Shown piece after piece: positions 1 through 64,000 of a DNA stretch of 64,000 nt. The stretch comes from Couchioplanes caeruleus. Its GTDB lineage: Bacteria > Actinomycetota > Actinomycetes > Mycobacteriales > Micromonosporaceae. The stretch is from positions 3,968,001 to 4,032,000 of the forward strand of contig NZ_RJKL01000001.1 of assembly GCF_003751945.1 (NCBI RefSeq), written 5' to 3'. The notes under the pieces are model-generated. The model was not told the origin of the DNA and made no database searches. It saw only the letters and a program-made list of their open reading frames with translations. Position 1 is the stretch's first letter; each line of letters starts with the position of its first letter. Position numbers and translations under genes: made by a program.

Positions 1-1891
1 GGCGGGTCGGCAGGCCGCTTCCCGAGGTCGCCCTCGCCATCTCGCCCGACGTCGCCCTCGCCATCTCCCCCAGCGTCGCCCTCGCCATCTCCCCCGAGGT
101 CTCCCCCGTCGTCGACCGCGGCGGCAAATCCGAAGCCTGCGAACTGCCCGACCGGTTGGCGCCACCGGCACCCGGAATGACAGGTGGAGCGATGGTGGAC
201 CGCGGCACGCCGCCGGCCTTGTCCGCAGCCGGTTCGGCGGTGCTCCGCTGACCCGAACCCTCCTGCGTCCTGGCCGGCATCTCCTTCGCCTGGCCGTGGG
301 CCTCCGACGTCCTTTGCGGTGTCCGACTCGGAATCTCCGCCGTCTCCTGCGGCTTGGTCGCGGAAGCGCCGGCTTCACCCCGGGCGGCCAGGGCCTGCGC
401 GGCCGCCGCCATCGAGGAGGGACGCTCGGACGGCGAGGTGACCTGCCGGCGCGGAAGCCCGCCAGGTCCGGCCTGCTCAGTCTCAGCCGCGGTAGCGCTC
501 GCGTCGCCTGCTCCGCCACCCGAGCTCGGGGTGCCGACACCCGCCCCGCCCGAGGGCTCGATGTGACCCGGCAGCGGCGGGGTCTGCGCCATCGGCGTAC
601 GCGTAGGCAGAGGCCCGTCCGGTCGCTGCAACTGAGGAAGACCCGGAGCCTCCGCCTTGTCACCGACGCCGCTCGATGGAAGGACGGCACCCTGTCCACC
701 GGAGCGGTGTCCCAGCGAATCCAGCGCGCTCGGGCTGCCCGACGGAACCGTGGTGCCAGACCTGCTCGCAAGCGCATCCAAGGCGCTACCTCGAGTCACC
801 GTCGAACCGCCGGTACCCCCGGGCGCGGCTGAGCCGTCGGGCGCGGCAGAGCCCCCTGGCGCGGCAAGACCCCCGGGTGCAGCGGAACTTCCCGGCGCGG
901 AAGTCTCGGTCGGCGAGGAAGTAGGAACATCCGCCTCCGGACGTCGCGTCCGGTCCTGCCCGCCTCCAGCCGGCGGCGTAAATCCGCTGAAGGTCGAGGA
1001 ACCACCAGGCCCGCTCAATCCCGGAGGCGTCGTCGGCACTCGCGAGGGCAGCCCGCTGGGAAGAACGGACCCCGGAGTGCGAACGGGAAGCCCACCCGGA
1101 CCCACCGGTGGCTGTTCCTCCGAACTCTGTCCGGGGCCGGAAGGCGTGGAAGGGGTCCCAGAAGGCGAGTTTCCGGGCATACCGCTGTCGCCGTAGCCGG
1201 AAGCCGTACCCCCGGCCCGGCCGCCCTCGCCGGCCGCACCCCAGGCCTGGCCGCCCTGGCCAGCCGCAGCGCTGTAGACGCTGCCCGGCGTGCCAGAGCC
1301 CTGATCTGTCGCGCCGACGCGGTGGTAAGGATCTGCCGCCCCGCCGCTGATCATTCCTTCACTGGCGCCGTGACCGGCGGTTACCGGACCGCCGGAAGCC
1401 GGAGATGCAAAGCCTTGGCCGGCACTGGCCGCCTGCGTGGCCGTCTGGATGTTCTTGATCCGGCTGGTGGCGTCGCCGCCCTCACGAGCCGGGCCTCGGG
1501 TAGGTAACCGCAGGTCACCGCGGCTGAGCTGGGCAACGAACCAGGCCGGCAGGTATCCCTCGATCGGCAGGCCGGGATTGACCGCCAGCCACCACTCCAG
1601 ATTGGGCCAGGTCTCGGCAAGCTCCGCGTACGCGACCCGCCGAGCGGAGCCGGTGTAGTCGGACAGGCACGCCTGAAGGGCCTCCGACGACGTGAAGGCG
1701 AGAACATGTGTCCGACCGCCGGTGCTCCACGTGCCCCACCCCATCGGCGCGCGGCCGGCGAGGGCGTCCGCCGACACGGGCAGAAGCAGGTCGACGCCGG
1801 CGAGAATGCGGAAGTAGGACTCCTGGTCGTCGGTGCGCAGGGCGTTGCGCATCGCGACTTCGGCGTCCGTAGCCGGCTCCCACTCGGTCAC
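1..1891 (-). CDS. SseB-like N-terminal domain protein with long disordered tail (partial)
   Basis: The frame stays open from a GTG at 1891 to the window edge, giving at least 630 residues with no stop. GGGAGAGG lies 5 bases before the GTG. Residues 1-125 form a compact domain with LLLPVSADAL, WGTWSTGGRTHVLAFTS and the PIEGYLPAWFVAQLSRGDL end. I recognise this as the SseB-type N-terminal domain found beside actinobacterial WXG100 genes. The rest is low complexity, rich in Gly, Pro, Ser, Thr and Ala, and ends in short tandem repeats at the window edge. It is upstream-facing relative to nothing else here, so it may head an operon continuing left. One TTA leucine codon occurs near residue 132, rare in such genomes. 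A role in type VII secretion is inferred only from its neighbours. Confidence 0.75.
   Translation of the reverse strand, partial: MTEWEPATDAEVAMRNALRTDDQESYFRILAGVDLLLPVSADALAGRAPMGWGTWSTGGRTHVLAFTSSEALQACLSDYTGSARRVAYAELAETWPNLEWWLAVNPGLPIEGYLPAWFVAQLSRGDLRLPTRGPAREGGDATSRIKNIQTATQAASAGQGFASPASGGPVTAGHGASEGMISGGAADPYHRVGATDQGSGTPGSVYSAAAGQGGQAWGAAGEGGRAGGTASGYGDSGMPGNSPSGTPSTPSGPGQSSEEQPPVGPGGLPVRTPGSVLPSGLPSRVPTTPPGLSGPGGSSTFSGFTPPAGGGQDRTRRPEADVPTSSPTETSAPGSSAAPGGLAAPGGSAAPDGSAAPGGTGGSTVTRGSALDALASRSGTTVPSGSPSALDSLGHRSGGQGAVLPSSGVGDKAEAPGLPQLQRPDGPLPTRTPMAQTPPLPGHIEPSGGAGVGTPSSGGGAGDASATAAETEQAGPGGLPRRQVTSPSERPSSMAAAAQALAARGEAGASATKPQETAEIPSRTPQRTSEAHGQAKEMPARTQEGSGQRSTAEPAADKAGGVPRSTIAPPVIPGAGGANRSGSSQASDLPPRSTTGETSGEMARATLGEMARATSGEMARATSGSGLPTR
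24..95 (-). repeat. Three tandem 24-bp coding repeats
   Basis: Three consecutive 24-bp units encode the octapeptide GEMARATS/L on the minus strand within the disordered tail of the SseB-like protein. The units differ at only a few bases, so the duplication is recent. More copies could lie beyond the window edge. Confidence 0.8.
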
Positions 1892-2815
1892 GTCCACCTC
1901 TCCCTTCGCGGCGAACGGGCCACCTCAACGCGTACAACCTACAAGGTCAGGCCCCGATCACAATGGGCGGCTGCTCGCATACAGCAAACCAACCTCCCCA
2001 CCGCCGCAATAGTCGCGCAGCGACACTTCCCCATGACCACAAGTAGCCACAATTAGGGAAGACGCGACTCAACAGTAACGATCCCGGCACCACCTCATCC
2101 GCATCATCGCCACAATGTCACCAACTAGCGCCACCACCAGCGCCCCTAGGACCCCCGCCGCCGCCACCCGCGCGCGCAGCCGGGACGAGGCTACGACCGC
2201 CCCGGGAAGCTCGGGGCCACGCTTGCAACCCCGCCTCAAGAACGCGAACCCGCCTCCACAACCAGGAACAGCAGCGGGAGGACGGCGGCCACGACGCCAA
2301 ACCCTGGGTAACTGAGCCAATGACCGCCGGGTTGAGGACGCCCGCACGAGCGTGACCGCGGGACATGCCCGCCACCCGCCGAGGCGCGACCGGAACCGCC
2401 CCGGAACCGCCGGGCGTGACCTGCACCGCCAACCCCCGCCCGGCACCCGCCGAGCGCGCGACCGGAACCGCCGAACGCGAGCCGCGCTGCCAACCAGGAC
2501 ACCAACCCGGACCGCCGATCACGACTCGTGCCGCCGAGCATGACCGACACCCGCTAAGCGCGACCAGCACTGACAAGCGCGACCCGAGCCGCCGGCCATG
2601 GGCGGCACCGCCAAGCGCCGCCGACACCGCCAAGCGCGACCCGCATGGCCAAGCGCGACCCGCCGCCACACCGGGAACTGCACGGCGCGGGTTGCTGGGC
2701 CGTGGCCGGACGCCGACCGGCCGGCGCCACCGACGGCCAAACCGCCGCTGGCAGCGGGGACGAACGATGACAAAACCACCATCCGCCTTCGAAGGGCCGC
2801 GCACCGCAAACGGAA
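1892..2815. other. Gene-free stretch upstream of the SseB-like gene
   Basis: No convincing gene is seen in these 924 bases. Open frames exist on both strands, but they have unnatural compositions (Arg/Gly/Pro rich), no good ribosome sites and no domain I recognise. Bases 1930-2100 are relatively AT-rich and should hold the promoter of the leftward SseB-like gene. The part from about 2370 to 2665 is occupied by degenerate short repeats, listed separately. Confidence 0.6.
2370..2665. repeat. Degenerate interspersed repeat, about 10 copies
   Basis: A core close to CCGCCRAGCGCGACCSGC recurs about ten times at irregular spacing, for example near 2376, 2408, 2448, 2470, 2530, 2551, 2571, 2608, 2626 and 2645. 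Copies differ by one to four bases, and spacing varies from about 18 to 60 bases. It does not have the constant spacer length of a CRISPR array and has no open frame in common. Confidence 0.55.
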
Positions 2816-2852
2816 AAGGCCGGGACCGACCGCTTGGAGCGGCCCCGGCCTT
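2816..2852 (-). terminator. Hairpin terminator after the WXG100 operon
   Basis: AAGGCCGGG pairs with CCCGGCCTT, and CCG/CGG extends the stem inward past one mismatch; the loop is about 11 bases. It begins 9 bases beyond the stop codon of the downstream WXG100 gene. There is no long T run, which is usual in high-GC actinomycetes. Confidence 0.7.
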
Positions 2853-2860
2853 CCCACGAA

Positions 2861-3157
2861 TCAGCCCGCGAAGCGCTTCTCCGCGTTGCCCTCGGTGGTG
2901 GCGTAGTCCTGAGCCGCCTGGTCCACCGCGATCTTGATGTCGCGGAGGATGTTCTTGAGGTCCGTGGACGCGGTGGTCCACTTCTGCTGGCGCTGGGCGT
3001 ATGCCTCCTGCGCCTTGCCTTCCCAGGTCGCGACCAAGGGACGTGCGTCGGCCTCGAGCTGACCGAGCTGCGACTCGAGCTCGTTCACTGCCTTCTGGAT
3101 GTCGGCACCGGCCTGGCCCAGGGCGCCGAAGTTCACGCGAAGCAAACCGTCGTTCAT
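2861..3157 (-). CDS. WXG100 family type VII secretion target (ESAT-6-like)
   Basis: This 98-residue protein has the WXG100 form: two predicted helices around the W-E-G turn (VATWEGKAQEAY, about residue 43). The C-terminal half carries DYATTEGNAEKRF, close to the YxxxE-type export signal of ESX substrates. The ATG at 3157 is chosen because GGGAAGGG lies 8 bases upstream and homologs start with a short polar N-terminus; the frame is open further upstream but without WXG100 character. It is the second gene of a two-gene operon, 19 bases after a sister WXG100 gene, and is followed by a hairpin terminator. The pair probably forms a heterodimer exported by the type VII system to which the divergent EccE belongs. 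No specific effector role can be assigned. Confidence 0.9.
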   Translation of the reverse strand: MNDGLLRVNFGALGQAGADIQKAVNELESQLGQLEADARPLVATWEGKAQEAYAQRQQKWTTASTDLKNILRDIKIAVDQAAQDYATTEGNAEKRFAG

Positions 3158-3176
3158 CGAGTGACCCTTCCCACTG

Positions 3177-3515
3177 TCAGTTCTCGAGCGGCAGGCTGTA
3201 GCCGCCGCCACCGGACTTGGTCACCGTGCTCGCGGCCGTGCTGTCCGTGCTCTCGTAGCTGACACCGGACGTGCGGATCGCCTCGGAGGTGTCGGCCAGG
3301 GCCTTGTTCAGGTCGGCGAGATCACGCTGGTACTGATTCTTGACCGTCTCGAACGCCCGGCCGCCAGCACCCACCCACGCGGTCTGAAGCACCGAAAGCT
3401 CCGACATGAGCTTGTTCAGCATGGAAGTCAACGAGCTGTTGACCTGGTCAAACTTCGCGGCGGTCTGCGCCATCACCGCGGATTCTGCCTGCGTCTGGGC
3501 CACCCCGGACGTCAC
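3177..3515 (-). CDS. WXG100 family type VII secretion target (CFP-10-like partner)
   Basis: This 112-residue protein has the helical hairpin of WXG100 proteins with the W-V-G turn in LQTAWVGAGGRAF (about residue 54). A Ser/Thr/Gly tail follows, ending in GGGGYSLPLEN. The GTG at 3515 has GAGGAAG a few bases upstream and places AQTQAESAVMAQTAAKFDQV at the N-terminus. An upstream GTG at 3620 would add 35 residues lacking family character. It is the first gene of the esx pair, and its promoter must lie in the 304-base divergent region shared with eccE. The long C-terminal tail, longer than in classic CFP-10, is the only unusual feature. Confidence 0.9.
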   Translation of the reverse strand: MTSGVAQTQAESAVMAQTAAKFDQVNSSLTSMLNKLMSELSVLQTAWVGAGGRAFETVKNQYQRDLADLNKALADTSEAIRTSGVSYESTDSTAASTVTKSGGGGYSLPLEN

Positions 3516-3660
3516 CCCGCTTCCTCTTTCGTCTGCGTTGCACCGGGTCCTCAATGGACGGCCGAACTGGCGAACGACCCGCCGGAGCACTGACGTGGCC
3601 ACCAGGTTAGCCCGTCCCACGAGGTGGCGGGGGGCTCCCCTGAGCAGCCGTTTTCCGTTC

Positions 3661-3673
3661 CGGTCAGTGACCG
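3661..3673. promoter_or_regulatory. Perfect 13-bp palindrome in the divergent esx/eccE promoter region
   Basis: CGGTCA-G-TGACCG is a perfect inverted repeat with a one-base centre. It lies 145 bases from the WXG100 start and 147 bases before the eccE start. It is a candidate operator; the cognate regulator is unknown. Confidence 0.4.
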
Positions 3674-3714
3674 TAGCTCGAAAAACGCGGCAACGGTAAC
3701 TCGGAGTGCCGGCC

Positions 3715-3743
3715 TGTGGATATCGCCGCCGCAGTTATCCACA
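3715..3743. promoter_or_regulatory. Inverted pair of DnaA-box-like sites
   Basis: TTATCCACA at 3735-3743 is a perfect bacterial DnaA box. TGTGGATA at 3715-3722 is the inverted copy of its last eight bases, 12 bases away. Both lie between the divergent WXG100 and eccE genes. Confidence 0.5.
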
Positions 3744-3819
3744 ACCCTTCCCCATCACGGAACGCCGAGCCATACGATGGCTCCTCGCGAACACAACCAC
3801 GATCGAAGGGCGGCGCGGG

Positions 3820-5688
3820 GTGACGGCAGAGGTGGCGGACGGCCGCAGCTTCCCGGAGCTGAACGGCGGCGGTCAGCGCCTGCCCAAGGTGCGCACGCCC
3901 CATGTCCGTTATGGACGATTATTCGGTATTCGCACCAGTCAGCTTGTCAGTACCCAAGTGGCCGTCGTGGCCTTACTGATCGGCGCCGCCAACGGCCCTA
4001 TCGCCCTCGGCGCCGCGGCATTTGCGGCAATTGTCCTGCTCGCCCTCACCTGGCTCCGCCTGCGTGGCCGCTGGGCGTTCGAGTGGCTCGGCACAGCGAC
4101 CAGATACGCGGGCCGGCGCCACGCAGTGTCCGTCGGCAGCGCGCCGACCGCACTGCTCGAGTTCGTCGCGCCTGGCGCCACCGTCGAGCAGACGGGGTTG
4201 GCCGGCGATCCGGCCGCGGTCATCGTCGACGGGCAGGGTCTCACCGCCGTTCTCGAGCTCGGCGAGACGGCCGGCCTCCTCGCCGAGCTGGCCGGTGCGG
4301 CGCCGTCCCCGGCGGGATTGCTGCCGTCCGCGGATGCCGAGCATCCGCCATGCCGCATCCAGCTAGTGCTCGCCGGAGCCCCTGCTCCTTCCTTGCGGGC
4401 GGGAGGCGGCACGCCCGCCAACTCGTACCGTCAACTGACCGATGGACGCCTGCTCGGCCACAGCCGAGCGCTCCTCGCGGTCCGGGTGCTGCGCGCCGAG
4501 GGCTGGTCCGACGACGATCTCCGACGGGCGTTGTCCGGGCTGGTCCGCAGGCTGGTCCGCCGACTCGCGCCGAGCCCGGTGCGCCCTCTGGGCGAGGCGG
4601 CCGCCCTGGGTGTCATCGCCGACCTCGCCCACGATGAGGGCGGCGGCGTGGCCCAGGAGAGTTGGGCGGGCCTGCGGGTCGGGGGCCTGGCCCAGGTCAC
4701 GTTCCGGCTCCGCCGCTGGCCCGACCTACGGATCGAGACCTCCCGGCGCATCATCGCCCGCATGCTTGCCCTGCCTGCGGCAGCGACCACGGTTGCGCTG
4801 GGTGCCGGACCACACTCACCCTCGGGTACGGACACAGCCATCGACCTCACCGTCCGTCTCGCCGCGCCGGATGCCGCAACGTTGTCGCTCGCTGCCCAGA
4901 CTCTGCGCAAACTCCTCGCCGCCGAGCGAGCTACCGTGCAGCGTCTCGACGGCGAGCACCTCGGCGGCCTGACCGCGACCCTGCCACTGGGCATTCCGAC
5001 GTCACCGGCGATCCCCGGCCGCCCCGACCTGAACGGCCTCGGAAGCCACCCCACCGGCCTGGTGGAAGACCTCGAACTGCCGATCAGCAACGCGGGCCTG
5101 ATGATCGGCACCAACCGCCGCGGCGAACCGGTCATCGCGCGCCTTTTCCGGCCGGAGCAGACCCGCGCCCTCCTCATCGGCGGCGTGCGCTGCGCGCAAC
5201 TGGTGTCGCTACGGGCGATGGCGCTGGGCGCGCGGGTGGTGGTCCAGACGGCACGCCCGCAGGCCTGGGAACCCTTCGTACGCGGGGCCGCGGTTCCCGG
5301 TGAGTCGATCGCGGTCATCCCGCCGGGCCGAGCGGTGGACATGCCCCAGGGCTCGGCACTGCAACCGCTCCTGGTGGTGATGGACATCGGCCCGGTCGGC
5401 GCGGACAGCCGACCTGGACCCGGCTGGCAGACCACCCTGGTGGTCCGCGACGGCTTCACCTCGGCGGACGCGGACGTCGCCTCCCGCGCCGACCTCCTCC
5501 TCGTGCAGCCGCTCCGAGCAGACGAGGCCGAACTCGTCGGCGCCACCCTCGGCCTGGGCGAGACGGCGACCTGGCTGACCCAGATCCGCACGGACATGGT
5601 GGGAGTGATCAACCGGCGCGCGGTCCGCTGGGCGGCGCTGTCCCAGACCCCCATCGAAGCCCAGTTGATCGGCCTCCCAACCCGCTGA
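3820..5688 (+). CDS. eccE: Type VII secretion protein EccE
   Basis: EccE is a membrane component of the ESX core complex. The 622-residue product has a short polar N-terminus, then two hydrophobic segments (about residues 50-95, VSTQVAVVALLIGAA... AAAFAAIVLLALTWL). A long, mostly soluble domain follows, rich in conserved Leu/Arg/Gly and without catalytic motifs, as in EccE. The GTG at 3820 has AAGGGCGG upstream. A TTG/GTG-initiated extension back to 3706 would run through the AT-rich promoter region and the DnaA-like sites, so I reject it. The gene is alone on its strand and diverges from the esx pair. EccB, EccC, EccD and MycP are not in the window, so the rest of the system must lie elsewhere. 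One TTA codon occurs in the first membrane segment. Confidence 0.75.
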   Translation: MTAEVADGRSFPELNGGGQRLPKVRTPHVRYGRLFGIRTSQLVSTQVAVVALLIGAANGPIALGAAAFAAIVLLALTWLRLRGRWAFEWLGTATRYAGRRHAVSVGSAPTALLEFVAPGATVEQTGLAGDPAAVIVDGQGLTAVLELGETAGLLAELAGAAPSPAGLLPSADAEHPPCRIQLVLAGAPAPSLRAGGGTPANSYRQLTDGRLLGHSRALLAVRVLRAEGWSDDDLRRALSGLVRRLVRRLAPSPVRPLGEAAALGVIADLAHDEGGGVAQESWAGLRVGGLAQVTFRLRRWPDLRIETSRRIIARMLALPAAATTVALGAGPHSPSGTDTAIDLTVRLAAPDAATLSLAAQTLRKLLAAERATVQRLDGEHLGGLTATLPLGIPTSPAIPGRPDLNGLGSHPTGLVEDLELPISNAGLMIGTNRRGEPVIARLFRPEQTRALLIGGVRCAQLVSLRAMALGARVVVQTARPQAWEPFVRGAAVPGESIAVIPPGRAVDMPQGSALQPLLVVMDIGPVGADSRPGPGWQTTLVVRDGFTSADADVASRADLLLVQPLRADEAELVGATLGLGETATWLTQIRTDMVGVINRRAVRWAALSQTPIEAQLIGLPTR

Positions 5689-6093
5689 CGCGACAACCCG
5701 CGGCTTCACCGCCCGGCGACGACGGCGACGCGGCGCAAGCCCTGGAGTTGCGGAGCCGCCACCCCATGGCCCCGAGGTTGAGCCGCGGCCACCGAGGCCG
5801 GGTGGGACCGTCGGCGCCTCTGGTCCACACGCCGACCGCACCGCTCCACACGCCATCCGCGCGGCGTCGCATTCTGCAAGCGCCCGCTCCGCCCACCGCG
5901 TGCACCGCGACACCGCAGCCCCCGTTGCGCACTACTGCGGTTTGCATTCGGGCCTGGACTGGCTCGCAAAGCGCGCCAATCGGATTCGAGGGCGGTATCG
6001 GGTCTGTCTGTACGGCCGGTTTCTCGACGTGCGCTGACAAGATCGTGGAGTGTTGCTGCTCTTGGTGGCCCGGGCGTGGCACCATCGCGAGCC
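5689..6093. other. Gene-free stretch between eccE and the small membrane protein
   Basis: I see no gene, clear hairpin or repeat in these 405 bases. Open frames on both strands are compositional shadows. The promoter of the following rightward gene should lie in the last 100 bases, but no convincing -35/-10 pair is visible. Confidence 0.5.
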
Positions 6094-6474
6094 ATGGGCA
6101 TCATCATCCGGCTGGTCATCACGGCCGTCTCGCTGTGGATCGCCACTCTGGTCATCGACGGCATCCGGCTCACGACCGACTCAGTACCTGGGAAGGTCGG
6201 GGCGCTCCTCGCCGTCGCCGTCATCTTCGGCATCGTGAATGCCGTGCTGCGGCCGATCATCAAGATGATCGGGTGCGGGCTGTACGTTCTCACCCTCGGC
6301 CTGATCTCCGTGGTGGTGAACGGCCTCCTCTTCCTGCTCACTAGCTGGATCGCAGGCCGGTTCGATCTGCCGTTCCACGTGGACGACTTCTGGCCCAGCG
6401 CGGTTCTCGGCGCTCTCCTCGTCGGCATCGTGAGCTGGGTCCTCAACATGCTCGTCCCCGACGGCGACGACTGA
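6094..6474 (+). CDS. Phage-holin-like family 4 (YvlD-type) membrane protein
   Basis: This 126-residue protein has four predicted membrane helices: IIIRLVITAVSLWIATLVI, VGALLAVAVIFGIVNAVLRPIIK, YVLTLGLISVVVNGLLFLLTSWI and AVLGALLVGIVSWVLNML. The NAVLRPIIK stretch and overall size match the PF04020 'phage holin family 4, superfamily II' membrane proteins common in bacterial chromosomes; despite the name no lytic function is established. The ATG at 6094 is preferred; an ATG at 6076 adds only six residues. The ribosome site is weak. A perfect 10-bp hairpin follows at 6531-6555, so the gene is probably monocistronic. Confidence 0.75.
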   Translation: MGIIIRLVITAVSLWIATLVIDGIRLTTDSVPGKVGALLAVAVIFGIVNAVLRPIIKMIGCGLYVLTLGLISVVVNGLLFLLTSWIAGRFDLPFHVDDFWPSAVLGALLVGIVSWVLNMLVPDGDD

Positions 6475-6530
6475 CCCCAAGCGGGTTCCCGGCCCTGGAT
6501 GAACCCCGGGCGGCCAAGACGCCGTAGCGA

Positions 6531-6555
6531 CCGGTCCCGCACGGAGCGGGACCGG
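6531..6555 (+). terminator. Hairpin terminator after the holin-like gene
   Basis: CCGGTCCCGC and GCGGGACCGG form a perfect 10-bp stem with the loop ACGGA, 57 bases downstream of the stop codon. No T run follows. Confidence 0.65.
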
Positions 6556-6637
6556 CCACAGGGTGTGCTCCCGCGGTAGACGGACCGCGAGCATTGCCTC
6601 GGAGCGCGACGGACGCCGGGCAGCGAACCCAGCCTCC

Positions 6638-6715
6638 AAAGCGCCGCTCAGCGACCCCAGCCGAAAAGCGCCGCTCAGCGACCCCTGCCCCAAAAGCGCC
6701 GCTCAGCGAGCCCAG
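6638..6715. repeat. Three direct repeats of about 21-24 bp
   Basis: AAAGCGCCGCTCAGCGACCC occurs at 6638, 6665 and (with one change) 6693, separated by 5-7 bases. The tract lies in the 428-base gap between the holin-like gene and rarD. It contains no gene. The core CGCCGCTCAGC recurs in the unrelated repeat tract after menG near 29508. Confidence 0.75.
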
Positions 6716-6902
6716 TGCGGCCGGCGGCGGGTGGCGACCCGACGGAACACGGCGGTATAGCCGAACCCAAGAACGCGAAACCACCAAACACAATCAAGCC
6801 GGTAGCGCCACCGCGCCGCCCGCCAATCCCCCACCCCACCCACCCCGGTGAGCTTCAACATATGCAAGGAGCGAACCGCACCCCGCACCTTACGGTGGAA
6901 GC

Positions 6903-7826
6903 ATGGGCGACGAGCGGCGCGGATACCTGTACGGCCTCACCGCGTACATCCTCTGGGGCTTCTTCCCCATCTATTTCAAGCTGCTCAAACCCTCCCCACC
7001 CCTCGAGATCCTCGCCCACCGCGTCATCTGGTCCGTCGTCTTCATCAGCCTGTTGCTCGCCGCCGCCCGGAACTGGCGGTTCGCCGCCCGGCTCGGCCGG
7101 GACCGGCGGCTGCTCGGCGGCGTCGTGCTTGCCGCCGTACTCATCGGCGTGAACTGGGCGACCTACATCTACGGCGTCAATTCCTCGCGGGTTGTCGAGA
7201 CGGCGCTCGGCTACTTCATCACTCCCTTGGTCGTCGTGCTGCTCGGTGTCACCGTGCAACGCGAACGCCTGCGGGTGTGGCAATGGGTGGCCGTCGGGAT
7301 CGGTGGGGTCGCCGTGGGTGTGCTGACCGTCGACTACGGGCGCCTGCCGTACATTGCGTTGCTGCTGGCGGCGACCTTCGGGTCGTACAGTCTGGTGAAG
7401 AAGCGGCTGTCGCTGCCGCCCGCCGAGGGTTTGTTCGTGGAGTCGGCCGTGCTGGCGCTTCCCGCCCTGGCCTACCTGTGGTGGCTCAACGGGGACGCCC
7501 AGTTCGGGCACGTCTCGGCCTGGCACACCACGCTCATGGTGCTGTCGGGCGTCGCCACCGCCGTACCGTTGCTGCTCTTCGCCGGGGCCGCCAACCGGGT
7601 GCCGTTGGTCGGTCTCGGCATCCTTCAGTACGTCGCCCCGATCCTGCAGCTCGCCTGCGGGGTCCTGCTCTTCCACGAGCCGATGCCGACCGCACGCCTC
7701 GCCGGGTTCGCGCTGGTCTGGATCGCTCTGGTGATCTTCACCGTGGACGGCATCAGGGGCGTCAGAACGGTGGCCGGCTCCGCGGCCGCCACCGCGGAGC
7801 CGGCCACCGCCCTGCCGCCTCGCTGA
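6903..7826 (+). CDS. rarD: EamA family transporter RarD
   Basis: This 307-residue protein has ten hydrophobic segments, in two five-helix EamA halves. The N-terminal signature GYLYGLTAYILWGFFPIYFK is typical of RarD. RarD proteins are inner-membrane drug/metabolite-superfamily permeases whose physiological substrate is poorly defined. The ATG at 6903 has GGTGGAAG just upstream. The gene converges on the anti-sigma factor gene with an 11-base gap. Its last codons contain a 15-bp perfect inverted repeat that can terminate transcription from both sides. Confidence 0.9.
   Translation: MGDERRGYLYGLTAYILWGFFPIYFKLLKPSPPLEILAHRVIWSVVFISLLLAAARNWRFAARLGRDRRLLGGVVLAAVLIGVNWATYIYGVNSSRVVETALGYFITPLVVVLLGVTVQRERLRVWQWVAVGIGGVAVGVLTVDYGRLPYIALLLAATFGSYSLVKKRLSLPPAEGLFVESAVLALPALAYLWWLNGDAQFGHVSAWHTTLMVLSGVATAVPLLLFAGAANRVPLVGLGILQYVAPILQLACGVLLFHEPMPTARLAGFALVWIALVIFTVDGIRGVRTVAGSAAATAEPATALPPR
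7771..7806. terminator. Hairpin embedded in the 3' coding end of rarD
   Basis: TGGCCGGCTCCGCGG and CCGCGGAGCCGGCCA form a perfect 15-bp stem with a 6-base loop. It lies inside the final rarD codons (VAGSAAATAEPAT), 20 bases before the stop. Because rarD and the anti-sigma gene converge here, it could act as a bidirectional terminator. Confidence 0.6.
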
Positions 7827-7837
7827 CGGTCAGGCCG

Positions 7838-8545
7838 TCAGGGGACGTCGTAGGCCAGCAGCGTCCGTCCGTCGTTACGGACCAGCGCCAGCCGGGCGAG
7901 CGTGCCGCCGGCGAAGTGCGTGACGCCGGACATGTGGAACTCCTTGCCGGGCGAGGCGGTCCAGGAGCCGAGCTGCTCGCTCTCCTTGTCCGGCCCGTAC
8001 GCCATCAAGCGGACCGTGTACGGCTCCGAATCGGCATTCACCCGGTTGTATGCACACAAGAGCTTGATCTTCGTGCCGCCCGCCGCGCCGGCGAGGTTGA
8101 GCTGGGCGCTGACCGGCACCTGGTCGGTGGCCGGCGTCATCGCCACCGTCGGACCCCAGGCGTCGGTGTCGCCGCCGCCCCGGTCGTCCATCCAGAAGAC
8201 CGCGCCGATGCCCACGACGAGGGCGAGGCAGGCGGCCGCGAGGGCCGTGCCCAGCACTCGCCACCGGACGCGCTTGCGTTCCTGGCGCCGCGTCGTCTGC
8301 GCGACCGGGACCAGGTCCGGCATGCTCACCCGGCGGCGCGCGGGCGGCGGAAAGTCCGGTTCCAGGAGGCGCTCGAAGTCGGACGAGTCGAGGCGGCCGA
8401 GCAGCCCCGGCAGGACCGCGATGTCGGCCACCGCCTCCCGGCAGAACGAGCACGTGGCGAGGTGCCGTTCGTACGCGGTGCGCTCGGACGGCGACAGGGC
8501 GCCCAGGACGTACGCACCGTCGTCATGCTCATGGTCGCATCTCAT
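7838..8545 (-). CDS. Zinc-binding anti-sigma factor (zf-HC2 type)
   Basis: This 235-residue protein starts with a zinc-associated anti-sigma domain containing H-x3-C-x2-C (HLATCSFCREAV, about residues 26-37). A linker and one membrane helix follow (VLGTALAAACLALVVGIGAVFWM, about residues 93-115), then an extracytoplasmic domain ending in RNDGRTLLAYDVP. Such proteins hold an ECF sigma factor at the membrane and release it on redox or envelope signals. The ATG at 8545 overlaps the sigma factor stop as ATGA, showing translational coupling. By arrangement and motif it resembles the RslA partner of SigL. The sensed signal cannot be told from sequence; the zinc cysteines suggest thiol stress. Confidence 0.9.
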   Translation of the reverse strand: MRCDHEHDDGAYVLGALSPSERTAYERHLATCSFCREAVADIAVLPGLLGRLDSSDFERLLEPDFPPPARRRVSMPDLVPVAQTTRRQERKRVRWRVLGTALAAACLALVVGIGAVFWMDDRGGGDTDAWGPTVAMTPATDQVPVSAQLNLAGAAGGTKIKLLCAYNRVNADSEPYTVRLMAYGPDKESEQLGSWTASPGKEFHMSGVTHFAGGTLARLALVRNDGRTLLAYDVP

Positions 8546-9057
8546 CCCGTCACCCCCATCTCGTCCAGCACCACGCGCAGCGAGCGCAGGGCGTAATGCG
8601 TGCGCGACTTCACCGTGCCCGGCGGTACGCCCAGCCGGGCCGCCGCCTCGGCGACCGAACGACCCCGGTAGAAGCATTCGACCAGGACCTCGCGATGGCT
8701 GGTGGAGAGCCGCCCCAGCGCCTCGGCGACCGTCCAGGCCTCCACGGCCCGGTCCGCCTCGTCCGCACTGGGCGGAGGCTCGGGAATCATGTCCGTGACC
8801 ACCTCGCCGACCCGTACCGACCGCCGCCGCCAGGCATCGATGGCCAGGTTGCGCGCGGTGGTGAAAAGCCATGACCGCACCGTGCCCCGCTCCGGGTCCA
8901 GCGCCTCGGGGTGTCGCCAGGCTCGCAGCAGGGTTTCCTGCACGAGGTCCTCGGCCCGCTGGCGGTCGCCCCCGGAGAGGCGTACCGCGTGTGCGAACAG
9001 GGCGTCCCCGTGCTCGTCCTGTAGAGCGCGCAGCAGATCGGCGTCATGACTTTCCAC
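8542..9057 (-). CDS. ECF RNA polymerase sigma factor (SigL-like)
   Basis: This 171-residue protein has region 2 (LVQETLLRAWRHPEALDPERGTVRSWLFTTARNLAIDAWRR, about residues 40-80). Region 4 follows (LGRLSTSHREVLVECFYRGRSVAEAAARLGVPPGTVKSRTHYALRSLR spans about residues 115-162), with a helix-turn-helix at EAAARLGVPPGTVKSR. It lacks sigma regions 1 and 3, as in ECF factors. The GTG at 9057 has GGGAGGA upstream; the open frame further up is promoter DNA. The upstream TGAACC-N17-CGTAAG resembles the promoter recognised by mycobacterial SigL, which would make it self-activating. It is co-transcribed and overlaps by 4 bases with its anti-sigma factor. Confidence 0.92.
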   Translation of the reverse strand: MESHDADLLRALQDEHGDALFAHAVRLSGGDRQRAEDLVQETLLRAWRHPEALDPERGTVRSWLFTTARNLAIDAWRRRSVRVGEVVTDMIPEPPPSADEADRAVEAWTVAEALGRLSTSHREVLVECFYRGRSVAEAAARLGVPPGTVKSRTHYALRSLRVVLDEMGVTG

Positions 9058-9090
9058 GGCTGCCGTCCTCCCTCGCGCGTTCCACCCTGT

Positions 9091-9119
9091 CTTACGGGCG
9101 AGGAAGGCCGGCGGGTTCA
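9091..9119 (-). promoter_or_regulatory. ECF (SigL-type) promoter of the sigma/anti-sigma operon
   Basis: On the minus strand TGAACC (9119-9114) is followed after 17 bases by CGTAAG (9096-9091), about 35 bases before the sigma factor GTG. The known mycobacterial SigL consensus has TGAACC at -35 and CGT at -10. Autoregulation is inferred. Confidence 0.55.
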
Positions 9120-9126
9120 ACGGAAC

Positions 9127-9921
9127 CTATGCCGTGGCGGCGTCTCCGGTGGAGAGTGCCTCGGCGACGCTGCGGGCGGCCGCCGTCAGCTTGGCCCGGA
9201 CCACGCGGGCGGAGGTCAGCATCTCCGCCGCCGGCAAGGCGCAGGCGAGCACCAGCCGGCGTTCCATGTCGCGGTCGGTGATGACGTTGACCGCGGCGCC
9301 GGCGAGCCCCTGACGGAACTGGCCCATCTCGAGCTGCATGCCCCGCCGCTCGCCCGCGGCCAGGTCGGCCTCGAGCGCCTCGGGGGTGGTCAGGGTGGCC
9401 GGGGTGAAGGCGCGCATGCCCCAGTCGCGCAGATATCGGGCGCGCTGGTCGGCGGTGAGCGTGGCCAGCAGGGCCTTGCCGAGCGCCGTGGCGTGGCTGC
9501 CCTCGTCGAAGCCGGGAACCATGTCGTCCATGAACGGCGAGCGGGCGCCTTCGGCGCAGGCGGTCACCGCGATCCGGCCGCCGACGAACCTGCCGAGGTA
9601 GTGGCTGTAGCCGGTCTCGAGCGCCGCGCGGCGCAACGCCTCGCCGACCGTGGGCGGGCCACGGAACGCCGACACCAGTTCTCGGTACCGGTCGGCGATC
9701 TCCAGGCCGACGATGTACGTGCCGTCCTCACGCCTGATCACGTAGCCCTCATACGCCAGGGTGCGTACGAGGTGGTACGTCGTCGCAACGGTCAGCTCGC
9801 ACCGTCGGGCGATCTGTTTCACGGTGAGTCCGCGCGGGGCCCGACCTACCGACTCGAGCACACGCAGGGCGCGTGACACGCTCCGGATGAGATCTGACGG
9901 CTCCGCCAGGGGGTCGCGCAC
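9127..9921 (-). CDS. IclR family transcriptional regulator
   Basis: This 264-residue protein has an N-terminal winged helix (SVSRALRVLESVGRAPRGLTVKQIARRCELTVATTYHLVRTLAYEGYV begins near residue 12). An IclR effector domain follows, with GSHATALGKALLATL and a C-terminal helix. The GTG at 9921 follows GGAGG with 5-base spacing (ggaggtagca). The open frame extends further but through the AT-rich promoter stretch (CATATG...). IclR proteins bind small aromatic or carboxylic ligands; no adjacent catabolic operon identifies a target, so it may act on itself or at a distance. It ends 7 bases before the SigL-type promoter. Confidence 0.9.
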   Translation of the reverse strand: MRDPLAEPSDLIRSVSRALRVLESVGRAPRGLTVKQIARRCELTVATTYHLVRTLAYEGYVIRREDGTYIVGLEIADRYRELVSAFRGPPTVGEALRRAALETGYSHYLGRFVGGRIAVTACAEGARSPFMDDMVPGFDEGSHATALGKALLATLTADQRARYLRDWGMRAFTPATLTTPEALEADLAAGERRGMQLEMGQFRQGLAGAAVNVITDRDMERRLVLACALPAAEMLTSARVVRAKLTAAARSVAEALSTGDAATA

Positions 9922-10228
9922 TGCTACCTCCGACGCCGGGGACTTACACCATATGAATAATCTTCCCCCGACGGAATGCCTTGAGCGTGTCGACCATGAC
10001 CAATCTCTACGGCACGTGTGTTTCTTGATACTCACCGTCTAGATCGGCGGACTCGTCCACACCCTCAAAGGCCCGGCCGACAGCACCACGACCAGCGTCG
10101 ATGCGAGGCGCCTTACCACGATCAAGCCGTACCCGGCGCCCCGTCGCATGGCCGGCGGCTCGGCCGGAAAGGCCGGGCGCACAACGAGGTTTCCCACGAC
10201 CCAGACAACAACTCCACGATGTGGACGG
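9922..10228. other. Gene-free region upstream of the IclR gene
   Basis: These 307 bases hold the IclR promoter. The first 80 bases are AT-rich for this genome (TTATTCATATGG on the minus strand is a possible -10 region). Nothing else is recognised; open frames here are shadows. Confidence 0.5.
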
Positions 10229-11239
10229 TCAGCTTGTGCGATCGGCGATGAAGTCACACAGCGACTCCATCGCGCGCCGCGGCGACCCGTCCGGCAGCGG
10301 CACGAGCCGCGCGCGGGCATCCTCCGCATAGGTGCGGACGGTCTCGCGCGCCCGCTTCATCGCGCGCGACTCGCGCAGCAGCCCCAGCGCCTCAGCATGC
10401 AGCGCGTCGTCCACGAGCGGCCCGGAAGCGAGCAACTCCCGCAGACGCACGGCGGACGCGTCGGCATCGTCGTCGGCGAGCGCGTAGAGCACCGGCAGGG
10501 TGGGCACGCCCTCGCGCAGGTCGGTGCCGGGCGTCTTGCCCGACTGCACCGACTCCGACGCGATGTCGAGCAGGTCGTCGGAGAGCTGGAACGCGATGCC
10601 GATCGTCTCGCCGTACCCGGCGAGGGCCTCGACGTGCTCCGGCGTCGCGCCGGAGAAGAGCCCGCCGAAGCGGGCCGACGTCGCGATGAGCGACGCGGTC
10701 TTCTCGGCGATGACGTGCAGGTAGTGCTCGATCGCGTCGCTGCCGCGCGGCCCGACCGTCTCGGCGATCTGGCCGTGCACGAGCCGGGAGAAGGTCTGCG
10801 CCTGCAGGCGGACAGCCTCGGTGCCCAGCGTGGCCGCGATGTCCGCGGCCCGGGCGAAGAGATAGTCACCGACCAGGATCGCCACGGAGTTGCCCCAGCG
10901 GGCGTTGGCGCTCGGCGCCCCGCGCCGCACGGCCGCCTCGTCCATGACGTCGTCGTGGTAGAGCGTGGCCAGGTGGGTGAGCTCGACGACCAGGGCCGCC
11001 GGCACGATCTCGGCCCGCGACGGGTCACCGAACTGCGCACCCAGCGCCACGATCAGCGGCCGGAACCGCTTGCCGCCGGCGTCCATCAGGTGCCGGGCCG
11101 CCTCGGCCACCAGGGGATCGGCGCTGGCGACGTTGTGCCGCAGCCGATCCTCGACCACGGCGAGCGTCGCCGAAACCGACGCGTCGACCGCGGGGTCGAT
11201 GTCGATGCCGAGCGACGTCAGCGCGCTGTCAGCAGTCAC
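10229..11239 (-). CDS. Long-chain polyprenyl diphosphate synthase (menaquinone side chain)
   Basis: This 336-residue trans-prenyltransferase condenses isopentenyl diphosphate onto an allylic primer. The first Asp-rich motif is in LATLYHDDVMDEA (near residue 93) and the second in FQLSDDLLDIA (near residue 217); the GGKRFRP substrate motif is near residue 54. Size and motif details fit the heptaprenyl to nonaprenyl synthases (HepT/IspB/GrcC group) rather than short-chain FPP/GGPP synthases. The GTG start at 11239 is taken because the protein aligns from there; its ribosome site is poor. It sits after the nuo operon and its terminator, on the same strand as menaquinone genes upstream, which supports a menaquinone tail role. 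Chain length cannot be read with certainty. Confidence 0.88.
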   Translation of the reverse strand: MTADSALTSLGIDIDPAVDASVSATLAVVEDRLRHNVASADPLVAEAARHLMDAGGKRFRPLIVALGAQFGDPSRAEIVPAALVVELTHLATLYHDDVMDEAAVRRGAPSANARWGNSVAILVGDYLFARAADIAATLGTEAVRLQAQTFSRLVHGQIAETVGPRGSDAIEHYLHVIAEKTASLIATSARFGGLFSGATPEHVEALAGYGETIGIAFQLSDDLLDIASESVQSGKTPGTDLREGVPTLPVLYALADDDADASAVRLRELLASGPLVDDALHAEALGLLRESRAMKRARETVRTYAEDARARLVPLPDGSPRRAMESLCDFIADRTS

Positions 11240-11394
11240 GCATTCACGATGCCATACGGCTCCTGCGCGGCTGCTCCAGGGGGTTCGAGATCAAAATCAT
11301 GGGCTTCGAGATCAAGATCATGCTTGGGTACGGGCACAGTCGGCTCGAGTGGCACACGGGCGCGGGATCTGCCTGGTCACGCCCTCACTCAGCC

Positions 11395-11530
11395 GCCGGG
11401 CGGAGCTGCCCGGCGAAACCCCCGGCAAAGCTCCCGGGGGAGGAGCTGCCCGGCAAAGCTCGTGGGGAGGAACTGCCCGGCGAAGCTCCCGGGAAGGGAG
11501 CTGCCCGGCGAAGCCTCCGGCCGGAGCTGC
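11395..11530. repeat. Short tandem repeats between nuoN and the prenyl synthase
   Basis: GAGCTGCCCGGCRAAGCTC-like units of about 26-30 bp recur four to five times with small changes (GCCCGGCGAA or GCCCGGCAAA cores near 11410, 11450, 11476 and 11505). The tract fills much of the 344-base gap and lies just beyond the nuo terminator. No coding potential is seen. Confidence 0.7.
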
Positions 11531-11540
11531 CGGAAAGCGA

Positions 11541-11569
11541 ACAGCCCCGGCCTTTCCGGCCGGGGCTGT
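11541..11569 (-). terminator. Terminator of the nuo operon
   Basis: ACAGCCCCGGCC and GGCCGGGGCTGT form a perfect 12-bp stem with the loop TTTCC. It starts 15 bases beyond the nuoN stop codon. Confidence 0.85.
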
Positions 11570-11583
11570 CGTGACACCGCTGC

Positions 11584-13116
11584 TTATCTCACGAATTGAG
11601 CGGCATCGTTGGTCAGGTCCAGCAGCGGGGCCGGGACCACACCGAGCGCGAACGTCGCGATCACGCCGATGGCCAGGGCCGCCGCGGTCAGGAAGCCCGG
11701 GATGGAGACCGCCGGGGTGGTCTCGCCCGGCTCCGACAGCCACATCATCACGATGACCCGCAGGTAGGGGAACGCCAACAGCATGCTGGTGATGACGCCG
11801 ACGATGACCAGCCAGGTCTGCCCGCCCTCGATGGCCGCGCCGAAGACCGCGAACTTGCTCGTGAAGCCGCTGGTGAGCGGGATGCCCGCGAAGGCCAGCA
11901 GGATGAACGAGAAGACACCGGCGAACACCGGGCTCTTGCGGCCCAGCCCGGCCCAGCGCGAGAGATGGGTCGCCTCACCCTCGGCGTCACGCACCAGCGA
12001 GACGATCCCGAACGCGGCCAGCACGGAGAAGCCGTACGCGACCAGGTAGAACATCGTGCTCGACAGGCCGTCCTTGTTGAGCGCCAGGACGCCCACCAGC
12101 AGGTAGCCCGCGTTGGCGATCGACGAGTACGCCAGCAGCCGCTTCATGTCGGTCTGGGTGACCGCGAGGACGGCGCCGATCAGCATGGTCAGGATGGCGA
12201 TCACGCCGAGCACCGGCTGGAAGTCCCAGCGGACGCCGTCGAACGCCACGTAGAGCACGCGCAGCAGCGCGCCGAACGCCGCGACCTTGGTGCAGGCCGC
12301 CATCAGCGCCGTGATCGGCGTCGGGGCGCCCTGGTAGACGTCCGGCGTCCAGACGTGGAACGGCGCCGCCGCGCTCTTGAACAGCAGCCCGATGGCGACC
12401 AGCGCGAGCCCGCCGAAGAGCAGGATCTCGCTGCGGGTGGGGTCGGCCGCCGCGGCATGGATGGACGCCAGGTCCACGGCCCCGCTGAAGCCGTAGATGA
12501 GCGCCACCCCGAACAGGAAGAAGGCCGAGGCGTACGAACCCAGCAGGAAGTACTTCAGCGCCGCTTCCTGGCTCAGCAGCCGCCGCCGGCGCGCCAGGGC
12601 GCAGAGCAGGTAGAGCGGCAGCGAGAAGACCTCGAGCGCGACGAACATGGTCAGCAGGTCGTTCGCCGCGACGAAGAGCAGCATGCCGCCGAGGGCGAAG
12701 ACCGTCAGCGGGTAGACCTCGGTGGCGCCCGGCTGGCCGCCGGCCTGCCTGAGGTCCTTCTGGGAGCCGACCGTGATCGCCGCCTGGGAGACGAACGCGC
12801 CGCCGGCCTCGATCGAGCGTTCGCCGATCAGCAGCAGCGAGACGATGCCGAGCAGCAGGATCGAGCCCTGGAGGAACAGCGTGGGCCCGTCGACCGCGAT
12901 CGCGCCGCCGATGGTGACGAGCCGCTTGTCGCGGACCCAGATCACCACGGCCAGCGCGGCGACCAGGGACACCAGCGCGAGACCGAGCTGGACGCCGTGG
13001 CGCCGGTTCTTGGGCACCATGGCCTCGAACAGCACGCCCACGCAGGCCGCCCCGAAGAGGATCAACATCGGCGCGAGGGCCGCGTAGTCGATGTCGGGAA
13101 GTTTGAGCTCTCCCAT
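11584..13116 (-). CDS. nuoN: NADH-quinone oxidoreductase subunit N
   Basis: This 510-residue antiporter-like membrane subunit of complex I has about 14 hydrophobic helices. It carries the proton-channel signatures ALKYFLLGSYASAFFLFG, KSAAAPFHVWTPDVYQGAPTPITA and AVTQTDMKRLLAYSSIANAGYLLVG. The ATG at 13116 lies 2 bases beyond the nuoM stop (TAGccATG) and gives the normal length; longer frames upstream overlap nuoM. It is the last gene of the operon and is followed by a strong hairpin. It translocates protons and menaquinone is the expected acceptor. Confidence 0.96.
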   Translation of the reverse strand: MGELKLPDIDYAALAPMLILFGAACVGVLFEAMVPKNRRHGVQLGLALVSLVAALAVVIWVRDKRLVTIGGAIAVDGPTLFLQGSILLLGIVSLLLIGERSIEAGGAFVSQAAITVGSQKDLRQAGGQPGATEVYPLTVFALGGMLLFVAANDLLTMFVALEVFSLPLYLLCALARRRRLLSQEAALKYFLLGSYASAFFLFGVALIYGFSGAVDLASIHAAAADPTRSEILLFGGLALVAIGLLFKSAAAPFHVWTPDVYQGAPTPITALMAACTKVAAFGALLRVLYVAFDGVRWDFQPVLGVIAILTMLIGAVLAVTQTDMKRLLAYSSIANAGYLLVGVLALNKDGLSSTMFYLVAYGFSVLAAFGIVSLVRDAEGEATHLSRWAGLGRKSPVFAGVFSFILLAFAGIPLTSGFTSKFAVFGAAIEGGQTWLVIVGVITSMLLAFPYLRVIVMMWLSEPGETTPAVSIPGFLTAAALAIGVIATFALGVVPAPLLDLTNDAAQFVR

Positions 13117-13118
13117 GG

Positions 13119-14657
13119 CTACGGCGCCACCTTTCCGTTCGCGACCGCCGTCGGCGCCGGATCGGTCGAGCCCACGTCCAGCATGGTCGCCTCGACCGCC
13201 GGGTTGATCACATCGGTGACCGGCTTCGGGTAGAAGCCGAGCAGCAACAGCAGGAGCACCAGGGGCGCGACGACCGCTTTCTCGCGCCAGCTCATGTCCC
13301 GCCGCATCTCGGGGACCTCCTCCAGCGCCGGGTTCAGCGTGCCCTGGGTCGTGCGCTGCACCATCCAGAGCACGTACGCGGCGGCCAGGATGATGCCCGC
13401 CGTGGCGATGACCGCGTAGACCTTGTGGGTGGTGAAGGTGCCGATCAGCACCAGGAACTCGCTGATGAACGGCGCGGTGCCGGGCAGGGCCAGCGAGGCG
13501 AGACCGGCGAAGAACAGCACGCCGGCGAGCACCGGGACCAGCTTGCCGGCGCCGCCGAAGTCGCTGACCAGGGCGGAGCCGCGGCGCGCCACGAACATGC
13601 CGACGACCAGGAAGAGCAGTCCGGTCGCGAGGCCGTGGTTGACCATGTAGAGCACCGAGCCGGTGCCGGCCTGGGTGGTGAAGGCGAAGATGCCGATGCC
13701 GATGAACCCGAAGTGGGCGATCGACGTGTACGACACCAGCCGCTTGAGATCGTTCTGCCCGACCGCCAGCAGCGCCGCGTAGATGATGCCGATGAGGCCC
13801 AGCACCAGCGCCGCCGGCGCGAACCAGCGCGCCGCCTCCGGGAAGAGTGGCAGGCAGTAGCGCAGGATGCCGAAGGTGCCGACCTTGTCGAGCACGCCGA
13901 CGAGCAGCGCGGCGGCGGGCGCCGGGGCGGCACCACCGGCGTCCGGCAGCCAGGTGTGGAACGGGAAGAACGGCGCCTTGACCGCGAACGCGATGAAGAA
14001 GCCGAGGAACAGCCACCGGGCGGTGTTCGTCTCGAACGCCGCGGAGGCCTCCTTGAGGTTCCCCCAGTCGAAGGTGTGCCCGCCGACCACCCAGAGGCCG
14101 ACCACCGCGGCCAGCATGAAGAGGCCGCCGACCAGCGAGTAGAGGAAGAACTTCACCGCGGCGTACTGGCGGCGCTGGCCGCCGTACGAGCCGATGATGA
14201 AGTACATCGGCACCAGCATGACCTCGAAGAACACGTAGAAGAGGAACACGTCGGCGGCCGCGAAGACGCCGATCATCGTGCACTCGAGGGCGAGCAGCAG
14301 GGCGAAGTACGTCGGCACCGACCGCTGGCTCTCGTCCACATCGTGCCACGAGGCCAGGATGACCAGCGGCACGAGGACCGCGATGAGCACCAGCATCACC
14401 AGCGCGATGCCGTCGGCGGCGAACGTGAACCGCGCGTCCCAGGTGGGGATCCACTGGTAGGACTCGCGGAACTGGAAGCGGTCGCCGTCGACCTGGAACG
14501 CCACCCACATGCCGATGCTCAGCGCGAGCACCGCCAGCGACCACACCAGGGCGACGATCTTGGCGAGGCCGCCGTTGCTTCGCGGGAGGAAGGCCACCAC
14601 TGCCGCGCCCACCAGGGGGAGCAACGTCAGGATGGACAGGAACGGGAAGTCCTTCAT
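13119..14657 (-). CDS. nuoM: NADH-quinone oxidoreductase subunit M
   Basis: This 512-residue membrane subunit has the conserved FYVFFEVMLVPMYFIIG, AFAVKAPFFPFHTWLPDA and VGQNDLKRLVSYTSIAHFGFIGIG segments of the Mrp-type antiporter fold. Its ATG at 14657 overlaps the nuoL stop by one base (TAATG), so translation is coupled. The C-terminus after the last helix is short and polar (PAPTAVANGKVAP). Function is proton pumping within complex I. Confidence 0.96.
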   Translation of the reverse strand: MKDFPFLSILTLLPLVGAAVVAFLPRSNGGLAKIVALVWSLAVLALSIGMWVAFQVDGDRFQFRESYQWIPTWDARFTFAADGIALVMLVLIAVLVPLVILASWHDVDESQRSVPTYFALLLALECTMIGVFAAADVFLFYVFFEVMLVPMYFIIGSYGGQRRQYAAVKFFLYSLVGGLFMLAAVVGLWVVGGHTFDWGNLKEASAAFETNTARWLFLGFFIAFAVKAPFFPFHTWLPDAGGAAPAPAAALLVGVLDKVGTFGILRYCLPLFPEAARWFAPAALVLGLIGIIYAALLAVGQNDLKRLVSYTSIAHFGFIGIGIFAFTTQAGTGSVLYMVNHGLATGLLFLVVGMFVARRGSALVSDFGGAGKLVPVLAGVLFFAGLASLALPGTAPFISEFLVLIGTFTTHKVYAVIATAGIILAAAYVLWMVQRTTQGTLNPALEEVPEMRRDMSWREKAVVAPLVLLLLLLGFYPKPVTDVINPAVEATMLDVGSTDPAPTAVANGKVAP

Positions 14658-16579
14658 TACGCCAACCACCCCAGCTGGATCGCGAGGAACGCGCCGACGA
14701 CCAGCACGGCGCCGGTGAGCATGGACAACGCGTACGAGCGGACGAAACCGGTCTGCAGTCGGCGCAGGCGCCCCGAACTGCCGCCGACGGCCGCCGCCAG
14801 GCCGTTCACCGCGCCGTCGATGCCCTTGTTGTCCAGGTAGACCAGGGCGCGGGTGAGGTAGATGCCGGGCCGCTCGAACACCGCCTCGTTGAACGCGTCG
14901 GTGTAGAGGTTGCGGCGCGCGGCCCGGACCAGCGCGCCCGCGGGCTGCTCCTGCTCGGCCGTACCGTTGCGGAAAAGCATCCAGGCCAGGCCCGCGCCGA
15001 GCAGCGTGACCACGATGCCCAGGATGTTGATCGCCGCGTGCGGGAGCACCGCGTGGTGCTCCTGGTGCTCGCCGAAGACCGGCAGCAGCCAGTCCTTCAC
15101 CGAGGTCGACATCAGCCAACCGGCCGCGATCGAGCCGACCGCCAGCAGGATCAGCGGCACGGTCATGATGAACGGCGACTCGTGCGGGTGCTTGTTGTCC
15201 GCGGTGTACCGCTCCGGCCCGTGGAAGGTCAGCACGAACAGCCGGGTCATGTAGAAGGCGGTGAGCCCGGCGCCGAGCAGCGCGGCCATGCCGAACAGCC
15301 ACGCCGTCCAGCCCTCGCGTTCGAAGGCGGCCGCGATGATCGGTTCCTTCGAGAAGTAGCCGGAGAGCGGCGGGATGCCGATGATCGCCAGCCAGCCCAT
15401 CATGAAGGTCAGCCAGGTGTACTTCATGTACTTGCTGAGCCCGCCGAAGCGCCGGATGTCGACCTGGTCGTGCATGCCGTGCATGACCGAGCCGGCGCCG
15501 AGGAACATGTTCGCCTTGAAGAAGCCGTGCGCCAGCAGGTGGATGATCGCCAGCGCGTACGCCCCGCCGCCGAGCCCGACGCCGAGGAACATGTAGCCGA
15601 TCTGGCTGACCGTCGACCAGGCCAGAACCCGCTTGATGTCGTCCTTCGCGGCGCCGATGATGCAGCCCATCAGCAGCGTGAGCGCGCCGACGCTGACCAC
15701 GATCGTCTGGAGCGTGGCGTTGGCCGAGAAGATCGCGTTGGAGCGGGCGATCAGGTAGACGCCGGCGGTGACCATGGTCGCCGCGTGGATCAGGGCGGAG
15801 ACGGGGGTCGGGCCCTCCATCGCGTCGGGGAGCCAGGCCTGCAGTGGGAACTGGCCGGACTTACCGGCGGCGCCGAGCAGCAGCAGGATGCCCATCAGCA
15901 GCACAGTGCCGCCGGACAGCGCGGAGACCCCGTTGAAGACCTTGTCGTACTGGGTGGTGCCCAGCGTCGCGAACATCATGAAGATGCCGATGGCCAGGCC
16001 GGCGTCGCCGACCCGGTTCATCAGGAACGCCTTCTTGCCGGCGGTGGCCGCCGAGGGCCGGTTGTACCAGAACGAGATCAGCAGGTATGACGCGAGACCC
16101 ACGCCCTCCCAGCCGAAGTAGAGCATCACGTAGTTGTTGCCGAGGACCAGCAGCAGCATGGCCGCGACGAAGAGGTTGAAGTACGCGAAGAACCTCCGCC
16201 GCCCGGGGTCGTGCTCCATGTAGCCGACGGCGTACACGTGGATGAGCGATCCGACGCCGGTGATCAGCAGCACGAAGACGCCGGCCAGCGGGTCGAACAG
16301 CAGCCCGAAGTCGACTTCCAGCTTGCCGACAGCGATGAAGTCCCAGAGGCTCAGCTCGGCCGAGCGCTTGTCCGGGTTCAGCCCGCGCAGTTGGAAGAAC
16401 ATCGACAGGCCGAGGACGAAGGTCGACGCGACCGCCAGCACACCGAGCCAGTGGCCCCACTTGTCCGCCTTCCTGCCCAGCAGCAGGAGGACGGCCGCGC
16501 TGGCGAGCGGAATGGCGACAAGCAGCCAGATTCCGCTCAGAAGCCCCGTGGCGGGGGCGTACTCCACTGAATGTCCCAC
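14657..16579 (-). CDS. nuoL: NADH-quinone oxidoreductase subunit L
   Basis: This 640-residue subunit is the largest antiporter-like protein of complex I. It shows VGYMEHDPGRRRFFAYFNLFVAAML, LPDAMEGPTPVSALIHAATMVTAGVYLIAR and AAKDDIKRVLAWSTVSQIGYM, with the long C-terminal helix region (ending VVGAFLAIQLGWLA). The GTG at 16579 has AAAGGGG upstream; GTG at 16567 is an alternative four codons in. It follows nuoK after 12 bases and overlaps nuoM by one base. Confidence 0.96.
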   Translation of the reverse strand: MGHSVEYAPATGLLSGIWLLVAIPLASAAVLLLLGRKADKWGHWLGVLAVASTFVLGLSMFFQLRGLNPDKRSAELSLWDFIAVGKLEVDFGLLFDPLAGVFVLLITGVGSLIHVYAVGYMEHDPGRRRFFAYFNLFVAAMLLLVLGNNYVMLYFGWEGVGLASYLLISFWYNRPSAATAGKKAFLMNRVGDAGLAIGIFMMFATLGTTQYDKVFNGVSALSGGTVLLMGILLLLGAAGKSGQFPLQAWLPDAMEGPTPVSALIHAATMVTAGVYLIARSNAIFSANATLQTIVVSVGALTLLMGCIIGAAKDDIKRVLAWSTVSQIGYMFLGVGLGGGAYALAIIHLLAHGFFKANMFLGAGSVMHGMHDQVDIRRFGGLSKYMKYTWLTFMMGWLAIIGIPPLSGYFSKEPIIAAAFEREGWTAWLFGMAALLGAGLTAFYMTRLFVLTFHGPERYTADNKHPHESPFIMTVPLILLAVGSIAAGWLMSTSVKDWLLPVFGEHQEHHAVLPHAAINILGIVVTLLGAGLAWMLFRNGTAEQEQPAGALVRAARRNLYTDAFNEAVFERPGIYLTRALVYLDNKGIDGAVNGLAAAVGGSSGRLRRLQTGFVRSYALSMLTGAVLVVGAFLAIQLGWLA

Positions 16580-16591
16580 GTGAAGGCCCCT

Positions 16592-16891
16592 TTAGTACTT
16601 GAGGAGGTTGGCGTCGTCGACGCTCGCCGAGCGCCGGGTCCGGAAGATCGACATGATGATGGCGAGCCCCACCACGACCTCGGCCGCCGCGACCACCATC
16701 ACGAAGAACGAGATGATCTGGCCGTCGAGGCTGCCGTTGATCCGGCTGAAGGTCACCAGCGCGAGGTTCGCCGCGTTCAGCATCAGCTCGATGCACATGA
16801 ACAGCACGATCGCGTTGCGGCGTACCAGCACTCCGGCGGCACCGATGGTGAACAGGATCGCCGCGAGTACGAGGTAGTAGTCAGGAGTCAC
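16592..16891 (-). CDS. nuoK: NADH-quinone oxidoreductase subunit K
   Basis: This 99-residue protein has three membrane helices and the family signature [24 protein letters not shown], including the conserved membrane glutamate, and [11 protein letters not shown] near the end. The GTG at 16891 overlaps the nuoJ stop by 4 bases. It forms part of the proton path between NuoJ and NuoN. Confidence 0.97.
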
Positions 16892-17655
16892 TTCTCAGTC
16901 CCCTTGGGTGCGGCCTCACGCTCGGTCAGCTCGCGCACGGGCAGGATCGGCGAAAGGGTGCGCTCCGAGTCGTTACCGTCGGGCAGCTTGCCCGCGACGG
17001 CGACCGACATGGTGTTGGCGTAGACGCCCGGGCCCGCCTTCGGACCGGGGTAGTTGCCCGGCCGGAAGCGCTCCTTCATCCGCGTCACCTGGTCGACCTT
17101 CTCCAGAGAGGCCTGCTCCACGTGGGCGAGGATCATCGCGCCCACCGCCGCCGTGATCAGCAGCGCGGAGGTGACCTCGAAGGCGAAGACGTACTTGGTG
17201 AACAACAGCCGGGCGATGCCCTGCACGTTGCCGGGGGCGTTCGCGTCGGCCAGCCCCACCACCGCGGTGTCGCCGAGCGAGCGGGCGAGGCCGGTGGCGA
17301 CCAGCACGCCGAAGCCGACGCCGAGCAGGATCGCCGCGATCCGTTGCCCGCGCAGCGTCTCGATGAGCGAGTCGGAGGCGTCCCGGCCGACGAGCATGAG
17401 CACGAAGAGGAACAGCATCATGATCGCGCCGGTGTAGACGATGATCTGCACCGCGCCGAGGAACGGCGCGTCGTTGACCACGTAGAGGAAGCCCAGGCAG
17501 AGCATCGTCAGGACGAGCCACAGCGCGGAGTGCACCGCGTTGCGCGCGAGCACCATGCCGAGCCCGCCGATGACGGCGAGCGAGCCCAGGATCCAGAAGC
17601 CCCAGGCCTCGGCGGTGGAGACCTGCGCCGCGGCGTCGGCCGCGTACGCCATCAT
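16888..17655 (-). CDS. nuoJ: NADH-quinone oxidoreductase subunit J
   Basis: This 255-residue protein has five membrane helices, with the conserved [50 protein letters not shown] core spread over about residues 40-90. A polar C-terminal tail of about 75 residues follows the last helix, longer than in Escherichia coli NuoJ but usual in actinomycetes. Its ATG at 17655 overlaps the nuoI stop (ATGATG). Confidence 0.96.
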
Positions 17656-18248
17656 CGGGCCACCTCCGCGTCGGCGCCCGTGGCGGCGTCCTGCGTGCCG
17701 GTCTCGGACCAGGGTGCCCGTTCGGCGCCGGCCGACGTGCCCGGGTTGGTGAGCGCGCCCACGTAGTAGTCCTTGTCGGTGTCGCCGAGGCGCATCGGGT
17801 GCGGCGGCTGCTCCATGCCGGGCAGCAGCGGCGCCAACAGCTCCTTCTTGGTGAAGATGAGGTCCTGGCGGTTGTCGCGGGCCAGCTCGTACTCGTTGCT
17901 CATGGTCAGCGAGCGGGTCGGGCAGGCCTCGATGCAGAGCCCGCAGAAGATGCAGCGGGCGTAGTTGATCTGGTAGATGCTGGCGTACCGCTCACCCGGC
18001 GAGAAGCGCAGTTCGTCGGTGTTGTCGCCACCCTCGACGTAGATCGCGTCCGCCGGGCAGGCCCAGGCGCACAGCTCGCAGCCGATGCACTTCTCCAGGC
18101 CGTCCGGGTGCCGGTTGAGGATGTGCCGGCCGTGGTAGCGCGGCGCCGGCTTCGGCGGCGAGAACGGATAGTCGGTCGTGATGACCTTGCGGAACATGTG
18201 CGCGAAGGTCACCCCGAAGCCCTTGAACGAGCCCGTGAACGTTCCCAC
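17652..18248 (-). CDS. nuoI: NADH-quinone oxidoreductase subunit I
   Basis: This 198-residue peripheral subunit carries two [4Fe-4S] motifs, [12 protein letters not shown] (about residue 54) and [12 protein letters not shown] (about residue 98), clusters N6a and N6b. A Gly/Ala/Glu tail of about 40 residues follows the ferredoxin domain. The GTG at 18248 comes one base after the nuoH stop, with AAGGAGGTG provided by the last nuoH codons. It passes electrons from NuoG to NuoB. Confidence 0.97.
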
Positions 18249-18249
18249 G

Positions 18250-19638
18250 TCACACCTCCTTGTCTGACGTGTCGTCCGGGGCGGGGTTCGTGCCGCCGAC
18301 CGTGGCGGGCTGGCGTTCGGCGACCGCGCGCCGGGCGCGCGGGCTGGGCGGGACCTGCAGGTCCATCGGCGGGACCGGGAAGCTGCCCGGCGGCCGCGCC
18401 GCGAGCTGTTCCTCGATCGAGTACTCCCGTGGCTTCTTGCTGGCCGGCCAGAGCATCGCGATGCCGAGCACCACGACCGCCGCGACGAGGTAGACCAGCC
18501 ACCGCGCGCCGCCGTCGACCCGGTCGTTGGTGACCCGGACGCCGGCGAGGAAGAGGATCCAGACCAGGTTGACCGGGATCAGCACCTTCCAGCCGAAGCG
18601 CATGAACTGGTCGTAGCGCATCCGGGGCAGCGTGGCCCGCAGCCAGATGAAGCCGAAGAGCAGGATCAGCACCTTGCCGAGCCACCACACCAACGGCCAC
18701 CAGCCGGAGTTGGCGCCCTCCCAGAAGCTGGTGATCGGCGCCGGGGCCCGCCAGCCGCCGAGGAACAGCGTGGTGGCGAACGCCGAGACGGTGATCATGT
18801 TGATGTACTCGGCCAGGAAGAAGAGCGCGAACTTGAACGACGAGTACTCGGTGTGGAAGCCGCCGACCAGCTCGGACTCCGCCTCGGGCAGGTCGAAGGG
18901 CGCCCGGTTGGTCTCACCCACCGCGGCGATGCAGTAGATGATGAAGCTGGGGAGCAGCAGGACCGCGTACCAGCTCGGCGCGGTCGGGTTCCAGCCGAGG
19001 ATGTCGACGGCCGACTCGCTGTTGCCCGCCTGCGCCTTGACGATCTGCGAGGTGGACATCGTGCCGGCGGTCATGAAGACGGCCACGATGGACAGGCCCA
19101 TGGCGACCTCGTACGAGATCATCTGGGCGCTGGACCGCAGGCCGCCGAGCAGCGGATAGGTCGAACCCGACGCCCACCCGGCGAGCACCACGCCGTAGAC
19201 GCTCATCGAGGAGCAGGCGAGCAGCACCAGCACCGAGACCGGCACGTCGGTGAGCTGCAGCGCGGTCTTGTGCCCGAAGATCGATACGACCGGCCCGAAC
19301 GGGATCACCGCGAAGGCGGTGAAGGCGCAGGTCGCCGAGATCACCGGCGCGATGAAATAGACCACCTTGTCGGCGGTCTTCGGGATGATCTCCTCCTTGA
19401 ACGGCAGCTTGATGCCGTCCGTGAGGCTCTGCAGCCAGCCCTTGGGCCCGACCTGGTTGGGTCCGGGCCGGACCGCCATCCGGGCCACGACCTTGCGCTC
19501 ATAGTTGATCGTGAAGAGCGTCAGCAGCAGCAGGATGACGAAGACGCCCAGCAGCTTGATGAGCGTGATCCACCAGACGTCGTCTTCGAACGTCTGGAGC
19601 GTCGGATCCTGGGCGGCCCCGAGAATCAGCGAGTTCAT
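18250..19638 (-). CDS. nuoH: NADH-quinone oxidoreductase subunit H
   Basis: This 462-residue membrane subunit forms the quinone entry site with NuoB/NuoD. Recognisable parts are [34 protein letters not shown] and [21 protein letters not shown] with its conserved acidic residues. It is longer than the ~325 residues of E. coli because of a polar C-terminal tail rich in Pro/Arg (about residues 405-462), a common actinobacterial feature. ATG at 19638 overlaps the nuoG stop by one base (TAATG). Confidence 0.97.
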
Positions 19639-22202
19639 TAGTTCACCCCGTTCAGCCGGGTTTGGCTTTGCCGTGCGGCGGAGCCGCCTTCAGAAAGCCC
19701 AGCGATGACCGGGCCCGGCTTGCCGGCGCTGAGCCGGACCACCGCTCCCGAGGTGACGCCGAGGCTGCGGCGCAGCGTCGAGCCCGGCGAGTTCGTGGGC
19801 AGCCAGACCACCTGCGGGGGCAGGTCCGTGATCTCGGCCGGCAGCGTGATGGCGCCCCGGTCGGTAGCGACCGTGACGGCGTCGCCGTCGGCCACGCCGA
19901 GCGACCCTGCGAGGTCCTTGCCGAGGCGCACCAGCGGGGTCCGGGCGGTGCCGGCCAGCACATCGTCGCCGTCGAGCAGCGTGCCGAGGTCGATCAGGTG
20001 GTGCCAGGTGGCCAGCACCGCCTCGCCGTCGCCGGGCCGCGACGGCTCACCCGCGGTGACCGCGGGCAGCGCCGGGCGCTCAGAGCGGCTGGCCGGCATG
20101 GAACCGAGCTCGCGCCGGATCGCGGCGACGTCGCCCGTACCCAATGCGATGCCTTCAGTCGTTCTTTGGGCGGTGGCGGGGTGGTTGGACGGGACTTCCA
20201 TCAGCGCGGCGATGGCCTCCAGCACCCGGCCGTCGGTCATCGCGCCGGTCGGCAGGACCGTCCCGAACGTGCGGAGCCGGCCCTCCCAGTCCATGAAGGT
20301 GCCGGACTTCTCGGCGGCCGGCGCGACCGGCAGGACAACGTCCGCGCGGCGGGTGACGGCGCTGTGCCGCAGCTCGACGCTGACCAGGAACGGCACCGCG
20401 TCCAGGGCCTGCTCGGCCAGGCGCGGGTCGGCGAGGTCGGCCGGGTCGACGCCGGCGACCAGCAGGGCGCCGAGCGTGCCGTCCGCGGCGGCCGCGACGA
20501 TCGCGTCCGTGTCGCGGCCGACAGCGGCGGGCAGGGCGCCGGCCTCGACGTCCCAGGCGGTGGCGAGCTCGGCCCGGGCTCCCGCGTCGGTGACCGGGCG
20601 GCCCCCGGGCAGCAGGTTGGGCAGGCAGCCCGCGTCGACGGCGCCGCGGTCGCCCGCCCGCCGCGGCACCCAGGCCAGCCGGGCACCGGTGCGCGCGGCC
20701 AGCGCCACCGCGGCGGAGAAGCCGCCGGGCACGCTCGCCAGCCGCTCCCCCACGATCAGCAGGGAGCCGGGCGACGCCAGAGCGGCGGCCACCGTGGCGT
20801 CGCTGTCGAGCAGCCGTGCCTCGTCGCCGGGCACGGCGCTGACCAGCGTCGCGCCGAGCTTCTGGAAGCCCCGGCTCAGGAACGGCGCGACCGCCGTGAC
20901 CCGCAGCTTCTTCTTCCCGTGGCCCTTGCGCAGGCGGAGGAAGAGGATCGGGCACTCCTCCTCGGGCTCCAGCCCGACGATGACCACCGACGGCGCGTCC
21001 TCGACGTCGGAGTAGGTGACGTCGGTGACACCCGCGACCGAGGCGGCCAGGAAGTCGGCCTCCTCAGCGGACAGCGGTCGCGCCCGGAAGTCGATGTCGT
21101 TGGTGCCGAGCGCCACCCGGGCGAACTTCGCGTACGCGTACGCATCCTCGACCGTCAGGCGGCCGCCGGTGAGCACGCCGACGCCCCGGCCCCTGCCGGC
21201 CGTCAGGCCCTCGGCCGCGGCCAGCAGCGCCTCGGACCAGGAGGCCTCGCGGAGCTCGCCGGTGCCGGCGTCGCGCACCATCGGAGTCGTGATGCGGTCG
21301 TAGGCGGTGGTGTAGCGGAAGCCCCACCGGCCCTTGTCGCAGTTCCACTCCTCGTTGACCGCGGGGTCGTCGCCGGCCAGGCGGCGCAGCACCTTGCCGC
21401 GGCGGTGGTCGGACCGCATGGCGCAGCCCGCCGCGCAGTGCTCGCACGTCGACGGCGTGGAGACCAGGTCGAACGGGCGGGCGCGGAACCTGTACTGCTC
21501 GCCGGTGAGGGCGCCGACCGGGCAGATCTGGATGGTGTTGCCGGAGAAGTACGAGTTGAAGGCGACGTCGCCCTCGCCCTCGCCGACCTGCCCGTCGCCG
21601 GTGCCCCGGCCGCCGAAGAAGTCGTCGCGGTAGACGTTGATCTGCTCGCCGGAGGAGCGGTCCATCAGGTCGATGAACTTGTCGCCGGCGATCTCCTCGG
21701 AGAACCGCGTGCAGCGCTGGCAGAGGATGCACCGCTCACGGTCCAGCAGCACCTGGCTGGAGATGTGGATCGGCTTCTCGTACTCGCGCTTGTGCTCGTG
21801 GAACCGCGAGTCCGACCGGCCGTTGGTCATCGCCTGGTTCTGCAGCGGGCACTCGCCACCCTTGTCGCAGGTCGGGCAGTCGAGCGGGTGATTGGCGAGC
21901 AGCAGCTCCATCACGCCGCCCTGCGCCTTCGCAGCGACCTCCGAGGTGAGCTGGGTCTTGACGACCATGCCCTCGGCGACCGTCTGGGTGCAGGAGGCGA
22001 CCGGCTTGCGCTGGCCCTCCACCTCGACCAGGCACTGCCGGCAGGCACCCGCCGGGGCGAGCAGCGGGTGGTCGCAGAACCGCGGGATCGCCGTGCCCAT
22101 CCGCTCGGCGACCCGGATGACCAGCTCACCCTTGGCGGCGGTGACCTCGACGCCGTCGATGGTGAGCGTGACCTCGTCCGCTTTCTTGGCTACGTCGGTC
22201 AT
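19638..22202 (-). CDS. nuoG: NADH-quinone oxidoreductase subunit G
   Basis: This 854-residue protein is the iron-sulfur and molybdopterin-fold subunit. The N-terminal ferredoxin domain has [15 protein letters not shown], then [13 protein letters not shown] and [10 protein letters not shown]. The N7-type [11 protein letters not shown] motif is present near residue 235. The molybdopterin oxidoreductase-like and C-terminal beta-barrel domains follow. The ATG at 22202 has GGAG upstream and shares one base with the nuoF stop. The last 20 residues ([20 protein letters not shown]) are encoded over a 36-bp palindrome and look unlike the rest, possibly an inserted repeat. Confidence 0.96.
19664..19699. 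repeat. REP-like palindrome inside the 3' end of nuoG
   Basis: The outer arms GGCTTT (19664) and AAAGCC (19694) enclose the perfect inner stem GGCGG-AG-CCGCC (19677-19688). The element sits within the last 20 codons of nuoG. I did not find a second copy in this window. Confidence 0.45.
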
Positions 22203-23518
22203 CAGTGCGCTCCTACCAGGGCCTTGGCGGACAGCCGCGGGGCGGTCCGGCCCTCGATGTAGTCCAGGTAGTCCTGGCGGAAGAACTTCAGCGTGGACAT
22301 GACCGGGGTGGCCGCGCCGTCGCCCAGGCCGCAGAACGAGCGGCCGAAGATGTTGTCCGCGGTGTCCTGCAGGGTGTCCAGGTCCTTGTAGGTGCCTTCG
22401 CCGGAGAGGATCCGGCGGTACGTGCGCACCATCCAGTAGTTGCCCTCGCGGCACGGGGTGCACTTGCCACAGGACTCGTGGTGGTAGAACTCCAGCCAGC
22501 GCCAGGTCGCGTACACCGGGCAGTCCTGGTCGGAGAAGATCTGCATCGCCGTGGTGCCCAGGATCGAGCCCGCGGCCGCCACTCCCTCGAAGTCCATCGC
22601 GGTGTCGATGTGCTCGGCCGTCAGCAGCGGGGTGGAGGAGCCGCCCGGTGTCCAGAACTTCAGGTTGTGGCCGGGCTTCATGCCGCCCGCCAGTTCGATC
22701 AGCTCGCGCAGCGTGATGCCGAGGCCGCACTCGTACTGTCCCGGGTTGGCGATCCTGCCGGAGAGCGAGTAGATCATCGGGCCGGACGACTTCTCCGTGC
22801 CCATGCTCTTCCACCAGTCGGCCCCGCCCAGCACGATGTACGGCACGCTGGCGATGGTTCCCACATTGTTGACGACGGTCGGGCTGGCGTAGAGGCCGGC
22901 GACCGCGGGGAACGGCGGGCGCAGCCGGGGCTGGCCGCGGAAGCCCTCGAGCGAGTCGAGCAGCGCCGTCTCCTCGCCGCAGATGTACGCGCCCGCGCCG
23001 CTGTGCACCACAAGATCCAGGTCGAACCCGGAGCCGAGGATGTTCTCGCCGAGGTAGCCCTTGGCGTAGGCCTCCTTGACCGCGTGCCGCAGCCGGCGAG
23101 CGGCGTGCACTGCCTCGCCGCGGATGTAGATGTACGCCCGGCTGGCGCGGATCGCGTAGGAGGCGATGATCGCGCCCTCGATCAGCGAGTGCGGGTCGTA
23201 CGTCATCAGCGGCAGGTCCTTGCAGGTGCCGGGCTCACCCTCGTCGGCGTTGATGACGAGGTAGTGCGGCTTGCCGTCGCCCTGCGGGATGAAGCCCCAC
23301 TTGAGACCGGTCGGGAAGCCCGCGCCGCCACGGCCGCGCAGACCGGAGTCCTTGACGAGCTGGATCAGGTCGTCCGGGTGCACGTCGAGCGCTTTGCGGA
23401 CCGCGGCGTACCCGTCGAGCCGCTCGTACGTCTCGATCTTCCAGGCGTCCGGCGAGAGCCAGCGCTTGGTCAGGACGGGGGTGAGCTTCTGGAGCACCTC
23501 AGGCCGTGGCTGGGTCAC
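22202..23518 (-). CDS. nuoF: NADH-quinone oxidoreductase subunit F
   Basis: This 438-residue subunit binds NADH and FMN. The glycine-rich [18 protein letters not shown] is near residue 55 and the [15 protein letters not shown] region near residue 92. The N3 [4Fe-4S] ligands are in [13 protein letters not shown] (about residue 352) with a fourth Cys in [12 protein letters not shown]. The GTG at 23518 overlaps the nuoE stop by 4 bases. It forms the electron entry module with NuoE and NuoG. Confidence 0.97.
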
Positions 23519-24603
23519 TTCTTCTCCTTGGTGCCGCGCTTGCCGTCACCGGCGGGCTTGCCGTCGCCGGCCGGGGCGTTGCCCGCCGGACCCGCCTGCG
23601 CCGCGTCGATCTTCGCCGGGTTCGGAGTGGGCGTGGACGCATCCGGGTTGCGCACCTCCGCGGTGCGTACCTCGGGGTCCTTGACGTCACCGGCCTGGAC
23701 CGGCGCGCCGGCCTTGCGGTGCTCGACCACGTGCTCGGCCTTGTCGACGACGGCGGCCGCCGCGGTCTTGACCGCCTCCGCCGCCTTCTTGGCCACGCTG
23801 GCGATCTTTCCCTCGGACTTGGCCGCGGGCGCGCCCGCCGGCGCCGGGTCCTTGACGGCCTTGGCGGACTCGTCGCGGGCCGGCCTGGTGGTCGTGATCG
23901 GAGTGTCGATGTTGAAGTTCGGCACCGCCACTCCGTGTTGCTGGGCCAGCGTCACGCCGCGCAACGTCGGCGCGCCCGCGGGACCGTCGGCGACCGCACC
24001 GTCGCGCTCGTCGGCGAATCCGGCGAGCTGGAGCTGCATCTCCTTGAGCGAGCACACCCGCGCGCCGCGGTTCGGGACGGGCCGCTCGCCGCTGCGGAGC
24101 TTCTCGACCATGCCGACCGCCGCCTCCGGGGTGGCCTGGTCGATCGTGAAGTCGTAGTTGACCGTCACGACCGGCGCGTAGTCGCACGCCGCGAGGCACT
24201 CGGCGTGCTCGAGCGTGATCTTGCCATCGGCCGTGGTCTCGTCGTGCCCGACACCGAGATGCTCGGTCAGGCCGTCGTAGATCTCCTGGCCGCCCAGCAT
24301 GTTGCACAGCGTGTTGGTGCAGACGCTGACCAGGTACTCACCGGTCGGGCGGCGCTTGTACATGGTGTAGAAGGTGGCGACCGCGCCGACCTGGGCCTTG
24401 TTGATGCCCAGGACCTCGGCGCAGAAGGCGACGCCGTCGGGGCTGACGTGGCCCTCGACGGTCTGCACGAGATGCAGCAGCGGCAGCAGCGCCGAGCGCT
24501 CGCGGCCCGCCGGGTAGCGGGCGATGATCTCGCGCGCCTGCTCGAGGAGCTTCTCCGCGAGCGGTGCGGCTGCCGGGGAGAAGTCCACCGTGGTATCGGA
24601 CAT
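23515..24603 (-). CDS. nuoE: NADH-quinone oxidoreductase subunit E with long C-terminal extension
   Basis: Residues 1-185 are a normal NuoE: a helical N-terminus and a thioredoxin-like [2Fe-2S] domain with ligands in VCTNTLCNMLG and ECLAACDYAP. At 362 residues it is about twice the usual length. Residues ~195-362 are an Ala/Lys/Pro-rich extension containing a short helical Lys/Ala stretch (KSEGKIASVAKKAAEAVKTA) and a disordered end ([15 protein letters not shown]). The extension may anchor or regulate the NADH module, which is inference. ATG at 24603 follows the nuoD stop directly. The extension's GC bias matches coding DNA, so it is not read-through. Confidence 0.93.
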   Translation of the reverse strand: MSDTTVDFSPAAAPLAEKLLEQAREIIARYPAGRERSALLPLLHLVQTVEGHVSPDGVAFCAEVLGINKAQVGAVATFYTMYKRRPTGEYLVSVCTNTLCNMLGGQEIYDGLTEHLGVGHDETTADGKITLEHAECLAACDYAPVVTVNYDFTIDQATPEAAVGMVEKLRSGERPVPNRGARVCSLKEMQLQLAGFADERDGAVADGPAGAPTLRGVTLAQQHGVAVPNFNIDTPITTTRPARDESAKAVKDPAPAGAPAAKSEGKIASVAKKAAEAVKTAAAAVVDKAEHVVEHRKAGAPVQAGDVKDPEVRTAEVRNPDASTPTPNPAKIDAAQAGPAGNAPAGDGKPAGDGKRGTKEKK

Positions 24604-25929
24604 TTAGCGGTCACACCCACCCATCACGGGGTCCAGGGAGGCGCCGCCGGCGATGACGTCGGCCAGCAGGGCGCCCTCGGCCATCGCGGGGATGGCCTGG
24701 AGGTTCACGAAGCTCGGGTCGCGCATGTGCACCCGGTAAGGATGCGTGCCGCCGTCCGACACCGCGTGCACGCCGAGCTCGCCACGCGGGTGCTCGATGC
24801 CGACGTAGACCTGGCCGGGAGGGACCCGGAAGCCCTCGGTCACGAGCTTGAAGTGGTGGATCAGCGACTCCATCGACTGACCCATGATCTTGGCGACGTG
24901 CTCGAGCGAGTTGCCCATGCCGTCGACGCCGATCGCGAGCTGGGCGGGCCAGGCGATCTTCTTGTCGGCGACCATGATCGGGCCGGGCTTGAGCCGGTCC
25001 AGCGCCTGCTCGACGATCTTGAGGGACTCGCGGATCTCCGCCATCCGGACCAGGTAGCGGCCCCAGACGTCGCCGGTCTGCGCGGTCGGCACGTCGAACT
25101 CGTAGTTCTCGTACCCGCAGTACGGCATGGTCTTGCGCAGGTCCCAGGCCAGGCCGGCGGAGCGCAGCACCGGGCCGGTGACGCCCAGCGACAGGCAGCC
25201 CGTCACGTCCAGGACCGCGACGCCCTGGGTGCGCTCGTGCCAGATCACCTGGCCGGAGAGCAGGGCCTCGTACTCCTTGAGCTTCTTGGGCAGGTACGTC
25301 AGGAAGTCGCGGATCTTCTTGACCGCCGACTCGGGGATGTCCTGCGCGACGCCGCCCGGGCGGAAGTACGCGTGGTTCATCCGCAGGCCGGAGGTCTCCT
25401 CGAAGATGTCGAGGATGTACTCGCGCTCGCGGAAGCCGTACAGCATCATCGAGATCGCGCCGAGCTCCATGCCGGTCGTGGCGATCCAGACGAGATGCGA
25501 CGAGATCCGGTTGAGCTCCATGAAGAGCACCCGGATGGTGTTGGCCCGCTCGGTGATCTGGTCCTCGATGCCCAGCAGCTTCTCGACCGCCAGGCAGTAC
25601 CCGGCCTCGTTGAACAGCGGCGCGAGGTAGTCGGCGCGGGTCACGAAGGTCGTGCCCTGGGTCCAGTTGCGGTATTCGAGGTTCTTCTCGATGCCGGTGT
25701 GCAGATAGCCGATGACCGGCCGGGCCTCGGTGACCGTCTCGCCCTCGAGCTCGAGCACCAGCCGCAGCACGCCGTGGGTGGACGGGTGCTGCGGACCCAT
25801 GTTGACGACGATCTTCTCGTTGCTGAGCGGATCGATGCTGTCGGTGACGGTGTTCCAGTCCCCGCCGGTGACCGTGAAGACGCGGCCCTCGGTGGTCTCG
25901 CGCTCGGTGGCGTAGCCCGACTGTGTCAT
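24604..25929 (-). CDS. nuoD: NADH-quinone oxidoreductase subunit D
   Basis: This 441-residue subunit is hydrogenase-large-subunit-like and forms the quinone pocket. Conserved stretches are [36 protein letters not shown] and the C-terminal [17 protein letters not shown]. The ATG at 25929 overlaps the nuoC stop (ATGA). It is separate from NuoC here, unlike the NuoCD fusion of enterobacteria. Confidence 0.97.
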
Positions 25930-26645
25930 TGGTAGACCCTCCGCTGGTCAGGAGGCGGAATTTCGGCGCCCTTGTACTCGACGGGCACGCCGCCGAGCGG
26001 GTAGTCCTTGCGCTGCGGGAAGCCCTCCCAGTCGTCCGGCATGAGGATCCGGGTCAGGTTGGGGTGGCCGGTGAAGACCACGCCGAACATGTCGTAGGTC
26101 TCCCGCTCCTGCCAGTCGGCGGTCGGGTAGACGCTGGTCACGCTCGGCAGGCTGCCGTCCGCGGCGACCGCGACCTCGAGCCGCACCCGGCGCCGGTAGG
26201 TCATCGAGGTCAGGTGGTAGGCGACGTGCAGCCGGCGGGAGTCGGAGCCGAGGTAGTCCACCCCGGAGACCGAGGAGCAGAGCTCGAAGCGCAGCGCCTC
26301 GTCGTCGCGCATGATCTGGCAGACCTCGGCGATCCTCTCCGGCACGATGTGCAGGGTCAGCTCGCCGCGGTCGACGACGACCTTCTCGATCGCGTCGGAG
26401 AATCCTGGGTACGCCTCCTCCAGCGCGTCGTACACCTCGTCGAAGTAGCCGCCGAACGGCCGGGGACTGTCCGCGGTGGTCGGACGCCGGCGGACCAGGC
26501 CACCGAAGCCGGACACGTCGCCGGTGCCCATGATGCCGAACATGCCCTTGTCGGGGCTGGGCGGCGTCTGCGCCGGAGCGCCGAGGTTGGCGCCAGTCGG
26601 CTGCGTCACCGGTACGCCGCCGTCGGACTCGGGGTGCACGCTCAC
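25926..26645 (-). CDS. nuoC: NADH-quinone oxidoreductase subunit C
   Basis: This 239-residue peripheral subunit shows the 30-kDa family core: [41 protein letters not shown] is spread over residues ~180-222. The N-terminal 70 residues are a poorly conserved Pro/Gly-rich arm. The GTG at 26645 overlaps the nuoB stop (GTGA). It packs against NuoD in the connecting arm of complex I. Confidence 0.95.
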
Positions 26646-27313
26646 TTGCCACCTTCCCGCAGATGCGGCTGCAGCTTCATCCAGTTCTCGATGCGGAGCT
26701 GCTCCTCGCGGCCTTCCTTGACGGCCTGCGTCCACTCGGCACGCCGGGCCTTGTCCACCCGGTACGACGAGGGCATCGCGCCGGGGGCCACGATCGGCAC
26801 GTCACCGCGCTCCTTGCGGGCCTCCAGCATCTTGCGGCCGTTCGGGCCGAGCGGCTGGGCCATGACCTTCTCGCGCATCTTGAGGATCGCGTCGATCAGC
26901 ATCTCCGGCCGCGGCGGGCAGCCGGGCAGGTAGATGTCGACCGGGACGATGTGGTCGACGCCCTGCACGATCGCGTAGTTGTTGAACATGCCGCCGGACG
27001 AGGCGCACACGCCCATCGAGATCACCGAGCGGGGCTCCGGCATCTGGTCGTAGATCTGCCGGACGACGGGGGCCATCTTCTGGCTGACCCGACCCGCGAC
27101 GATCATCAGGTCGGCCTGGCGGGGCGAGGCCCGGAAGACCTCCATGCCCCAGCGGCCCAGGTCGTAATGCGGGCCACCGGCGGCCATCATCTCGATGGCG
27201 CAGCAGGCGAGGCCGAACGTGGCGCCCCAGAAGGACGACTTGCGGGCCCAGTTCGAAAGCTTCTCGACCGAGGTCAGCAGGATGCCGCTGGGGAGTTTCT
27301 CTTCGATTCCCAT
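26642..27313 (-). CDS. nuoB: NADH-quinone oxidoreductase subunit B
   Basis: This 223-residue subunit carries the terminal N2 [4Fe-4S] cluster. The ligands are the paired cysteines in [11 protein letters not shown] plus those in [10 protein letters not shown] and [13 protein letters not shown] at 27313 comes 5 bases after the nuoA stop. The C-terminal extension after the family core (from about residue 165) is basic and typical of actinobacterial NuoB. Confidence 0.97.
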
Positions 27314-27318
27314 AGCAC

Positions 27319-27684
27319 TCAGTCCCAGTTGAGGCCGCCACGCCGCCATACATACGTGTAGGCGATGAAGACGGTGACGATGAAGAGAACCATCTCGATG
27401 AAGCCGAACAGGCCGAGCGCCTCGAAGGACACGGCCCACGGGTACAGGAAGATGGTCTCGATGTCGAAGATGATGAAGAGCATCGCGGTCAGGTAGAACT
27501 TGACCGGGAAGCGACCACCGCCGATGGGCTGGGGCGCCGGTTCGATGCCGCACTCGTACGCGTCCAGCTTGGCGCGGTTGTAGCGCTTCGGGCCCACGAT
27601 CGGGGCGATCGACACCGAGAACAGGGCGAAGAGCGCACCGAGAATCAGTAGCCCGATGATCGGTACGTAAGGATTGAGCGTCAT
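27319..27684 (-). CDS. nuoA: NADH-quinone oxidoreductase subunit A
   Basis: This 121-residue protein has three membrane helices, with the conserved AYECGIEP loop and [22 protein letters not shown]. The ATG at 27684 has GGAG 7 bases upstream (caggagaaggcatg). It is the first nuo gene, 79 bases after the menaquinone reductase gene, with a degenerate Rex-like site in the gap, so an internal promoter is possible. Confidence 0.97.
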
Positions 27685-27700
27685 GCCTTCTCCTGCTCGA

Positions 27701-27718
27701 CTGTTAGCCGCTTCACAC
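27701..27718 (-). promoter_or_regulatory. Degenerate Rex-like operator before nuoA
   Basis: The plus strand reads CTGTTAGCCGCTTCACAC. Against TTGTGAA-N4-TTCACAA the right half matches 6 of 7 bases and the left half 4 of 7. It lies 17 bases upstream of the nuoA start. Rex control of nuo operons is known in Streptomyces; this site is tentative. Confidence 0.35.
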
Positions 27719-27763
27719 TATTAATGCGCATTCGCCGGGCTTCGACCGGGGGTCGGCGAATAC

Positions 27764-29044
27764 TCATACCGCAGGTGCAACCTTTGTCAGGCCGTTGATG
27801 ATGCGGTCCATCGCGTCTCCGTCCCGCGGATCCGTCAGATTGGCGAGCAGCTTGAGCACGAAGCGCATCAGGGTCGGATGCGGCATGCCGTGCTTGGTGG
27901 CGATCCGCATGATCTGCGGATTGCCGATGAGCTTCACGAACACCCCGCCGAGCCGGTAGTACCCGCCGAAGCGGACCTTCAACTCGGCCGGATACGCGCG
28001 CAGGGCCCGCTCGCGGTCGGGGCCGGCGGCCCGGGCGAGCGCCTGGACGGCGACCTCCGCGGCCAGTTCGCCGGACTCCATCGCGTACGCGATGCCCTCG
28101 CCGTTCATGGGGTTGACCATGCCGCCCGAGTCGCCGACCAGCATCATGCCGCGCGTGTAGTGCGGCACCCGGTTGAAGCCCATGGGCAGGGCGGCGCCCA
28201 GGATCGGCCCGTCGGCGTTCTCCTCGCCGCGCATCCCCCAGTCCTCCGGCGTCGTGCCGAGCCAGTCGGTGAGCATCGCCCGGTAGTTCGTCTTGCCGAA
28301 GGCGCTGGACGAGTTGAGGATGCCGAGGCCCACATTGACCCGGCCGTCGCCGAGGCCGAAGATCCAGCCGTAGCCGGGCAGCAGCCGATCGCGGTCCTGC
28401 GCGCTGCGCAGCTCCAACCACGACTCGAGGTAGTCGTCCTCGGCTCGGGCCGGCGAGTGGAAGTAGCGCCGGACGGCCACGCCGATCGGCCGGTCGTCGC
28501 GCTTGGCGAGTCCCATGGCGAGCGGCAGCTTGCCGGACACGCCGTCCGCCGCGATGACCAGCGGGGCTCGATACTGGACGGGTTCCTTTCCGGGGCCCGC
28601 CTTGGCTTCCACGCCGATGGCGTGGCCGTTGGCGTCCAGCACCGGACCGGTGACCGTGACGCCGGTGCGCAGCAGCGCGCCGGCTTCGACGGCCCGCTGG
28701 GCGAGCATGTCGTCGAAGTCGAGGCGGGTGCGCACGAGCCCGTAGTTGGGGAAGCTGGCGAGGTCGGGCCAGTCAAGCTCGAGGCGCACGCCGCCGCCGA
28801 TCACCCGCAGGCCGCGGTTCTGCAACCAGCCGGCCTTCTCGGACGTGTCGACGCCCATGCGCACGAGCTGCCGCACCGCCCTCGGAGTGAGGCCGTCGCC
28901 ACAAACCTTCTCCCGCGGGAACTGGGTCTTCTCGAGCAGCAGTACCCTCAACCCGTGCCTGGCCATGTGGTAGGCCGCGGCGGATCCACCCGGCCCGGCT
29001 CCGACCACGATCACGTCCGCCTCGTCGGCGACGATCCCGTTCAC
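27764..29044 (-). CDS. Geranylgeranyl reductase family flavoprotein (MenJ-like menaquinone reductase)
   Basis: This 426-residue FAD protein has the N-terminal dinucleotide motif VIVVGAGPGGSAAAYHMARHG, CGDGLTPRAV near residue 50, and the second FAD motif GMMLVGDSGGMVNPMNGEGIAYAMESG near residue 305. The family reduces double bonds in isoprenoid chains. In mycobacteria the homolog MenJ saturates one menaquinone isoprene unit. Its place directly upstream of nuoA and after menG strongly suggests menaquinone as substrate here, an inference. GTG at 29044 has GGAGGTGA 4 bases upstream. A near-consensus Rex operator lies 25 bases before the start. Confidence 0.88.
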   Translation of the reverse strand: MNGIVADEADVIVVGAGPGGSAAAYHMARHGLRVLLLEKTQFPREKVCGDGLTPRAVRQLVRMGVDTSEKAGWLQNRGLRVIGGGVRLELDWPDLASFPNYGLVRTRLDFDDMLAQRAVEAGALLRTGVTVTGPVLDANGHAIGVEAKAGPGKEPVQYRAPLVIAADGVSGKLPLAMGLAKRDDRPIGVAVRRYFHSPARAEDDYLESWLELRSAQDRDRLLPGYGWIFGLGDGRVNVGLGILNSSSAFGKTNYRAMLTDWLGTTPEDWGMRGEENADGPILGAALPMGFNRVPHYTRGMMLVGDSGGMVNPMNGEGIAYAMESGELAAEVAVQALARAAGPDRERALRAYPAELKVRFGGYYRLGGVFVKLIGNPQIMRIATKHGMPHPTLMRFVLKLLANLTDPRDGDAMDRIINGLTKVAPAV

Positions 29045-29068
29045 GGCTCACCTCCGTCTCGCGCGGGC

Positions 29069-29086
29069 TCGTGAAACAGTTCACAA
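29069..29086 (-). promoter_or_regulatory. Rex operator before the menaquinone reductase-nuo operon
   Basis: The 18-mer TCGTGAAACAGTTCACAA differs from the Rex consensus TTGTGAA-N4-TTCACAA at one position. It is 25 bases from the GTG of the reductase gene and so probably overlaps the promoter. Rex is a repressor released by high NADH/NAD+ and controls nuo and cyd genes in Streptomyces. Confidence 0.7.
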
Positions 29087-29131
29087 GCCAGCCCAGTCCG
29101 GAGTCTAAGACCGGCATTGAAGCGGATTAGG

Positions 29132-29147
29132 GTTAGGGAACCCTAAC
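29132..29147. promoter_or_regulatory. 16-bp palindrome upstream of the reductase promoter
   Basis: GTTAGGG-AA-CCCTAAC is a perfect inverted repeat, extended on the left by another TTAGGG. It overlaps the stop codon of the small acidic protein and lies 88 bases before the reductase start. It may be a second operator; the regulator is unknown. Confidence 0.4.
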
Positions 29148-29436
29148 TATTTGCCGGCGAGGGAAGATCCGCCGAACTTTCGCTGCCCGCCTCGCGGAGC
29201 GCCCGATCCGCGACCTCTCGCGTAACTCCGTCCAGGTATTCCCGAAACGTACCGCCCAGGACCCGGTCCAGTTGCACGATCAGCTCATCCACCAGCCGCT
29301 GCGCCTGACCGGGATCGTGGGCGGCCACCGCGCGGATGCGGTTCGCCAGCTCCAGGGCCCGCCGTTCGCCCTCGTCCCGGTCGTCGATCGCGACATCGAT
29401 GTCCGAGTCGTCGACGAAAAGGTCGATAGTCGTCAT
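29143..29436 (-). CDS. Small acidic protein of unknown function
   Basis: This 97-residue protein starts at an ATG (29436) as MTTIDLFVDDSDIDVAIDDRDEG and is strongly acidic at the N-terminus. It continues with predicted helices (ALELANRIRAVAAHDPGQAQRLVDELIVQLDRVLGG) and a C-terminal polar tail. No signal peptide, membrane segment or known domain is recognised. Codon bias supports real coding. It sits between menG and the menaquinone reductase on the same strand, so it could be part of the quinone gene set, which is guilt by association only. Its stop codon is inside a 16-bp palindrome. Confidence 0.65.
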   Translation of the reverse strand: MTTIDLFVDDSDIDVAIDDRDEGERRALELANRIRAVAAHDPGQAQRLVDELIVQLDRVLGGTFREYLDGVTREVADRALREAGSESSADLPSPANS

Positions 29437-29506
29437 ACCCCGAGCTAACACCTCGGGCGGGACGAAATCGGGTGAACAGCTTTTTTTAGCTCTTCTCGGT
29501 TTCCAC

Positions 29507-29592
29507 CGCCGCTCAGCTTTTGGTGACGCCGCGGGAGCGGCTCAGCTCTTGGTCGCGCGGCGGAGGCGGCTCAGCTCTTGGTCGCGCGGTGG
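29507..29592. repeat. Three tandem copies of the menG 3' end
   Basis: On the minus strand the sequence GACCAAGAGCTGAGCCGCC, which contains the last menG codons and its TGA, is followed by a near-identical second copy and a diverged third copy (ACCAAAAGCTGAGCGG). The unit is about 29-31 bp. The tract lies just downstream of the real menG stop. Confidence 0.75.
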
Positions 29593-30266
29593 AGGGCGAC
29601 GATGCCGCCGCTGAGATTGCGCCAGGCGACCCGGTCCCACGGCCCGACCCCGGCGATGCGGGCGGCGAGTGCCTCCTGGTCCGGCCAGGCCCGGATCGAC
29701 TCGGCGAGATACACGTACGCGTCCGGGTTGCTGGAGACCCCGCGCGCCACCGCCGGGAGGCTGCGCATCAGGTACGACATGTAGACCGTACGGAAGGCAG
29801 CGTTCGTCGGGCTGCTGAACTCGCACACCACCAGCCGGCCGCCCGGCCGCACGACCCGCGCCAGTTCGCGCAGCGCCGCGTCGGTGTCGACGACGTTGCG
29901 CAGCGCGAAGGAGATCGTGACGGCGTCGAAGGCCTCGTCGGCGAACGGCAGCCGCAGCGCGTCCCCGGCGACCAGCGGAACGTCCCGGCGCACCCGGCGC
30001 CCCGCCCGCAGCATGCCGGTCGAGAGGTCGGCGCCGACCGCGAAGGCTCCGGAGCGGCCCAGCTCCTCGGTCGATACGCCGGTGCCGGCGCCAACGTCCA
30101 GGACCCGCTCCCCCGGCCGCAGGCCCAGCGCGGTGCGGGTCGCCCGGCGCCAGCCGCGGTCCTGCCCGAAGGAGAGCACGGTGTTGGTGAGGTCGTACCG
30201 CTCGGCCACGCCGTCGAACATCTCGGCGACCTCGTGCGGCTGCTTGTCCAGGTCTGCGCGCGTCAC
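29571..30266 (-). CDS. menG: Demethylmenaquinone methyltransferase
   Basis: This 231-residue SAM-dependent methyltransferase of the UbiE/MenG family performs the final ring methylation of menaquinone. It has the family N-terminus [25 protein letters not shown], motif [14 protein letters not shown] near residue 56, and the UbiE signature [13 protein letters not shown] near residue 114. GTG at 30266 gives the usual length. Menaquinone is the only quinone expected in actinobacteria, so the MenG reading is preferred over UbiE. It ends in ATKS, a sequence repeated downstream as DNA copies. Confidence 0.93.
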
Positions 30267-30293
30267 GCTGCCACTCTCTCACCGAGCGAAACA

Positions 30294-30327
30294 GAACGGG
30301 CGGGATGGTCACCCATCCCGCCCGTTC
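30294..30327 (-). terminator. Strong hairpin downstream of mqnC
   Basis: GAACGGGCGGGATGG and CCATCCCGCCCGTTC form a perfect 15-bp stem with the loop TCAC. It lies 28 bases before the menG start and about 270 bases after the mqnC stop. It probably separates the mqnC and menG transcripts, or could be an attenuator in the menG leader. The rest of this 328-base gap holds nothing I recognise. Confidence 0.7.
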
Positions 30328-30594
30328 CTTGTGCGTTATATATACGACCGCCATCGGTCGGGTCCGAACCCACCGCCGGCGGTCAGAGGCCTCGGCGACG
30401 CTTGAGTGTTGCGGGTGCTACCGGTTGTTACGCAGGCACCGTAACCAGCGAGAACACCGTCAGCCCAGAGACACGCGGGCCTCGTTATCGAGGAGCAATC
30501 CGCACCTCTCCGGTCCACTGACCCGCACCTGACCGATCGGCCGATCGGGCCTGCCGTACGGCCCATCGACACCCCTCAACGCACCGCCCGGCGG

Positions 30595-31824
30595 TCAGCC
30601 GGCGTCGACCAGCGGAAGGTTCTTGCGACCGCCCTCGGGCAGCGCGATGGACGAGAAGTGCGAGACCACGCGCTCGTCGGTGGGGTCGTCCGCCTCCGTG
30701 CGGTGCACCGCGAGGTGGCGGTAGAGGGTGTCGCGCTGAGCGGGGATGCGTCCCGCCGTACGGATCATCCAGATCAGCTCGTGCAGGTTCGACCGGTGCC
30801 GGGCGCCCGCCGAGGAGATGACGTTCTCCTCGAGCATGATCGAGCCGAGGTCGTCGACGCCAAGATGCAGCGACAGTTGGCCGACGTCCTTGCCCGTGGT
30901 CAGCCACGAGGCCTGCAGGTGGGCGATGTTGTCGAAGAACAGCCGGGACACCGCGATGAACCGCAGGTATTCCATGGTGGTCGCCTGGGTGCGGCCCTTG
31001 AGGTGGTTGTTCTCCGGCTGGTACGTCCACGGGATGAACGCCCGGAAGCCGCCCACGCCGCCGGCCGCCTCGACGGGCGAGTCCACGTACCCGTTGGCGA
31101 CGGCCAGGTCCTGCACCTCGCGGATCATCCGGATGTGCTCGATGCGTTCGGCGTTGGTCTCGCCCGTACCCATCATCATGGTCGCGGTGGAGCTCAGCCC
31201 GTTGCGGTGGGCGACCGCCATGACCTCCAGCCAGCGCGCGCCGGACTCCTTCAGCGGGGCGATCGCGGTGCGCGGGCGCTCGGGCAGCATCTCCGCGCCG
31301 GCGCCCGCGATGGAGTCCAGCCCGGCGGCCTTGATCCGCACGACCGCATCCTCGATGGAGACGCCGGAGACCTTGGCCATGTGCAGGATCTCGCTGGGCC
31401 CGATGGAGTGGATGGCGAGCCGCGGGTAGGCCGCCTTGACCGAGGAGAAGAGGTTCTCGTAGTACTCGACGCCATAGTCGGGGTGGTGCCCGCCCTGCAA
31501 CATCACCTGGGTGGCGCCGAGCTCGACGGCCTCGCCGCACCGGTGAAGGATCTCCTCCATCGGGTGTGACCAGCCCTCTTTGTGCTTCGGCGCGCGGTAG
31601 AAGGCGCAGAACTTGCAGGCGGTGACGCAGACGTTCGTGTAATTGATGTTGCGATCGATCAGGTACGTGACGATGCCGTCCGGGAAACGCCGCCGTCGGA
31701 CGGCGTCCGCCGCCTCGCCCAGGGCGTGGAACGGCGCGTCGGTGTAGAGCAGCAGGGCCTCGTCGGGCGTGATCCGCCCGCCGTCGGCACCCCGCTGCAG
31801 AATGCTGTCGATCTCCGCGTTCAC
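30595..31824 (-). CDS. mqnC: Cyclic dehypoxanthinyl futalosine synthase
   Basis: This 409-residue radical SAM enzyme cyclises dehypoxanthine futalosine in the futalosine pathway to menaquinone. The CX3CX2C cluster motif is NVCVTACKFCAFY near residue 62. MqnC features include LQGGHHPDYGVEYYE, MMMGTGETNAERIEHIRMIREVQD and WTYQPENNHL. The GTG at 31824 has GAGG 8 bases upstream; the GTG two codons earlier is too close to that site. It is distinguished from MqnE by the cysteine context and length. MqnA and MqnE are elsewhere in this window. Confidence 0.94.
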   Translation of the reverse strand: MNAEIDSILQRGADGGRITPDEALLLYTDAPFHALGEAADAVRRRRFPDGIVTYLIDRNINYTNVCVTACKFCAFYRAPKHKEGWSHPMEEILHRCGEAVELGATQVMLQGGHHPDYGVEYYENLFSSVKAAYPRLAIHSIGPSEILHMAKVSGVSIEDAVVRIKAAGLDSIAGAGAEMLPERPRTAIAPLKESGARWLEVMAVAHRNGLSSTATMMMGTGETNAERIEHIRMIREVQDLAVANGYVDSPVEAAGGVGGFRAFIPWTYQPENNHLKGRTQATTMEYLRFIAVSRLFFDNIAHLQASWLTTGKDVGQLSLHLGVDDLGSIMLEENVISSAGARHRSNLHELIWMIRTAGRIPAQRDTLYRHLAVHRTEADDPTDERVVSHFSSIALPEGGRKNLPLVDAG

Positions 31825-31863
31825 CGTCACGCCTCGAAGACTACGTCCCCCCGCCACCGACGG

Positions 31864-32616
31864 TCAGCGGCGAGGGTCACTGCTCGGTTCGATGATCGCC
31901 GCAAGTCCGTCGAGCACCCGCGCCAACCCGAACGCATAGGCGTGCTCGGCGTTGAAGGCCGCACCCAGCTCGGCTCCCGCCGCCTCCCCCACCTGCACGG
32001 CCAGGGGGTAACGATGCCGGTCGAACACCTTCTCCAGCAGCGGGCCGCTCTCCTCCCACCACTGCGCGTCGGTCTGATCGGTACGCTCGGCGACCGCCCG
32101 CGCCTCGGCCGCCGCCCGGCACGAGTGCTGCACGAATCCCAGCAGGAAGGTCAGCGCGGAGTCGGTCTCCACCTCGCTGAGCCCGGAGCCGTGGAAAGCG
32201 CCGAGCTCGTGCTCGTACTTCGCCATGAGGCCCGGTCCGAGCGGCGGCCGGCTCGCCGAGAGCTCCGCGGCCCACGGATGCTCGTCGTAGAGCCGGCGGT
32301 TCTCCGCCGCCACCGCCACGACCCGCTCGCGCCAGCCGGCCGCTTCCTCCCGCGAGCGCGGCATCCGCAGGTAGAGCGCGTCCAGCATGAGATCAAGAAG
32401 GGCCGCTTTGTCGGGTACGTACGTGTACAGCGTCATGGGCACCACGCCGAGCTCCTGGGCCACCCGCCGCATGCTGACCGCGTCGAGCCCCTCGGCGTCG
32501 GCGAGCGCGATGGCGGCGTCGACGACCTGAGTCAGCGTCAGTCCCTTCCGGCGCCCACGCCGGCTCTGCGGCTCCTCGAACCACAGCAAATCGATCGTGC
32601 GTCGCGCCTCCGCCAC
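31864..32616 (-). CDS. TetR family regulator (TetR_C class)
   Basis: This 250-residue regulator has an N-terminal helix-turn-helix: GLTLTQVVDAAIALADAEGLDAVSMRRVAQELGVVPMTLYTYVPDK is spread over about residues 22-68. Its C-terminal domain is of the tetracycline-repressor type (PF02909-like), with LGFVQHSCRAAAEARA. The GTG at 32616 has AAAGGA upstream. It diverges from a VOC-family gene 70 bases away, the classic layout of a repressor controlling a detoxification gene and itself. The ligand is unknown. Confidence 0.9.
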   Translation of the reverse strand: MAEARRTIDLLWFEEPQSRRGRRKGLTLTQVVDAAIALADAEGLDAVSMRRVAQELGVVPMTLYTYVPDKAALLDLMLDALYLRMPRSREEAAGWRERVVAVAAENRRLYDEHPWAAELSASRPPLGPGLMAKYEHELGAFHGSGLSEVETDSALTFLLGFVQHSCRAAAEARAVAERTDQTDAQWWEESGPLLEKVFDRHRYPLAVQVGEAAGAELGAAFNAEHAYAFGLARVLDGLAAIIEPSSDPRR

Positions 32617-32633
32617 GGAGTTGCCATCCTTTC

Positions 32634-32657
32634 TTGTACGGTGTATCTTATACGGCG
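32634..32657. promoter_or_regulatory. Likely TetR operator in the divergent promoter
   Basis: Imperfect inverted and direct elements TACGGTGTAT and TTATACGGCG adjoin around 32638-32657, with GTAT-CT-TATAC-like symmetry at the centre. On the minus strand TATAAG in this stretch can serve as the -10 of the TetR gene. This is the only symmetric sequence in the 70-base gap. Confidence 0.45.
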
Positions 32658-32686
32658 TCCAGAAAGTCGCAGACCCTGGAGGCACC

Positions 32687-33067
32687 ATGCGCATCTCTTC
32701 GTCCGCCGTCTCACTCACCGTCGACGACGTCCCCGCCTCCAGCAAGTTTCTCGCCACCCATTTCGGCTTCACCGAGCGGATGTCGGCCGACGGCTTCGCT
32801 TCCCTCGGCCGGGACGACGCCGCGATGGACGTGATCTTCCTGCGACGCGGCCTGGAGATCCTGCCCGAGGAGCTGCGCGATCGCCCTGCCTGCGGCACCA
32901 TCGTCGCGTTCGTGGTCGACGACCTCGCGGCCGAGCACGAGCGCCTCCAGGCCGAGGGCGCGCCGATCACTTTGCCCCCGAGAGAGGAGCCCTGGGGCGA
33001 GCGCCTGTTCATGGTCACCGACCCGAACGGCATCGTCTACGAGCTGGTCGAGTGGGCCACGCCGTGA
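32687..33067 (+). CDS. VOC (glyoxalase/bleomycin resistance) family protein
   Basis: This 126-residue single-domain vicinal-oxygen-chelate protein contains the typical betaalphabetabetabeta pattern from MRISSSAVSLTVDDVPASSKFLATHFGF to LFMVTDPNGIVYELVEWA. GGAGG lies 4 bases before the ATG at 32687. Members bind metals and act as glyoxalases, dioxygenases or drug-binding proteins; sequence alone does not say which. The divergent TetR gene is its likely repressor, suggesting inducible protection against a small molecule. Confidence 0.88.
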   Translation: MRISSSAVSLTVDDVPASSKFLATHFGFTERMSADGFASLGRDDAAMDVIFLRRGLEILPEELRDRPACGTIVAFVVDDLAAEHERLQAEGAPITLPPREEPWGERLFMVTDPNGIVYELVEWATP

Positions 33068-33122
33068 GCTCCGGGACGCCCCGGTCGTTAATCTCGATGG
33101 GTCGATCGAAATCGGAGTCGCA

Positions 33123-36100
33123 TTGCTCGTCGTACATGGCGTCTGGGTCGCCGGTGAGTCCGCACCGGGACGGCTGGTGCTCTGGGCGGAGGACCCCGCC
33201 CTCCCCCTGACCGCAAGCTCCCGGGCACGACGCCGTCCGCATCCCTTCGCCGCCCCCGCCGCCGCCCTCTCGGCGGCCCTGACCGGTTCCTCCGACGACG
33301 TCCGCGACGCTCTCGCCAAGGCCGACGAGTCCGTCCTGACCCTGCGGCTTCCCGGCACGTCGAAGGGTCCGCTGCCCTCACCGGAAACCGGCAGCGAGGC
33401 GCCGCCCCGGGGGCTGCGCCTGGCGCAGTGGGAGACGCCGGCGCTGGTGTTGCCGGGCGATCAGGCCCTCGGCGCGCTCGGCGCGCTCACCGAGCCCGAT
33501 CCGGACGGTCCGTGGACGGCGGCCGCTTCCCTGCGCTATCTCTCCCTCCTGGCCGGGCACGCCTGCGACCTGGCCCGCCGCGGCCGCATGCTGCCCCAGC
33601 TCGTGCTCGAGGCGGGTGTGCACACCGCGCGCTGGCGGCCGGTCCTGACCGGCGCCGACGCCGCGGCCTTCCGAGAGTTCGCCGAGGCGATGCCGCCCGT
33701 CTGCCGCGCCTCGGCGCAACCGGAGGCGGGGGCGGCCCGCACCCTCCGCGACGCGCTGCACGCCCTGCTCGACGCCTCGGCGCGCACGCTGATGCCCGAG
33801 AGGCTGCTCGTCGGGATGCGGCCCGGGCTCAGGGCACCGCTCCCCGACCGGTGGATCGCCGCCCTCACCGCGGCCGACCCCACCCTGCCCGGAGCGAGCG
33901 CCGCCGACGCGGCCGAGCTGAGCCGCCCTCTCGAGAGCTGGCTGCGCGCCGCGCACGACGCGAACGGGCCGGTTCGGGTCAGCTTCCGGCTCGTCGAGCC
34001 GGTACCGGGCGAGGACGACTGGGCGCTCGGGTTCGCGCTGCAGTCGGCCGACGATCCGAGCCTCTATCTGCCCGCGGAGGAGTTGTGGTCCGGCGCGCGC
34101 ATGCCGGGCCTGACCGGCCGGGCCGACGAGACGCTGCTGGCCGGCCTGGGCCGCGCGGTCCGGCTCTTTCCCGCGCTGCACGAGGCGCTGCTCGGGGCCC
34201 AGCCGCAGGGCATGGCGCTCAGCACGACGGAGGCACACGAGTTCCTCAGGCAGGCGGCGCCTCTGCTCCAGGCGGCCGGCTTCGGCGTGCAGTTGCCGGC
34301 CTGGGCCGGACGCAAGGCGGTCGGGCTCAAGCTGACCACCCGCACCAAGAGCACGTCGCCGAAGGGACGGGCCGCCGCCGACTCCGGGTTCGGGCTGGAG
34401 GAGCTGGTCGACTTCCGGATCGACCTGGTCATCGGGGACGGCACGGTCAGCGCCGAGGAGCTGGCCGAGCTGGCCCGGCTGAAGGTTCCGCTCGTGCGGG
34501 TGCGCGGCCAGTGGGTCGAGCTCGACGACCGGCAGCTCAAGGCGGCACTGAAGGCTGTGAGCCGCCGGCGCGAGGGCGAGCTGACGGTCGGCGAGGTGCT
34601 CCAGCAGGTGGCCGACGGGGGCGACGAGGATCTGCCGCTCGTCGACGTGGACGCCGACGGGCGGCTCGGCGACCTCATCTCCGGAGAGGCGGCCCAGCGG
34701 TTGACGCCCATTGCCACGCCCGCGGATTTCCAGGGAGTGCTGCGGCCGTACCAGGAGCGGGGTCTGTCCTGGCTCTTCTTCCTCGCGCGGCTGGGGCTCG
34801 GGGGCATCCTGGCCGACGACATGGGCCTCGGCAAGACCGCGCAGACGCTGTCGCTGCTGCTGACCGAGCGGGCGGAGGGACAGAAGCCGGCGCCGACGCT
34901 GCTGATCTGTCCAATGTCTCTGGTGAGCAACTGGCAGAAGGAGGCGGCACGCTTCGCCCCCCGGCTGCGGGTGCATGTGCATCACGGCGGCACGCGCAAG
35001 CGCGACGACGAGTTCCTGACCGCCGTACGCGAGGCGGACGTCGTGGTCACGACATACGGCACCGCACTCCGTGACCTCGGCGTCCTGCGGGATGTCCACT
35101 GGGGACGGGTGGTCTGCGACGAGGCGCAAGCCATCAAGAACAGCGGCACCCGGCAGGCGCAGGCGGTGCGGGCGATTCCGGCGCGCACGCGGCTCGCGCT
35201 CACCGGAACCCCCGTGGAGAACCATCTCGCGGAGCTGTGGTCCATCATGGAGTTCGCCAACCCCGGGTTGCTCGGGCCGGTGAAACGCTTCCGCAAGCGA
35301 TTCCAGGAGCCGATCGAGGTGCGTGGCGACGCCGACGCGACGGTGGCGCTCAAGCGGGCAACCGGTCCGTTCGTGCTGCGCCGCCTCAAGACCGACAAGT
35401 CGATCATCTCCGACCTCCCGGAGAAGAACGAGATGAAGGTGTGGTGCACCCTCACCGCCGAGCAGGCCACGCTCTATCAGGCCGTCGTCGAGGACATGAT
35501 GGCGGTGATCGAAGGCAGCGAGGGCATTCAGCGGCGCGGCAACGTGATCGCTGCGATGACCAAGCTGAAGCAGGTGTGTAACCATCCCGCGCATCTCCTC
35601 AAGGACGGCTCCCGCCTGCCGGGCCGATCCGGCAAGCTCGCCCGCCTCGAGGAGCTGACCGAGGAGATCGTCGACGAGGGCGACAAGGCACTCATCTTCA
35701 CGCAGTATGCCGAGTTCGGCGCGATGCTCCAGCCCTATCTGGCCGCCCACGTCGACCGACCGGTGCTCTGGCTCCATGGTGGACTTTCGAAGGGCAAGCG
35801 TGACGAGCTGGTCGAGCGCTTCCAGGCGGACGCGGAGCCGATGTTGTTCCTGCTTTCCCTCAAGGCCGCGGGCACAGGCCTCAACCTGACGGCGGCCAAC
35901 CACGTCATCCACGTGGATCGGTGGTGGAATCCGGCGGTGGAGGACCAGGCCACCGACCGCGCCTTCCGCATTGGACAGTCACGCAACGTGCAGGTGCGCA
36001 AGTTCATCTGCACGGGAACGCTCGAAGAGAAGATCGATGCCATGATCGAGCGCAAGAAGGCATTGGCCTCCACAGTGGTCGGCGCGGGCGAGGACTGGGT

Positions 36101-36164
36101 CACCGACCTTTCCACCGATCAGCTCCGCGAGTTGTTCGCCCTGGACCCCGTGGCGGTGAGCTGA
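33123..36164 (+). CDS. SNF2/HepA-family DEXQ helicase-like ATPase
   Basis: This 1013-residue protein has an N-terminal regulatory region (about 1-530) with the bacterial SNF2 helicase-associated domain. The SNF2 motor follows: motif I ILADDMGLGKTAQT (near residue 565), motif II VVCDEAQAIKN (near 663), LTGTPVENHLAELW. The C-terminal helicase lobe has ALIFTQYAEFG and DQATDRAFRIGQSRNVQV. These are DNA translocases that remodel protein-DNA complexes. The start is a TTG at 33123 with CGGAG 7 bases upstream; no better start occurs nearby. It is followed one base later by a SWIM zinc-finger gene, a pairing seen widely in actinobacteria, indicating a two-component machine. No substrate is known. Confidence 0.9.
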   Translation: MLVVHGVWVAGESAPGRLVLWAEDPALPLTASSRARRRPHPFAAPAAALSAALTGSSDDVRDALAKADESVLTLRLPGTSKGPLPSPETGSEAPPRGLRLAQWETPALVLPGDQALGALGALTEPDPDGPWTAAASLRYLSLLAGHACDLARRGRMLPQLVLEAGVHTARWRPVLTGADAAAFREFAEAMPPVCRASAQPEAGAARTLRDALHALLDASARTLMPERLLVGMRPGLRAPLPDRWIAALTAADPTLPGASAADAAELSRPLESWLRAAHDANGPVRVSFRLVEPVPGEDDWALGFALQSADDPSLYLPAEELWSGARMPGLTGRADETLLAGLGRAVRLFPALHEALLGAQPQGMALSTTEAHEFLRQAAPLLQAAGFGVQLPAWAGRKAVGLKLTTRTKSTSPKGRAAADSGFGLEELVDFRIDLVIGDGTVSAEELAELARLKVPLVRVRGQWVELDDRQLKAALKAVSRRREGELTVGEVLQQVADGGDEDLPLVDVDADGRLGDLISGEAAQRLTPIATPADFQGVLRPYQERGLSWLFFLARLGLGGILADDMGLGKTAQTLSLLLTERAEGQKPAPTLLICPMSLVSNWQKEAARFAPRLRVHVHHGGTRKRDDEFLTAVREADVVVTTYGTALRDLGVLRDVHWGRVVCDEAQAIKNSGTRQAQAVRAIPARTRLALTGTPVENHLAELWSIMEFANPGLLGPVKRFRKRFQEPIEVRGDADATVALKRATGPFVLRRLKTDKSIISDLPEKNEMKVWCTLTAEQATLYQAVVEDMMAVIEGSEGIQRRGNVIAAMTKLKQVCNHPAHLLKDGSRLPGRSGKLARLEELTEEIVDEGDKALIFTQYAEFGAMLQPYLAAHVDRPVLWLHGGLSKGKRDELVERFQADAEPMLFLLSLKAAGTGLNLTAANHVIHVDRWWNPAVEDQATDRAFRIGQSRNVQVRKFICTGTLEEKIDAMIERKKALASTVVGAGEDWVTDLSTDQLRELFALDPVAVS

Positions 36165-36165
36165 C

Positions 36166-36996
36166 ATGCCGATCAACCCCGAGGGACGCTGGTTCGACAC
36201 CAGCGGGCCGATCCGCGTCGACGGGGGCATCGCCGTGCGCGCCCAGCGCGGCAAGATCGGCGAGCAGTGGTGGTCACGCCGATTCGTCGACATCCTGGAA
36301 CGCACCTGCGCTTCCGGCCGCCTCGCGCGCGGACGCTCGTACGCCCGCAAGGGCCAGGTCATCGACTTCGAGCTCGCTCCCGGCGTGGTGGCCGGCCGCG
36401 TCCAAGGCTCTCGCCCGGATCCCTACCAGGTAACCATCACGATTCCGGCCTATGTCGAAGCACAGTGGACGCTGGCTTTGGCGGCGCTGGGTTCGCAAGC
36501 GATCTATCGCGCCGCGCTGCTCGCCGGCGAGATGCCGCACGAGATCGTCGACCTCTTCGACGAGATCGACATGCCGCTCTTCCCGTCCACTCTGCACATG
36601 CGCTGCACGTGTCCCGACTGGGGCATTCCTTGCAAGCACGTGTCCGCGATCCTCTACGTGCTCGCCGAGGCCTTCGACGACGACCCTTTCCTGGTCCTCG
36701 CCTGGCGCGGCCGCAACCGCGACGACGTCCTGACCGCCCTCCGCGGCCTCCCCGAGCCCGCCGACGACACCACCGACCCGCTCGCCGTCGACGAAACCCC
36801 GCTGGAAAGCCGCCTCACCGACTTCTACACGCCGGCCACGTCCCTGAGCCGCCTCCGCGAACGGCCCGCCCGCCGGACCGCACCCCCGGAACTCCTGCTC
36901 CGGGTCCTGGATCCCCCACCGATCCGAGTCCGCCACATTCCCCTGACAGACGTGCTCCGCCCGGCCTACCGAGACCTCGCCAACCCGCCCACCTAG
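36166..36996 (+). CDS. SWIM zinc-finger protein, partner of the SNF2 ATPase
   Basis: This 276-residue protein contains the SWIM motif CxCx(n)CxH as MRCTCPDWGIPCKHVSAILY near residue 146. The N-terminal segment GEQWWSRRFVDILERTCASGRLARGRSYARKGQV is typical of SNF2-associated SWIM proteins. The C-terminal 60 residues are Pro/Arg-rich. The ATG at 36166 follows the SNF2 stop by one base, so the two are translationally coupled. SWIM domains bind DNA or proteins; here it probably targets the helicase. Confidence 0.9.
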   Translation: MPINPEGRWFDTSGPIRVDGGIAVRAQRGKIGEQWWSRRFVDILERTCASGRLARGRSYARKGQVIDFELAPGVVAGRVQGSRPDPYQVTITIPAYVEAQWTLALAALGSQAIYRAALLAGEMPHEIVDLFDEIDMPLFPSTLHMRCTCPDWGIPCKHVSAILYVLAEAFDDDPFLVLAWRGRNRDDVLTALRGLPEPADDTTDPLAVDETPLESRLTDFYTPATSLSRLRERPARRTAPPELLLRVLDPPPIRVRHIPLTDVLRPAYRDLANPPT

Positions 36997-37209
36997 GGAC
37001 CGTCTCGCGGATCATGGTTTGGTTTAGTGCAGGATCCCGGCGAGGGTAAGTGGCTGTCTCTCAACCTGTTCTTGCAGCTAGAGCGACTGTGGGTTCATTG
37101 GAGCGCGTTGGCAGCGTTCGGATTGCCGTCACGGTGACGGCGATCCGAACATCTGTTGGAGACCGGTTGACTCTGCGCATCCCGATAGCGTGCTGTGCGG
37201 CGTAGCTGG

Positions 37210-37398
37210 CTAGCTTTCCTCATGGTCGTCAAGCGGCTTGCGCCAAACTGACACGTGGCTCTCGCTGTCGGACGTAAACGGCGCTCCGGTCCAATCAGCG
37301 ACGCGCTGCTCCAGCACCAGGCCGGCCAGCCGCGCCATGAGGTCGCACTCGGCAGGCCAGATGTAGCGGCCTTCCGGGGCCCGCGCGCTTCTTTCCAC
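37210..37398 (-). CDS. Small hypothetical protein or gene remnant
   Basis: This 62-codon frame from GTG 37398 reads RYIWPAECDLMARLAGLVLE and ends RKPLDDHEES. Its composition is natural (acidic, balanced) and about 80% of third positions are G or C, unlike shadow frames around it. There is no clear ribosome site, and the frame upstream breaks, so it may be the 3' remnant of a larger gene. An ATG at residue 21 (MARLAGLVLEQRVADW) is an alternative start. It is the only coding candidate in the 630-base gap after the SWIM gene. Confidence 0.35.
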   Translation of the reverse strand: MERSARAPEGRYIWPAECDLMARLAGLVLEQRVADWTGAPFTSDSESHVSVWRKPLDDHEES

Positions 37399-37551
37399 GC
37401 CCGCGCACGGCGTCCCACAACCCGCGTACGGCCTTCCATCCCGTGCACGCGTTCCACTCCGGCGCGCGTCGTGGAGGCGCCAACGGTTCGCGCATTCCGC
37501 GTCTCAATCGGAGTGTGACCCGGCGTCAACCGCGATATCCGCAATCGCTGA

Positions 37552-37590
37552 GCGCCCCGGTTCGCCTGCTGACACGCGAATCCGGGGCGC
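37552..37590 (-). terminator. Hairpin terminator after the small secreted protein
   Basis: GCGCCCCGG-TTCGC pairs with GCGAA-CCGGGGCGC around a one-base bulge, giving a 14-bp stem with a 10-base loop. It lies 36 bases beyond the stop codon at 37627. Confidence 0.65.
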
Positions 37591-37626
37591 AAGCGCATTG
37601 CCGTCCTCAGTAGCGGGTCACGCAGC

Positions 37627-37914
37627 TCAGTGCTTCTTGATCCATGCCTTCTGGTGGTTGTTGGTCTTGCTGTTGCACTTCGCGCTGTCGCCGCGCAGGA
37701 GAGTCGCGGTCACCACGTCGACGTTCACCTGGCAGACCTGGGCCGCCTGATCTACCGATACGTTCTGCAGCACGAAGAACGTGTTGCCCGACGCGACTTC
37801 GGTCACCGTGACGTCGACGTTGCCGATGTTCACATCAGCCTGCGCCAGCGGAGCGAAGAACATCGCGGCAGCGGTGCCGGCCGCAGCCAGGGCGAGAGCC
37901 GTATGAATGCGCAT
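37627..37914 (-). CDS. Small secreted protein of unknown function
   Basis: This 95-residue precursor has a clear signal peptide (MRIHTALALAAAGTAAAMFFAPLAQA, cleavage likely after residue 26). A ~69-residue mature part follows, with two cysteines (61 and 80) that could form a disulfide. The mature region is Val/Asn/Asp-rich and beta-prone (NIGNVDVTVTEV, VCQVNVDVVTATLL) and ends in a basic tail KAWIKKH. GAAGGG precedes the ATG at 37914. The pattern recalls small surface proteins of sporulating actinomycetes such as chaplins, but the chaplin motif is absent, so I make no family call. It is monocistronic with its own hairpin terminator. Confidence 0.75.
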   Translation of the reverse strand: MRIHTALALAAAGTAAAMFFAPLAQADVNIGNVDVTVTEVASGNTFFVLQNVSVDQAAQVCQVNVDVVTATLLRGDSAKCNSKTNNHQKAWIKKH

Positions 37915-38061
37915 GGGGTTCCCTTCTCGTGGACGAGCCAACGCCCGTCGGTGAGCCATTATCAGCCCATATGTCCGGTTGGTGAACGGCGCCTGACCGT
38001 CATGGGAGGTCAGCGCGGCGAGTTGAACGCGGGTCGCACATGAGTGCCCTTGGACGGCCCC

Positions 38062-38219
38062 GCACAGTGGATGCTGCATCGCCACGACGATGTCCCCGCA
38101 ACGTGACGGAGCAGAGACAATGTTGCACTTAGGCAAGCTTTTCACGCACGGTGCAGCACAGCGGACCCTGCGCTTTGGCATGCCTTCCACGCGTCGCAGC
38201 ACAGTGGATGCTGTATCGC
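38062..38219. repeat. Direct repeats upstream of the small secreted protein gene
   Basis: GCACAGTGGATGCTGCATCG at 38062 recurs with one change at 38199, and a third partial copy (GCACAGCGGAC) lies near 38155. The 370-base gap between the secreted protein gene and the glucanase terminator contains no gene. The copies could be regulatory or duplication scars. Confidence 0.6.
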
Positions 38220-38240
38220 GATAGCAAGCTCTTCGCCAGC

Positions 38241-38270
38241 GATGGGCCCGCGTCACGACGCGGGCCCATC
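38241..38270 (-). terminator. Terminator of the GH64 glucanase gene
   Basis: GATGGGCCCGCGT and ACGCGGGCCCATC form a perfect 13-bp stem with loop CACG, 15 bases after the stop codon. Confidence 0.85.
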
Positions 38271-38284
38271 GATGAGATTCCTTG

Positions 38285-39883
38285 TCAGCCCTTGTGCCAC
38301 TTCTGATTCGCCGTGCCGGCGCACTCCCACAGTTGTAGGCGAGCTCCGTCGCCGGAGTTCCAGTCCTTGATGTCGACGCACTTGTTCGCCTGCGGGTTGA
38401 CCAGGTCGCCCGCCGCCGACAGGACGAACTGCTGGGCCCCCGTGCCGTTGCAGGTGTAGAGCTGCACGGCCGCGCCGTTCGCGGTCGACCCGGCCGCCAC
38501 GTCCATGCACTTGCCGCCGGCCTGGAGGGTGCCGTTGGTGAAGGTCCACTTCTGAGCGCCGGATCCGTTGCAGGTCCAGCCCTGCAGCGGTGCGCTGTCG
38601 ACGAAGGTTCCGCTGGGCACGTCGATGCACTTGCCGTGCCAGTCGCTGACCACCGGAACCGCGCCGGGCGGCGGGGGCGGGTTGGGACCGCCCGCGCCGA
38701 ACGGGGTGAGGATCAGGCCGGCCGCGCGGGGATCGCCGTTGTGCACCAGCGATTCGAAGGCGCCGACGTCGTCGAAGGCGAACGCGTACGCCTTACCGTC
38801 CGCCATGTGCTGGTGGATTATCTTCGCGTACTGGTTCGTCGGGCTGTTCTGGTAGAACTGCGCGGCGTTCGTGCTCGGTTGGGTGTCGATCGTGCCCAGG
38901 GTGCCGCGGTTGAGCGCGGCGCACAGAGTGCGGGAGATCGGCCCCACCACCAGGTCGTTCGGGGCCGGCAGGTCGCCGTCGCAGCCCCAGACCGACGCCG
39001 TCGACGGCCTGTTGAACGACGCCACTCGCTGTCCCGCCGAGTTGGTGAAGTTCATGACGTTCCCGGACGTACGCCCGAAGTATCTCGTGTTCGGCTGGTC
39101 CGCGAACGGCACGACCGTCAGCGTCTTGCCGGTGTACGCGTTCCATGCCGACGCGATGTACGAGTCGAGGTAGTTGGCGCTCATCAACCCCGCCTGCGCG
39201 GCCTTGCCCGGCGCCAGGACGCGCAGGACGGTGCCGTCGGGACGGGTGTACACGGTGTTTCCCCAGCCCGGCTGCGCCTTGATGCCGTTGATCACGGCGT
39301 TCCGGCCGTTGTTCACCGGCTCGCCCGTCTTCGCCGTCACGCCGTTGGCGCCGGTCACGGTCACCGCGTGCGGTACGGCGAACATGTCCACCTGGGAGCT
39401 GTTCAACCAGAGCCCGGCGTCGTTGTAGGTGAACTCGCTCCAGTCGAACAGAATGTTCCGGTTCGGGTCGCCGGCGGCCCACGGCGCCGGTTGGACCAGG
39501 CCGTCCGGGGTCAGGAAGAACTTCAGCCTCTCGCCGAGGGAGAAGTAGACGCGCCCCGAGAAGCCGCGCGGGAATTGGAGCGTCGTCGCGCCCCCGTTGC
39601 CGGGCCCGGCGATGGAGGCGTCCGGTGCCGGCGACGGCGGAATGCTTCCGGCCGGCCAGGGAGTGAAGGCGCCGCTCTTGGTGACGTACCCGAGGCGGTT
39701 GGTGTTCAGGTTGATGCCGATGACGTACAGGTGGACGGCCTCGCCGCGGCCGGTGTTGTTCGTAACGGTGACGGGCAGCAGGGCGGGGCCGACGGCATGG
39801 GCCGGTGCGGCGGCCGAGACGGCCGCCGGCACGGCTATGACCAGCGCGGCGAGCGCCTGCGACAGCTTTCTCTTGATACGCAC
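38285..39883 (-). CDS. Secreted GH64 beta-1,3-glucanase with ricin-B/CBM13 domain
   Basis: This 532-residue exoenzyme has a signal peptide (KLSQALAALVIAVPAAVSAAAPAHA, about 1-30). A family 64 glycoside hydrolase domain spans about residues 33-395, beginning LLPVTVTNNTGRGEAVHLYVIG, with RVYFSLGERLKFFLTPDGLVQP and DGKAYAFAFDDVGAF near its end. A Pro linker (GGPNPPPPPGA) leads to a ricin-type beta-trefoil of three repeats ending GAQKWTF, GAQQFVL and ANQKWHK. GH64 enzymes release laminaripentaose from beta-1,3-glucan, so fungal wall breakdown is the likely role. ATG at 39883 has GAGGAG upstream. A perfect LacI-type palindrome and TTGACA lie upstream, and the leader contains a repeat tract. Confidence 0.9.
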   Translation of the reverse strand: MRIKRKLSQALAALVIAVPAAVSAAAPAHAVGPALLPVTVTNNTGRGEAVHLYVIGINLNTNRLGYVTKSGAFTPWPAGSIPPSPAPDASIAGPGNGGATTLQFPRGFSGRVYFSLGERLKFFLTPDGLVQPAPWAAGDPNRNILFDWSEFTYNDAGLWLNSSQVDMFAVPHAVTVTGANGVTAKTGEPVNNGRNAVINGIKAQPGWGNTVYTRPDGTVLRVLAPGKAAQAGLMSANYLDSYIASAWNAYTGKTLTVVPFADQPNTRYFGRTSGNVMNFTNSAGQRVASFNRPSTASVWGCDGDLPAPNDLVVGPISRTLCAALNRGTLGTIDTQPSTNAAQFYQNSPTNQYAKIIHQHMADGKAYAFAFDDVGAFESLVHNGDPRAAGLILTPFGAGGPNPPPPPGAVPVVSDWHGKCIDVPSGTFVDSAPLQGWTCNGSGAQKWTFTNGTLQAGGKCMDVAAGSTANGAAVQLYTCNGTGAQQFVLSAAGDLVNPQANKCVDIKDWNSGDGARLQLWECAGTANQKWHKG

Positions 39884-39899
39884 GGTAACTCCTCGGGGA

Positions 39900-40012
39900 C
39901 GAAGCGGAGACGATGCGGGGATGGCGGGTATGGCGGGGTGGCGCGGGTGGCGGGTATGGCGGGGTGGCGGGGTGGCGGGATGGCGGAGGGGGGCGCCGGT
40001 GGCGGGGATAAG
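39900..40012. repeat. GGTGGCGGG/ATGGCGGGT repeats in the glucanase leader
   Basis: About ten units of 8-10 bp alternate GGTGGCGGG, GGATGGCGG and GGTATGGCG on the plus strand. They fill the stretch between the glucanase start and its operator, so they would lie in the 5' untranslated leader. Copy number change by slippage would alter leader length. Confidence 0.75.
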
Positions 40013-40030
40013 CGGTGATCCGCGCTTCTA

Positions 40031-40042
40031 GAGAGCGCTCTC
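40031..40042 (-). promoter_or_regulatory. LacI/CebR-type operator of the glucanase gene
   Basis: GAGAGCGCTCTC is a perfect 12-bp palindrome close to the TGGGAGCGCTCCCA box that CebR-type LacI repressors use at cellulase genes in actinomycetes. It lies 148 bases upstream of the glucanase start, 25 bases beyond the TTGACA element. Repression relieved by a glucan oligosaccharide is inferred. Confidence 0.6.
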
Positions 40043-40044
40043 AC

Positions 40045-40073
40045 AGCATCAAATAGTTAACATCTCATGTCAA
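40045..40073 (-). promoter_or_regulatory. Possible vegetative promoter of the glucanase gene
   Basis: On the minus strand a perfect TTGACA (40073-40068) precedes an AT-rich stretch (GTTAACTATTTGATG) where a weak -10 would sit 16-18 bases on. The operator at 40031-40042 then overlaps the start region. Confidence 0.4.
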
Positions 40074-40153
40074 TAGATAACCGATGATGTAACAGGCGGT
40101 TCGAAGAAGCCCGCGGCGGATGGTGCCCGCAAGCCGCGACATAGGGTCGGGGC

Positions 40154-41107
40154 ATGAGCGAGATGAGCTACCGCCGCCTCGGCACGTCCGGGCTCGTCGT
40201 CTCCGTCGTCGGCATCGGCTGTAACAATTTCGGCCGGAAGCTCGACCTGGACGGAACCCGGGCCGTCGTCGACGCGGCCTTCGACGCCGGGATCACCCTC
40301 TTCGACACCGCCGACATCTACGGCACCCCGCACGGCAGTTCCGAGGAGTGCCTCGGCGCGGCGCTCAAGGGGCGCCGGGACGAGATCGTGCTCGCCACCA
40401 AGTTCGGCATGGACATGGAGGGCATCAACGGCAACGACTGGGGTGCCCGGGCCTCACGGCGGTACATCGTGCGGGCGGTCGAGGCGTCGCTGCGCCGGCT
40501 CGGCACCGACTACATCGATCTCTATCAGTTGCACGAGCCCGACGAGGCCACCCCGATCGACGAGACGCTGTCGGCGCTCGACGACCTGGTACGCGGTGGC
40601 AAGGTGCGCTACCTGGGCAACTCGAACTTCGCCGGCTGGCAGATCGCCGACGCCGACTGGACCGCGCGGACCGCCGGCTGGACGCCCTTCGTCAGCGCGC
40701 AGAACCAGTACAGCCTTCTGCACCGGGAGGTGGAGACCGAGGTCGTGCCCGCCTGCGAACAGTTCGGACTCGGGTTGCTGCCGTTCTTCCCACTCGACAG
40801 CGGCCTGCTCAGCGGCAAGTACCAGCGGGGACAGCAGCCTCCGGAGGGCACGCGACTCTCCCTCGAGCGCTACCGGCGGTGGCTCGACGGCGCCGACTGG
40901 GACACGATCGAGGCGCTGACGGCGTACGGGAAGGAGCGCGACCGCTCCCTGCTCGACGTGGCCATCGCGGGCCTCGCCGCGCGTCCGGCGGTGACCAGCG
41001 TGATCGCCGGCGCGACCACGCCCGAGCAGGTGCGCGCGAACGCCGCGGCCGGCGCCTGGCAGCTCACCGTGGAGGACGTCGCCGCCCTCGACGAGATCCT
41101 GGACTGA
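40154..41107 (+). CDS. Aldo/keto reductase
   Basis: This 317-residue (alpha/beta)8 oxidoreductase uses NADPH. The catalytic tetrad is visible: Asp and Tyr in LFDTADIYG (about 51 and 56), Lys in VLATKFG (about 82) and His in DLYQLHEPD (about 122). GSSEECLGAALKGRRDEIV and the C-terminal cofactor region AVTSVIAGATTPEQVRANAAA fit the AKR11/12-like group. ATG at 40154 gives the full fold. It is followed 7 bases later by an FMN hydroxy acid oxidase, so the two form an operon, perhaps handling a small hydroxy acid or aldehyde; the substrate is unknown. Confidence 0.9.
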   Translation: MSEMSYRRLGTSGLVVSVVGIGCNNFGRKLDLDGTRAVVDAAFDAGITLFDTADIYGTPHGSSEECLGAALKGRRDEIVLATKFGMDMEGINGNDWGARASRRYIVRAVEASLRRLGTDYIDLYQLHEPDEATPIDETLSALDDLVRGGKVRYLGNSNFAGWQIADADWTARTAGWTPFVSAQNQYSLLHREVETEVVPACEQFGLGLLPFFPLDSGLLSGKYQRGQQPPEGTRLSLERYRRWLDGADWDTIEALTAYGKERDRSLLDVAIAGLAARPAVTSVIAGATTPEQVRANAAAGAWQLTVEDVAALDEILD

Positions 41108-41114
41108 TCCTGGA

Positions 41115-42080
41115 ATGGACCTGGAGGAGCGAGCGCGGGCCGTCCTGCCGCCGGCCGTGTTCGAGTACTACCGCGGCGGCGCCGGCGCGGGCATCAGCCG
41201 CGACGAGGCCACCGCCGCGTGGCGCGACTGGCGGCTCCTGCCCCGCCTCTTCCAGGACGTCTCGCGGATCAGCACCGAGATCACGCTGTTCGGCACGACC
41301 GTCGCCGCGCCCATCCTCGCCGGGCCCACGGCGCTCCACACGCTCGCGCATCCCGAGGGCGAGGCGGCGACCGCCCGAGGCGTCGCCGCCGCCGGGTCGT
41401 TGCTGGTGCACTCGGCCCGGGCCGGGCTGCCCATCGAGTCGGACCGGTGGTGGTTCCAGGCGTACGTGCTCCGGGACCGGTCGCTGACCGAGGCGCAGGT
41501 GCGCGACGCCGCCGCCCGTGGGGCGCGGGCCGTCGTGCTCACCGCCGACGCGCCGTACGTCCACCGGTCCGCGGTGCCGGAGGCCGGCGCCGCCGCACCG
41601 GGCAACCGGCCGCTCGAGCGGCGGCAGGATCCGGCGCTCGGCCCGGATGCCGTCGGCTGGCTGGCGGAGATCTCCGGTCTGCCCGTACTCGTCAAAGGGG
41701 TGTTGCGGCCGGAGGACGCGCTCGCCTGCGTGGCGGCCGGCGCGGCCGGGGTGATCGTGTCCAACCACGGCGGGCGTCAGCTCGATCGGGTCGTCGCCTC
41801 GGCGCGCGCCCTGGGTCCGGTCGTCGAGGCGGTCGGCGCCCGGGTTCCGGTCCTGGTCGACGGCGGCATCCGGACCGGCGCCGACGTGCTGACGGCGCTG
41901 GCGCTGGGCGCGCGAGCCGTCCTGCTGGGCCGCCCGGTGCTGTGGGCGCTCGCCACCGGCGGCGCCGAGGGCGTCCGGGACCTGCTGGACGCCTGCCGCG
42001 AGAACCTCGCGGACACGATGGCGCAGGCCGGGCTGGCACGCGTCGTCGACGTCGACGCCTCGGTGGTGGTCCCCCGGTGA
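41115..42080 (+). CDS. FMN-dependent alpha-hydroxy acid oxidase (LldD/HAO family)
   Basis: This 321-residue TIM-barrel flavoprotein has the family N-terminus FEYYRGGAGAGISRDEATAAWRDWRLLPR and the FMN/substrate region PILAGPTALHTLAHPEGEAATARG. The active-site motif GVIVSNHGGRQLD is near residue 215, with its catalytic His and Arg, and VDGGIRTGADVLTALALGARAVLLGRP follows. It oxidises lactate, glycolate or a related acid. At 321 residues it is shorter than LldD (about 380). ATG at 41115 follows the aldo/keto reductase stop by 7 bases. Its last codons and stop lie in the first copy of a tandem repeat. Confidence 0.88.
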   Translation: MDLEERARAVLPPAVFEYYRGGAGAGISRDEATAAWRDWRLLPRLFQDVSRISTEITLFGTTVAAPILAGPTALHTLAHPEGEAATARGVAAAGSLLVHSARAGLPIESDRWWFQAYVLRDRSLTEAQVRDAAARGARAVVLTADAPYVHRSAVPEAGAAAPGNRPLERRQDPALGPDAVGWLAEISGLPVLVKGVLRPEDALACVAAGAAGVIVSNHGGRQLDRVVASARALGPVVEAVGARVPVLVDGGIRTGADVLTALALGARAVLLGRPVLWALATGGAEGVRDLLDACRENLADTMAQAGLARVVDVDASVVVPR

Positions 42081-42178
42081 CGCCCACACCTCGGTAGCGG
42101 TTCCCCGGTGAAGCCCCACACCTCGGTAGCGGTCTCCCGGTGACGCCCCACACCTCGATGGCGGTCCACGGTGACGCC
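42061..42178. repeat. About four tandem 30-33 bp repeats filling a convergent junction
   Basis: Units of the form CGGTAGCGG...CCGGTGACGCCCACACCT begin near 42060, 42092, 42124 and 42156. The first contains the stop of the hydroxy acid oxidase (TGA in CCGGTGACG). The last runs into the mqnA stop (CTACACCTCGG on the plus strand). The whole 98-base gap is made of these copies. Confidence 0.8.
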
Positions 42179-43042
<864 letters not shown>

Positions 43043-43271
43043 CTATCTCCGGCACGCACGAGACGAGACGCCTCCCGCGGCCCAGAGGGAGCTATCTCAC
43101 CTCCGGATCGCTAATTCGGTCGTCGGTACGGAAGGCGGGGCGTACTCTGGTGGGCCGCCCGCGGGGACCGCGCGCGTTCTCAACCGGGCACTGCCGACAC
43201 CGCACCCTGACGGAGCGCCGGGCGGCCCAGGTCAGCCGAACCACAAACACCGACGCCGGAAGGTTCCTCGG

Positions 43272-45296
43272 ATGACGCTGCCTGCCCACGCCGACCTCGA
43301 CGACGACCTGGCCGCGGAGCGGCGGCATCTCGCCGCTTCCCGGGACGCCCTGAGCCGGATGCGCGGCCGGGCCGAGTCGCTCTTCTCCTCCTCCGCCGAC
43401 GTCGCCGGCGATTCGTTCGCCGCAGAGACGCTCGGGCGCGCCCTGTCCCGCCGGGTCGCCGAGCTTGCCGACGATCCGACCACTCCGCTGTTCTTCGGCA
43501 AACTCGACGTCCAGGACGCCGCGTACCACATCGGGCGCCGACACGTCACCGACGACGCCGGGGAGCCCATGGTGCTCGACTGGCGGGCCCCGCTGTCGCA
43601 GTCGTTCTACCGGGCCAGCGTGCGCGATCCGCGGGGGGTGTCGACGCGCCGCCGGTTCGGGTTCGTCAAGGGTGAGCTGACCAGCTTCGAGGACGAGCAC
43701 CTCGACCGCGGTGAGGAGCTCGGCACCAGCAGCCGGATCCTGACCGCCGAGATCGAGCGGCCGCGCGTCGGGCCGATGCGCGACATCGTCGCCACCATCC
43801 AGCCCGAGCAGGACGAGCTGGTCCGGGCGGACCTGGAGGACTCGATCTGCGTCCAGGGCGCTCCGGGCACCGGCAAGACGGCGGTCGGGCTGCACCGGGC
43901 CGCCTACCTTCTGTACGTGCACCGCGAACGGCTACGGCGCTCCGGGGTGCTGATCGTCGGCCCGAACGCCGCGTTCCTCTCGTACATTTCGGCCGTGCTG
44001 CCGGCATTGGGCGAGGTCGAGGTGCAGCAGTCCACCGTGGACGATCTGGTGGCGCGCGTACCCGTGAAGGGTTCCGACAGTGACGCGGCCACCCTGCTGA
44101 AGCACGACGTACGCCTCGCCGAGGTGTTGCGCCGGGCGCTGTGGAGCAGGCTGGCCAAGCCCACCGAGCCGATCATGGTGTCGGACGGCTCGTACCGGTG
44201 GCGGATCGACGCCGAGCCGCTGCGCCGCATCGTCGACGAGGCGCGGCGCGAGGACCTGCCGTACGCGGTGGGACGCGAGCGGGTCCGCGCCCGTGTCGTC
44301 GGGCTGCTGCAGCGGCAGTCGGAATACCGCACCGGCAACTCGCCGGGCGAGGGCTGGCTGCGCAGGATGGCGAAGGTGGCGCCGGTCCGCGACTTCCTCG
44401 ACGCGTCCTGGCCCGCGGTCACCCCGGAGGCGCTGGTCGTCGCGCTGCTCACCGACGCGGCGCTGCTGGCGTCCGCCGCCGAGGGCATCCTCACCGCCGA
44501 CGAGCAGGCCGCGCTGCTGTGGCCGAAGGCGCCCAAGACCCCGAAGTCGGCCCGGTTCAGCGCCGCCGACCTGCTGCTGCTCGACGAGGCCGCGGGCCTG
44601 CTGGAGCGCGAGGCGAGCTTCGGGCACGTGGTGGTCGACGAGGCGCAGGACCTCTCACCCATGCAGGCCCGCGCCATCGCGCGGCGCAGCGAGCACGGCT
44701 CCATCACGCTGCTCGGCGACCTCGCCCAGGGCACCGCGCCGTGGGCGGCCGCCCAGTGGCAGGACACGCTGACGCATCTGGGCAAGCCGGACGCCACCGT
44801 GGTGCCGCTGACGGTCGGCTTCCGCGTACCCGCGGCGGTGGTGGCCCTTGCCAACCGGTTGCTCCCGGCGCTGGGTGTGGACGTACCGGAGGCTGTGTCG
44901 CTGCGTCGCGACGGCGACCTCACCGTCGTGGGTCTCGCCGACCCCGCCGAACTGGACGCCGCGACGCTGGTCGAGGTGACCGCGGCGCTGGAGCACGAGG
45001 GCTCGGTCGCGGTCATCGCGGCGGACGCCGCGGTGGACCGGCTGCGCGGCCACCTCGACGCGGCGGGGCTGACGGCCGCGACGCCCGGCGACGTCGACTC
45101 CGAGGCGCGCGTCACGGTCGTGCCGGCCACGATCGTCAAGGGCCTCGAGTACGACCACGTGATCGTCGTCGAGCCCGCGGAGATCGTCGCCGCGGAGCCG
45201 CGGGGCCTGCACCGGCTTTACGTGGTGCTGACCCGCGCGGTGTCCCGGCTCTCGGTGGTCCACTCGGCCCCGTTGCCGGAGCCGCTGACCGTCTAG
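43272..45296 (+). CDS. HelD/HelR-type RNA polymerase recycling ATPase
   Basis: This 674-residue UvrD-like superfamily 1 protein has the N-terminal coiled coil of HelD (LDDDLAAERRHLAASRDALSRMRGRAESL). Walker A is QGAPGTGKTAVGLHR near residue 198 and the DEXQ box HVVVDEAQDLSPMQARAI near residue 452; KGLEYDHVIVVEP and YVVLTRAVSRLSVVHS lie near the end. HelD proteins pull stalled RNA polymerase off DNA, and the actinobacterial HelR group also displaces rifamycins. ATG at 43272 starts the coiled coil directly; the upstream open frame overlaps mqnA. I could not find the rifampicin-associated element upstream. Its TAG overlaps the stop of the opposing gene within CTAG. Confidence 0.85.
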   Translation: MTLPAHADLDDDLAAERRHLAASRDALSRMRGRAESLFSSSADVAGDSFAAETLGRALSRRVAELADDPTTPLFFGKLDVQDAAYHIGRRHVTDDAGEPMVLDWRAPLSQSFYRASVRDPRGVSTRRRFGFVKGELTSFEDEHLDRGEELGTSSRILTAEIERPRVGPMRDIVATIQPEQDELVRADLEDSICVQGAPGTGKTAVGLHRAAYLLYVHRERLRRSGVLIVGPNAAFLSYISAVLPALGEVEVQQSTVDDLVARVPVKGSDSDAATLLKHDVRLAEVLRRALWSRLAKPTEPIMVSDGSYRWRIDAEPLRRIVDEARREDLPYAVGRERVRARVVGLLQRQSEYRTGNSPGEGWLRRMAKVAPVRDFLDASWPAVTPEALVVALLTDAALLASAAEGILTADEQAALLWPKAPKTPKSARFSAADLLLLDEAAGLLEREASFGHVVVDEAQDLSPMQARAIARRSEHGSITLLGDLAQGTAPWAAAQWQDTLTHLGKPDATVVPLTVGFRVPAAVVALANRLLPALGVDVPEAVSLRRDGDLTVVGLADPAELDAATLVEVTAALEHEGSVAVIAADAAVDRLRGHLDAAGLTAATPGDVDSEARVTVVPATIVKGLEYDHVIVVEPAEIVAAEPRGLHRLYVVLTRAVSRLSVVHSAPLPEPLTV

Positions 45297-46027
45297 CGCC
45301 TCGCGGCGGCCGGCACCTTGATCGAGAACACCGTCCGGACGCCCTGGGTCGTGTTGATCCGCTCGTTGAGACCCCACAACCGGCCGGAGAACCGGGAGTA
45401 GGAGAGGTTCTGGGTCAGCGGTGGCGCCTTGGTCAGCACCACGGGCTTCTTCCCGGAGGCGGCCCGGTAGATGCAGGTCCAGGCGTCGGGATGGCCGGAG
45501 GGCCGGTCCTGGCCGAGGTCGTCCGGGCACTGCGCGCTGATGAACATGTCAATGCCGTCCGTGGCCGCAACTTGCGTGGCGCGCACCGGGGCGGTGACCG
45601 CACTGACTGCGGTCGCCGTGCCGATGGCGGATCCGTCGTCGGCCCGCGACAGCGCCGGCGTCGAGTTCCGGATCGCCGTCGAGGTCGGTGGCGGAGGCCG
45701 CCACCGCTGCTCCCACACCGCCCGATCGCCGCCGCACGGCAGCCCGGCCGCAAAGCGCTCGATCGTCCCACCAGCGGTGTCCAGTCGCGCTCCGGCCGTG
45801 GCACTTGAACGCTCCCCGCTGTTCTCCGCTCACACGAAGCGGCCATTGAACCACCGACGGGCGACGTACGTGCGCCTGGCTGAAGGGTTCGACCCGGGTA
45901 GGAGCAGGATTGCGTCGTGGGCCACCCGCCGGCGGTTCAGTTGGACTTCCGACTCATGACCGGCCCACTCGCAGAGCGGTGCGACGATCGATGTGCCGTC
46001 TGCCGTGACACACGAGGAGAAGGTCAT
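45293..46027 (-). pseudogene. Reading frame interrupted by one in-frame TGA (fascin/beta-trefoil-like?)
   Basis: From an ATG at 46027 the frame runs 65 codons to a TGA at 45832-45830. It then continues in the same phase for 178 codons to a TAG at 45293. Both parts have coding-like third-position GC, and the break falls in NGRFV-stop-AENSGE. From memory, fascin-like beta-trefoil modules carry NGRYV(C/T)AENAG, so the TGA would replace a Cys or Thr codon; this needs alignment. The second part includes DGIDMFISAQCPDDL and FSGRLWGLNERINTT, which I do not recognise. The final stop overlaps that of the HelD-like gene in CTAG. A pseudogene or an assembly error is likeliest, and the downstream piece could start at GTG 45718 as a 141-residue protein. 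The N-terminal part overlaps the leader of the divergent VOC gene. Confidence 0.5.
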
Positions 46028-46787
46028 GCCCCATCCGCCGCCCGGTGTGCCGACCTGGGTCGACCTGGGAACAGCGGACCTGCCGGACGCGACCCGCTTC
46101 TACGCGGAGTTGTTCGGCTGGGAGGCCGACGTGTCCGGTGAGGAGTACGGCGGCTACACCACCTTCCGGCTCGACGGCCACGCCGCCGCCGGCGCCGGTC
46201 CGTTGTTCGGCGAGGGGCAGCCGACGGCGTGGAGCATGTACCTCGCCACCGACGACGCCGACGCGGTCGCCGCCCGGGTGGAGGCCGCCGGGGGCAAGGT
46301 GCTGGTGGCGCCCTTCGACGTGATGTACCAGGGCCGGATGGCCACGTTCCTCGACCAGGCCGGCGCGCCCTTCAGCGTGTGGCAGCCGGGCTCCATGAGG
46401 GGCGCCGACGTCTTCGACGTGCCCGGCGCGCTGACCTGGAACGAGCTGGCCACCCGGGATGTGGAGGGATCCGCGGCGTTCTACGGGGCGGTGTTCGGGT
46501 GGCTGGGCCGGGAGATCGAGCTGGGCGGGCGGCCGTACCTCTCCTGGGAGCTCGACGGCGCCACCATCGCGGGCATGAAGGAAATGGACGAGACGTGCCC
46601 CGACGATCTGCTGCCACATTGGATGGTGCACTTCGCGGTGATCGACTGCGACGGCGCTGCGGCGTATGCCCGGTCGCTCGGCGGCACGGTGCTCCGAGCG
46701 CCGACGGACCTGCCGATCGGCCGCTGCGCGCTCCTCCAGGATCCTCAGGGCGGGGCGTTCTCGATCCTGCAGAGCGTCAACGCCTGA
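46026..46787 (+). CDS. Two-domain VOC family protein
   Basis: This 253-residue protein has two tandem glyoxalase-like domains. The first begins PTWVDLGTADLPDATRFYAELFGWEAD and the second TWNELATRDVEGSAAFYGAVFGWLGRE near residue 140. It matches the actinomycete 'hydroxylase'-annotated VOC family used in some antibiotic pathways, whose true activity is unclear. GAGGAGAAGG precedes the ATG at 46026. Its stop lies in the first copy of a 34-bp repeat shared with the end of the opposing btuD gene. Confidence 0.9.
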   Translation: MPHPPPGVPTWVDLGTADLPDATRFYAELFGWEADVSGEEYGGYTTFRLDGHAAAGAGPLFGEGQPTAWSMYLATDDADAVAARVEAAGGKVLVAPFDVMYQGRMATFLDQAGAPFSVWQPGSMRGADVFDVPGALTWNELATRDVEGSAAFYGAVFGWLGREIELGGRPYLSWELDGATIAGMKEMDETCPDDLLPHWMVHFAVIDCDGAAAYARSLGGTVLRAPTDLPIGRCALLQDPQGGAFSILQSVNA

Positions 46788-46857
46788 CCGACTCTTGCCG
46801 CCGCGGAACGTCAACGCCTGACCGACTCTTGCCGCCGCGGAACGTCAACGCCTGACC
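46775..46857. repeat. 34-bp tandem repeat spanning two convergent stop codons
   Basis: A 34-bp unit starting CGTCAACGCCTGACCGACTC occurs exactly twice (46775-46808 and 46809-46842), followed by a 15-base third copy. The first copy encodes the last VOC codons and its TGA. The third supplies the TGA of btuD on the other strand. Confidence 0.9.
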
Positions 46858-47609
46858 GGGACGACCAGCGGGCCGTGCTCGCCGTCGATCACCCGGACCC
46901 GCACCCGGTAGTGCCGGGCCAGCAGCTCCGCGGTGAGCACCTCGCGGGCGGTGCCCTTGGCCACCACCCGGCCGCCGGAGAGCAGCACCATGCGGTCGGC
47001 ATACTCACCGGCCGTCGTCAGGTCGTGCATGGTGGCGAGCACGGTCAGGCCGCGCTCGGCCCGCAGCCGGTCGACGAGCTCGAGAACCTCCTGCTGGTGA
47101 CCGATGTCCAGCGCGCTGGTCGGCTCGTCCAGCAGCAGAATCCGCGCCTCCTGGGCCAGCGCCCGCGCGAGAAAGACCCGTTGTCGCTCGCCGCCGGAGA
47201 GGGTTTCCAGCCGGCGGCCGGCGAAGGCCTCCAGGTCGAGCACCGCCAGCACCTCGTCGACCTGGGCCAGGTCGGAGGCGGACTCGCGGCCCAGCGGGGG
47301 GATGTGGGGGCTGCGGCCGAGCAGCACGTAGTCGTAGACCAGCATCGCCGGCGGCACGACCGGCGACTGGGCGACCGTGGCGAGCGTCCGGGCCCGCTCC
47401 CGGCGGGTCAGCCGGTCCAGGGCGGTGTCGCCGAGCGCGATCGAGCCCTCGTACGGGACGAGTCCGCCGACCGCCCGCAGCACGGTCGACTTGCCGGCGC
47501 CGTTCGGTCCGATGATCGTCACCCACTCGCCGTCGGCCACGTCGAGCTCGACGCCGTCGACGATCAGCGCGCCGCCGAGGCGGATCCGCAGGTCCCGTAC
47601 GGCGATCAT
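46845..47609 (-). CDS. btuD: Cobalamin ABC transporter ATP-binding protein
   Basis: This 254-residue ATPase of the FecCD/BtuCD importer type has Walker A TIIGPNGAGKSTVLR near residue 36. The signature is LSGGERQRVFLARALAQEARILLLDEPTSALD, covering the ABC motif and Walker B, near residues 138-170, and the H-loop is in ATMHDL. ATG at 47609 overlaps the permease stop (ATGA). It energises the BtuC-like permease. Being third in an operon led by a cobalamin riboswitch identifies the substrate as B12 or a corrinoid rather than iron-siderophore. Its 3' end lies in the repeat shared with the VOC gene. Confidence 0.88.
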   Translation of the reverse strand: MIAVRDLRIRLGGALIVDGVELDVADGEWVTIIGPNGAGKSTVLRAVGGLVPYEGSIALGDTALDRLTRRERARTLATVAQSPVVPPAMLVYDYVLLGRSPHIPPLGRESASDLAQVDEVLAVLDLEAFAGRRLETLSGGERQRVFLARALAQEARILLLDEPTSALDIGHQQEVLELVDRLRAERGLTVLATMHDLTTAGEYADRMVLLSGGRVVAKGTAREVLTAELLARHYRVRVRVIDGEHGPLVVPVRR

Positions 47610-48649
47610 GTGCGCGTCCGGCGCAGCACGACGGCGAAGAACGGCGCACCGAAGAACGCGGTCACCACGCCGATCGGAACCTCGGCCGGGCTCGCCACGG
47701 TCCGCGCCACCAGGTCGGTCAGCGCGAGGAAGGCACCGCCGTAGAGCACCGACAGCGGCAAAATCGACCGGTAGCTCGGGCCGGCGAGCAGCCGCACCGT
47801 GTGCGGCACGATCATGCCGACGAAGCCGATCAGGCCCGACACGGACACGGCCGCCGCGGTGCCGAGCGATGCGGCGACCACCAGCAGATAGCGACTCCGC
47901 TGGGGATGCAGACCCAGGCTCGTCGCCTCCTCGTCGCCGACCGTCAGCACGTCCAGCTCGCGGCGGTGGATCAGCACGATCAAACCCGTGACCGCCGCGT
48001 ACGGCAGGACGACGAGCACGTCGTGCCAACCGGCGGTGGCCAGCCGGCCGAGCAGCCACGCGTACACCTCGCGCAGCGACTCGGTGTGCCGCTGCATGAG
48101 GAACGTCTGGGCGGCGGCCAGGAATGCGGAGACCGCCACACCGGAAAGGATCAAGGTCGCGGGTGTACGGGTCCGGCCCCCGGCCGCCCCGAGCAGATAG
48201 GTCAGCACCACGGCGACGATCGCGCCGACGAAAGCCGCCAGAGGCACGCCCACCGGCAGGTCGGCGGTGACGTCGCCGGTGCCGCCCCGCAAGGTGATGA
48301 CCGCGGTGACGCCCAGCCCGGCACCCGCCGCGATGCCGAGCAGGTGCGGGTCGGCGAGCGGATTGCGGAACACGCCCTGGTAGGCGGCGCCGGCCAGGGC
48401 CAGAAGCGCGCCGACCAGCAGGCCGAGCACGACCCGCGGCAGGCGCAGCTCGGTGATGATGGCGACCTCGCGCTCGGTCAGGCCGCTGTCCAGCCGTACC
48501 CCGGGAATGAGATTGAGCAGCTCGGTCGCGACCGCGCCGGGTGGCAGGGTGATCGGCCCGGCCGCGACGCCGGCGACCAGCGCGACCACGACGGCGGCGA
48601 CGCCGCCGATGAACCAGGCGGCCCGCAGTCCGGCGGGCCGGACAGTCAC
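47606..48649 (-). CDS. btuC: Cobalamin ABC transporter permease
   Basis: This 347-residue permease has about ten helices. FecCD/BtuC features are ELRLPRVVLGLLVGALLALAGAAYQGVFRNPLADPHLLGIAAGAGLG over residues ~67-113 and GLIGFVGMIVPHTVRLLAGPSYRSILP (EAA-like loop) near residue 270. GTG at 48649 overlaps the binding protein stop (GTGA). It works with the lipoprotein upstream and the ATPase downstream. Confidence 0.9.
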   Translation of the reverse strand: MTVRPAGLRAAWFIGGVAAVVVALVAGVAAGPITLPPGAVATELLNLIPGVRLDSGLTEREVAIITELRLPRVVLGLLVGALLALAGAAYQGVFRNPLADPHLLGIAAGAGLGVTAVITLRGGTGDVTADLPVGVPLAAFVGAIVAVVLTYLLGAAGGRTRTPATLILSGVAVSAFLAAAQTFLMQRHTESLREVYAWLLGRLATAGWHDVLVVLPYAAVTGLIVLIHRRELDVLTVGDEEATSLGLHPQRSRYLLVVAASLGTAAAVSVSGLIGFVGMIVPHTVRLLAGPSYRSILPLSVLYGGAFLALTDLVARTVASPAEVPIGVVTAFFGAPFFAVVLRRTRT

Positions 48650-49563
48650 GCCGCCGGAGCCTTGGCCACCGCGTCCGCGACCGACTGGACCAGGTCGACG
48701 ACTCGCGGTCCCCAGCGCGACGCGATGTCGTCGTCCAGGGCCACGACCTGCTTGTTCTTGACCGCGGTCACCCCGGCCCAGCCCTTGCGCTTCGCCACGG
48801 TCTCCGGCGACTGGGCGCAGCACTTGCTGTCCGCCAGGAAGACCATGTCGGGATCCGCAGCGATCAGCGCCTCCTGCGATAGCTGCGGATAGGCGGTCTT
48901 GGCGCCGTCGGCGACGTTCTTCAGGCCGAAGAGCGCGAAGATCGAGCCGACGAAGGTCTCCGACGTCACGGTGAAGTACGTCGGATCGAGCTCGTAGTAG
49001 TACGTCAGCGGCGCCGACCGCGGCGGCACACCCTTGACGATCTTGTCGATCTGGGTACGCATCCGCTCGACCAGCGCGGCCGCCTCCGCCGGATGCCCGG
49101 TGAGCGCGCCGAGCTGACCGATCTGGGTGTACGAATCGTCGAGGGTCTTCGCCGCCGGTGTCACCAGGACGGGGATCTTCAGCTTGGTGAGCTGCTCCAC
49201 GATCTTGTTGAGATCGTCGGAGAGCACCACGAGGTCGGGGTTCTTGGCCGCGATCGCCTCCGCGTTGGGCTTGAACCCCGACAGGTCGGTCCGGGGCGCC
49301 TCGGCGGGATAGGTCGACTGGTCGTCGACGGCCGTGACCTGCTTACCGGCGTCGATCGCGAAGAGCATCTCCGTGGCGGTCGGTGCCAGCGACACGATCC
49401 GCTCGGGCCGCTTGTCGAGCGTCACCCCGCCCGCCGTCACCGGGAAGGCGGCGCCGCTCGCGCTCGCCGCGGGTTGCGCGTTCCCGCCCGCGTCGCCACC
49501 ACCACCGCAGCCGCCGAGCAGCATTGCGGTCACCGCGACCGCGGCGGTCATGAGCCGTTTCAT
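48646..49563 (-). CDS. btuF: Cobalamin-binding lipoprotein
   Basis: This 305-residue precursor has a lipoprotein signal (MKRLMTAAVAVTAMLLGGCGG, lipobox LGGC). A BtuF/FhuD-type binding domain follows, with RIVSLAPTATEMLFAIDAG and AIAAKNPDLVVLSDD. AGGAGG stands 6 bases before the ATG at 49563. It is the first gene of the operon and directly follows a cobalamin riboswitch, so B12 or a precursor is the ligand. Two adjacent Cys residues occur near residue 240 (DSKCCAQ), unusual for the family. Confidence 0.9.
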   Translation of the reverse strand: MKRLMTAAVAVTAMLLGGCGGGGDAGGNAQPAASASGAAFPVTAGGVTLDKRPERIVSLAPTATEMLFAIDAGKQVTAVDDQSTYPAEAPRTDLSGFKPNAEAIAAKNPDLVVLSDDLNKIVEQLTKLKIPVLVTPAAKTLDDSYTQIGQLGALTGHPAEAAALVERMRTQIDKIVKGVPPRSAPLTYYYELDPTYFTVTSETFVGSIFALFGLKNVADGAKTAYPQLSQEALIAADPDMVFLADSKCCAQSPETVAKRKGWAGVTAVKNKQVVALDDDIASRWGPRVVDLVQSVADAVAKAPAA

Positions 49564-49639
49564 CCTGAACCTCCTGCCGGGCTCGCCGGCCGGAGCCCGG
49601 CCCGCGAGCGCTCTTCCTGCGAGAGCGCGGAATCGCGAC

Positions 49640-49765
49640 CAGCGTGCAGGCGACCTGGCTACGCCCGGGGTACAGGACTTCACAGTTGCGGGACAGCGCC
49701 GGAATCCCACCGGCTTCGCTGCTACGCGGTCAGGTTGACGCTATCCCACAGGCTCACCGGCCGTT
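49640..49765 (-). promoter_or_regulatory. Cobalamin riboswitch
   Basis: Read on the minus strand the leader contains GCCGGTGGGATTCCGGCGC, then GTCCCGCAACTGTGAAG, and the B12 box AGCCAGGTCGCCTGC (49660-49646). These are the conserved core segments of AdoCbl riboswitches in the correct order and spacing. It ends about 80 bases before the btuF start. Binding of adenosylcobalamin should shut off the importer. Confidence 0.9.
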
Positions 49766-49781
49766 CTGCCGGATACGGAAA

Positions 49782-49817
49782 ACTACCTGTCACGGCGGGT
49801 GAGCCATGACAGGTAGT
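49782..49817 (-). terminator. Terminator of the M14 carboxypeptidase gene
   Basis: ACTACCTGTCA and TGACAGGTAGT form a perfect 11-bp stem with a 14-base loop, 12 bases after the stop codon and just upstream of the riboswitch. Confidence 0.7.
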
Positions 49818-49828
49818 CTCCGGCGCCG

Positions 49829-51124
49829 TCAGCAGTACGTGGATTCCTTGCCGATCACCTTGTACGGGCAGTCCGCCACCTCGGCGATCATCAGCGCCGC
49901 GGTCCTGTTCCGGCTGGTCTCGCGGGAGATGACCTCGTCAGGCGGGTAGAAGCCGCCGCCGGAGGAACTCCGCGGGTACAGCTCGAAGGTGTACGCGAAG
50001 ATCCGGTGCGTACCCCAGAGCCAGTCGAGCGAGTCACCATCGGTGATGTAAAGGTCGCTGGATTGTTCGGGCGTGTAGCCGTTCGTCGCGGCCATCTGCC
50101 GGCCCAGCGTGGCGAAGGTGTTGTACTGGTCGGCGTTCATGCCGGTGGTGGTGTTCGCCGTCGTGTAGCCGAAGGGCCAGAGCACCAGCTCCGAGTACGA
50201 GTGGAAGTCGATGGCGGCCTTGATCTGCTGGACGCCGCCCACCACGCGTCCGTTGACGAAGTCCCGTATCGCTTGGGTCTCGGGCGCCGAGAACGCCGAG
50301 GGACCGCGGTAGGTGTCCGATGCGGGGTTGCCCGAGGAACCGCGACAGCAGCCCCAGTGGTAGGCGTAGTTGCGGTTCAGGTCGGTGCCCACGTACGAAG
50401 AACCGCTGTTGGGTTGCCGGTTCTTACGCCACGAGCGGTAACTGCCGGTGGCGACGTCGTACTCGGCGCCGTCCGGGTTGACCGACGGGATGACCCAGAT
50501 CTCCCGGCTGTTCACGACGTCGCGGACCCGGGAGTCGCTCGCATAGTTGTCCGTGTAGAGGTGCAGGATGTAGAGGGCCATCTCCACGGTCAGGTGCTCA
50601 CGGGCGTGGTGGTTGGCATCGTAGAGGACCTCGGGCTCGCTCTCGTCCGTGCCGACGTTGTCGGAGATCTTCACGGCGACGATGTCCCGGTTCTGGTACG
50701 ACTTGCCGATCACCCGCTTGCTCGCGATGGCCGGATACCGCGCGACGACCGCGTTGACGTCGGCGATCATCTCCGCGTAGTTGTGGTACGCGGCGTCCTG
50801 CTGGGGGAAGTCCCGGGTGGACACCCCCTCGCTCGCCGCGGCAACCTCGATCTTCCTGACGGTGAAGCCGAGCGCCCGTAGCGCCTTGACCTCGCCGGGC
50901 GTGGCGGTGACCTCGACGACCGCGTGCTCCACCGCGTCGATGGCGACGCCGGTGCTGGCGATCGTGTTGCGCTGGGCGAGCGTACGCACGTCGTGGATCT
51001 CGTACTGGGCCGAGCTGTCGGCACGCGGCTCCGCGGTGGCGGGCGGCGCGGTGGCGGCGGAAGCGGCGATCAGGGCAAGGCCGACGGCAGCCGCCGCGAC
51101 CAGGCCGGTGACTCGTCGTCTCAT
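49829..51124 (-). CDS. Secreted M14 zinc carboxypeptidase
   Basis: This 431-residue precursor has a signal peptide ([27 protein letters not shown]). A propeptide of about 80 residues and a carboxypeptidase A/T-type catalytic domain follow. Zinc ligands are in [14 protein letters not shown] (HxxE, near residue 172) and [14 protein letters not shown]; the substrate-binding NRNYAYHWG is near residue 250 and the catalytic Glu is in YTFELYPR. Close relatives are Streptomyces carboxypeptidases of mixed A/B specificity. ATG at 51124. A Cys pair (WGCCRG) may form a disulfide. It is monocistronic with its own terminator. Confidence 0.92.
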
Positions 51125-51301
51125 GAACGACCTCCGGGGGGTATCAGAGGGTTCGGGCTGACGTCACTGCATCACCCGGGATCGACGTTTGGCAATGAGC
51201 TGGCCACCTGACGGCCATGTCAATGTGCCCCCTACGTCGACGTGATGACGTCCGGAAACCCGTAGTTCATCCTCGTCGTTTCCGCTGCGTGGCGTGGCGC
51301 G

Positions 51302-51634
51302 TCAGACGGTCTGCGCCGGACCGTCCTTGCCGGCTTCGGCCCTGCCGGGCTGCGCCGGTGCGGCGGCCCGGTCGCCGGCCGCGGCGGCGGTCTCGTCGCC
51401 GGCCAGGGCGGCGCGCAGCCGCGCCTTCTCCGCGGAGCGCCGCTGTGCGGCCTCGCCTAGTTGCTCGGCCATCTCGTTACGCCACTTGGCCAGCAGGAAG
51501 TAGGAGAAGGCCGCCGAGGCGACCAGCGCGATCATCGCCTTGACCAGGATGTGCAGCGGCACGGGCAGAAGCATCACGAAGACCACGACGAACAGCCCGA
51601 TACGGCCGAGCGTGTACTTGATGGCGGGACTCAT
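51302..51634 (-). CDS. DUF4229 family small membrane protein
   Basis: This 110-residue protein begins SPAIKYTLGRIGLFVVVFVMLLPVPLHILVKAMIALVASAAFSYFLL, two membrane helices over residues ~5-50. A charged helix and an Ala/Gly-rich cytoplasmic tail follow. This matches DUF4229. The ATG at 51634 has AGGAG 6 bases upstream; a GTG one codon earlier also exists. It follows another membrane protein gene by 12 bases, downstream of mqnE. DUF4229 proteins are often encoded next to menaquinone genes in actinobacteria, function unknown. Confidence 0.8.
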   Translation of the reverse strand: MSPAIKYTLGRIGLFVVVFVMLLPVPLHILVKAMIALVASAAFSYFLLAKWRNEMAEQLGEAAQRRSAEKARLRAALAGDETAAAAGDRAAAPAQPGRAEAGKDGPAQTV

Positions 51635-51646
51635 CACGAACTCCTG

Positions 51647-52075
51647 TCAGCCCGCCCGGTGGCTAAGCCACCGCAGGCCGTAGAACCAGACCAGGCAGTA
51701 CACCACGGTGAGACCGAAGGCGCCGATCGCCCCACTGACCAGCGCGGGAAAGATCGGGGCGACGAGCCCGGCCAGGGTCATCCCGACGGCGACCCCGAAC
51801 CCCGCACCCAGAGCGGTGACCACGATCCGGAACGCCCCGTGACGGGCCGCCCGGAACTCCTCGGTGAACAGCCACACGGGCAGCACGAGCGCGATCCACC
51901 CGCTGGCGGCCCCGAACTCGGAGACCCGCACCAGCGACATGACACCCTCGAAGATCAGCAGGACGACCAGTCCGGACACCAGCCCGGCCAGCGCCACACC
52001 CACCAGGTCCTGAACGGTCGCCAACCGCCCGTCCGCATCCCGGCGCGGACGGCGCGCACTCTGAGTCTCCGCCAT
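51647..52075 (-). CDS. Small membrane protein of unknown function
   Basis: This 142-residue protein has four predicted helices (VGVALAGLVSGLVVLLIFEGVM, WIALVLPVWLFTEEFRA, IVVTALGAGFGVAVGMTLAGLV, SGAIGAFGLTVVYCLVWFYGL). The N-terminus is basic and the end is WLSHRAG. I recognise no named family. It is transcribed with the DUF4229 gene, 12 bases apart, and lies 185 bases after mqnE. A link to menaquinone biology is suggested only by position. ATG at 52075. Confidence 0.75.
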   Translation of the reverse strand: MAETQSARRPRRDADGRLATVQDLVGVALAGLVSGLVVLLIFEGVMSLVRVSEFGAASGWIALVLPVWLFTEEFRAARHGAFRIVVTALGAGFGVAVGMTLAGLVAPIFPALVSGAIGAFGLTVVYCLVWFYGLRWLSHRAG

Positions 52076-52145
52076 GACACCACGAGGGTACGCGCCCCCG
52101 ACCAGCCATCGAAGCCCACACCCACCCGCCCCAGGCCCCGGCGCC

Positions 52146-52208
52146 GGCTCGCACCCAACCCGGCCCGGCTCGCACCCAACCCGGCCCGGCTCGCACCCAA
52201 CCCGGCCC
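52146..52208. repeat. Three perfect tandem 21-bp repeats
   Basis: The 21-bp unit starting GGCTCGCACCCAACCCGGCC occurs three times without change (52146, 52167, 52188). It lies between mqnE and the four-helix membrane protein gene. Perfect identity means very recent expansion. Confidence 0.95.
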
Positions 52209-52260
52209 GCGCCGAGGGACCTCCTCGATCAGGTCCCCGGCCAGGCCGGGCCCGCCGCCG

Positions 52261-53430
52261 TTACGCCCAGACCTGCTGCGGCTCGCTGCGCCGCTCGGCC
52301 AGCGATGTCGGCTTGTCGTATTCGCGGACGACCTCGTACCGGGTGTTGCGCTCGACCGGCTGGAAGCCCGCGTCCCAGATCAGGTCGAGCAGGTCGCCGC
52401 GGTGCATGGTGTTCGGGGTGCCGTAGGAGTCGGCGTCGTGCGTGATCTTGTATTCGACCACCGAGCCGTCCAGATCGTCGACGCCGAAGTTGAGCGAGAG
52501 CTGCGCGACCGACAGGCCGTGCATGACCCAGAAACACTTGACGTGCGGCACGTTGTCGAACATCAGCCGGGACACCGCGAAGGTCTTCAGGGACTCGGCC
52601 GGCGCCGCCATCGTGGTCTGCGCCTGGATGCGGTTGCGGATCTTGCCGTCCGCCGAGTCGACGAAGTCGTGCTGGTAGCGGAGCGGGATGAAGACCGCGA
52701 ACCCGCCCGTCTCATCCTGGAGCTCACGGAGGCGCATCACGTGGTCGACGCGGTGCCGCGGCTCCTCGATGTGCCCGTACAGCATGGTCGCCGGGGTCTT
52801 CATGCCCTTCTGGTGTGCCAGCCGGTGGATCCGCGACCAGTCCTCCCAGTGGCAGGCGTGGTCGACGATGTGCTGGCGGACCTCCCAGTCGAAGATCTCC
52901 GCGCCGCCGCCGGTGAGCGACTCGAGGCCGGCGTCCATCAGCTCGTCGAGGATCTCGGTGGCGGGCAATCCGCTGATCTTCTCGAACCACTGCACCTCAG
53001 TCGCGGTGAAGCACTTGAGCTTGACGTTGGGCAGTGCCGCCTTCAGCTCGCGCAGCACCTTGGGGTAGTAGCGCCAGGGCAGCGTCGGGTGCAGGCCGTT
53101 GACGATGTGCAACTCGGTGAGCTGCTCGTCCTCCATCTCCTTGGCCTTGCGGACAGCCTCGTCGATGCGCATCGTGTACGCATCCTTCTCGCCCGGTTTG
53201 CGCTGAAAGGAGCAATACGCACAGCTCGCCGAACAGACGTTCGTGAGGTTGAGGTGCCGGTTGACGTTGAACATCACCCGGTCGCCGTTCATCTCGGTGC
53301 GCTTGTGGTGCGCCAGCCGCCCGAGCCAGGCGAGATCGTCGGACTCGTAGAGGGCGATGCCGTCCTCGCGCGTCAGCCGCTCGCCGGCGTAGACCTTGGC
53401 CTCCAGCTCGCGCTTCAGTCCGACGTCCAT
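52261..53430 (-). CDS. mqnE: Aminofutalosine synthase
   Basis: This 389-residue radical SAM enzyme joins 3-enolpyruvyl-benzoate and SAM to give aminofutalosine. The CX3CX2C motif is NVCSASCAYCSFQRKPGEKDAY near residue 66, and MqnE signatures are ELHIVNGLHPTLPWRYYP and LPATEILDELMDAGLESLTGGGAEIF. The ATG at 53430 has GAGAGGGG upstream. With MqnA and MqnC it confirms that this organism uses the futalosine pathway. It is followed by perfect 21-bp repeats rather than an obvious terminator. Confidence 0.95.
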   Translation of the reverse strand: MDVGLKRELEAKVYAGERLTREDGIALYESDDLAWLGRLAHHKRTEMNGDRVMFNVNRHLNLTNVCSASCAYCSFQRKPGEKDAYTMRIDEAVRKAKEMEDEQLTELHIVNGLHPTLPWRYYPKVLRELKAALPNVKLKCFTATEVQWFEKISGLPATEILDELMDAGLESLTGGGAEIFDWEVRQHIVDHACHWEDWSRIHRLAHQKGMKTPATMLYGHIEEPRHRVDHVMRLRELQDETGGFAVFIPLRYQHDFVDSADGKIRNRIQAQTTMAAPAESLKTFAVSRLMFDNVPHVKCFWVMHGLSVAQLSLNFGVDDLDGSVVEYKITHDADSYGTPNTMHRGDLLDLIWDAGFQPVERNTRYEVVREYDKPTSLAERRSEPQQVWA

Positions 53431-53646
53431 CTGGGCCCCTCTCACGTTCGCGTGCGTCGAGCGTACGTCCTACCCCTGACGGGAACTCCGCCCGTGTGGT
53501 CCTCCCGCGGCGCAGCTCACGTGAATGGGATTACGATTCTCAGGGTCCTCCCATCTCAGACGGATCGACACCGGTGCAGGTGTTGCGGTATGACCTTTAA
53601 GGGACGGCAGTCGCCGGACGGGGACCGTTCGCGAACGGGGAGCGCA

Positions 53647-55503
53647 TTGGCGAAGTTGAGGCAGAACCGGCGCCGCGCCGCCCGCGGGGTGCTTCCCTGG
53701 TGGCGCCCGCTCGCTTATTCCGCCGCGACCGCCACCGTCATCGCCGCCCTCTTCAACCCGCTCCCTGCCGTCGCGGTTCCGGTGGCGCCTCCGGGTGCGC
53801 CGGCCGCGGTGCCCGACGCCGGTTCCCGCCCGATCGCCACCGGCTCGCTCACCCTGCCGGGGCAGCGGCCCGGCACCAGCGCGAGCACCACCCCGGCGTC
53901 CACCCTTCCGGTCGCCACCGGCGGTGCCACCAGCCCGCTGCTGAGGAAGATCGAGGCGGGCCGCATCGAGATCGCCAAGAAGGGCGAGGAGCTCGCCAAG
54001 CTCGACGAGGATCTCAGTCTCACCCGCACCCAGCTCACGACCGCGGACCAGAAGGTCCTGCAAGGCCAGTCGGCCGTGACGGCAGCCGAGCAGGCGGTCG
54101 CGGCCGCGGCAGCCAATGCCGTACGCCACGCGGCCGCGTTGCCTCCGGGCACCGCCGGCTCAGGCCTGAACGACCTCGACGCCCTCGCTCGCATCCAGCG
54201 TGGCGAGTCGTCGACCCAGGAGGCCGCCAGCCGGCATCTGAGCATCGCGCAGTCGGCGTACACGACGGCGACAACCGAGCAGCAAAGCCTGCGGGCGAAG
54301 CTCGACCTGGTCACCGCCGAGCACACCAAGAAGAAGGCGGTCCTCGACAAGAAGACCGCGGCCCAGCAGAAGCTCGAGCAGAAGCACACCGAGGAGATCA
54401 AGGCGGCCGAGGCCGCCCAGGCCGCGCGGGACGCCCAGGCCGGGGTGGGCTTCCTGGCGGGCGAGAACGCGGGCCGGGGCGCGGACCCGCGGGCGATCGC
54501 GGCCCTGCAGATCGCGCTGGCTCAGCGCGGCGACCCGTACGTCTGGTCCGAGGAAGGCCCGGACATGTTCGACTGCTCCGGGCTGATGTATTACGCCTAC
54601 CGCTCGGACGCGGCGGGCAACTTCCCGCTGACCCGGGTGGCGAAGGACCAGTATTTCCAGACCCGCGACAAGACGGTGGACCGTTACTCACTGCTCCCGG
54701 GCGACCTGCTGTTCTTCAACTCGACGCCAAGCTGGACGAGCATCCACCACGTGGCCATGTACGCCGGCAAGGGCATGATGGTAGAAGCCCCGCGCGCCGG
54801 CATGGACGTGATGCTCACCCCCATGCGCTGGACCCAGCTTTTCGCGGCGACCCGGATCTACGGCTCGGTCGAGGGCAAGGTCGAGGGCCCGAAGCTGGGC
54901 GCGCCGGACCCGGAGAAGCCGAGCGACCACTCGCCCACGCCGAAGCCGGGCACCAAGCCTCCGACGAAGCCGAGCGACCCCGGCACGCCGTCGACTCCGG
55001 GCAAGCCCTCTACGGGCCGGCCGTCGACCCCGAGCACTGGCACGCCGTCCACTGGCACGCCGAGCACCGGCACGCCGAGCACCGGCACGCCGTCCACTGG
55101 CACGCCGAGCACCGGCACACCGACCACCGGCACGCCGACCACCTCCGGCCGGCCGTCGACGCCCACGGGAGGCAGCAACCCGCCGTCGGGCTCCGCGGGC
55201 ACGTCCACGGGAGCCAAGCCGCCGTCAGGCTCGACGGGCACCTCCACGGGAGCCAAGCCCCCGACGGGCTCCGCGAGCACGACCGCGGGAGGCAAGCCGC
55301 CGTCGGGCTCCGCGGGCACGTCCGCCACCGCGAGCACGTCGGCCACCGCAGGCTCGACGAAGTCCCCGACGACGTCGGCCAGCACGTCCAAGCCTGTCGC
55401 CGCGTCGACCTCGGCCGGCGCCGCGACGTCCGGCACCGCCTCGGTAACCCCGTCCGCCTCGGCTTCCAGGGCGGCCGAAGCGAAACAATCCGGTAACGGC
55501 TGA
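53647..55503 (+). CDS. NlpC/P60 cell-wall endopeptidase with repeat tail
   Basis: This 618-residue protein has an N-terminal membrane anchor or signal (WWRPLAYSAATATVIAALFNPLPAVA). A coiled-coil region spans about 110-265 (EEHTKKK..KLEQKHTEEIKAAEAAQAARD), then an NlpC/P60 domain about 285-405 with the catalytic Cys in EEGPDMFDCSGLMYYAYR and His in TSIHHVAMYAGKG. The last 190 residues are Thr/Ser/Pro/Gly repeats. The architecture is that of RipA-like peptidoglycan hydrolases with a regulatory coiled coil. TTG at 53647 is preferred because GGGGAG lies 5 bases upstream; an ATG at 53590 would add 19 polar residues and has a poor ribosome site. Confidence 0.85.
   Translation: MAKLRQNRRRAARGVLPWWRPLAYSAATATVIAALFNPLPAVAVPVAPPGAPAAVPDAGSRPIATGSLTLPGQRPGTSASTTPASTLPVATGGATSPLLRKIEAGRIEIAKKGEELAKLDEDLSLTRTQLTTADQKVLQGQSAVTAAEQAVAAAAANAVRHAAALPPGTAGSGLNDLDALARIQRGESSTQEAASRHLSIAQSAYTTATTEQQSLRAKLDLVTAEHTKKKAVLDKKTAAQQKLEQKHTEEIKAAEAAQAARDAQAGVGFLAGENAGRGADPRAIAALQIALAQRGDPYVWSEEGPDMFDCSGLMYYAYRSDAAGNFPLTRVAKDQYFQTRDKTVDRYSLLPGDLLFFNSTPSWTSIHHVAMYAGKGMMVEAPRAGMDVMLTPMRWTQLFAATRIYGSVEGKVEGPKLGAPDPEKPSDHSPTPKPGTKPPTKPSDPGTPSTPGKPSTGRPSTPSTGTPSTGTPSTGTPSTGTPSTGTPSTGTPTTGTPTTSGRPSTPTGGSNPPSGSAGTSTGAKPPSGSTGTSTGAKPPTGSASTTAGGKPPSGSAGTSATASTSATAGSTKSPTTSASTSKPVAASTSAGAATSGTASVTPSASASRAAEAKQSGNG
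55033..55137 (+). repeat. Seven 15-bp coding repeats (STGTP)
   Basis: Seven consecutive 15-bp units (AGCACCGGCACGCCG with small changes) encode STGTP in the tail of the NlpC/P60 protein. From 55180 to about 55325 a second family of ~39-bp units encodes KPPSGSxGTSTGA three to four times. Confidence 0.85.
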
Positions 55504-55654
55504 GCTCAGACCCGATCTTTACACCGCGACCGGTTGACGCCGGGTGTGCTCACGAGCGCTGATGTGGCACGGTAGTGACGAGCGCCCGGCATCCGGCTTG
55601 CCCGGCGTCCGATAGGTGGCGTCGGCACGCGGGTGGCGGCGATCGGGAGGACCC

Positions 55655-58150
55655 ATGGACGAGCAGCAGGCGACACCGGCCAGCGACGGCATCAGGCCGC
55701 CCGCTGCGCAGCCGCCCGCCGTCGGCTCCGGGCCGCAAGATCAGGAGTACCAGCTCCCCCCACCCCCGGCCGCGGGCGCGCTGTGGGCCGCCCCGGCCGG
55801 TGCTGCGAAGCCCGTGTCCGGATCCGCACCCGTCCCTGCCTCGGGCTCCGCATCGGTTCCCGCCTCCGCGCCCGTTTCCGCCTCCGCGCCCGTTTCCGCC
55901 TCCGCGCCCGTTTCCGCCTCCGCGCCCGTTTCCGCCTCCGCGCCCGTTTCCGCCTCCCGCTCCGTTCCCAGCTCCGCGCCGGTCAGCGGCTCCGCCCCGG
56001 TCTCCGGCTCCGCGTCCGTTCCCAGCTCCGCCCCGGTCTCCGGCTCCGCGCCTGTTCCCAGCTCCGCGCCGGTGAGCGGGGGCGCTGCTGGGCGGGCGTC
56101 CGTGCACTCGAACCGCTCGGCGTTCTTCCCTGTCAGCCCCGCCAAATCCACCGCCGCGTCAGGCGGGACCGGCGCACAAGGTTCCGCATCCGTATCAGGT
56201 AACAGCTCGAAGGGTTCCGCATCCGTGTCCGGCACTTCCTCCGTTGCCTCGTCCGGCCGCTCACAGGGTTCCGCCTCGGTGGACGGCGGTTCGTCGCGGC
56301 CGGTGTCGGTGCCGCCGAGCTCGAACGCCGCCCGGGCCAGCGTGCCGGGTTCCGCGCAGGCTGAGCCCGCCGACCGCGGCGCCGCGGCGCGGAAGGGTGG
56401 TCAGGCCAAGGTCTACGGCACGCGTGCGACCGAAAATCCCGCTCCGGAGAAGCCGGCCGACGACTCCGCGCCCGTCGAAGCCGCGAAGGACGAGGCAACC
56501 CGGGTGCAGGCGCCGGAGGTAGCTCCCGCCGCGGCGGCCAAGACAGCCGTGAAGGCCGACGCGGCCGACGCGGCCGAGGGAGCCGACGGGGCTGAGGGAG
56601 CCGACGCGGCCGAGGGAGCCGACGGGGCTGAGGGAGCCGACGGGGTCAGGGCCGGCGATATCAAGCCTGGTGACATCAAGGCGGGCGACGTCGAGCCTGG
56701 TGGCACCAAGGCGGGCGACGTCGAGCCTGGTGACATCAAGGCGGGCGTAGGCGTCGAGACCGCGGAGAAAGCAAAGGTCGAGAAGACCAACGCCGAGGAA
56801 GCCACGACGGTGGAGGCCTCCGAGCCTACTGAGGCCGCAGAGGTCTCAGAGACGGATGAGGCAGCGGCTCCGGAGCCTGACCTGCCTGAGCCGTCGACTC
56901 CGGAGCCGCGGCCCGCCAAGCCCGAGCCGCCGAAGCCCACCCGTCCCGAGCCGGTCCCGTTCCCGACTCCCTCGCCGGCGCCGCCCGCTCCGGGACCGTC
57001 GCCCGCTCCCTCGCCGGGGCCGTCGCCCGTTCCGCCGGGTCCGGTTCCGCCCGGGCCCAATCCAGACCCTGTGCCGCCGACGCCTGGCCCGGACCCCGTG
57101 CCCCCGGCTCCGGGGCCCTCGCCGGTGCCGCCGGGTCCGAGTCCTCACCCGGTGCCGCCGGGCCCCGGCCCCTCGCCGGTTCCCGGACCGCCGCCTACAC
57201 CATTTCCCGCGCCGCCGACATTCCCGGCAGCGTCCAGCGCCCCGGCAGCGAAGATTGCGGTGCCGAACGTGCCGGTCAATCCCGGTGGTTCGTCGACGAA
57301 CGGCCTGCCGGCCTACACCGTCCCTCCGACCTCAGGTCCGGCTAGCAGCCACGCGACGTCGCCCGCGCAGAGCGACTCGACGATGCCGTTCGCGACGCAG
57401 GAACTGTCGCGGAGCGACGCCACCACGCCGTTCGCCGCCCAAGGGACGACGCAGAACGACGCCACCACCCCGTTCGCCGCCCAAGGAACAGCACGGAACG
57501 ACGCCACCACCCCGTTCGCCGCCCAAGGAACAGCACAGAACGACGCCACCACCCCGTTCGCCGCCCAAGGAACGACACAGAACGACGCCACCACCCCGTT
57601 CGCCGCCCAAGGAACAGCACAGAACGACGCCACCACCCCGTTCGCGGCTCAACGAGCGACGCAGGGTGCGGTGCAGGGAGGCTTGCACGGTCCGAGTGAC
57701 GCGACCATGCCGTTCGCGGCCACGGGGTCTTCACATGCCCCCGCCTCGTTCGGGGTCGGCGCGTCGGCCGGCACGCGGCAGACGTTCGGTGGAGCGGGAT
57801 CGTCCATGGGTAGCCCGTCCGCGCGCCCCTCGACGTACGGGTCGGGTTCCGGACAGGGCGTGCCGCATCAGCGTGGGGAGGGCACCGTGTACGGGGGGCT
57901 CGCGGACTACGCGCCCTCCGACATGACGATGCCGATCATGACCAACCCGGTGGAGAACTCGGGTTCGCTGACCGGCCACATCCTGGCCCAAGGGTGGCGC
58001 GACGCCCCGGAGACCCAGCGGAACAGCAACGTCAAGGTGATCGTCGCCATGCTGCTTGTCCTGGCGTTCCTGGTCGGGGTGAGCCTGCTCTTCCTGTTCA
58101 CCGTCGGGGACGCGTTCAGCGACATGATCGGCGGGGTTTTCCAGGGATAA
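55655..58150 (+). CDS. Large repeat-built tail-anchored protein with DATTPF motifs
   Basis: I do not recognise this 831-residue protein. It has no signal peptide; residues 1-780 are predicted disordered, and one C-terminal helix (VKVIVAMLLVLAFLVGVSLLFLFTV) anchors it with about 12 residues after. Repeat blocks in order: APVSAS, SASVSG-like Ser-rich, AEGADG, KAGDVEPG, Pro-rich (PSPVPPGP, about residues 420-525), and six 14-residue copies of NDATTPFAAQGTAQ. The motif D-x-T-[TM]-P-[FI] occurs nine times, the last (SDMTMPIM) 35 residues before the conserved-looking juxtamembrane NSGSLTGHILAQGWRDAPETQRNS. ATG at 55655 has GGGAGG upstream. A scaffold presenting Thr sites to kinases or FHA domains is speculation. 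Confidence 0.8.
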   Translation: MDEQQATPASDGIRPPAAQPPAVGSGPQDQEYQLPPPPAAGALWAAPAGAAKPVSGSAPVPASGSASVPASAPVSASAPVSASAPVSASAPVSASAPVSASRSVPSSAPVSGSAPVSGSASVPSSAPVSGSAPVPSSAPVSGGAAGRASVHSNRSAFFPVSPAKSTAASGGTGAQGSASVSGNSSKGSASVSGTSSVASSGRSQGSASVDGGSSRPVSVPPSSNAARASVPGSAQAEPADRGAAARKGGQAKVYGTRATENPAPEKPADDSAPVEAAKDEATRVQAPEVAPAAAAKTAVKADAADAAEGADGAEGADAAEGADGAEGADGVRAGDIKPGDIKAGDVEPGGTKAGDVEPGDIKAGVGVETAEKAKVEKTNAEEATTVEASEPTEAAEVSETDEAAAPEPDLPEPSTPEPRPAKPEPPKPTRPEPVPFPTPSPAPPAPGPSPAPSPGPSPVPPGPVPPGPNPDPVPPTPGPDPVPPAPGPSPVPPGPSPHPVPPGPGPSPVPGPPPTPFPAPPTFPAASSAPAAKIAVPNVPVNPGGSSTNGLPAYTVPPTSGPASSHATSPAQSDSTMPFATQELSRSDATTPFAAQGTTQNDATTPFAAQGTARNDATTPFAAQGTAQNDATTPFAAQGTTQNDATTPFAAQGTAQNDATTPFAAQRATQGAVQGGLHGPSDATMPFAATGSSHAPASFGVGASAGTRQTFGGAGSSMGSPSARPSTYGSGSGQGVPHQRGEGTVYGGLADYAPSDMTMPIMTNPVENSGSLTGHILAQGWRDAPETQRNSNVKVIVAMLLVLAFLVGVSLLFLFTVGDAFSDMIGGVFQG
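55862..55951 (+). repeat. Five exact 18-bp coding repeats (ASAPVS)
   Basis: GCCTCCGCGCCCGTTTCC is repeated five times without change, encoding ASAPVS, inside the tail-anchored repeat protein. Diverged copies flank the block. Confidence 0.9.
57413..57664 (+). repeat. Six 42-bp coding repeats (DATTPFAAQGT)
   Basis: Six consecutive 42-bp units, in frame, encode [SN]DATTPFAAQGT[AT][QR]. Copies differ by only a few bases. Related single motifs lie on both sides (DSTMPF near 57374, DATMPF near 57698, DMTMPI near 57919). Confidence 0.95.
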
Positions 58151-58389
58151 GTTGCCCCGAAACCCTCCCGCGCCTAAGCTGGCGAGGTTGCGCCGCAGGG
58201 TGAGCCTGCCCACTACCGGCGCGGAATGCGGTCAGTGTCTGCGACGTTGACCCGTACACTGATGGCAGTAATTGACCTGGCGTGCCCACATGGTGCACGC
58301 CACGGGCGTTCTTGCGGGCATTTCAGCGGCAGGCTTCCGGCAGCCGCGGCGGGCCATTCGCGAGCATGCGCCCCCGTAGAGAGGTTCTC
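58151..58389 (+). promoter_or_regulatory. Leader region of the DEAD-box helicase gene
   Basis: TTGACC near 58247 followed by TACACTGATGG is a possible but short-spaced promoter. A hairpin TGGCGTGC...GCACGCCA (about 58278-58302) lies in the leader about 90 bases before the TTG start. Cold-inducible helicase genes often have long structured leaders; here it is only a suggestion. Confidence 0.4.
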
Positions 58390-60447
58390 TTGACCACTTT
58401 CGCTGATCCCAGCACGTTCCCGTCCGTCTTCGACACCCCCGTCCTGGAGCAGGATCCGACGACCGCCGAGGTCGAGATCATCGCCACCGCCGACACCGCG
58501 ACCGCGGACCCGGCGAGCTCCGACGACGCGAAGACCGTCACTCAGGCCACCGAGAAGGCCACCGCGGAGACCGGCACGCAGGCTGCCGCACCGAACGCCG
58601 AGAAGGCCACCGCGGAGATTGAGACCACCGCCACCGACGCCGTGATGAGCGCGCAGAGCGAGGTCGCCGACGACGCCGTGACCACGGCGCAGAGCGAGAC
58701 CGCCGACGACGCCGACGCCGATGTGGAGATCGTCGAGGCGCGCAAGAGCTTCGCCGACCTTGGCCTCCCCGCCGAGCTGGTCCGCGTGCTCAAGCGCGAG
58801 GGCATCACCACCCCGTTCGAGATCCAGGCCGCGACCATGCCGGACGCGCTCTCCGGCCGCGACGTGCTCGGCCGCGGCCAGACAGGCTCCGGCAAGACCC
58901 TGGCGTTCGGCCTGCCGGTGCTGGCCCGCGTCGCCCAGGGCGGCCGCGCGCTGCCGCACCACCCCAAGGCCCTGATCCTGGTGCCGACCCGCGAGCTGGC
59001 CATGCAGGTCGCCGACGCGCTGATGCCGCTCGGCCGGGCCGTCGGCGTCTTCCTCAAGACCGCCGTCGGCGGCGTGCCGTATGACCGGCAGATGGACGCG
59101 CTGCGCCGTGGCGTCGAGGTGATCGTCGCCACCCCGGGCCGCCTGGGTGACCTGATCGAGCGGGGCGCCTGCAAGCTCGACAGCGTCGAGGTGACCGTCC
59201 TCGACGAGGCCGACCAGATGGCCGACATGGGCTTCCTGCCCGAGGTCACCGAGCTGCTCGCCAAGACCCCGGCGGACGCTCAGCGGCTGCTCTTCTCGGC
59301 GACGCTCGACGGCGACGTCGACACGCTGGTCAAGCGGTTCATGACCGACCCGGTGACGCACTCCACGGCCCCGGCCGAGGCGAGCGTGTCCACCATGGAC
59401 CACCACCTGCTGCTGATCCCGCCGCACGACAAGTTCCCGATCACCGCGTCGATCGCCAACCGGGCGGGCAAGACCATCGTCTTCGCCCGTACACAGATGG
59501 GTGTGGACCGGCTGGTCGAGCAGCTCGCCGCGGTGGGCGTGCGGGCCGGTGCGCTGCACGGCGGCAAGACCCAGCGGGTACGCACCCGCACGCTGGCCGA
59601 GTTCAAGGAAGGCCGCACGAACGTGCTGGTCGCCACCGACGTCGCCGCCCGCGGCATCCACGTCGACGGCATCTCGCTCGTCGTGCACGTCGACCCGCCG
59701 AAGGACCCGAAGGACTACCTGCACCGTGCCGGCCGTACGGCCCGCGCGGGTGAGTCGGGCGCGGTGGTGACGCTGGTCCTGCCGAAGCAGCGCCGCAGCA
59801 CGCAGGCGATGATGCAGAAGGCCGGCGTCGCGCCGGGCGAGTTCCGGGTGCGGCTCGGCGACGAGAAGCTGGCCGAGATCACCGGGGCCCGCGAGCCCAG
59901 CGGTGTGCCGGTGAAGGACGAGCCGGAGCCGCGCCGGGAGCGGGGCGACCGTCCGCGTCGCTTCGGCGACCGCCCGCAACGCGGCGGCTACGACCGTCCG
60001 CGCGGCGACCGTGGCCACGGCGACCGCCCGCGCGGCGAGCGCAGCTACGGCGACCGGCCCTCCGGTGACCGCGACCGCTCGTTCGGCGACCGCCCCCGCG
60101 GCGAGCGCACGTTCAGCGACCGCCCCCGCGGCGAGCGGACCTTCAGCGACCGCCCCCGCGGCGAGCGGACCTTCAGCGACCGCCCCCGCGGCGAGCGGAC
60201 CTTCAGCGACCGTCCCCAGGGCGAGCGTTCGTTCGGCGACCGTCCCCAGGGCGAGCGTTCGTTCAGCGACCGCCCCCGCGGTGAGCACTCGTACAGCGAC
60301 CGGCCGCGTAGTGAGCGGGGCTTCGGTGACCGCCCGTCCCGCAACTTCGGCGACCGTCCGGGCGGCTTCCGCCGCGAGAGCGGCCGCAACGATCGGCGCG
60401 AGCCGGGCAACGGCCGCTACCAGGGCCGTCCGGCGCACACGCACTGA
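58390..60447 (+). CDS. DEAD-box RNA helicase with Arg/Gly repeat tail
   Basis: This 685-residue protein has an acidic Ala/Thr-rich N-terminal extension (1-115). The Q motif is SFADLGLPAELVRVLKREGITTPFEIQ; motif I is GQTGSGKT, motif II VLDEADQMADMGF, motif III FSATL and motif VI HRAGRTARAG. Residues ~520-685 are DRPRGERTFS-type repeats, an RNA-binding RGG-like tail. It belongs to the RhlE/DeaD group unwinding structured RNA, usually in the cold. The start is TTG at 58390 with GAGAGG 6 bases upstream. The product is monocistronic, with a strong terminator. Confidence 0.92.
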   Translation: MTTFADPSTFPSVFDTPVLEQDPTTAEVEIIATADTATADPASSDDAKTVTQATEKATAETGTQAAAPNAEKATAEIETTATDAVMSAQSEVADDAVTTAQSETADDADADVEIVEARKSFADLGLPAELVRVLKREGITTPFEIQAATMPDALSGRDVLGRGQTGSGKTLAFGLPVLARVAQGGRALPHHPKALILVPTRELAMQVADALMPLGRAVGVFLKTAVGGVPYDRQMDALRRGVEVIVATPGRLGDLIERGACKLDSVEVTVLDEADQMADMGFLPEVTELLAKTPADAQRLLFSATLDGDVDTLVKRFMTDPVTHSTAPAEASVSTMDHHLLLIPPHDKFPITASIANRAGKTIVFARTQMGVDRLVEQLAAVGVRAGALHGGKTQRVRTRTLAEFKEGRTNVLVATDVAARGIHVDGISLVVHVDPPKDPKDYLHRAGRTARAGESGAVVTLVLPKQRRSTQAMMQKAGVAPGEFRVRLGDEKLAEITGAREPSGVPVKDEPEPRRERGDRPRRFGDRPQRGGYDRPRGDRGHGDRPRGERSYGDRPSGDRDRSFGDRPRGERTFSDRPRGERTFSDRPRGERTFSDRPRGERTFSDRPQGERSFGDRPQGERSFSDRPRGEHSYSDRPRSERGFGDRPSRNFGDRPGGFRRESGRNDRREPGNGRYQGRPAHTH
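60025..60330 (+). repeat. About ten 30-bp coding repeats (DRPRGERTFS)
   Basis: Units of 30 bp, CGCCCCCGCGGCGAGCGCAC plus TTCAGCGAC-type ends, run in register from 60091 to 60330 (eight units) with a further copy at 60025-60054. Three central units are nearly identical. They encode the basic tail of the helicase. Confidence 0.9.
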
Positions 60448-60464
60448 TCGCACCAGCATCTGAC

Positions 60465-60494
60465 GAGGGCCTCCGGCATCAGCCGGGGGCCCTC
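60465..60494 (+). terminator. Terminator of the DEAD-box helicase gene
   Basis: GAGGGCCTCCGGC pairs with GCCGGGGGCCCTC (13 bp, one G-U pair) around the loop ATCA, 17 bases after the stop codon. Confidence 0.85.
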
Positions 60495-60514
60495 CGTCGT
60501 TACAGCACGGAAAG

Positions 60515-60660
60515 CGGCGGGCAGAGCGCCGAGAAACCGAGCAAACCCCGGGAAAGCCCCGCAAGACCCGGGGAAAGCCCAGCAAGACCTTGGGAAAGCC
60601 GAGCAGGGCCGGGAAAGCTGGGCGGACGGGGAAAAGGCCGAGGAAAGCGGCGCGAGGAAA
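60515..60660. repeat. GGGAAAGCC-type short repeats
   Basis: A core GGAAAGCCSAGCAAGACC recurs with variations about six times (GGGAAAGCCCCGCAAGACCC, GGGAAAGCCCAGCAAGACCT, GGGAAAGCCGAGCAGGGCC). It occupies most of the 266-base gap between the helicase gene and the next gene. No gene is seen there. Confidence 0.7.
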
Positions 60661-60713
60661 GCTGCGAAGAGCCGGAAGGGGTTCCGGCGACGGCGGGCGG
60701 GTACACCAGACGC

Positions 60714-61337
60714 ATGTCCGTCCTGCCTGGTTCGTTGTTCTGGGAGCGCCGGGACACCACCGGCGCCGAGCATGCGCTGATCGATGCGCGCGGCGGCCTG
60801 CACGCCCGCGGCGTCGCGCTGGCGGTCGATCCCATCCCCTACACCGCGCGGTACGAGATCGGGACCGATCCGGCGTGGATCACCACGTCGCTCGAGGTCG
60901 GCACCGAGGGCGCCGGTTGGAGCCGGACGTTGCGCCTGACAGCCGAGGGCGGTCGCTGGCAAGCGACCACCGCCGAGCAGGGTGACCTCGACGCCGCGCT
61001 GACCGCGGGCGGGCATCCCGGTGCCGGGCTACCCGGCAGCGAGGATCCCGACCTTCTCGTCGGCGCGTACGACGTGGATCTGACCGGCTCTCCGCTGACC
61101 AACACGCTGCCGATCCGCCGCCTGGGCCTGGCGAAGTCCGAGCCCGGGGTGGCACACCGGGTCAGCGTGGCGTGGGTGCTGCTGCCCAGCCTGGAGGTGA
61201 TGCAGGCGGACCAGATCTACACCGCGCTGGGCGACGGGCGGGTGCGGTTCGCCAACGAGACGTTCAGCGCCGATCTGACCGTGGACGACGACGGTTTCGT
61301 TCTCGAGTATCCGGGCCTTGCCCAGCGCCGATGCTAG
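60714..61337 (+). CDS. Putative glycolipid-binding domain protein (PF06475-like)
   Basis: This 207-residue protein reads LFWERRDTTGAEHALIDARGGLHARGVALAVDPIPYTARYEI and TLRLTAEGGRWQA, and ends with YPGLAQRRC. It matches the putative glycolipid-binding family (beta-barrel with conserved WxRxDxxG and D-LTGSPLTNTLPIRRL). No enzymatic motif is known for the family, and it has no signal peptide. ATG at 60714. Its TAG stop overlaps that of the convergent metalloprotease gene within CTAG. Confidence 0.8.
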   Translation: MSVLPGSLFWERRDTTGAEHALIDARGGLHARGVALAVDPIPYTARYEIGTDPAWITTSLEVGTEGAGWSRTLRLTAEGGRWQATTAEQGDLDAALTAGGHPGAGLPGSEDPDLLVGAYDVDLTGSPLTNTLPIRRLGLAKSEPGVAHRVSVAWVLLPSLEVMQADQIYTALGDGRVRFANETFSADLTVDDDGFVLEYPGLAQRRC

Positions 61338-62749
61338 GCGCGGTCGCGGATCCAGGCGACGCAGGCCTTGTCGACGGCCTGGAACGGCGTACCGAAGGCT
61401 TCCTGGGAGGCCGGGTCGAGCTCGCGGTTTTCGCGCAGATGGAGCCGGACGAAGGTGAAAAGGGCGCGCTCGCCGTATTTCCTGGCCATGCAGTCGGCGG
61501 CGAAGTGGCCGAGGCCGTAGAACGCGTCGCCCTCCTCGGCGGAGGCGTTCTCGCCGAGGGCGTCGACCGCGATGGACGTGGGTGGCCGGCTGCTGTGCAC
61601 CGCGTCGCGGACCGCTTGGCGGCGCCAGCTCGCGGTGGCCGGTCGTGGGTGCCAGCCGATGTATTCGGCGATGCCCTCCTTGAGCCACATGGCGCTCGTG
61701 CCGTCCCGCGTGCCGCGGCGCACCCCGCCGACCGTCACCACGTGGCCGAGCTCGTGCCGGATGGTGGTGGCTAGGAGGCGCTCGTCGTTCCTCAGCTTGG
61801 TCAGGTTCAGCACGACGTCGGTGCCGGCCTCGTTGCGCGGCAGTGCGTAGCCGACGACCCACTGGTCCTTGATGCCGCCGTACCAGACCTTCCAGTTCTT
61901 GCGGCCGGCCAGGTAGATGCGGTAACGCTGTTGCGGGTTGCCGACGAGGCCGGCGAAGCGGTCGGTGGTCGTGGCGGCCTGCTCGGCGATCGGCAGAAGC
62001 CGGTGGAGGTCCTTCTCGCCTTGCAGTGCGACGAGGGTGACGCGCTTGCCCTCGGCGGTCGCCAGCGCGTTGTTCTCCCAGGGCACCGGCTGGTGCTCCA
62101 GGGCTCGCCGCTGGTTGTTGACCGAGGTGATGTGCCACTGACCCTTGACCGTCTTGAGCTTGAGCGTCTGGGCGATGATCGGCGGGCCGGCCGAGTCGGC
62201 GCCCCTCTCCTTGACGCAGTTGTCTCCGGCGAGGCAGTAAGCGACGTCGGCGAAGATGCCGAGGCTGCCGGCGGCGCTCTTGTCGTTGGCGATGGACGTC
62301 TGGTACTGGAAATGGCTGACGCCGAGCGCGCGCAGCGACCGGAACATCGTCTTGTAGCGGGCGAGGAGCTTGGGCTGCCGCGGATCGACGGCGGCCAGCC
62401 AGGCCTTCTCATCGCCTCGCAGCAGGGCCGCCGCCTGCCGGCTGAGCACCGCGTTCGCCTGCTCGATGGGGGCGGCCGGGGCGATGGACGCCGCGGCCTC
62501 CGCCGGGGCGTCGAGCGGCTCGTCATGGACGATGAAGGCGGCACCCACGCCGAGGGCCACGGCGGCGGACAGGGCCAGCACTCCCGTCAGCACGAGCTTG
62601 CCGCGGCTTCGCGGCTCGGCGGGCTCGGGAAAGGGTGGAAGTGCCGGGAGCGGCGGGAGCGGCGGGAGCGGCGCCGAGTCGGCCGGATGCGGCAGCCGCG
62701 GCGACGGCACAACGGCCGGCGGGGTGGTGACGTCGTCGCCGTGAGGCAC
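61334..62749 (-). CDS. Membrane-anchored gluzincin-type metalloprotease
   Basis: This 471-residue protein has a Pro-rich cytoplasmic N-terminus (PLPPLPPLPALPPFPEP) and one membrane helix (LVLTGVLALSAAVALGVGAAFIV, about residues 50-72). An NTF2-like region follows, then a peptidase-MA domain: zinc motif TTIRHELGHVVTVG near residue 335 and a downstream glutamate in LKEGIAEYIGWHPR, the gluzincin pattern. The active site faces outside. GTG at 62749 has AAGGAG 7 bases upstream; an ATG at 62788 abuts its own purine run and is less likely. The substrate is unknown. Confidence 0.82.
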   Translation of the reverse strand: MPHGDDVTTPPAVVPSPRLPHPADSAPLPPLPPLPALPPFPEPAEPRSRGKLVLTGVLALSAAVALGVGAAFIVHDEPLDAPAEAAASIAPAAPIEQANAVLSRQAAALLRGDEKAWLAAVDPRQPKLLARYKTMFRSLRALGVSHFQYQTSIANDKSAAGSLGIFADVAYCLAGDNCVKERGADSAGPPIIAQTLKLKTVKGQWHITSVNNQRRALEHQPVPWENNALATAEGKRVTLVALQGEKDLHRLLPIAEQAATTTDRFAGLVGNPQQRYRIYLAGRKNWKVWYGGIKDQWVVGYALPRNEAGTDVVLNLTKLRNDERLLATTIRHELGHVVTVGGVRRGTRDGTSAMWLKEGIAEYIGWHPRPATASWRRQAVRDAVHSSRPPTSIAVDALGENASAEEGDAFYGLGHFAADCMARKYGERALFTFVRLHLRENRELDPASQEAFGTPFQAVDKACVAWIRDRA

Positions 62750-62841
62750 CGGGCCGCTCCTTGGACGTGAATCCTTTTGCGCCCTCATCCTCCCAGGTCG
62801 GCTCCGGCCGCGGTGACCCGTCGGGGCCGTTGCGGCCGGGA

Positions 62842-63939
62842 TCACGTCGGCGGTCTCCACACCCCGGTGGACAGGAATGCATCGATGGTGGTCAGCGATG
62901 GTTCCAGGGTCATGCCACGGGAGCGGACCCAGTCGTCGGAGTAGTACGTGTCGGCGTACCGCTCGCCGCCGTCGCAGATGAGGGTCACCACGGAGCCCGT
63001 ACGGCCCGCCTCGAGCATCTCGGCGATCACCGCGAACGCGCCCCACAGGTTCGTACCCGTGGACCCGCCGACGCGGCGGCCGAGCACCGCCGAGCCCGCC
63101 CTCATGGCCGCCAGCGACGCCGCGTCCGGCACGTGGATCATGCGGTCGACCACCGAGGGCTGGAACGACGGCTCCACCCGGGGCCGCCCGATGCCCTCGA
63201 TCCTCGAGCCGCGCCCGGTGCAGACCTCCCAGTCCTGGCTCAGGTACGCGGGCCAGAACGCCGATCCCTCCGGGTCGACGACGCACAGCCGGGTGGCGAA
63301 GCGGCGGTAGCGGGCGTACCGCCCGATGGTGGCGCTGGTGCCGCCGGTGCCCGCGCCGACCACGATCCAGGCCGGCTCGGGGTGCCGCTCCAGCGCGAGC
63401 TGCGCGTAGATCGACTCGGCGATGTTGTTGTTGCCCCGCCAGTCGGTGGCCCGCTCGGCGTAGGTGAACTGGTCCATGAAGTGCCCGCCGAGCTCGGCGG
63501 CGAGGGCGCGGGCCGCGGCGACCACCGTGGTCGGGTCGTCGACGAGGTGGCACTTGCCGCCCTGGAACTCGATCAGCGAGATCTTCTCGTGCGAGGTGCT
63601 CGCCGGCATGACCGCGATGAACTCCAGGCCCAGCATCCGGGCGAAGTACGCCTCGCTGACCGCCGTCGAGCCCGAGGAGGCCTCGACGACCGGGGTGTCC
63701 GGGCCGACCCAGCCGTTGCAGAGGGCGTACAGGAAGAGCGACCTTGCCAGGCGGTGCTTGAGCGATCCGGTGGGGTGGGAGCTCTCGTCCTTGAGGTAGA
63801 GGTCGATGCCCCAGGCCGGAGGCAGTGGGAACGGCAGCAGGTGGGTGTCCGCCGAGCGGTTGGCGTCGGCTTCGACCCGGGCGATGGCGTCGCTCGCCCA
63901 TTCCCGCTGGGCCGAGTCGCATCGGTCGAGCTGAACCAT
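62842..63939 (-). CDS. PLP-dependent cysteine synthase-fold enzyme (Cds1-like cysteine desulfhydrase)
   Basis: This 365-residue fold-type II PLP enzyme carries the Schiff-base lysine in [21 protein letters not shown] (near residue 61). The [18 protein letters not shown] asparagine-loop equivalent follows, and the phosphate-binding [17 protein letters not shown] is near residue 200. These features match mycobacterial Cds1, which degrades cysteine to sulfide, pyruvate and ammonia and supports respiration and redox balance. True cysteine synthases have TGSxKDR; here KHR points to Cds1. ATG at 63939. The last 61 bases of the window hold nothing recognisable. Confidence 0.85.
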
Positions 63940-64000
63940 GATGTCTCAACCTACCGCCGGGTCGCGGCCCGGCTGGGGGCGATTCTCCCACTTGGTGGAG

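Follow-up and report, generated by a model that had tools for sequence, protein, structure and literature searches.

The window, the whole 64,000-nucleotide stretch of the Couchioplanes caeruleus genome that was analysed, contains an open frame of 831 codons starting from an ATG at position 55655. GGGAGG also lies ahead of the chosen start in 19 of 23 same-genus relatives, although the start-choosing script itself partly used such a signal. As the preliminary description had put it, the encoded 831-residue protein is nearly all of low complexity, with nine D-x-T-[TM]-P-[FI] motifs and one C-terminal membrane helix. Its composition is 18% Ala, 16% Pro, 12% Ser and 7% Thr. Tandem repeats of the slippage type are abundant in the gene and in the neighbouring genes. 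The features are as follows.

53590..55503, + strand, upstream neighbour, NlpC/P60 endopeptidase (Pfam; start assigned in this analysis)
55645..55651, + strand, ribosome-binding site GGGAGGA, preceding the ATG at 55655
55655..58150, + strand, CDS, disordered 831-residue protein with a tail anchor (831 codons, ATG start)
55757..55786, + strand, conserved N-terminal segment PPPPAAGALW, residues 35-44 (similar segments in homologs)
55856..56070, + strand, 18-bp tandem array coding SAPVSA/SAPVSG (TRF)
56534..56645, + strand, 9/18/36-bp tandem array coding GADGAE/AAEGAD (TRF)
56646..56747, + strand, 30-bp tandem array, AGDIKPGD-like units (AGD[IV][KE]PGD) (TRF)
57098..57184, + strand, 27-bp Pro-rich array, PPGPSPVP-like (TRF)
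57302..57328, + strand, conserved segment GLPAYTVPP (same-genus comparison)
57374..57391, + strand, motif 1, DSTMPF (motif scan of translation)
57415..57652, + strand, 42-bp tandem array with six DATTPF motifs (TRF, 93% matches)
57416, 57458, 57500, 57542, 57584 and 57626, + strand, starts of the DATTPF motifs within the 42-bp array
57698..57715, + strand, motif 8, DATMPF (motif scan of translation)
57920..57937, + strand, motif 9, DMTMPI, the juxtamembrane copy (motif scan of translation)
57953..57997, + strand, near-invariant juxtamembrane block ENSGSLTGHILAQGW (family conservation)
58037..58105, + strand, core of the predicted C-terminal transmembrane helix, about residues 795-817 (hydropathy, AlphaFold2)
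58390..60447, + strand, downstream neighbour, DEAD-box helicase (Pfam; TTG start assigned in this analysis)

The five arrays recovered by TRF inside the frame agree with the at least five repeat types noted earlier; Ala-Pro-Val-Ser and Val-Tyr-Gly repeats are apparent. The nine motifs start at residues 574, 588, 602, 616, 630, 644, 658, 682 and 756, and six of them sit in the tandem 14-mers of the 42-bp array, which is the sixfold 14-residue unit already described. GLP[SA]YTxP is found in 19 of 24 same-genus proteins, the 831-residue protein included.

The family and its membrane tail

In a profile search from the protein alignment, 189 of 250 Micromonosporaceae genomes had a homolog, with very few exceptions in one copy each. 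On sequence comparison, the protein is a member of a genuine, unnamed family: it matches 0 families in Pfam and NCBIfam, and likewise no match was obtained for eight homologs against Pfam or three against NCBIfam, so that the earlier remark that no described family is like this holds for the members scanned. A plasmid search for the family gave no match. A single chromosomal site is occupied in the 123 loci examined, with the NlpC/P60 gene upstream in 106 and the DEAD-box helicase gene downstream in all 123. A seemingly meaningless low-complexity protein is retained in 29 of the 44 Micromonosporaceae genera sampled, at one chromosomal site where examined. In an order-level search, distant relatives in another family were also found behind the same NlpC gene; the weakest match (G403, E 8.7e-4) was left out of the count for want of a convincing frame, and among the four better ones a shortened stretch (L211) showed no frame.

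For comparison, 104 distinct homologs were used, 57 from the Actinoplanes group and 47 others. Protein length in the Actinoplanes group ranges from 223 to 966 residues with the starts assigned in this analysis, and a PPPPAAGALW-like segment is present in 52 of the 57 proteins of this group vs 7 of the 47 others.

The protein has one hydrophobic segment only: 19-residue Kyte-Doolittle windows reach 3.06 at residue 795, no such window exceeds 1.6 before residue 770, and the segment stops about 14 residues short of the C-terminus, the single C-terminal helix by which tail-anchored proteins are recognised. AlphaFold2 places a helix at residues 785-829, with good confidence for the central part, and with low confidence a short helix over residues 772-780 within the juxtamembrane block; a search of solved structures with the tail profile returned three weak matches only (E 0.24 to 0.36), all over the helix. 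Lys and Arg together are more numerous before the helix than after it in 103 of the 104 homologs and equal in one, and an upstream hydrophobic 19-mer above 1.6 occurs in only 1 of 104. By the positive-inside rule and the lack of a signal-like segment, the N-terminal part is predicted to be cytosolic, which supports the tail anchor proposed at first.

The threonine motif across homologs

The strongest constraint on the family lies in the block ENSGSLTGHILAQGW and in a Thr shortly ahead of it that is followed at +3 by a hydrophobic residue. Actinoplanes-group proteins have [DE]-x-T-[MV]-P-[VILM] at this juxtamembrane site, and the copy equivalent to DMTMPI is kept in all 24 same-genus genomes first examined while motif number varies, the pattern that the preliminary description had proposed to look for. 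It had also counted against itself any homolog with the tail but lacking the motif; taken literally, such homologs exist, [DES]xT[TM]P[FVILM] being absent anywhere in 47 of the 104, because other genera keep the tail yet lose the exact motif. What is conserved is looser: T-x-x-[FVILM] occurs within 45 residues ahead of TGHIL in 57/57 Actinoplanes-group proteins (shuffles 33.2 ± 3.4, maximum 44) and in 47/47 others (shuffles 21.6 ± 3.2, maximum 31), shuffles alone yielding it in about half of the juxtamembrane segments. The Ser version is found in 16 and 8 proteins, respectively, under the shuffle means of 24.5 and 11.4. From genus to genus the residues at −2 and +2 vary around a fixed Thr and a fixed +3 hydrophobic; outside the Actinoplanes group an acid at −2 is present in 5/47 homologs and Pro at +2 in 3/47, and the kinase-like context is therefore not family-wide. 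The original claim of selection on the motif is partly supported, in this looser form, with the strongest constraint lying outside the motif.

FHA ligands are expected to exclude Ser. The centre of 240 [DE]-x-X-x-P-[FVILM] matches is Thr in 185, Pro in 26, Ala in 8 and Ser in 4, despite Ser being roughly two times more frequent than Thr; together with Ser controls below the shuffles, this is the Thr-not-Ser preference expected of an FHA ligand. Of the 2271 Thr in the disordered part of the 57 proteins from the Actinoplanes group, 234 combine an acid at −2 with a hydrophobic at +3 (local shuffles 18.7 ± 4.1), and the same context surrounds 8 of 4353 Ser in these proteins (shuffles 23.1 ± 4.4), contrasts that overstate significance because tandem-duplicated copies and related proteins are not independent. 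Outside the group the Thr enrichment is weak (22 vs 11.0 ± 3.2, six of the 22 in one protein).

Motif density in the gene exceeds chance. Across the 8.4-Mb genome, the pattern GACNNSACSNNSCCGTTC occurs 16 times, with 8 hits inside the gene and 8 outside it without clustering, against 4 for the backwards-read control. A second DNA pattern has 6 matches (reversed control 2), of which 3 are outside the gene; the two of these for which a frame was obtained are single sites.

Extra copies number 0-9 in the Actinoplanes group; their linkers differ, and they are scattered unevenly over the tree. Just one D-x-T-x-P-[FVILM] is carried by 30 of the 57 proteins, so an array is not required. As a trait, possession of three or more extra copies must have changed at least 6 times on a helicase tree, and well-supported branches force 4 of these changes. 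Arrays differ by lineage (DATTPF, DMTMPV/DLTMPV, DATMPFRAG, DLTQPV, DQTQVI), and one genome of genus g18 has its own array outside the exact motif, with five DQTQVI and one EETQVV. The preliminary description had taken a constant core with varying linkers as a sign of selection; within the gene this evidence is weak because the six tandem copies are near-identical DNA, and it is the family comparison that supplies real evidence. In 45% of the copy pairs compared inside a gene the Thr codon is not the same, hence the copies are not all fresh, though flanking positions have similar synonymous rates.

A candidate phosphothreonine dock and its alternatives

The best reading, to which we give about an even chance, is that of a tail-anchored substrate of PknA/PknB-type kinases that docks FHA proteins at the membrane. 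The disordered protein would be a docking platform on the cytosolic membrane face, in which PknA/PknB-type Ser/Thr kinases phosphorylate the Thr of [DE]-x-T-[MTQ]-P-[FVI], and the resulting phosphothreonines would bring in proteins with FHA domains, the FhaA/FhaB pair of the kinase cluster being the likeliest readers. The lone site beside the membrane may serve as a basal dock, and lineage-specific multiplication of sites may raise binding capacity or avidity; we infer a role in envelope growth.

Candidate readers are encoded in the genome, namely GarA/OdhI, FhaA, FhaB and one further FHA protein, along with 30 kinase matches over the cut-off; a PASTA kinase lies less than 8 kb from FhaA/FhaB. 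Co-occurrence lends no support, because FHA matches, counted but untyped, are no fewer and if anything more numerous in five related genomes without a profile match to the family (5-11) than in 15 with the gene (4-8). To our knowledge, bacterial FHA ligands known so far have one or two sites each; among the literature matches listed, none offered a phosphoproteome of this clade, phosphorylation or binding results for a homolog, or anything on FHA docking in soil actinomycetes.

The Actinoplanes-group motif fits a kinase-substrate pattern, with Thr, an acid at −2, Pro at +2 and a hydrophobic residue at +3, of which only the last is general outside the group. PknA-dependent sites are reported to have Pro at +2 and Leu/Val at +3, and the PknA logo favours acids at −1 and −3 to −6, not −2 (PMC7164672), while acidic residues from −2 to −5 suit most M. 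tuberculosis kinases (PMC6030727). Recognition of phosphorylated Thr is ascribed to FhaA (PMC11898655), and mycobacterial cell-wall growth is described as being under kinase-FHA control (PMC7164672, PMC11898655, PMC6180346).

Among the closest known systems is the C-terminal tail of mycobacterial CwlM, where T382, phosphorylated in a PknB-dependent manner and with Phe at residue 385 (+3), is bound by the FHA domain of FhaA (PMC6180346); FhaA and a PASTA kinase are likewise present in this genome. However, CwlM regulates peptidoglycan synthesis, has two sites close together and is neither tail-anchored nor repeat-built. In GarA/OdhI, the Thr site lies in an unstructured N-terminal ETTS extension (PMC5448819) and reads acid-x-Thr-x-x-hydrophobic here (DVTSTL), but GarA has its own FHA domain, regulates metabolism and has a single such segment and no membrane anchor. 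Several Thr-Met motifs in one flexible linker of human MST2 are redundantly read by the FHA domain of SLMAP, which prefers [ED]-G-pT-M (PMC5663475), although that case involves eukaryotic kinase autophosphorylation, a preference for a basic rather than a hydrophobic residue at +3, and no homology. In M. tuberculosis, MmpS3 and FhaA had 16 and 23 phosphosites, respectively, in a PknA/PknB study (PMC7164672); the scanned members of the present family match no Pfam model.

Rather less probable is that the tail, ENSGSLTGHILAQGW and the helix, is the functional part and binds a membrane partner, the disordered part being a loose spacer in which replication slippage multiplies the repeats and with them the Thr motif. 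Conservation is highest in the tail block, the slippage-type repeats of the gene and its neighbours fit, and so do the variable length and the single motif in 30/57 Actinoplanes-group proteins, but drift accounts neither for a motif centre with 185 Thr and only 4 Ser nor for a T-x-x-hydrophobic before the tail in 104/104 homologs; differing Thr codons also speak against it, though with flanks changing at similar synonymous rates.

It is distinctly unlikely that a non-FHA partner, such as a cell-division or polarity factor, binds the motif as a short linear motif without phosphate, the Thr serving its shape. A possible likeness to the FtsZ C-terminal peptide was set aside. Variation at −2 and +2 by genus around a constant Thr and +3 is what an ordinary peptide groove would give, but Ser is almost excluded at the centre, as for FHA ligands, and the context matches much of the published kinase logo (PMC7164672).

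An exported, sortase-anchored or O-glycosylated wall protein is very improbable: the Pro/Ala/Thr-rich composition and the adjoining NlpC/P60 hydrolase gene would suit it, but positive charges precede the helix, and sorting-signal and secretion readings were rejected because L[PA]xTG is found in the final 120 residues of 0/104 homologs and 103/104 have no upstream hydrophobic segment. SspA of Actinoplanes missouriensis is also disordered with a C-terminal anchoring segment (PMC13293333), but it is secreted and sortase-anchored, 191 residues long with a signal peptide and a sorting signal (PMC13293333), both absent from the 831-residue protein.

From its sequence, the motif-bearing protein resembles a landing strip of adjustable size on which proteins of cell-wall signalling could settle. 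More tentatively, copy number may make the phosphothreonine docking valency of such a membrane scaffold evolvable: one ancestral T-x-x-hydrophobic dock would have been multiplied in several lineages, and the scaffold possibly nucleates FHA-dependent clusters where the envelope grows. Relatives sharing the tail, and also the neighbours in the loci examined, range from 1 to 10 candidate docks, a natural experiment on multivalency in soil actinomycetes.

Gene family and its genomic place

The tail-anchored protein is encoded in the window by a single gene:

55655–58150, + strand, tail-anchored low-complexity protein, ATG start behind GGGAGGA, 831 codons

Its composition includes Ala 18%, Pro 16%, Ser 12%, Gly 11% and Thr 7%, and its one hydrophobic segment is located close to the C-terminus. 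The five types of tandem repeat and the nine D-x-T-[TM]-P-[FI] motifs of the preliminary description are both present as claimed. Val-Tyr-Gly and Ala-Pro-Val-Ser-Gly motifs (56408–56419 and 57881–57898), multiplied too in some relatives (loci L026 and L027), may be additional short binding motifs.

The protein is a member of a real gene family. Of 250 Micromonosporaceae genomes, 189, belonging to 29 of 44 genera, were matched by a profile built on its last 90 residues. Among the matches listed, the same-genus genomes (60 and its own genome) all match, with a same-genus miss possible among the 41 unnamed of the 61 non-matching genomes; also among the matches listed, two genomes (G144 and G160) have two matches and all others one. 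In an order-level search, 72 of 397 genomes matched, five of them outside Micromonosporaceae: four from one genus of another family (E 5.6e-9 to 2.4e-7), and a fifth, weaker than the others and distrusted. One of the four homologs is interrupted by a contig end. The other three (L208, L209 and L210) have ENTSSLAGALLG or EHTSSLAGALLG ahead of the helix and retain NlpC upstream; their tail block, the juxtamembrane segment containing TGHIL, is altered, with Ala in place of the Thr of TGHIL; no helicase was found beside them in the stretches examined. Protein searching gave five relatives among 124 candidates, four named “hypothetical protein” and one without a name. Four family sequence strings had no match in the open-licence literature, and term searches there found nothing on the protein among the matches examined.

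The genomic place of the gene is fixed. It is flanked by an NlpC/P60 endopeptidase gene on one side and a DEAD-box helicase gene on the other, with a radical-SAM/CofH_C gene, which we take to be MqnE-like, farther upstream. The window spans 3968001–4032000 of contig C1 of its genome (G000); compared with Couchioplanes caeruleus, the helicase shares 99% identity over 412 columns and the tail of the protein 97%. Counting duplicates, the helicase lies downstream in 123 of 123 loci and NlpC upstream in 106 of 123; in 14 of the 17 loci without an NlpC call the upstream DNA is too short, and in three (L027, L088 and L185) there is room. Sixteen non-matching Micromonosporaceae genomes were searched with the helicase, and the seven with the closest helicase were inspected: NlpC is upstream in six, and the gap is wider in one (L215). 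None of the seven showed a frame ending in a hydrophobic tail upstream of the helicase, by a test that recovers 104 of 104 known members; therefore the gene seems absent from these seven genomes, and thus dispensable over evolutionary time.

Both flanking proteins are repeat-rich as well: the NlpC/P60 protein has a Thr/Pro/Gly tail (55030–55353), and the helicase a repeat-built N-terminus (58553–58714) and a GDRPRGERTFS-type C-terminus (59991–60335). Elsewhere in the window, an ABC-transporter gene carries at its 3′ end a perfect 34-bp tandem repeat (46775–46858, 2.5 copies, 100% identity), and a 21-bp one (52137–52209, 3.4 copies, 98% matches) lies in the interval separating the MqnE-like gene from a small gene that has no Pfam match.

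The juxtamembrane Thr motif and its multiplication

After removal of duplicates over the last 150 residues, 104 of 124 proteins remained, of which 57 carry [DE]-x-T-[MV]-P-[VILM] directly before the tail block. This Actinoplanes group, a set defined by the motif, forms one branch (support 99/98) when the neighbouring helicases are placed in a tree, with 14 other rows outside; the tree holds 71 of the 104 rows, 33 of the 47 others being omitted, one owing to a short helicase piece. That relatives keep the motif holds within the genus, where it is present in 24 of 24 genomes picked by kinship, but fails for tail-bearing homologs as a whole, as [DES]-x-T-[TM]-P-[FVILM] occurs nowhere in 47 of the 104.

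The looser T-x-x-[FVILM] is found within 45 residues before TGHIL in 57/57 and 47/47 proteins (shuffled segments, 33.2 and 21.6), and within 30 residues in 57/57 and 46/47 (30.2 and 19.4), while the Ser version is below the shuffle level in every comparison; chance therefore gives about half, and the excess is confined to Thr. Around this Thr (position 0), the 47 have V at +1 in 34, A/S at +2 in 42 and F at −2 in 30; the flank counts of the Actinoplanes group are unused, as 9 of its 57 rows were scored on another nearby Thr, judged by the −2 and +1 letters. Sites with an acidic −2 and a hydrophobic +3 residue make up 234 of 2271 Thr (shuffle mean 18.7, sd 4.1) and 8 of 4353 Ser (23.1, sd 4.4) in the group, and 22 of 1407 Thr (11.0, sd 3.2) and 7 of 1480 Ser (11.1, sd 3.3) in the other 47. 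Because of kinship among the proteins and tandem duplication of some copies, these contrasts are descriptions, not probabilities.

Motif number varies, as had been proposed: in the Actinoplanes group, D-x-T-x-P-[FVILM] counts run from one (30 proteins) through at least two (26) up to ten, and L147 has none by this spelling, with E instead of D. Linkers and periods vary too: DATTPFAAQGTTQN in the protein under study, DATMPFNAGAGS in G012, DLTMPVNLAGANA in G023 and DATMPFRAGTGTPQSNA in G005; the A. rectilineatus homolog has a DLTQPV array. By a slightly wider pattern, at least three extra copies are found in 18 rows of the helicase tree, where this trait requires at least six changes, gains and losses counted together (shuffled labels, 16.2), four of them being forced by well-supported branches. 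Outside the group, L097 (genus g18; reverse strand, 4895–6511) has five DQTQVI, with linkers TGTARTTSNPTDT, and one EETQVV, and other homologs carry DATQPI and EATQPI, or EATQVV. In the 18 proteins with at least four copies, the Thr codon differs in 45% of 362 copy pairs, and the flanks (−7 to −3, +4 to +11) have the same residue in 16–42%; constancy of D, T and P in this comparison is a consequence of copy selection.

Tail block and topology

Across 16 diverse members, the tail-block columns E, G, S, L, T, G, H, I, L, Q and G and two in the helix are invariant, and one G, one Thr, one N and one V nearly so. Perfect conservation of TGHILAQG in one locus search is partly by construction, as it was among the two search patterns; loci found via profile or DNA likeness conserve the block likewise, with rare changes (HILN, HILS, QGH, QGR). 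AlphaFold2 (29 sequences, mean pLDDT 66) predicted a helix at residues 785–829, confident in the middle; LTGHILAQG was predicted, at low confidence, to form a short helix, and the stretch preceding it to be unstructured. Of 104 proteins, 103 have more Lys/Arg in the 20 residues leading up to the helix core than after it, and one has equal numbers; a further upstream hydrophobic 19-mer exists in 1 of 104, and an L[PA]xTG sorting motif in the last 120 residues in none of 104. We infer from sequence that the disordered part is cytosolic.

A putative FHA dock

In the likeliest reading, the tail-anchored protein serves as a membrane-bound FHA dock under kinase control, the tail block being a putative second binding site. 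A kinase would phosphorylate the Thr motif, an FHA protein would bind the phosphorylated motif at the membrane, the tail block would contribute the second site, and the protein may act in envelope growth. The main competing reading is that function resides in the tail alone.

For the FHA dock, known systems offer comparisons. In PknA-dependent phosphosites of M. tuberculosis (PMC7164672), acids occupy −1 and −3 to −6, Pro is found at −1 and +2 and Leu/Val at +3, and the +4 residues are basic; Pro at +2 and the hydrophobic +3 are alike in the family motif, whereas its acid is at −2. Most M. tuberculosis kinases are favoured by acidic residues at −2 to −5 (PMC6030727, citing Prisic et al.), and pThr predominates in M. 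smegmatis with acids flanking the sites (PMC6554272). FhaA binds CwlM that carries a phosphate on T382, residues 385 and 387 being Phe (PMC6180346); the ETTS segment at which GarA is phosphorylated belongs to an unstructured extension (PMC5448819); and SLMAP FHA prefers [ED]-G-pT-M-x-[RK] and recognizes several Thr-Met motifs within the MST2 linker (PMC5663475).

The number of FHA matches does not follow gene presence (4–8 in 15 genomes with the gene vs 5–11 in five without a match). The source genome encodes GarA/OdhI and FhaB (above NCBIfam cut-offs), FhaA (Pfam N-terminal domain) and a further FHA protein, whose helix-turn-helix matches are below cut-off. There, 30 of 31 kinase matches are over cut-off, and a PASTA-repeat kinase at 4.326–4.328 Mb lies near FhaA/FhaB at 4.334 Mb.
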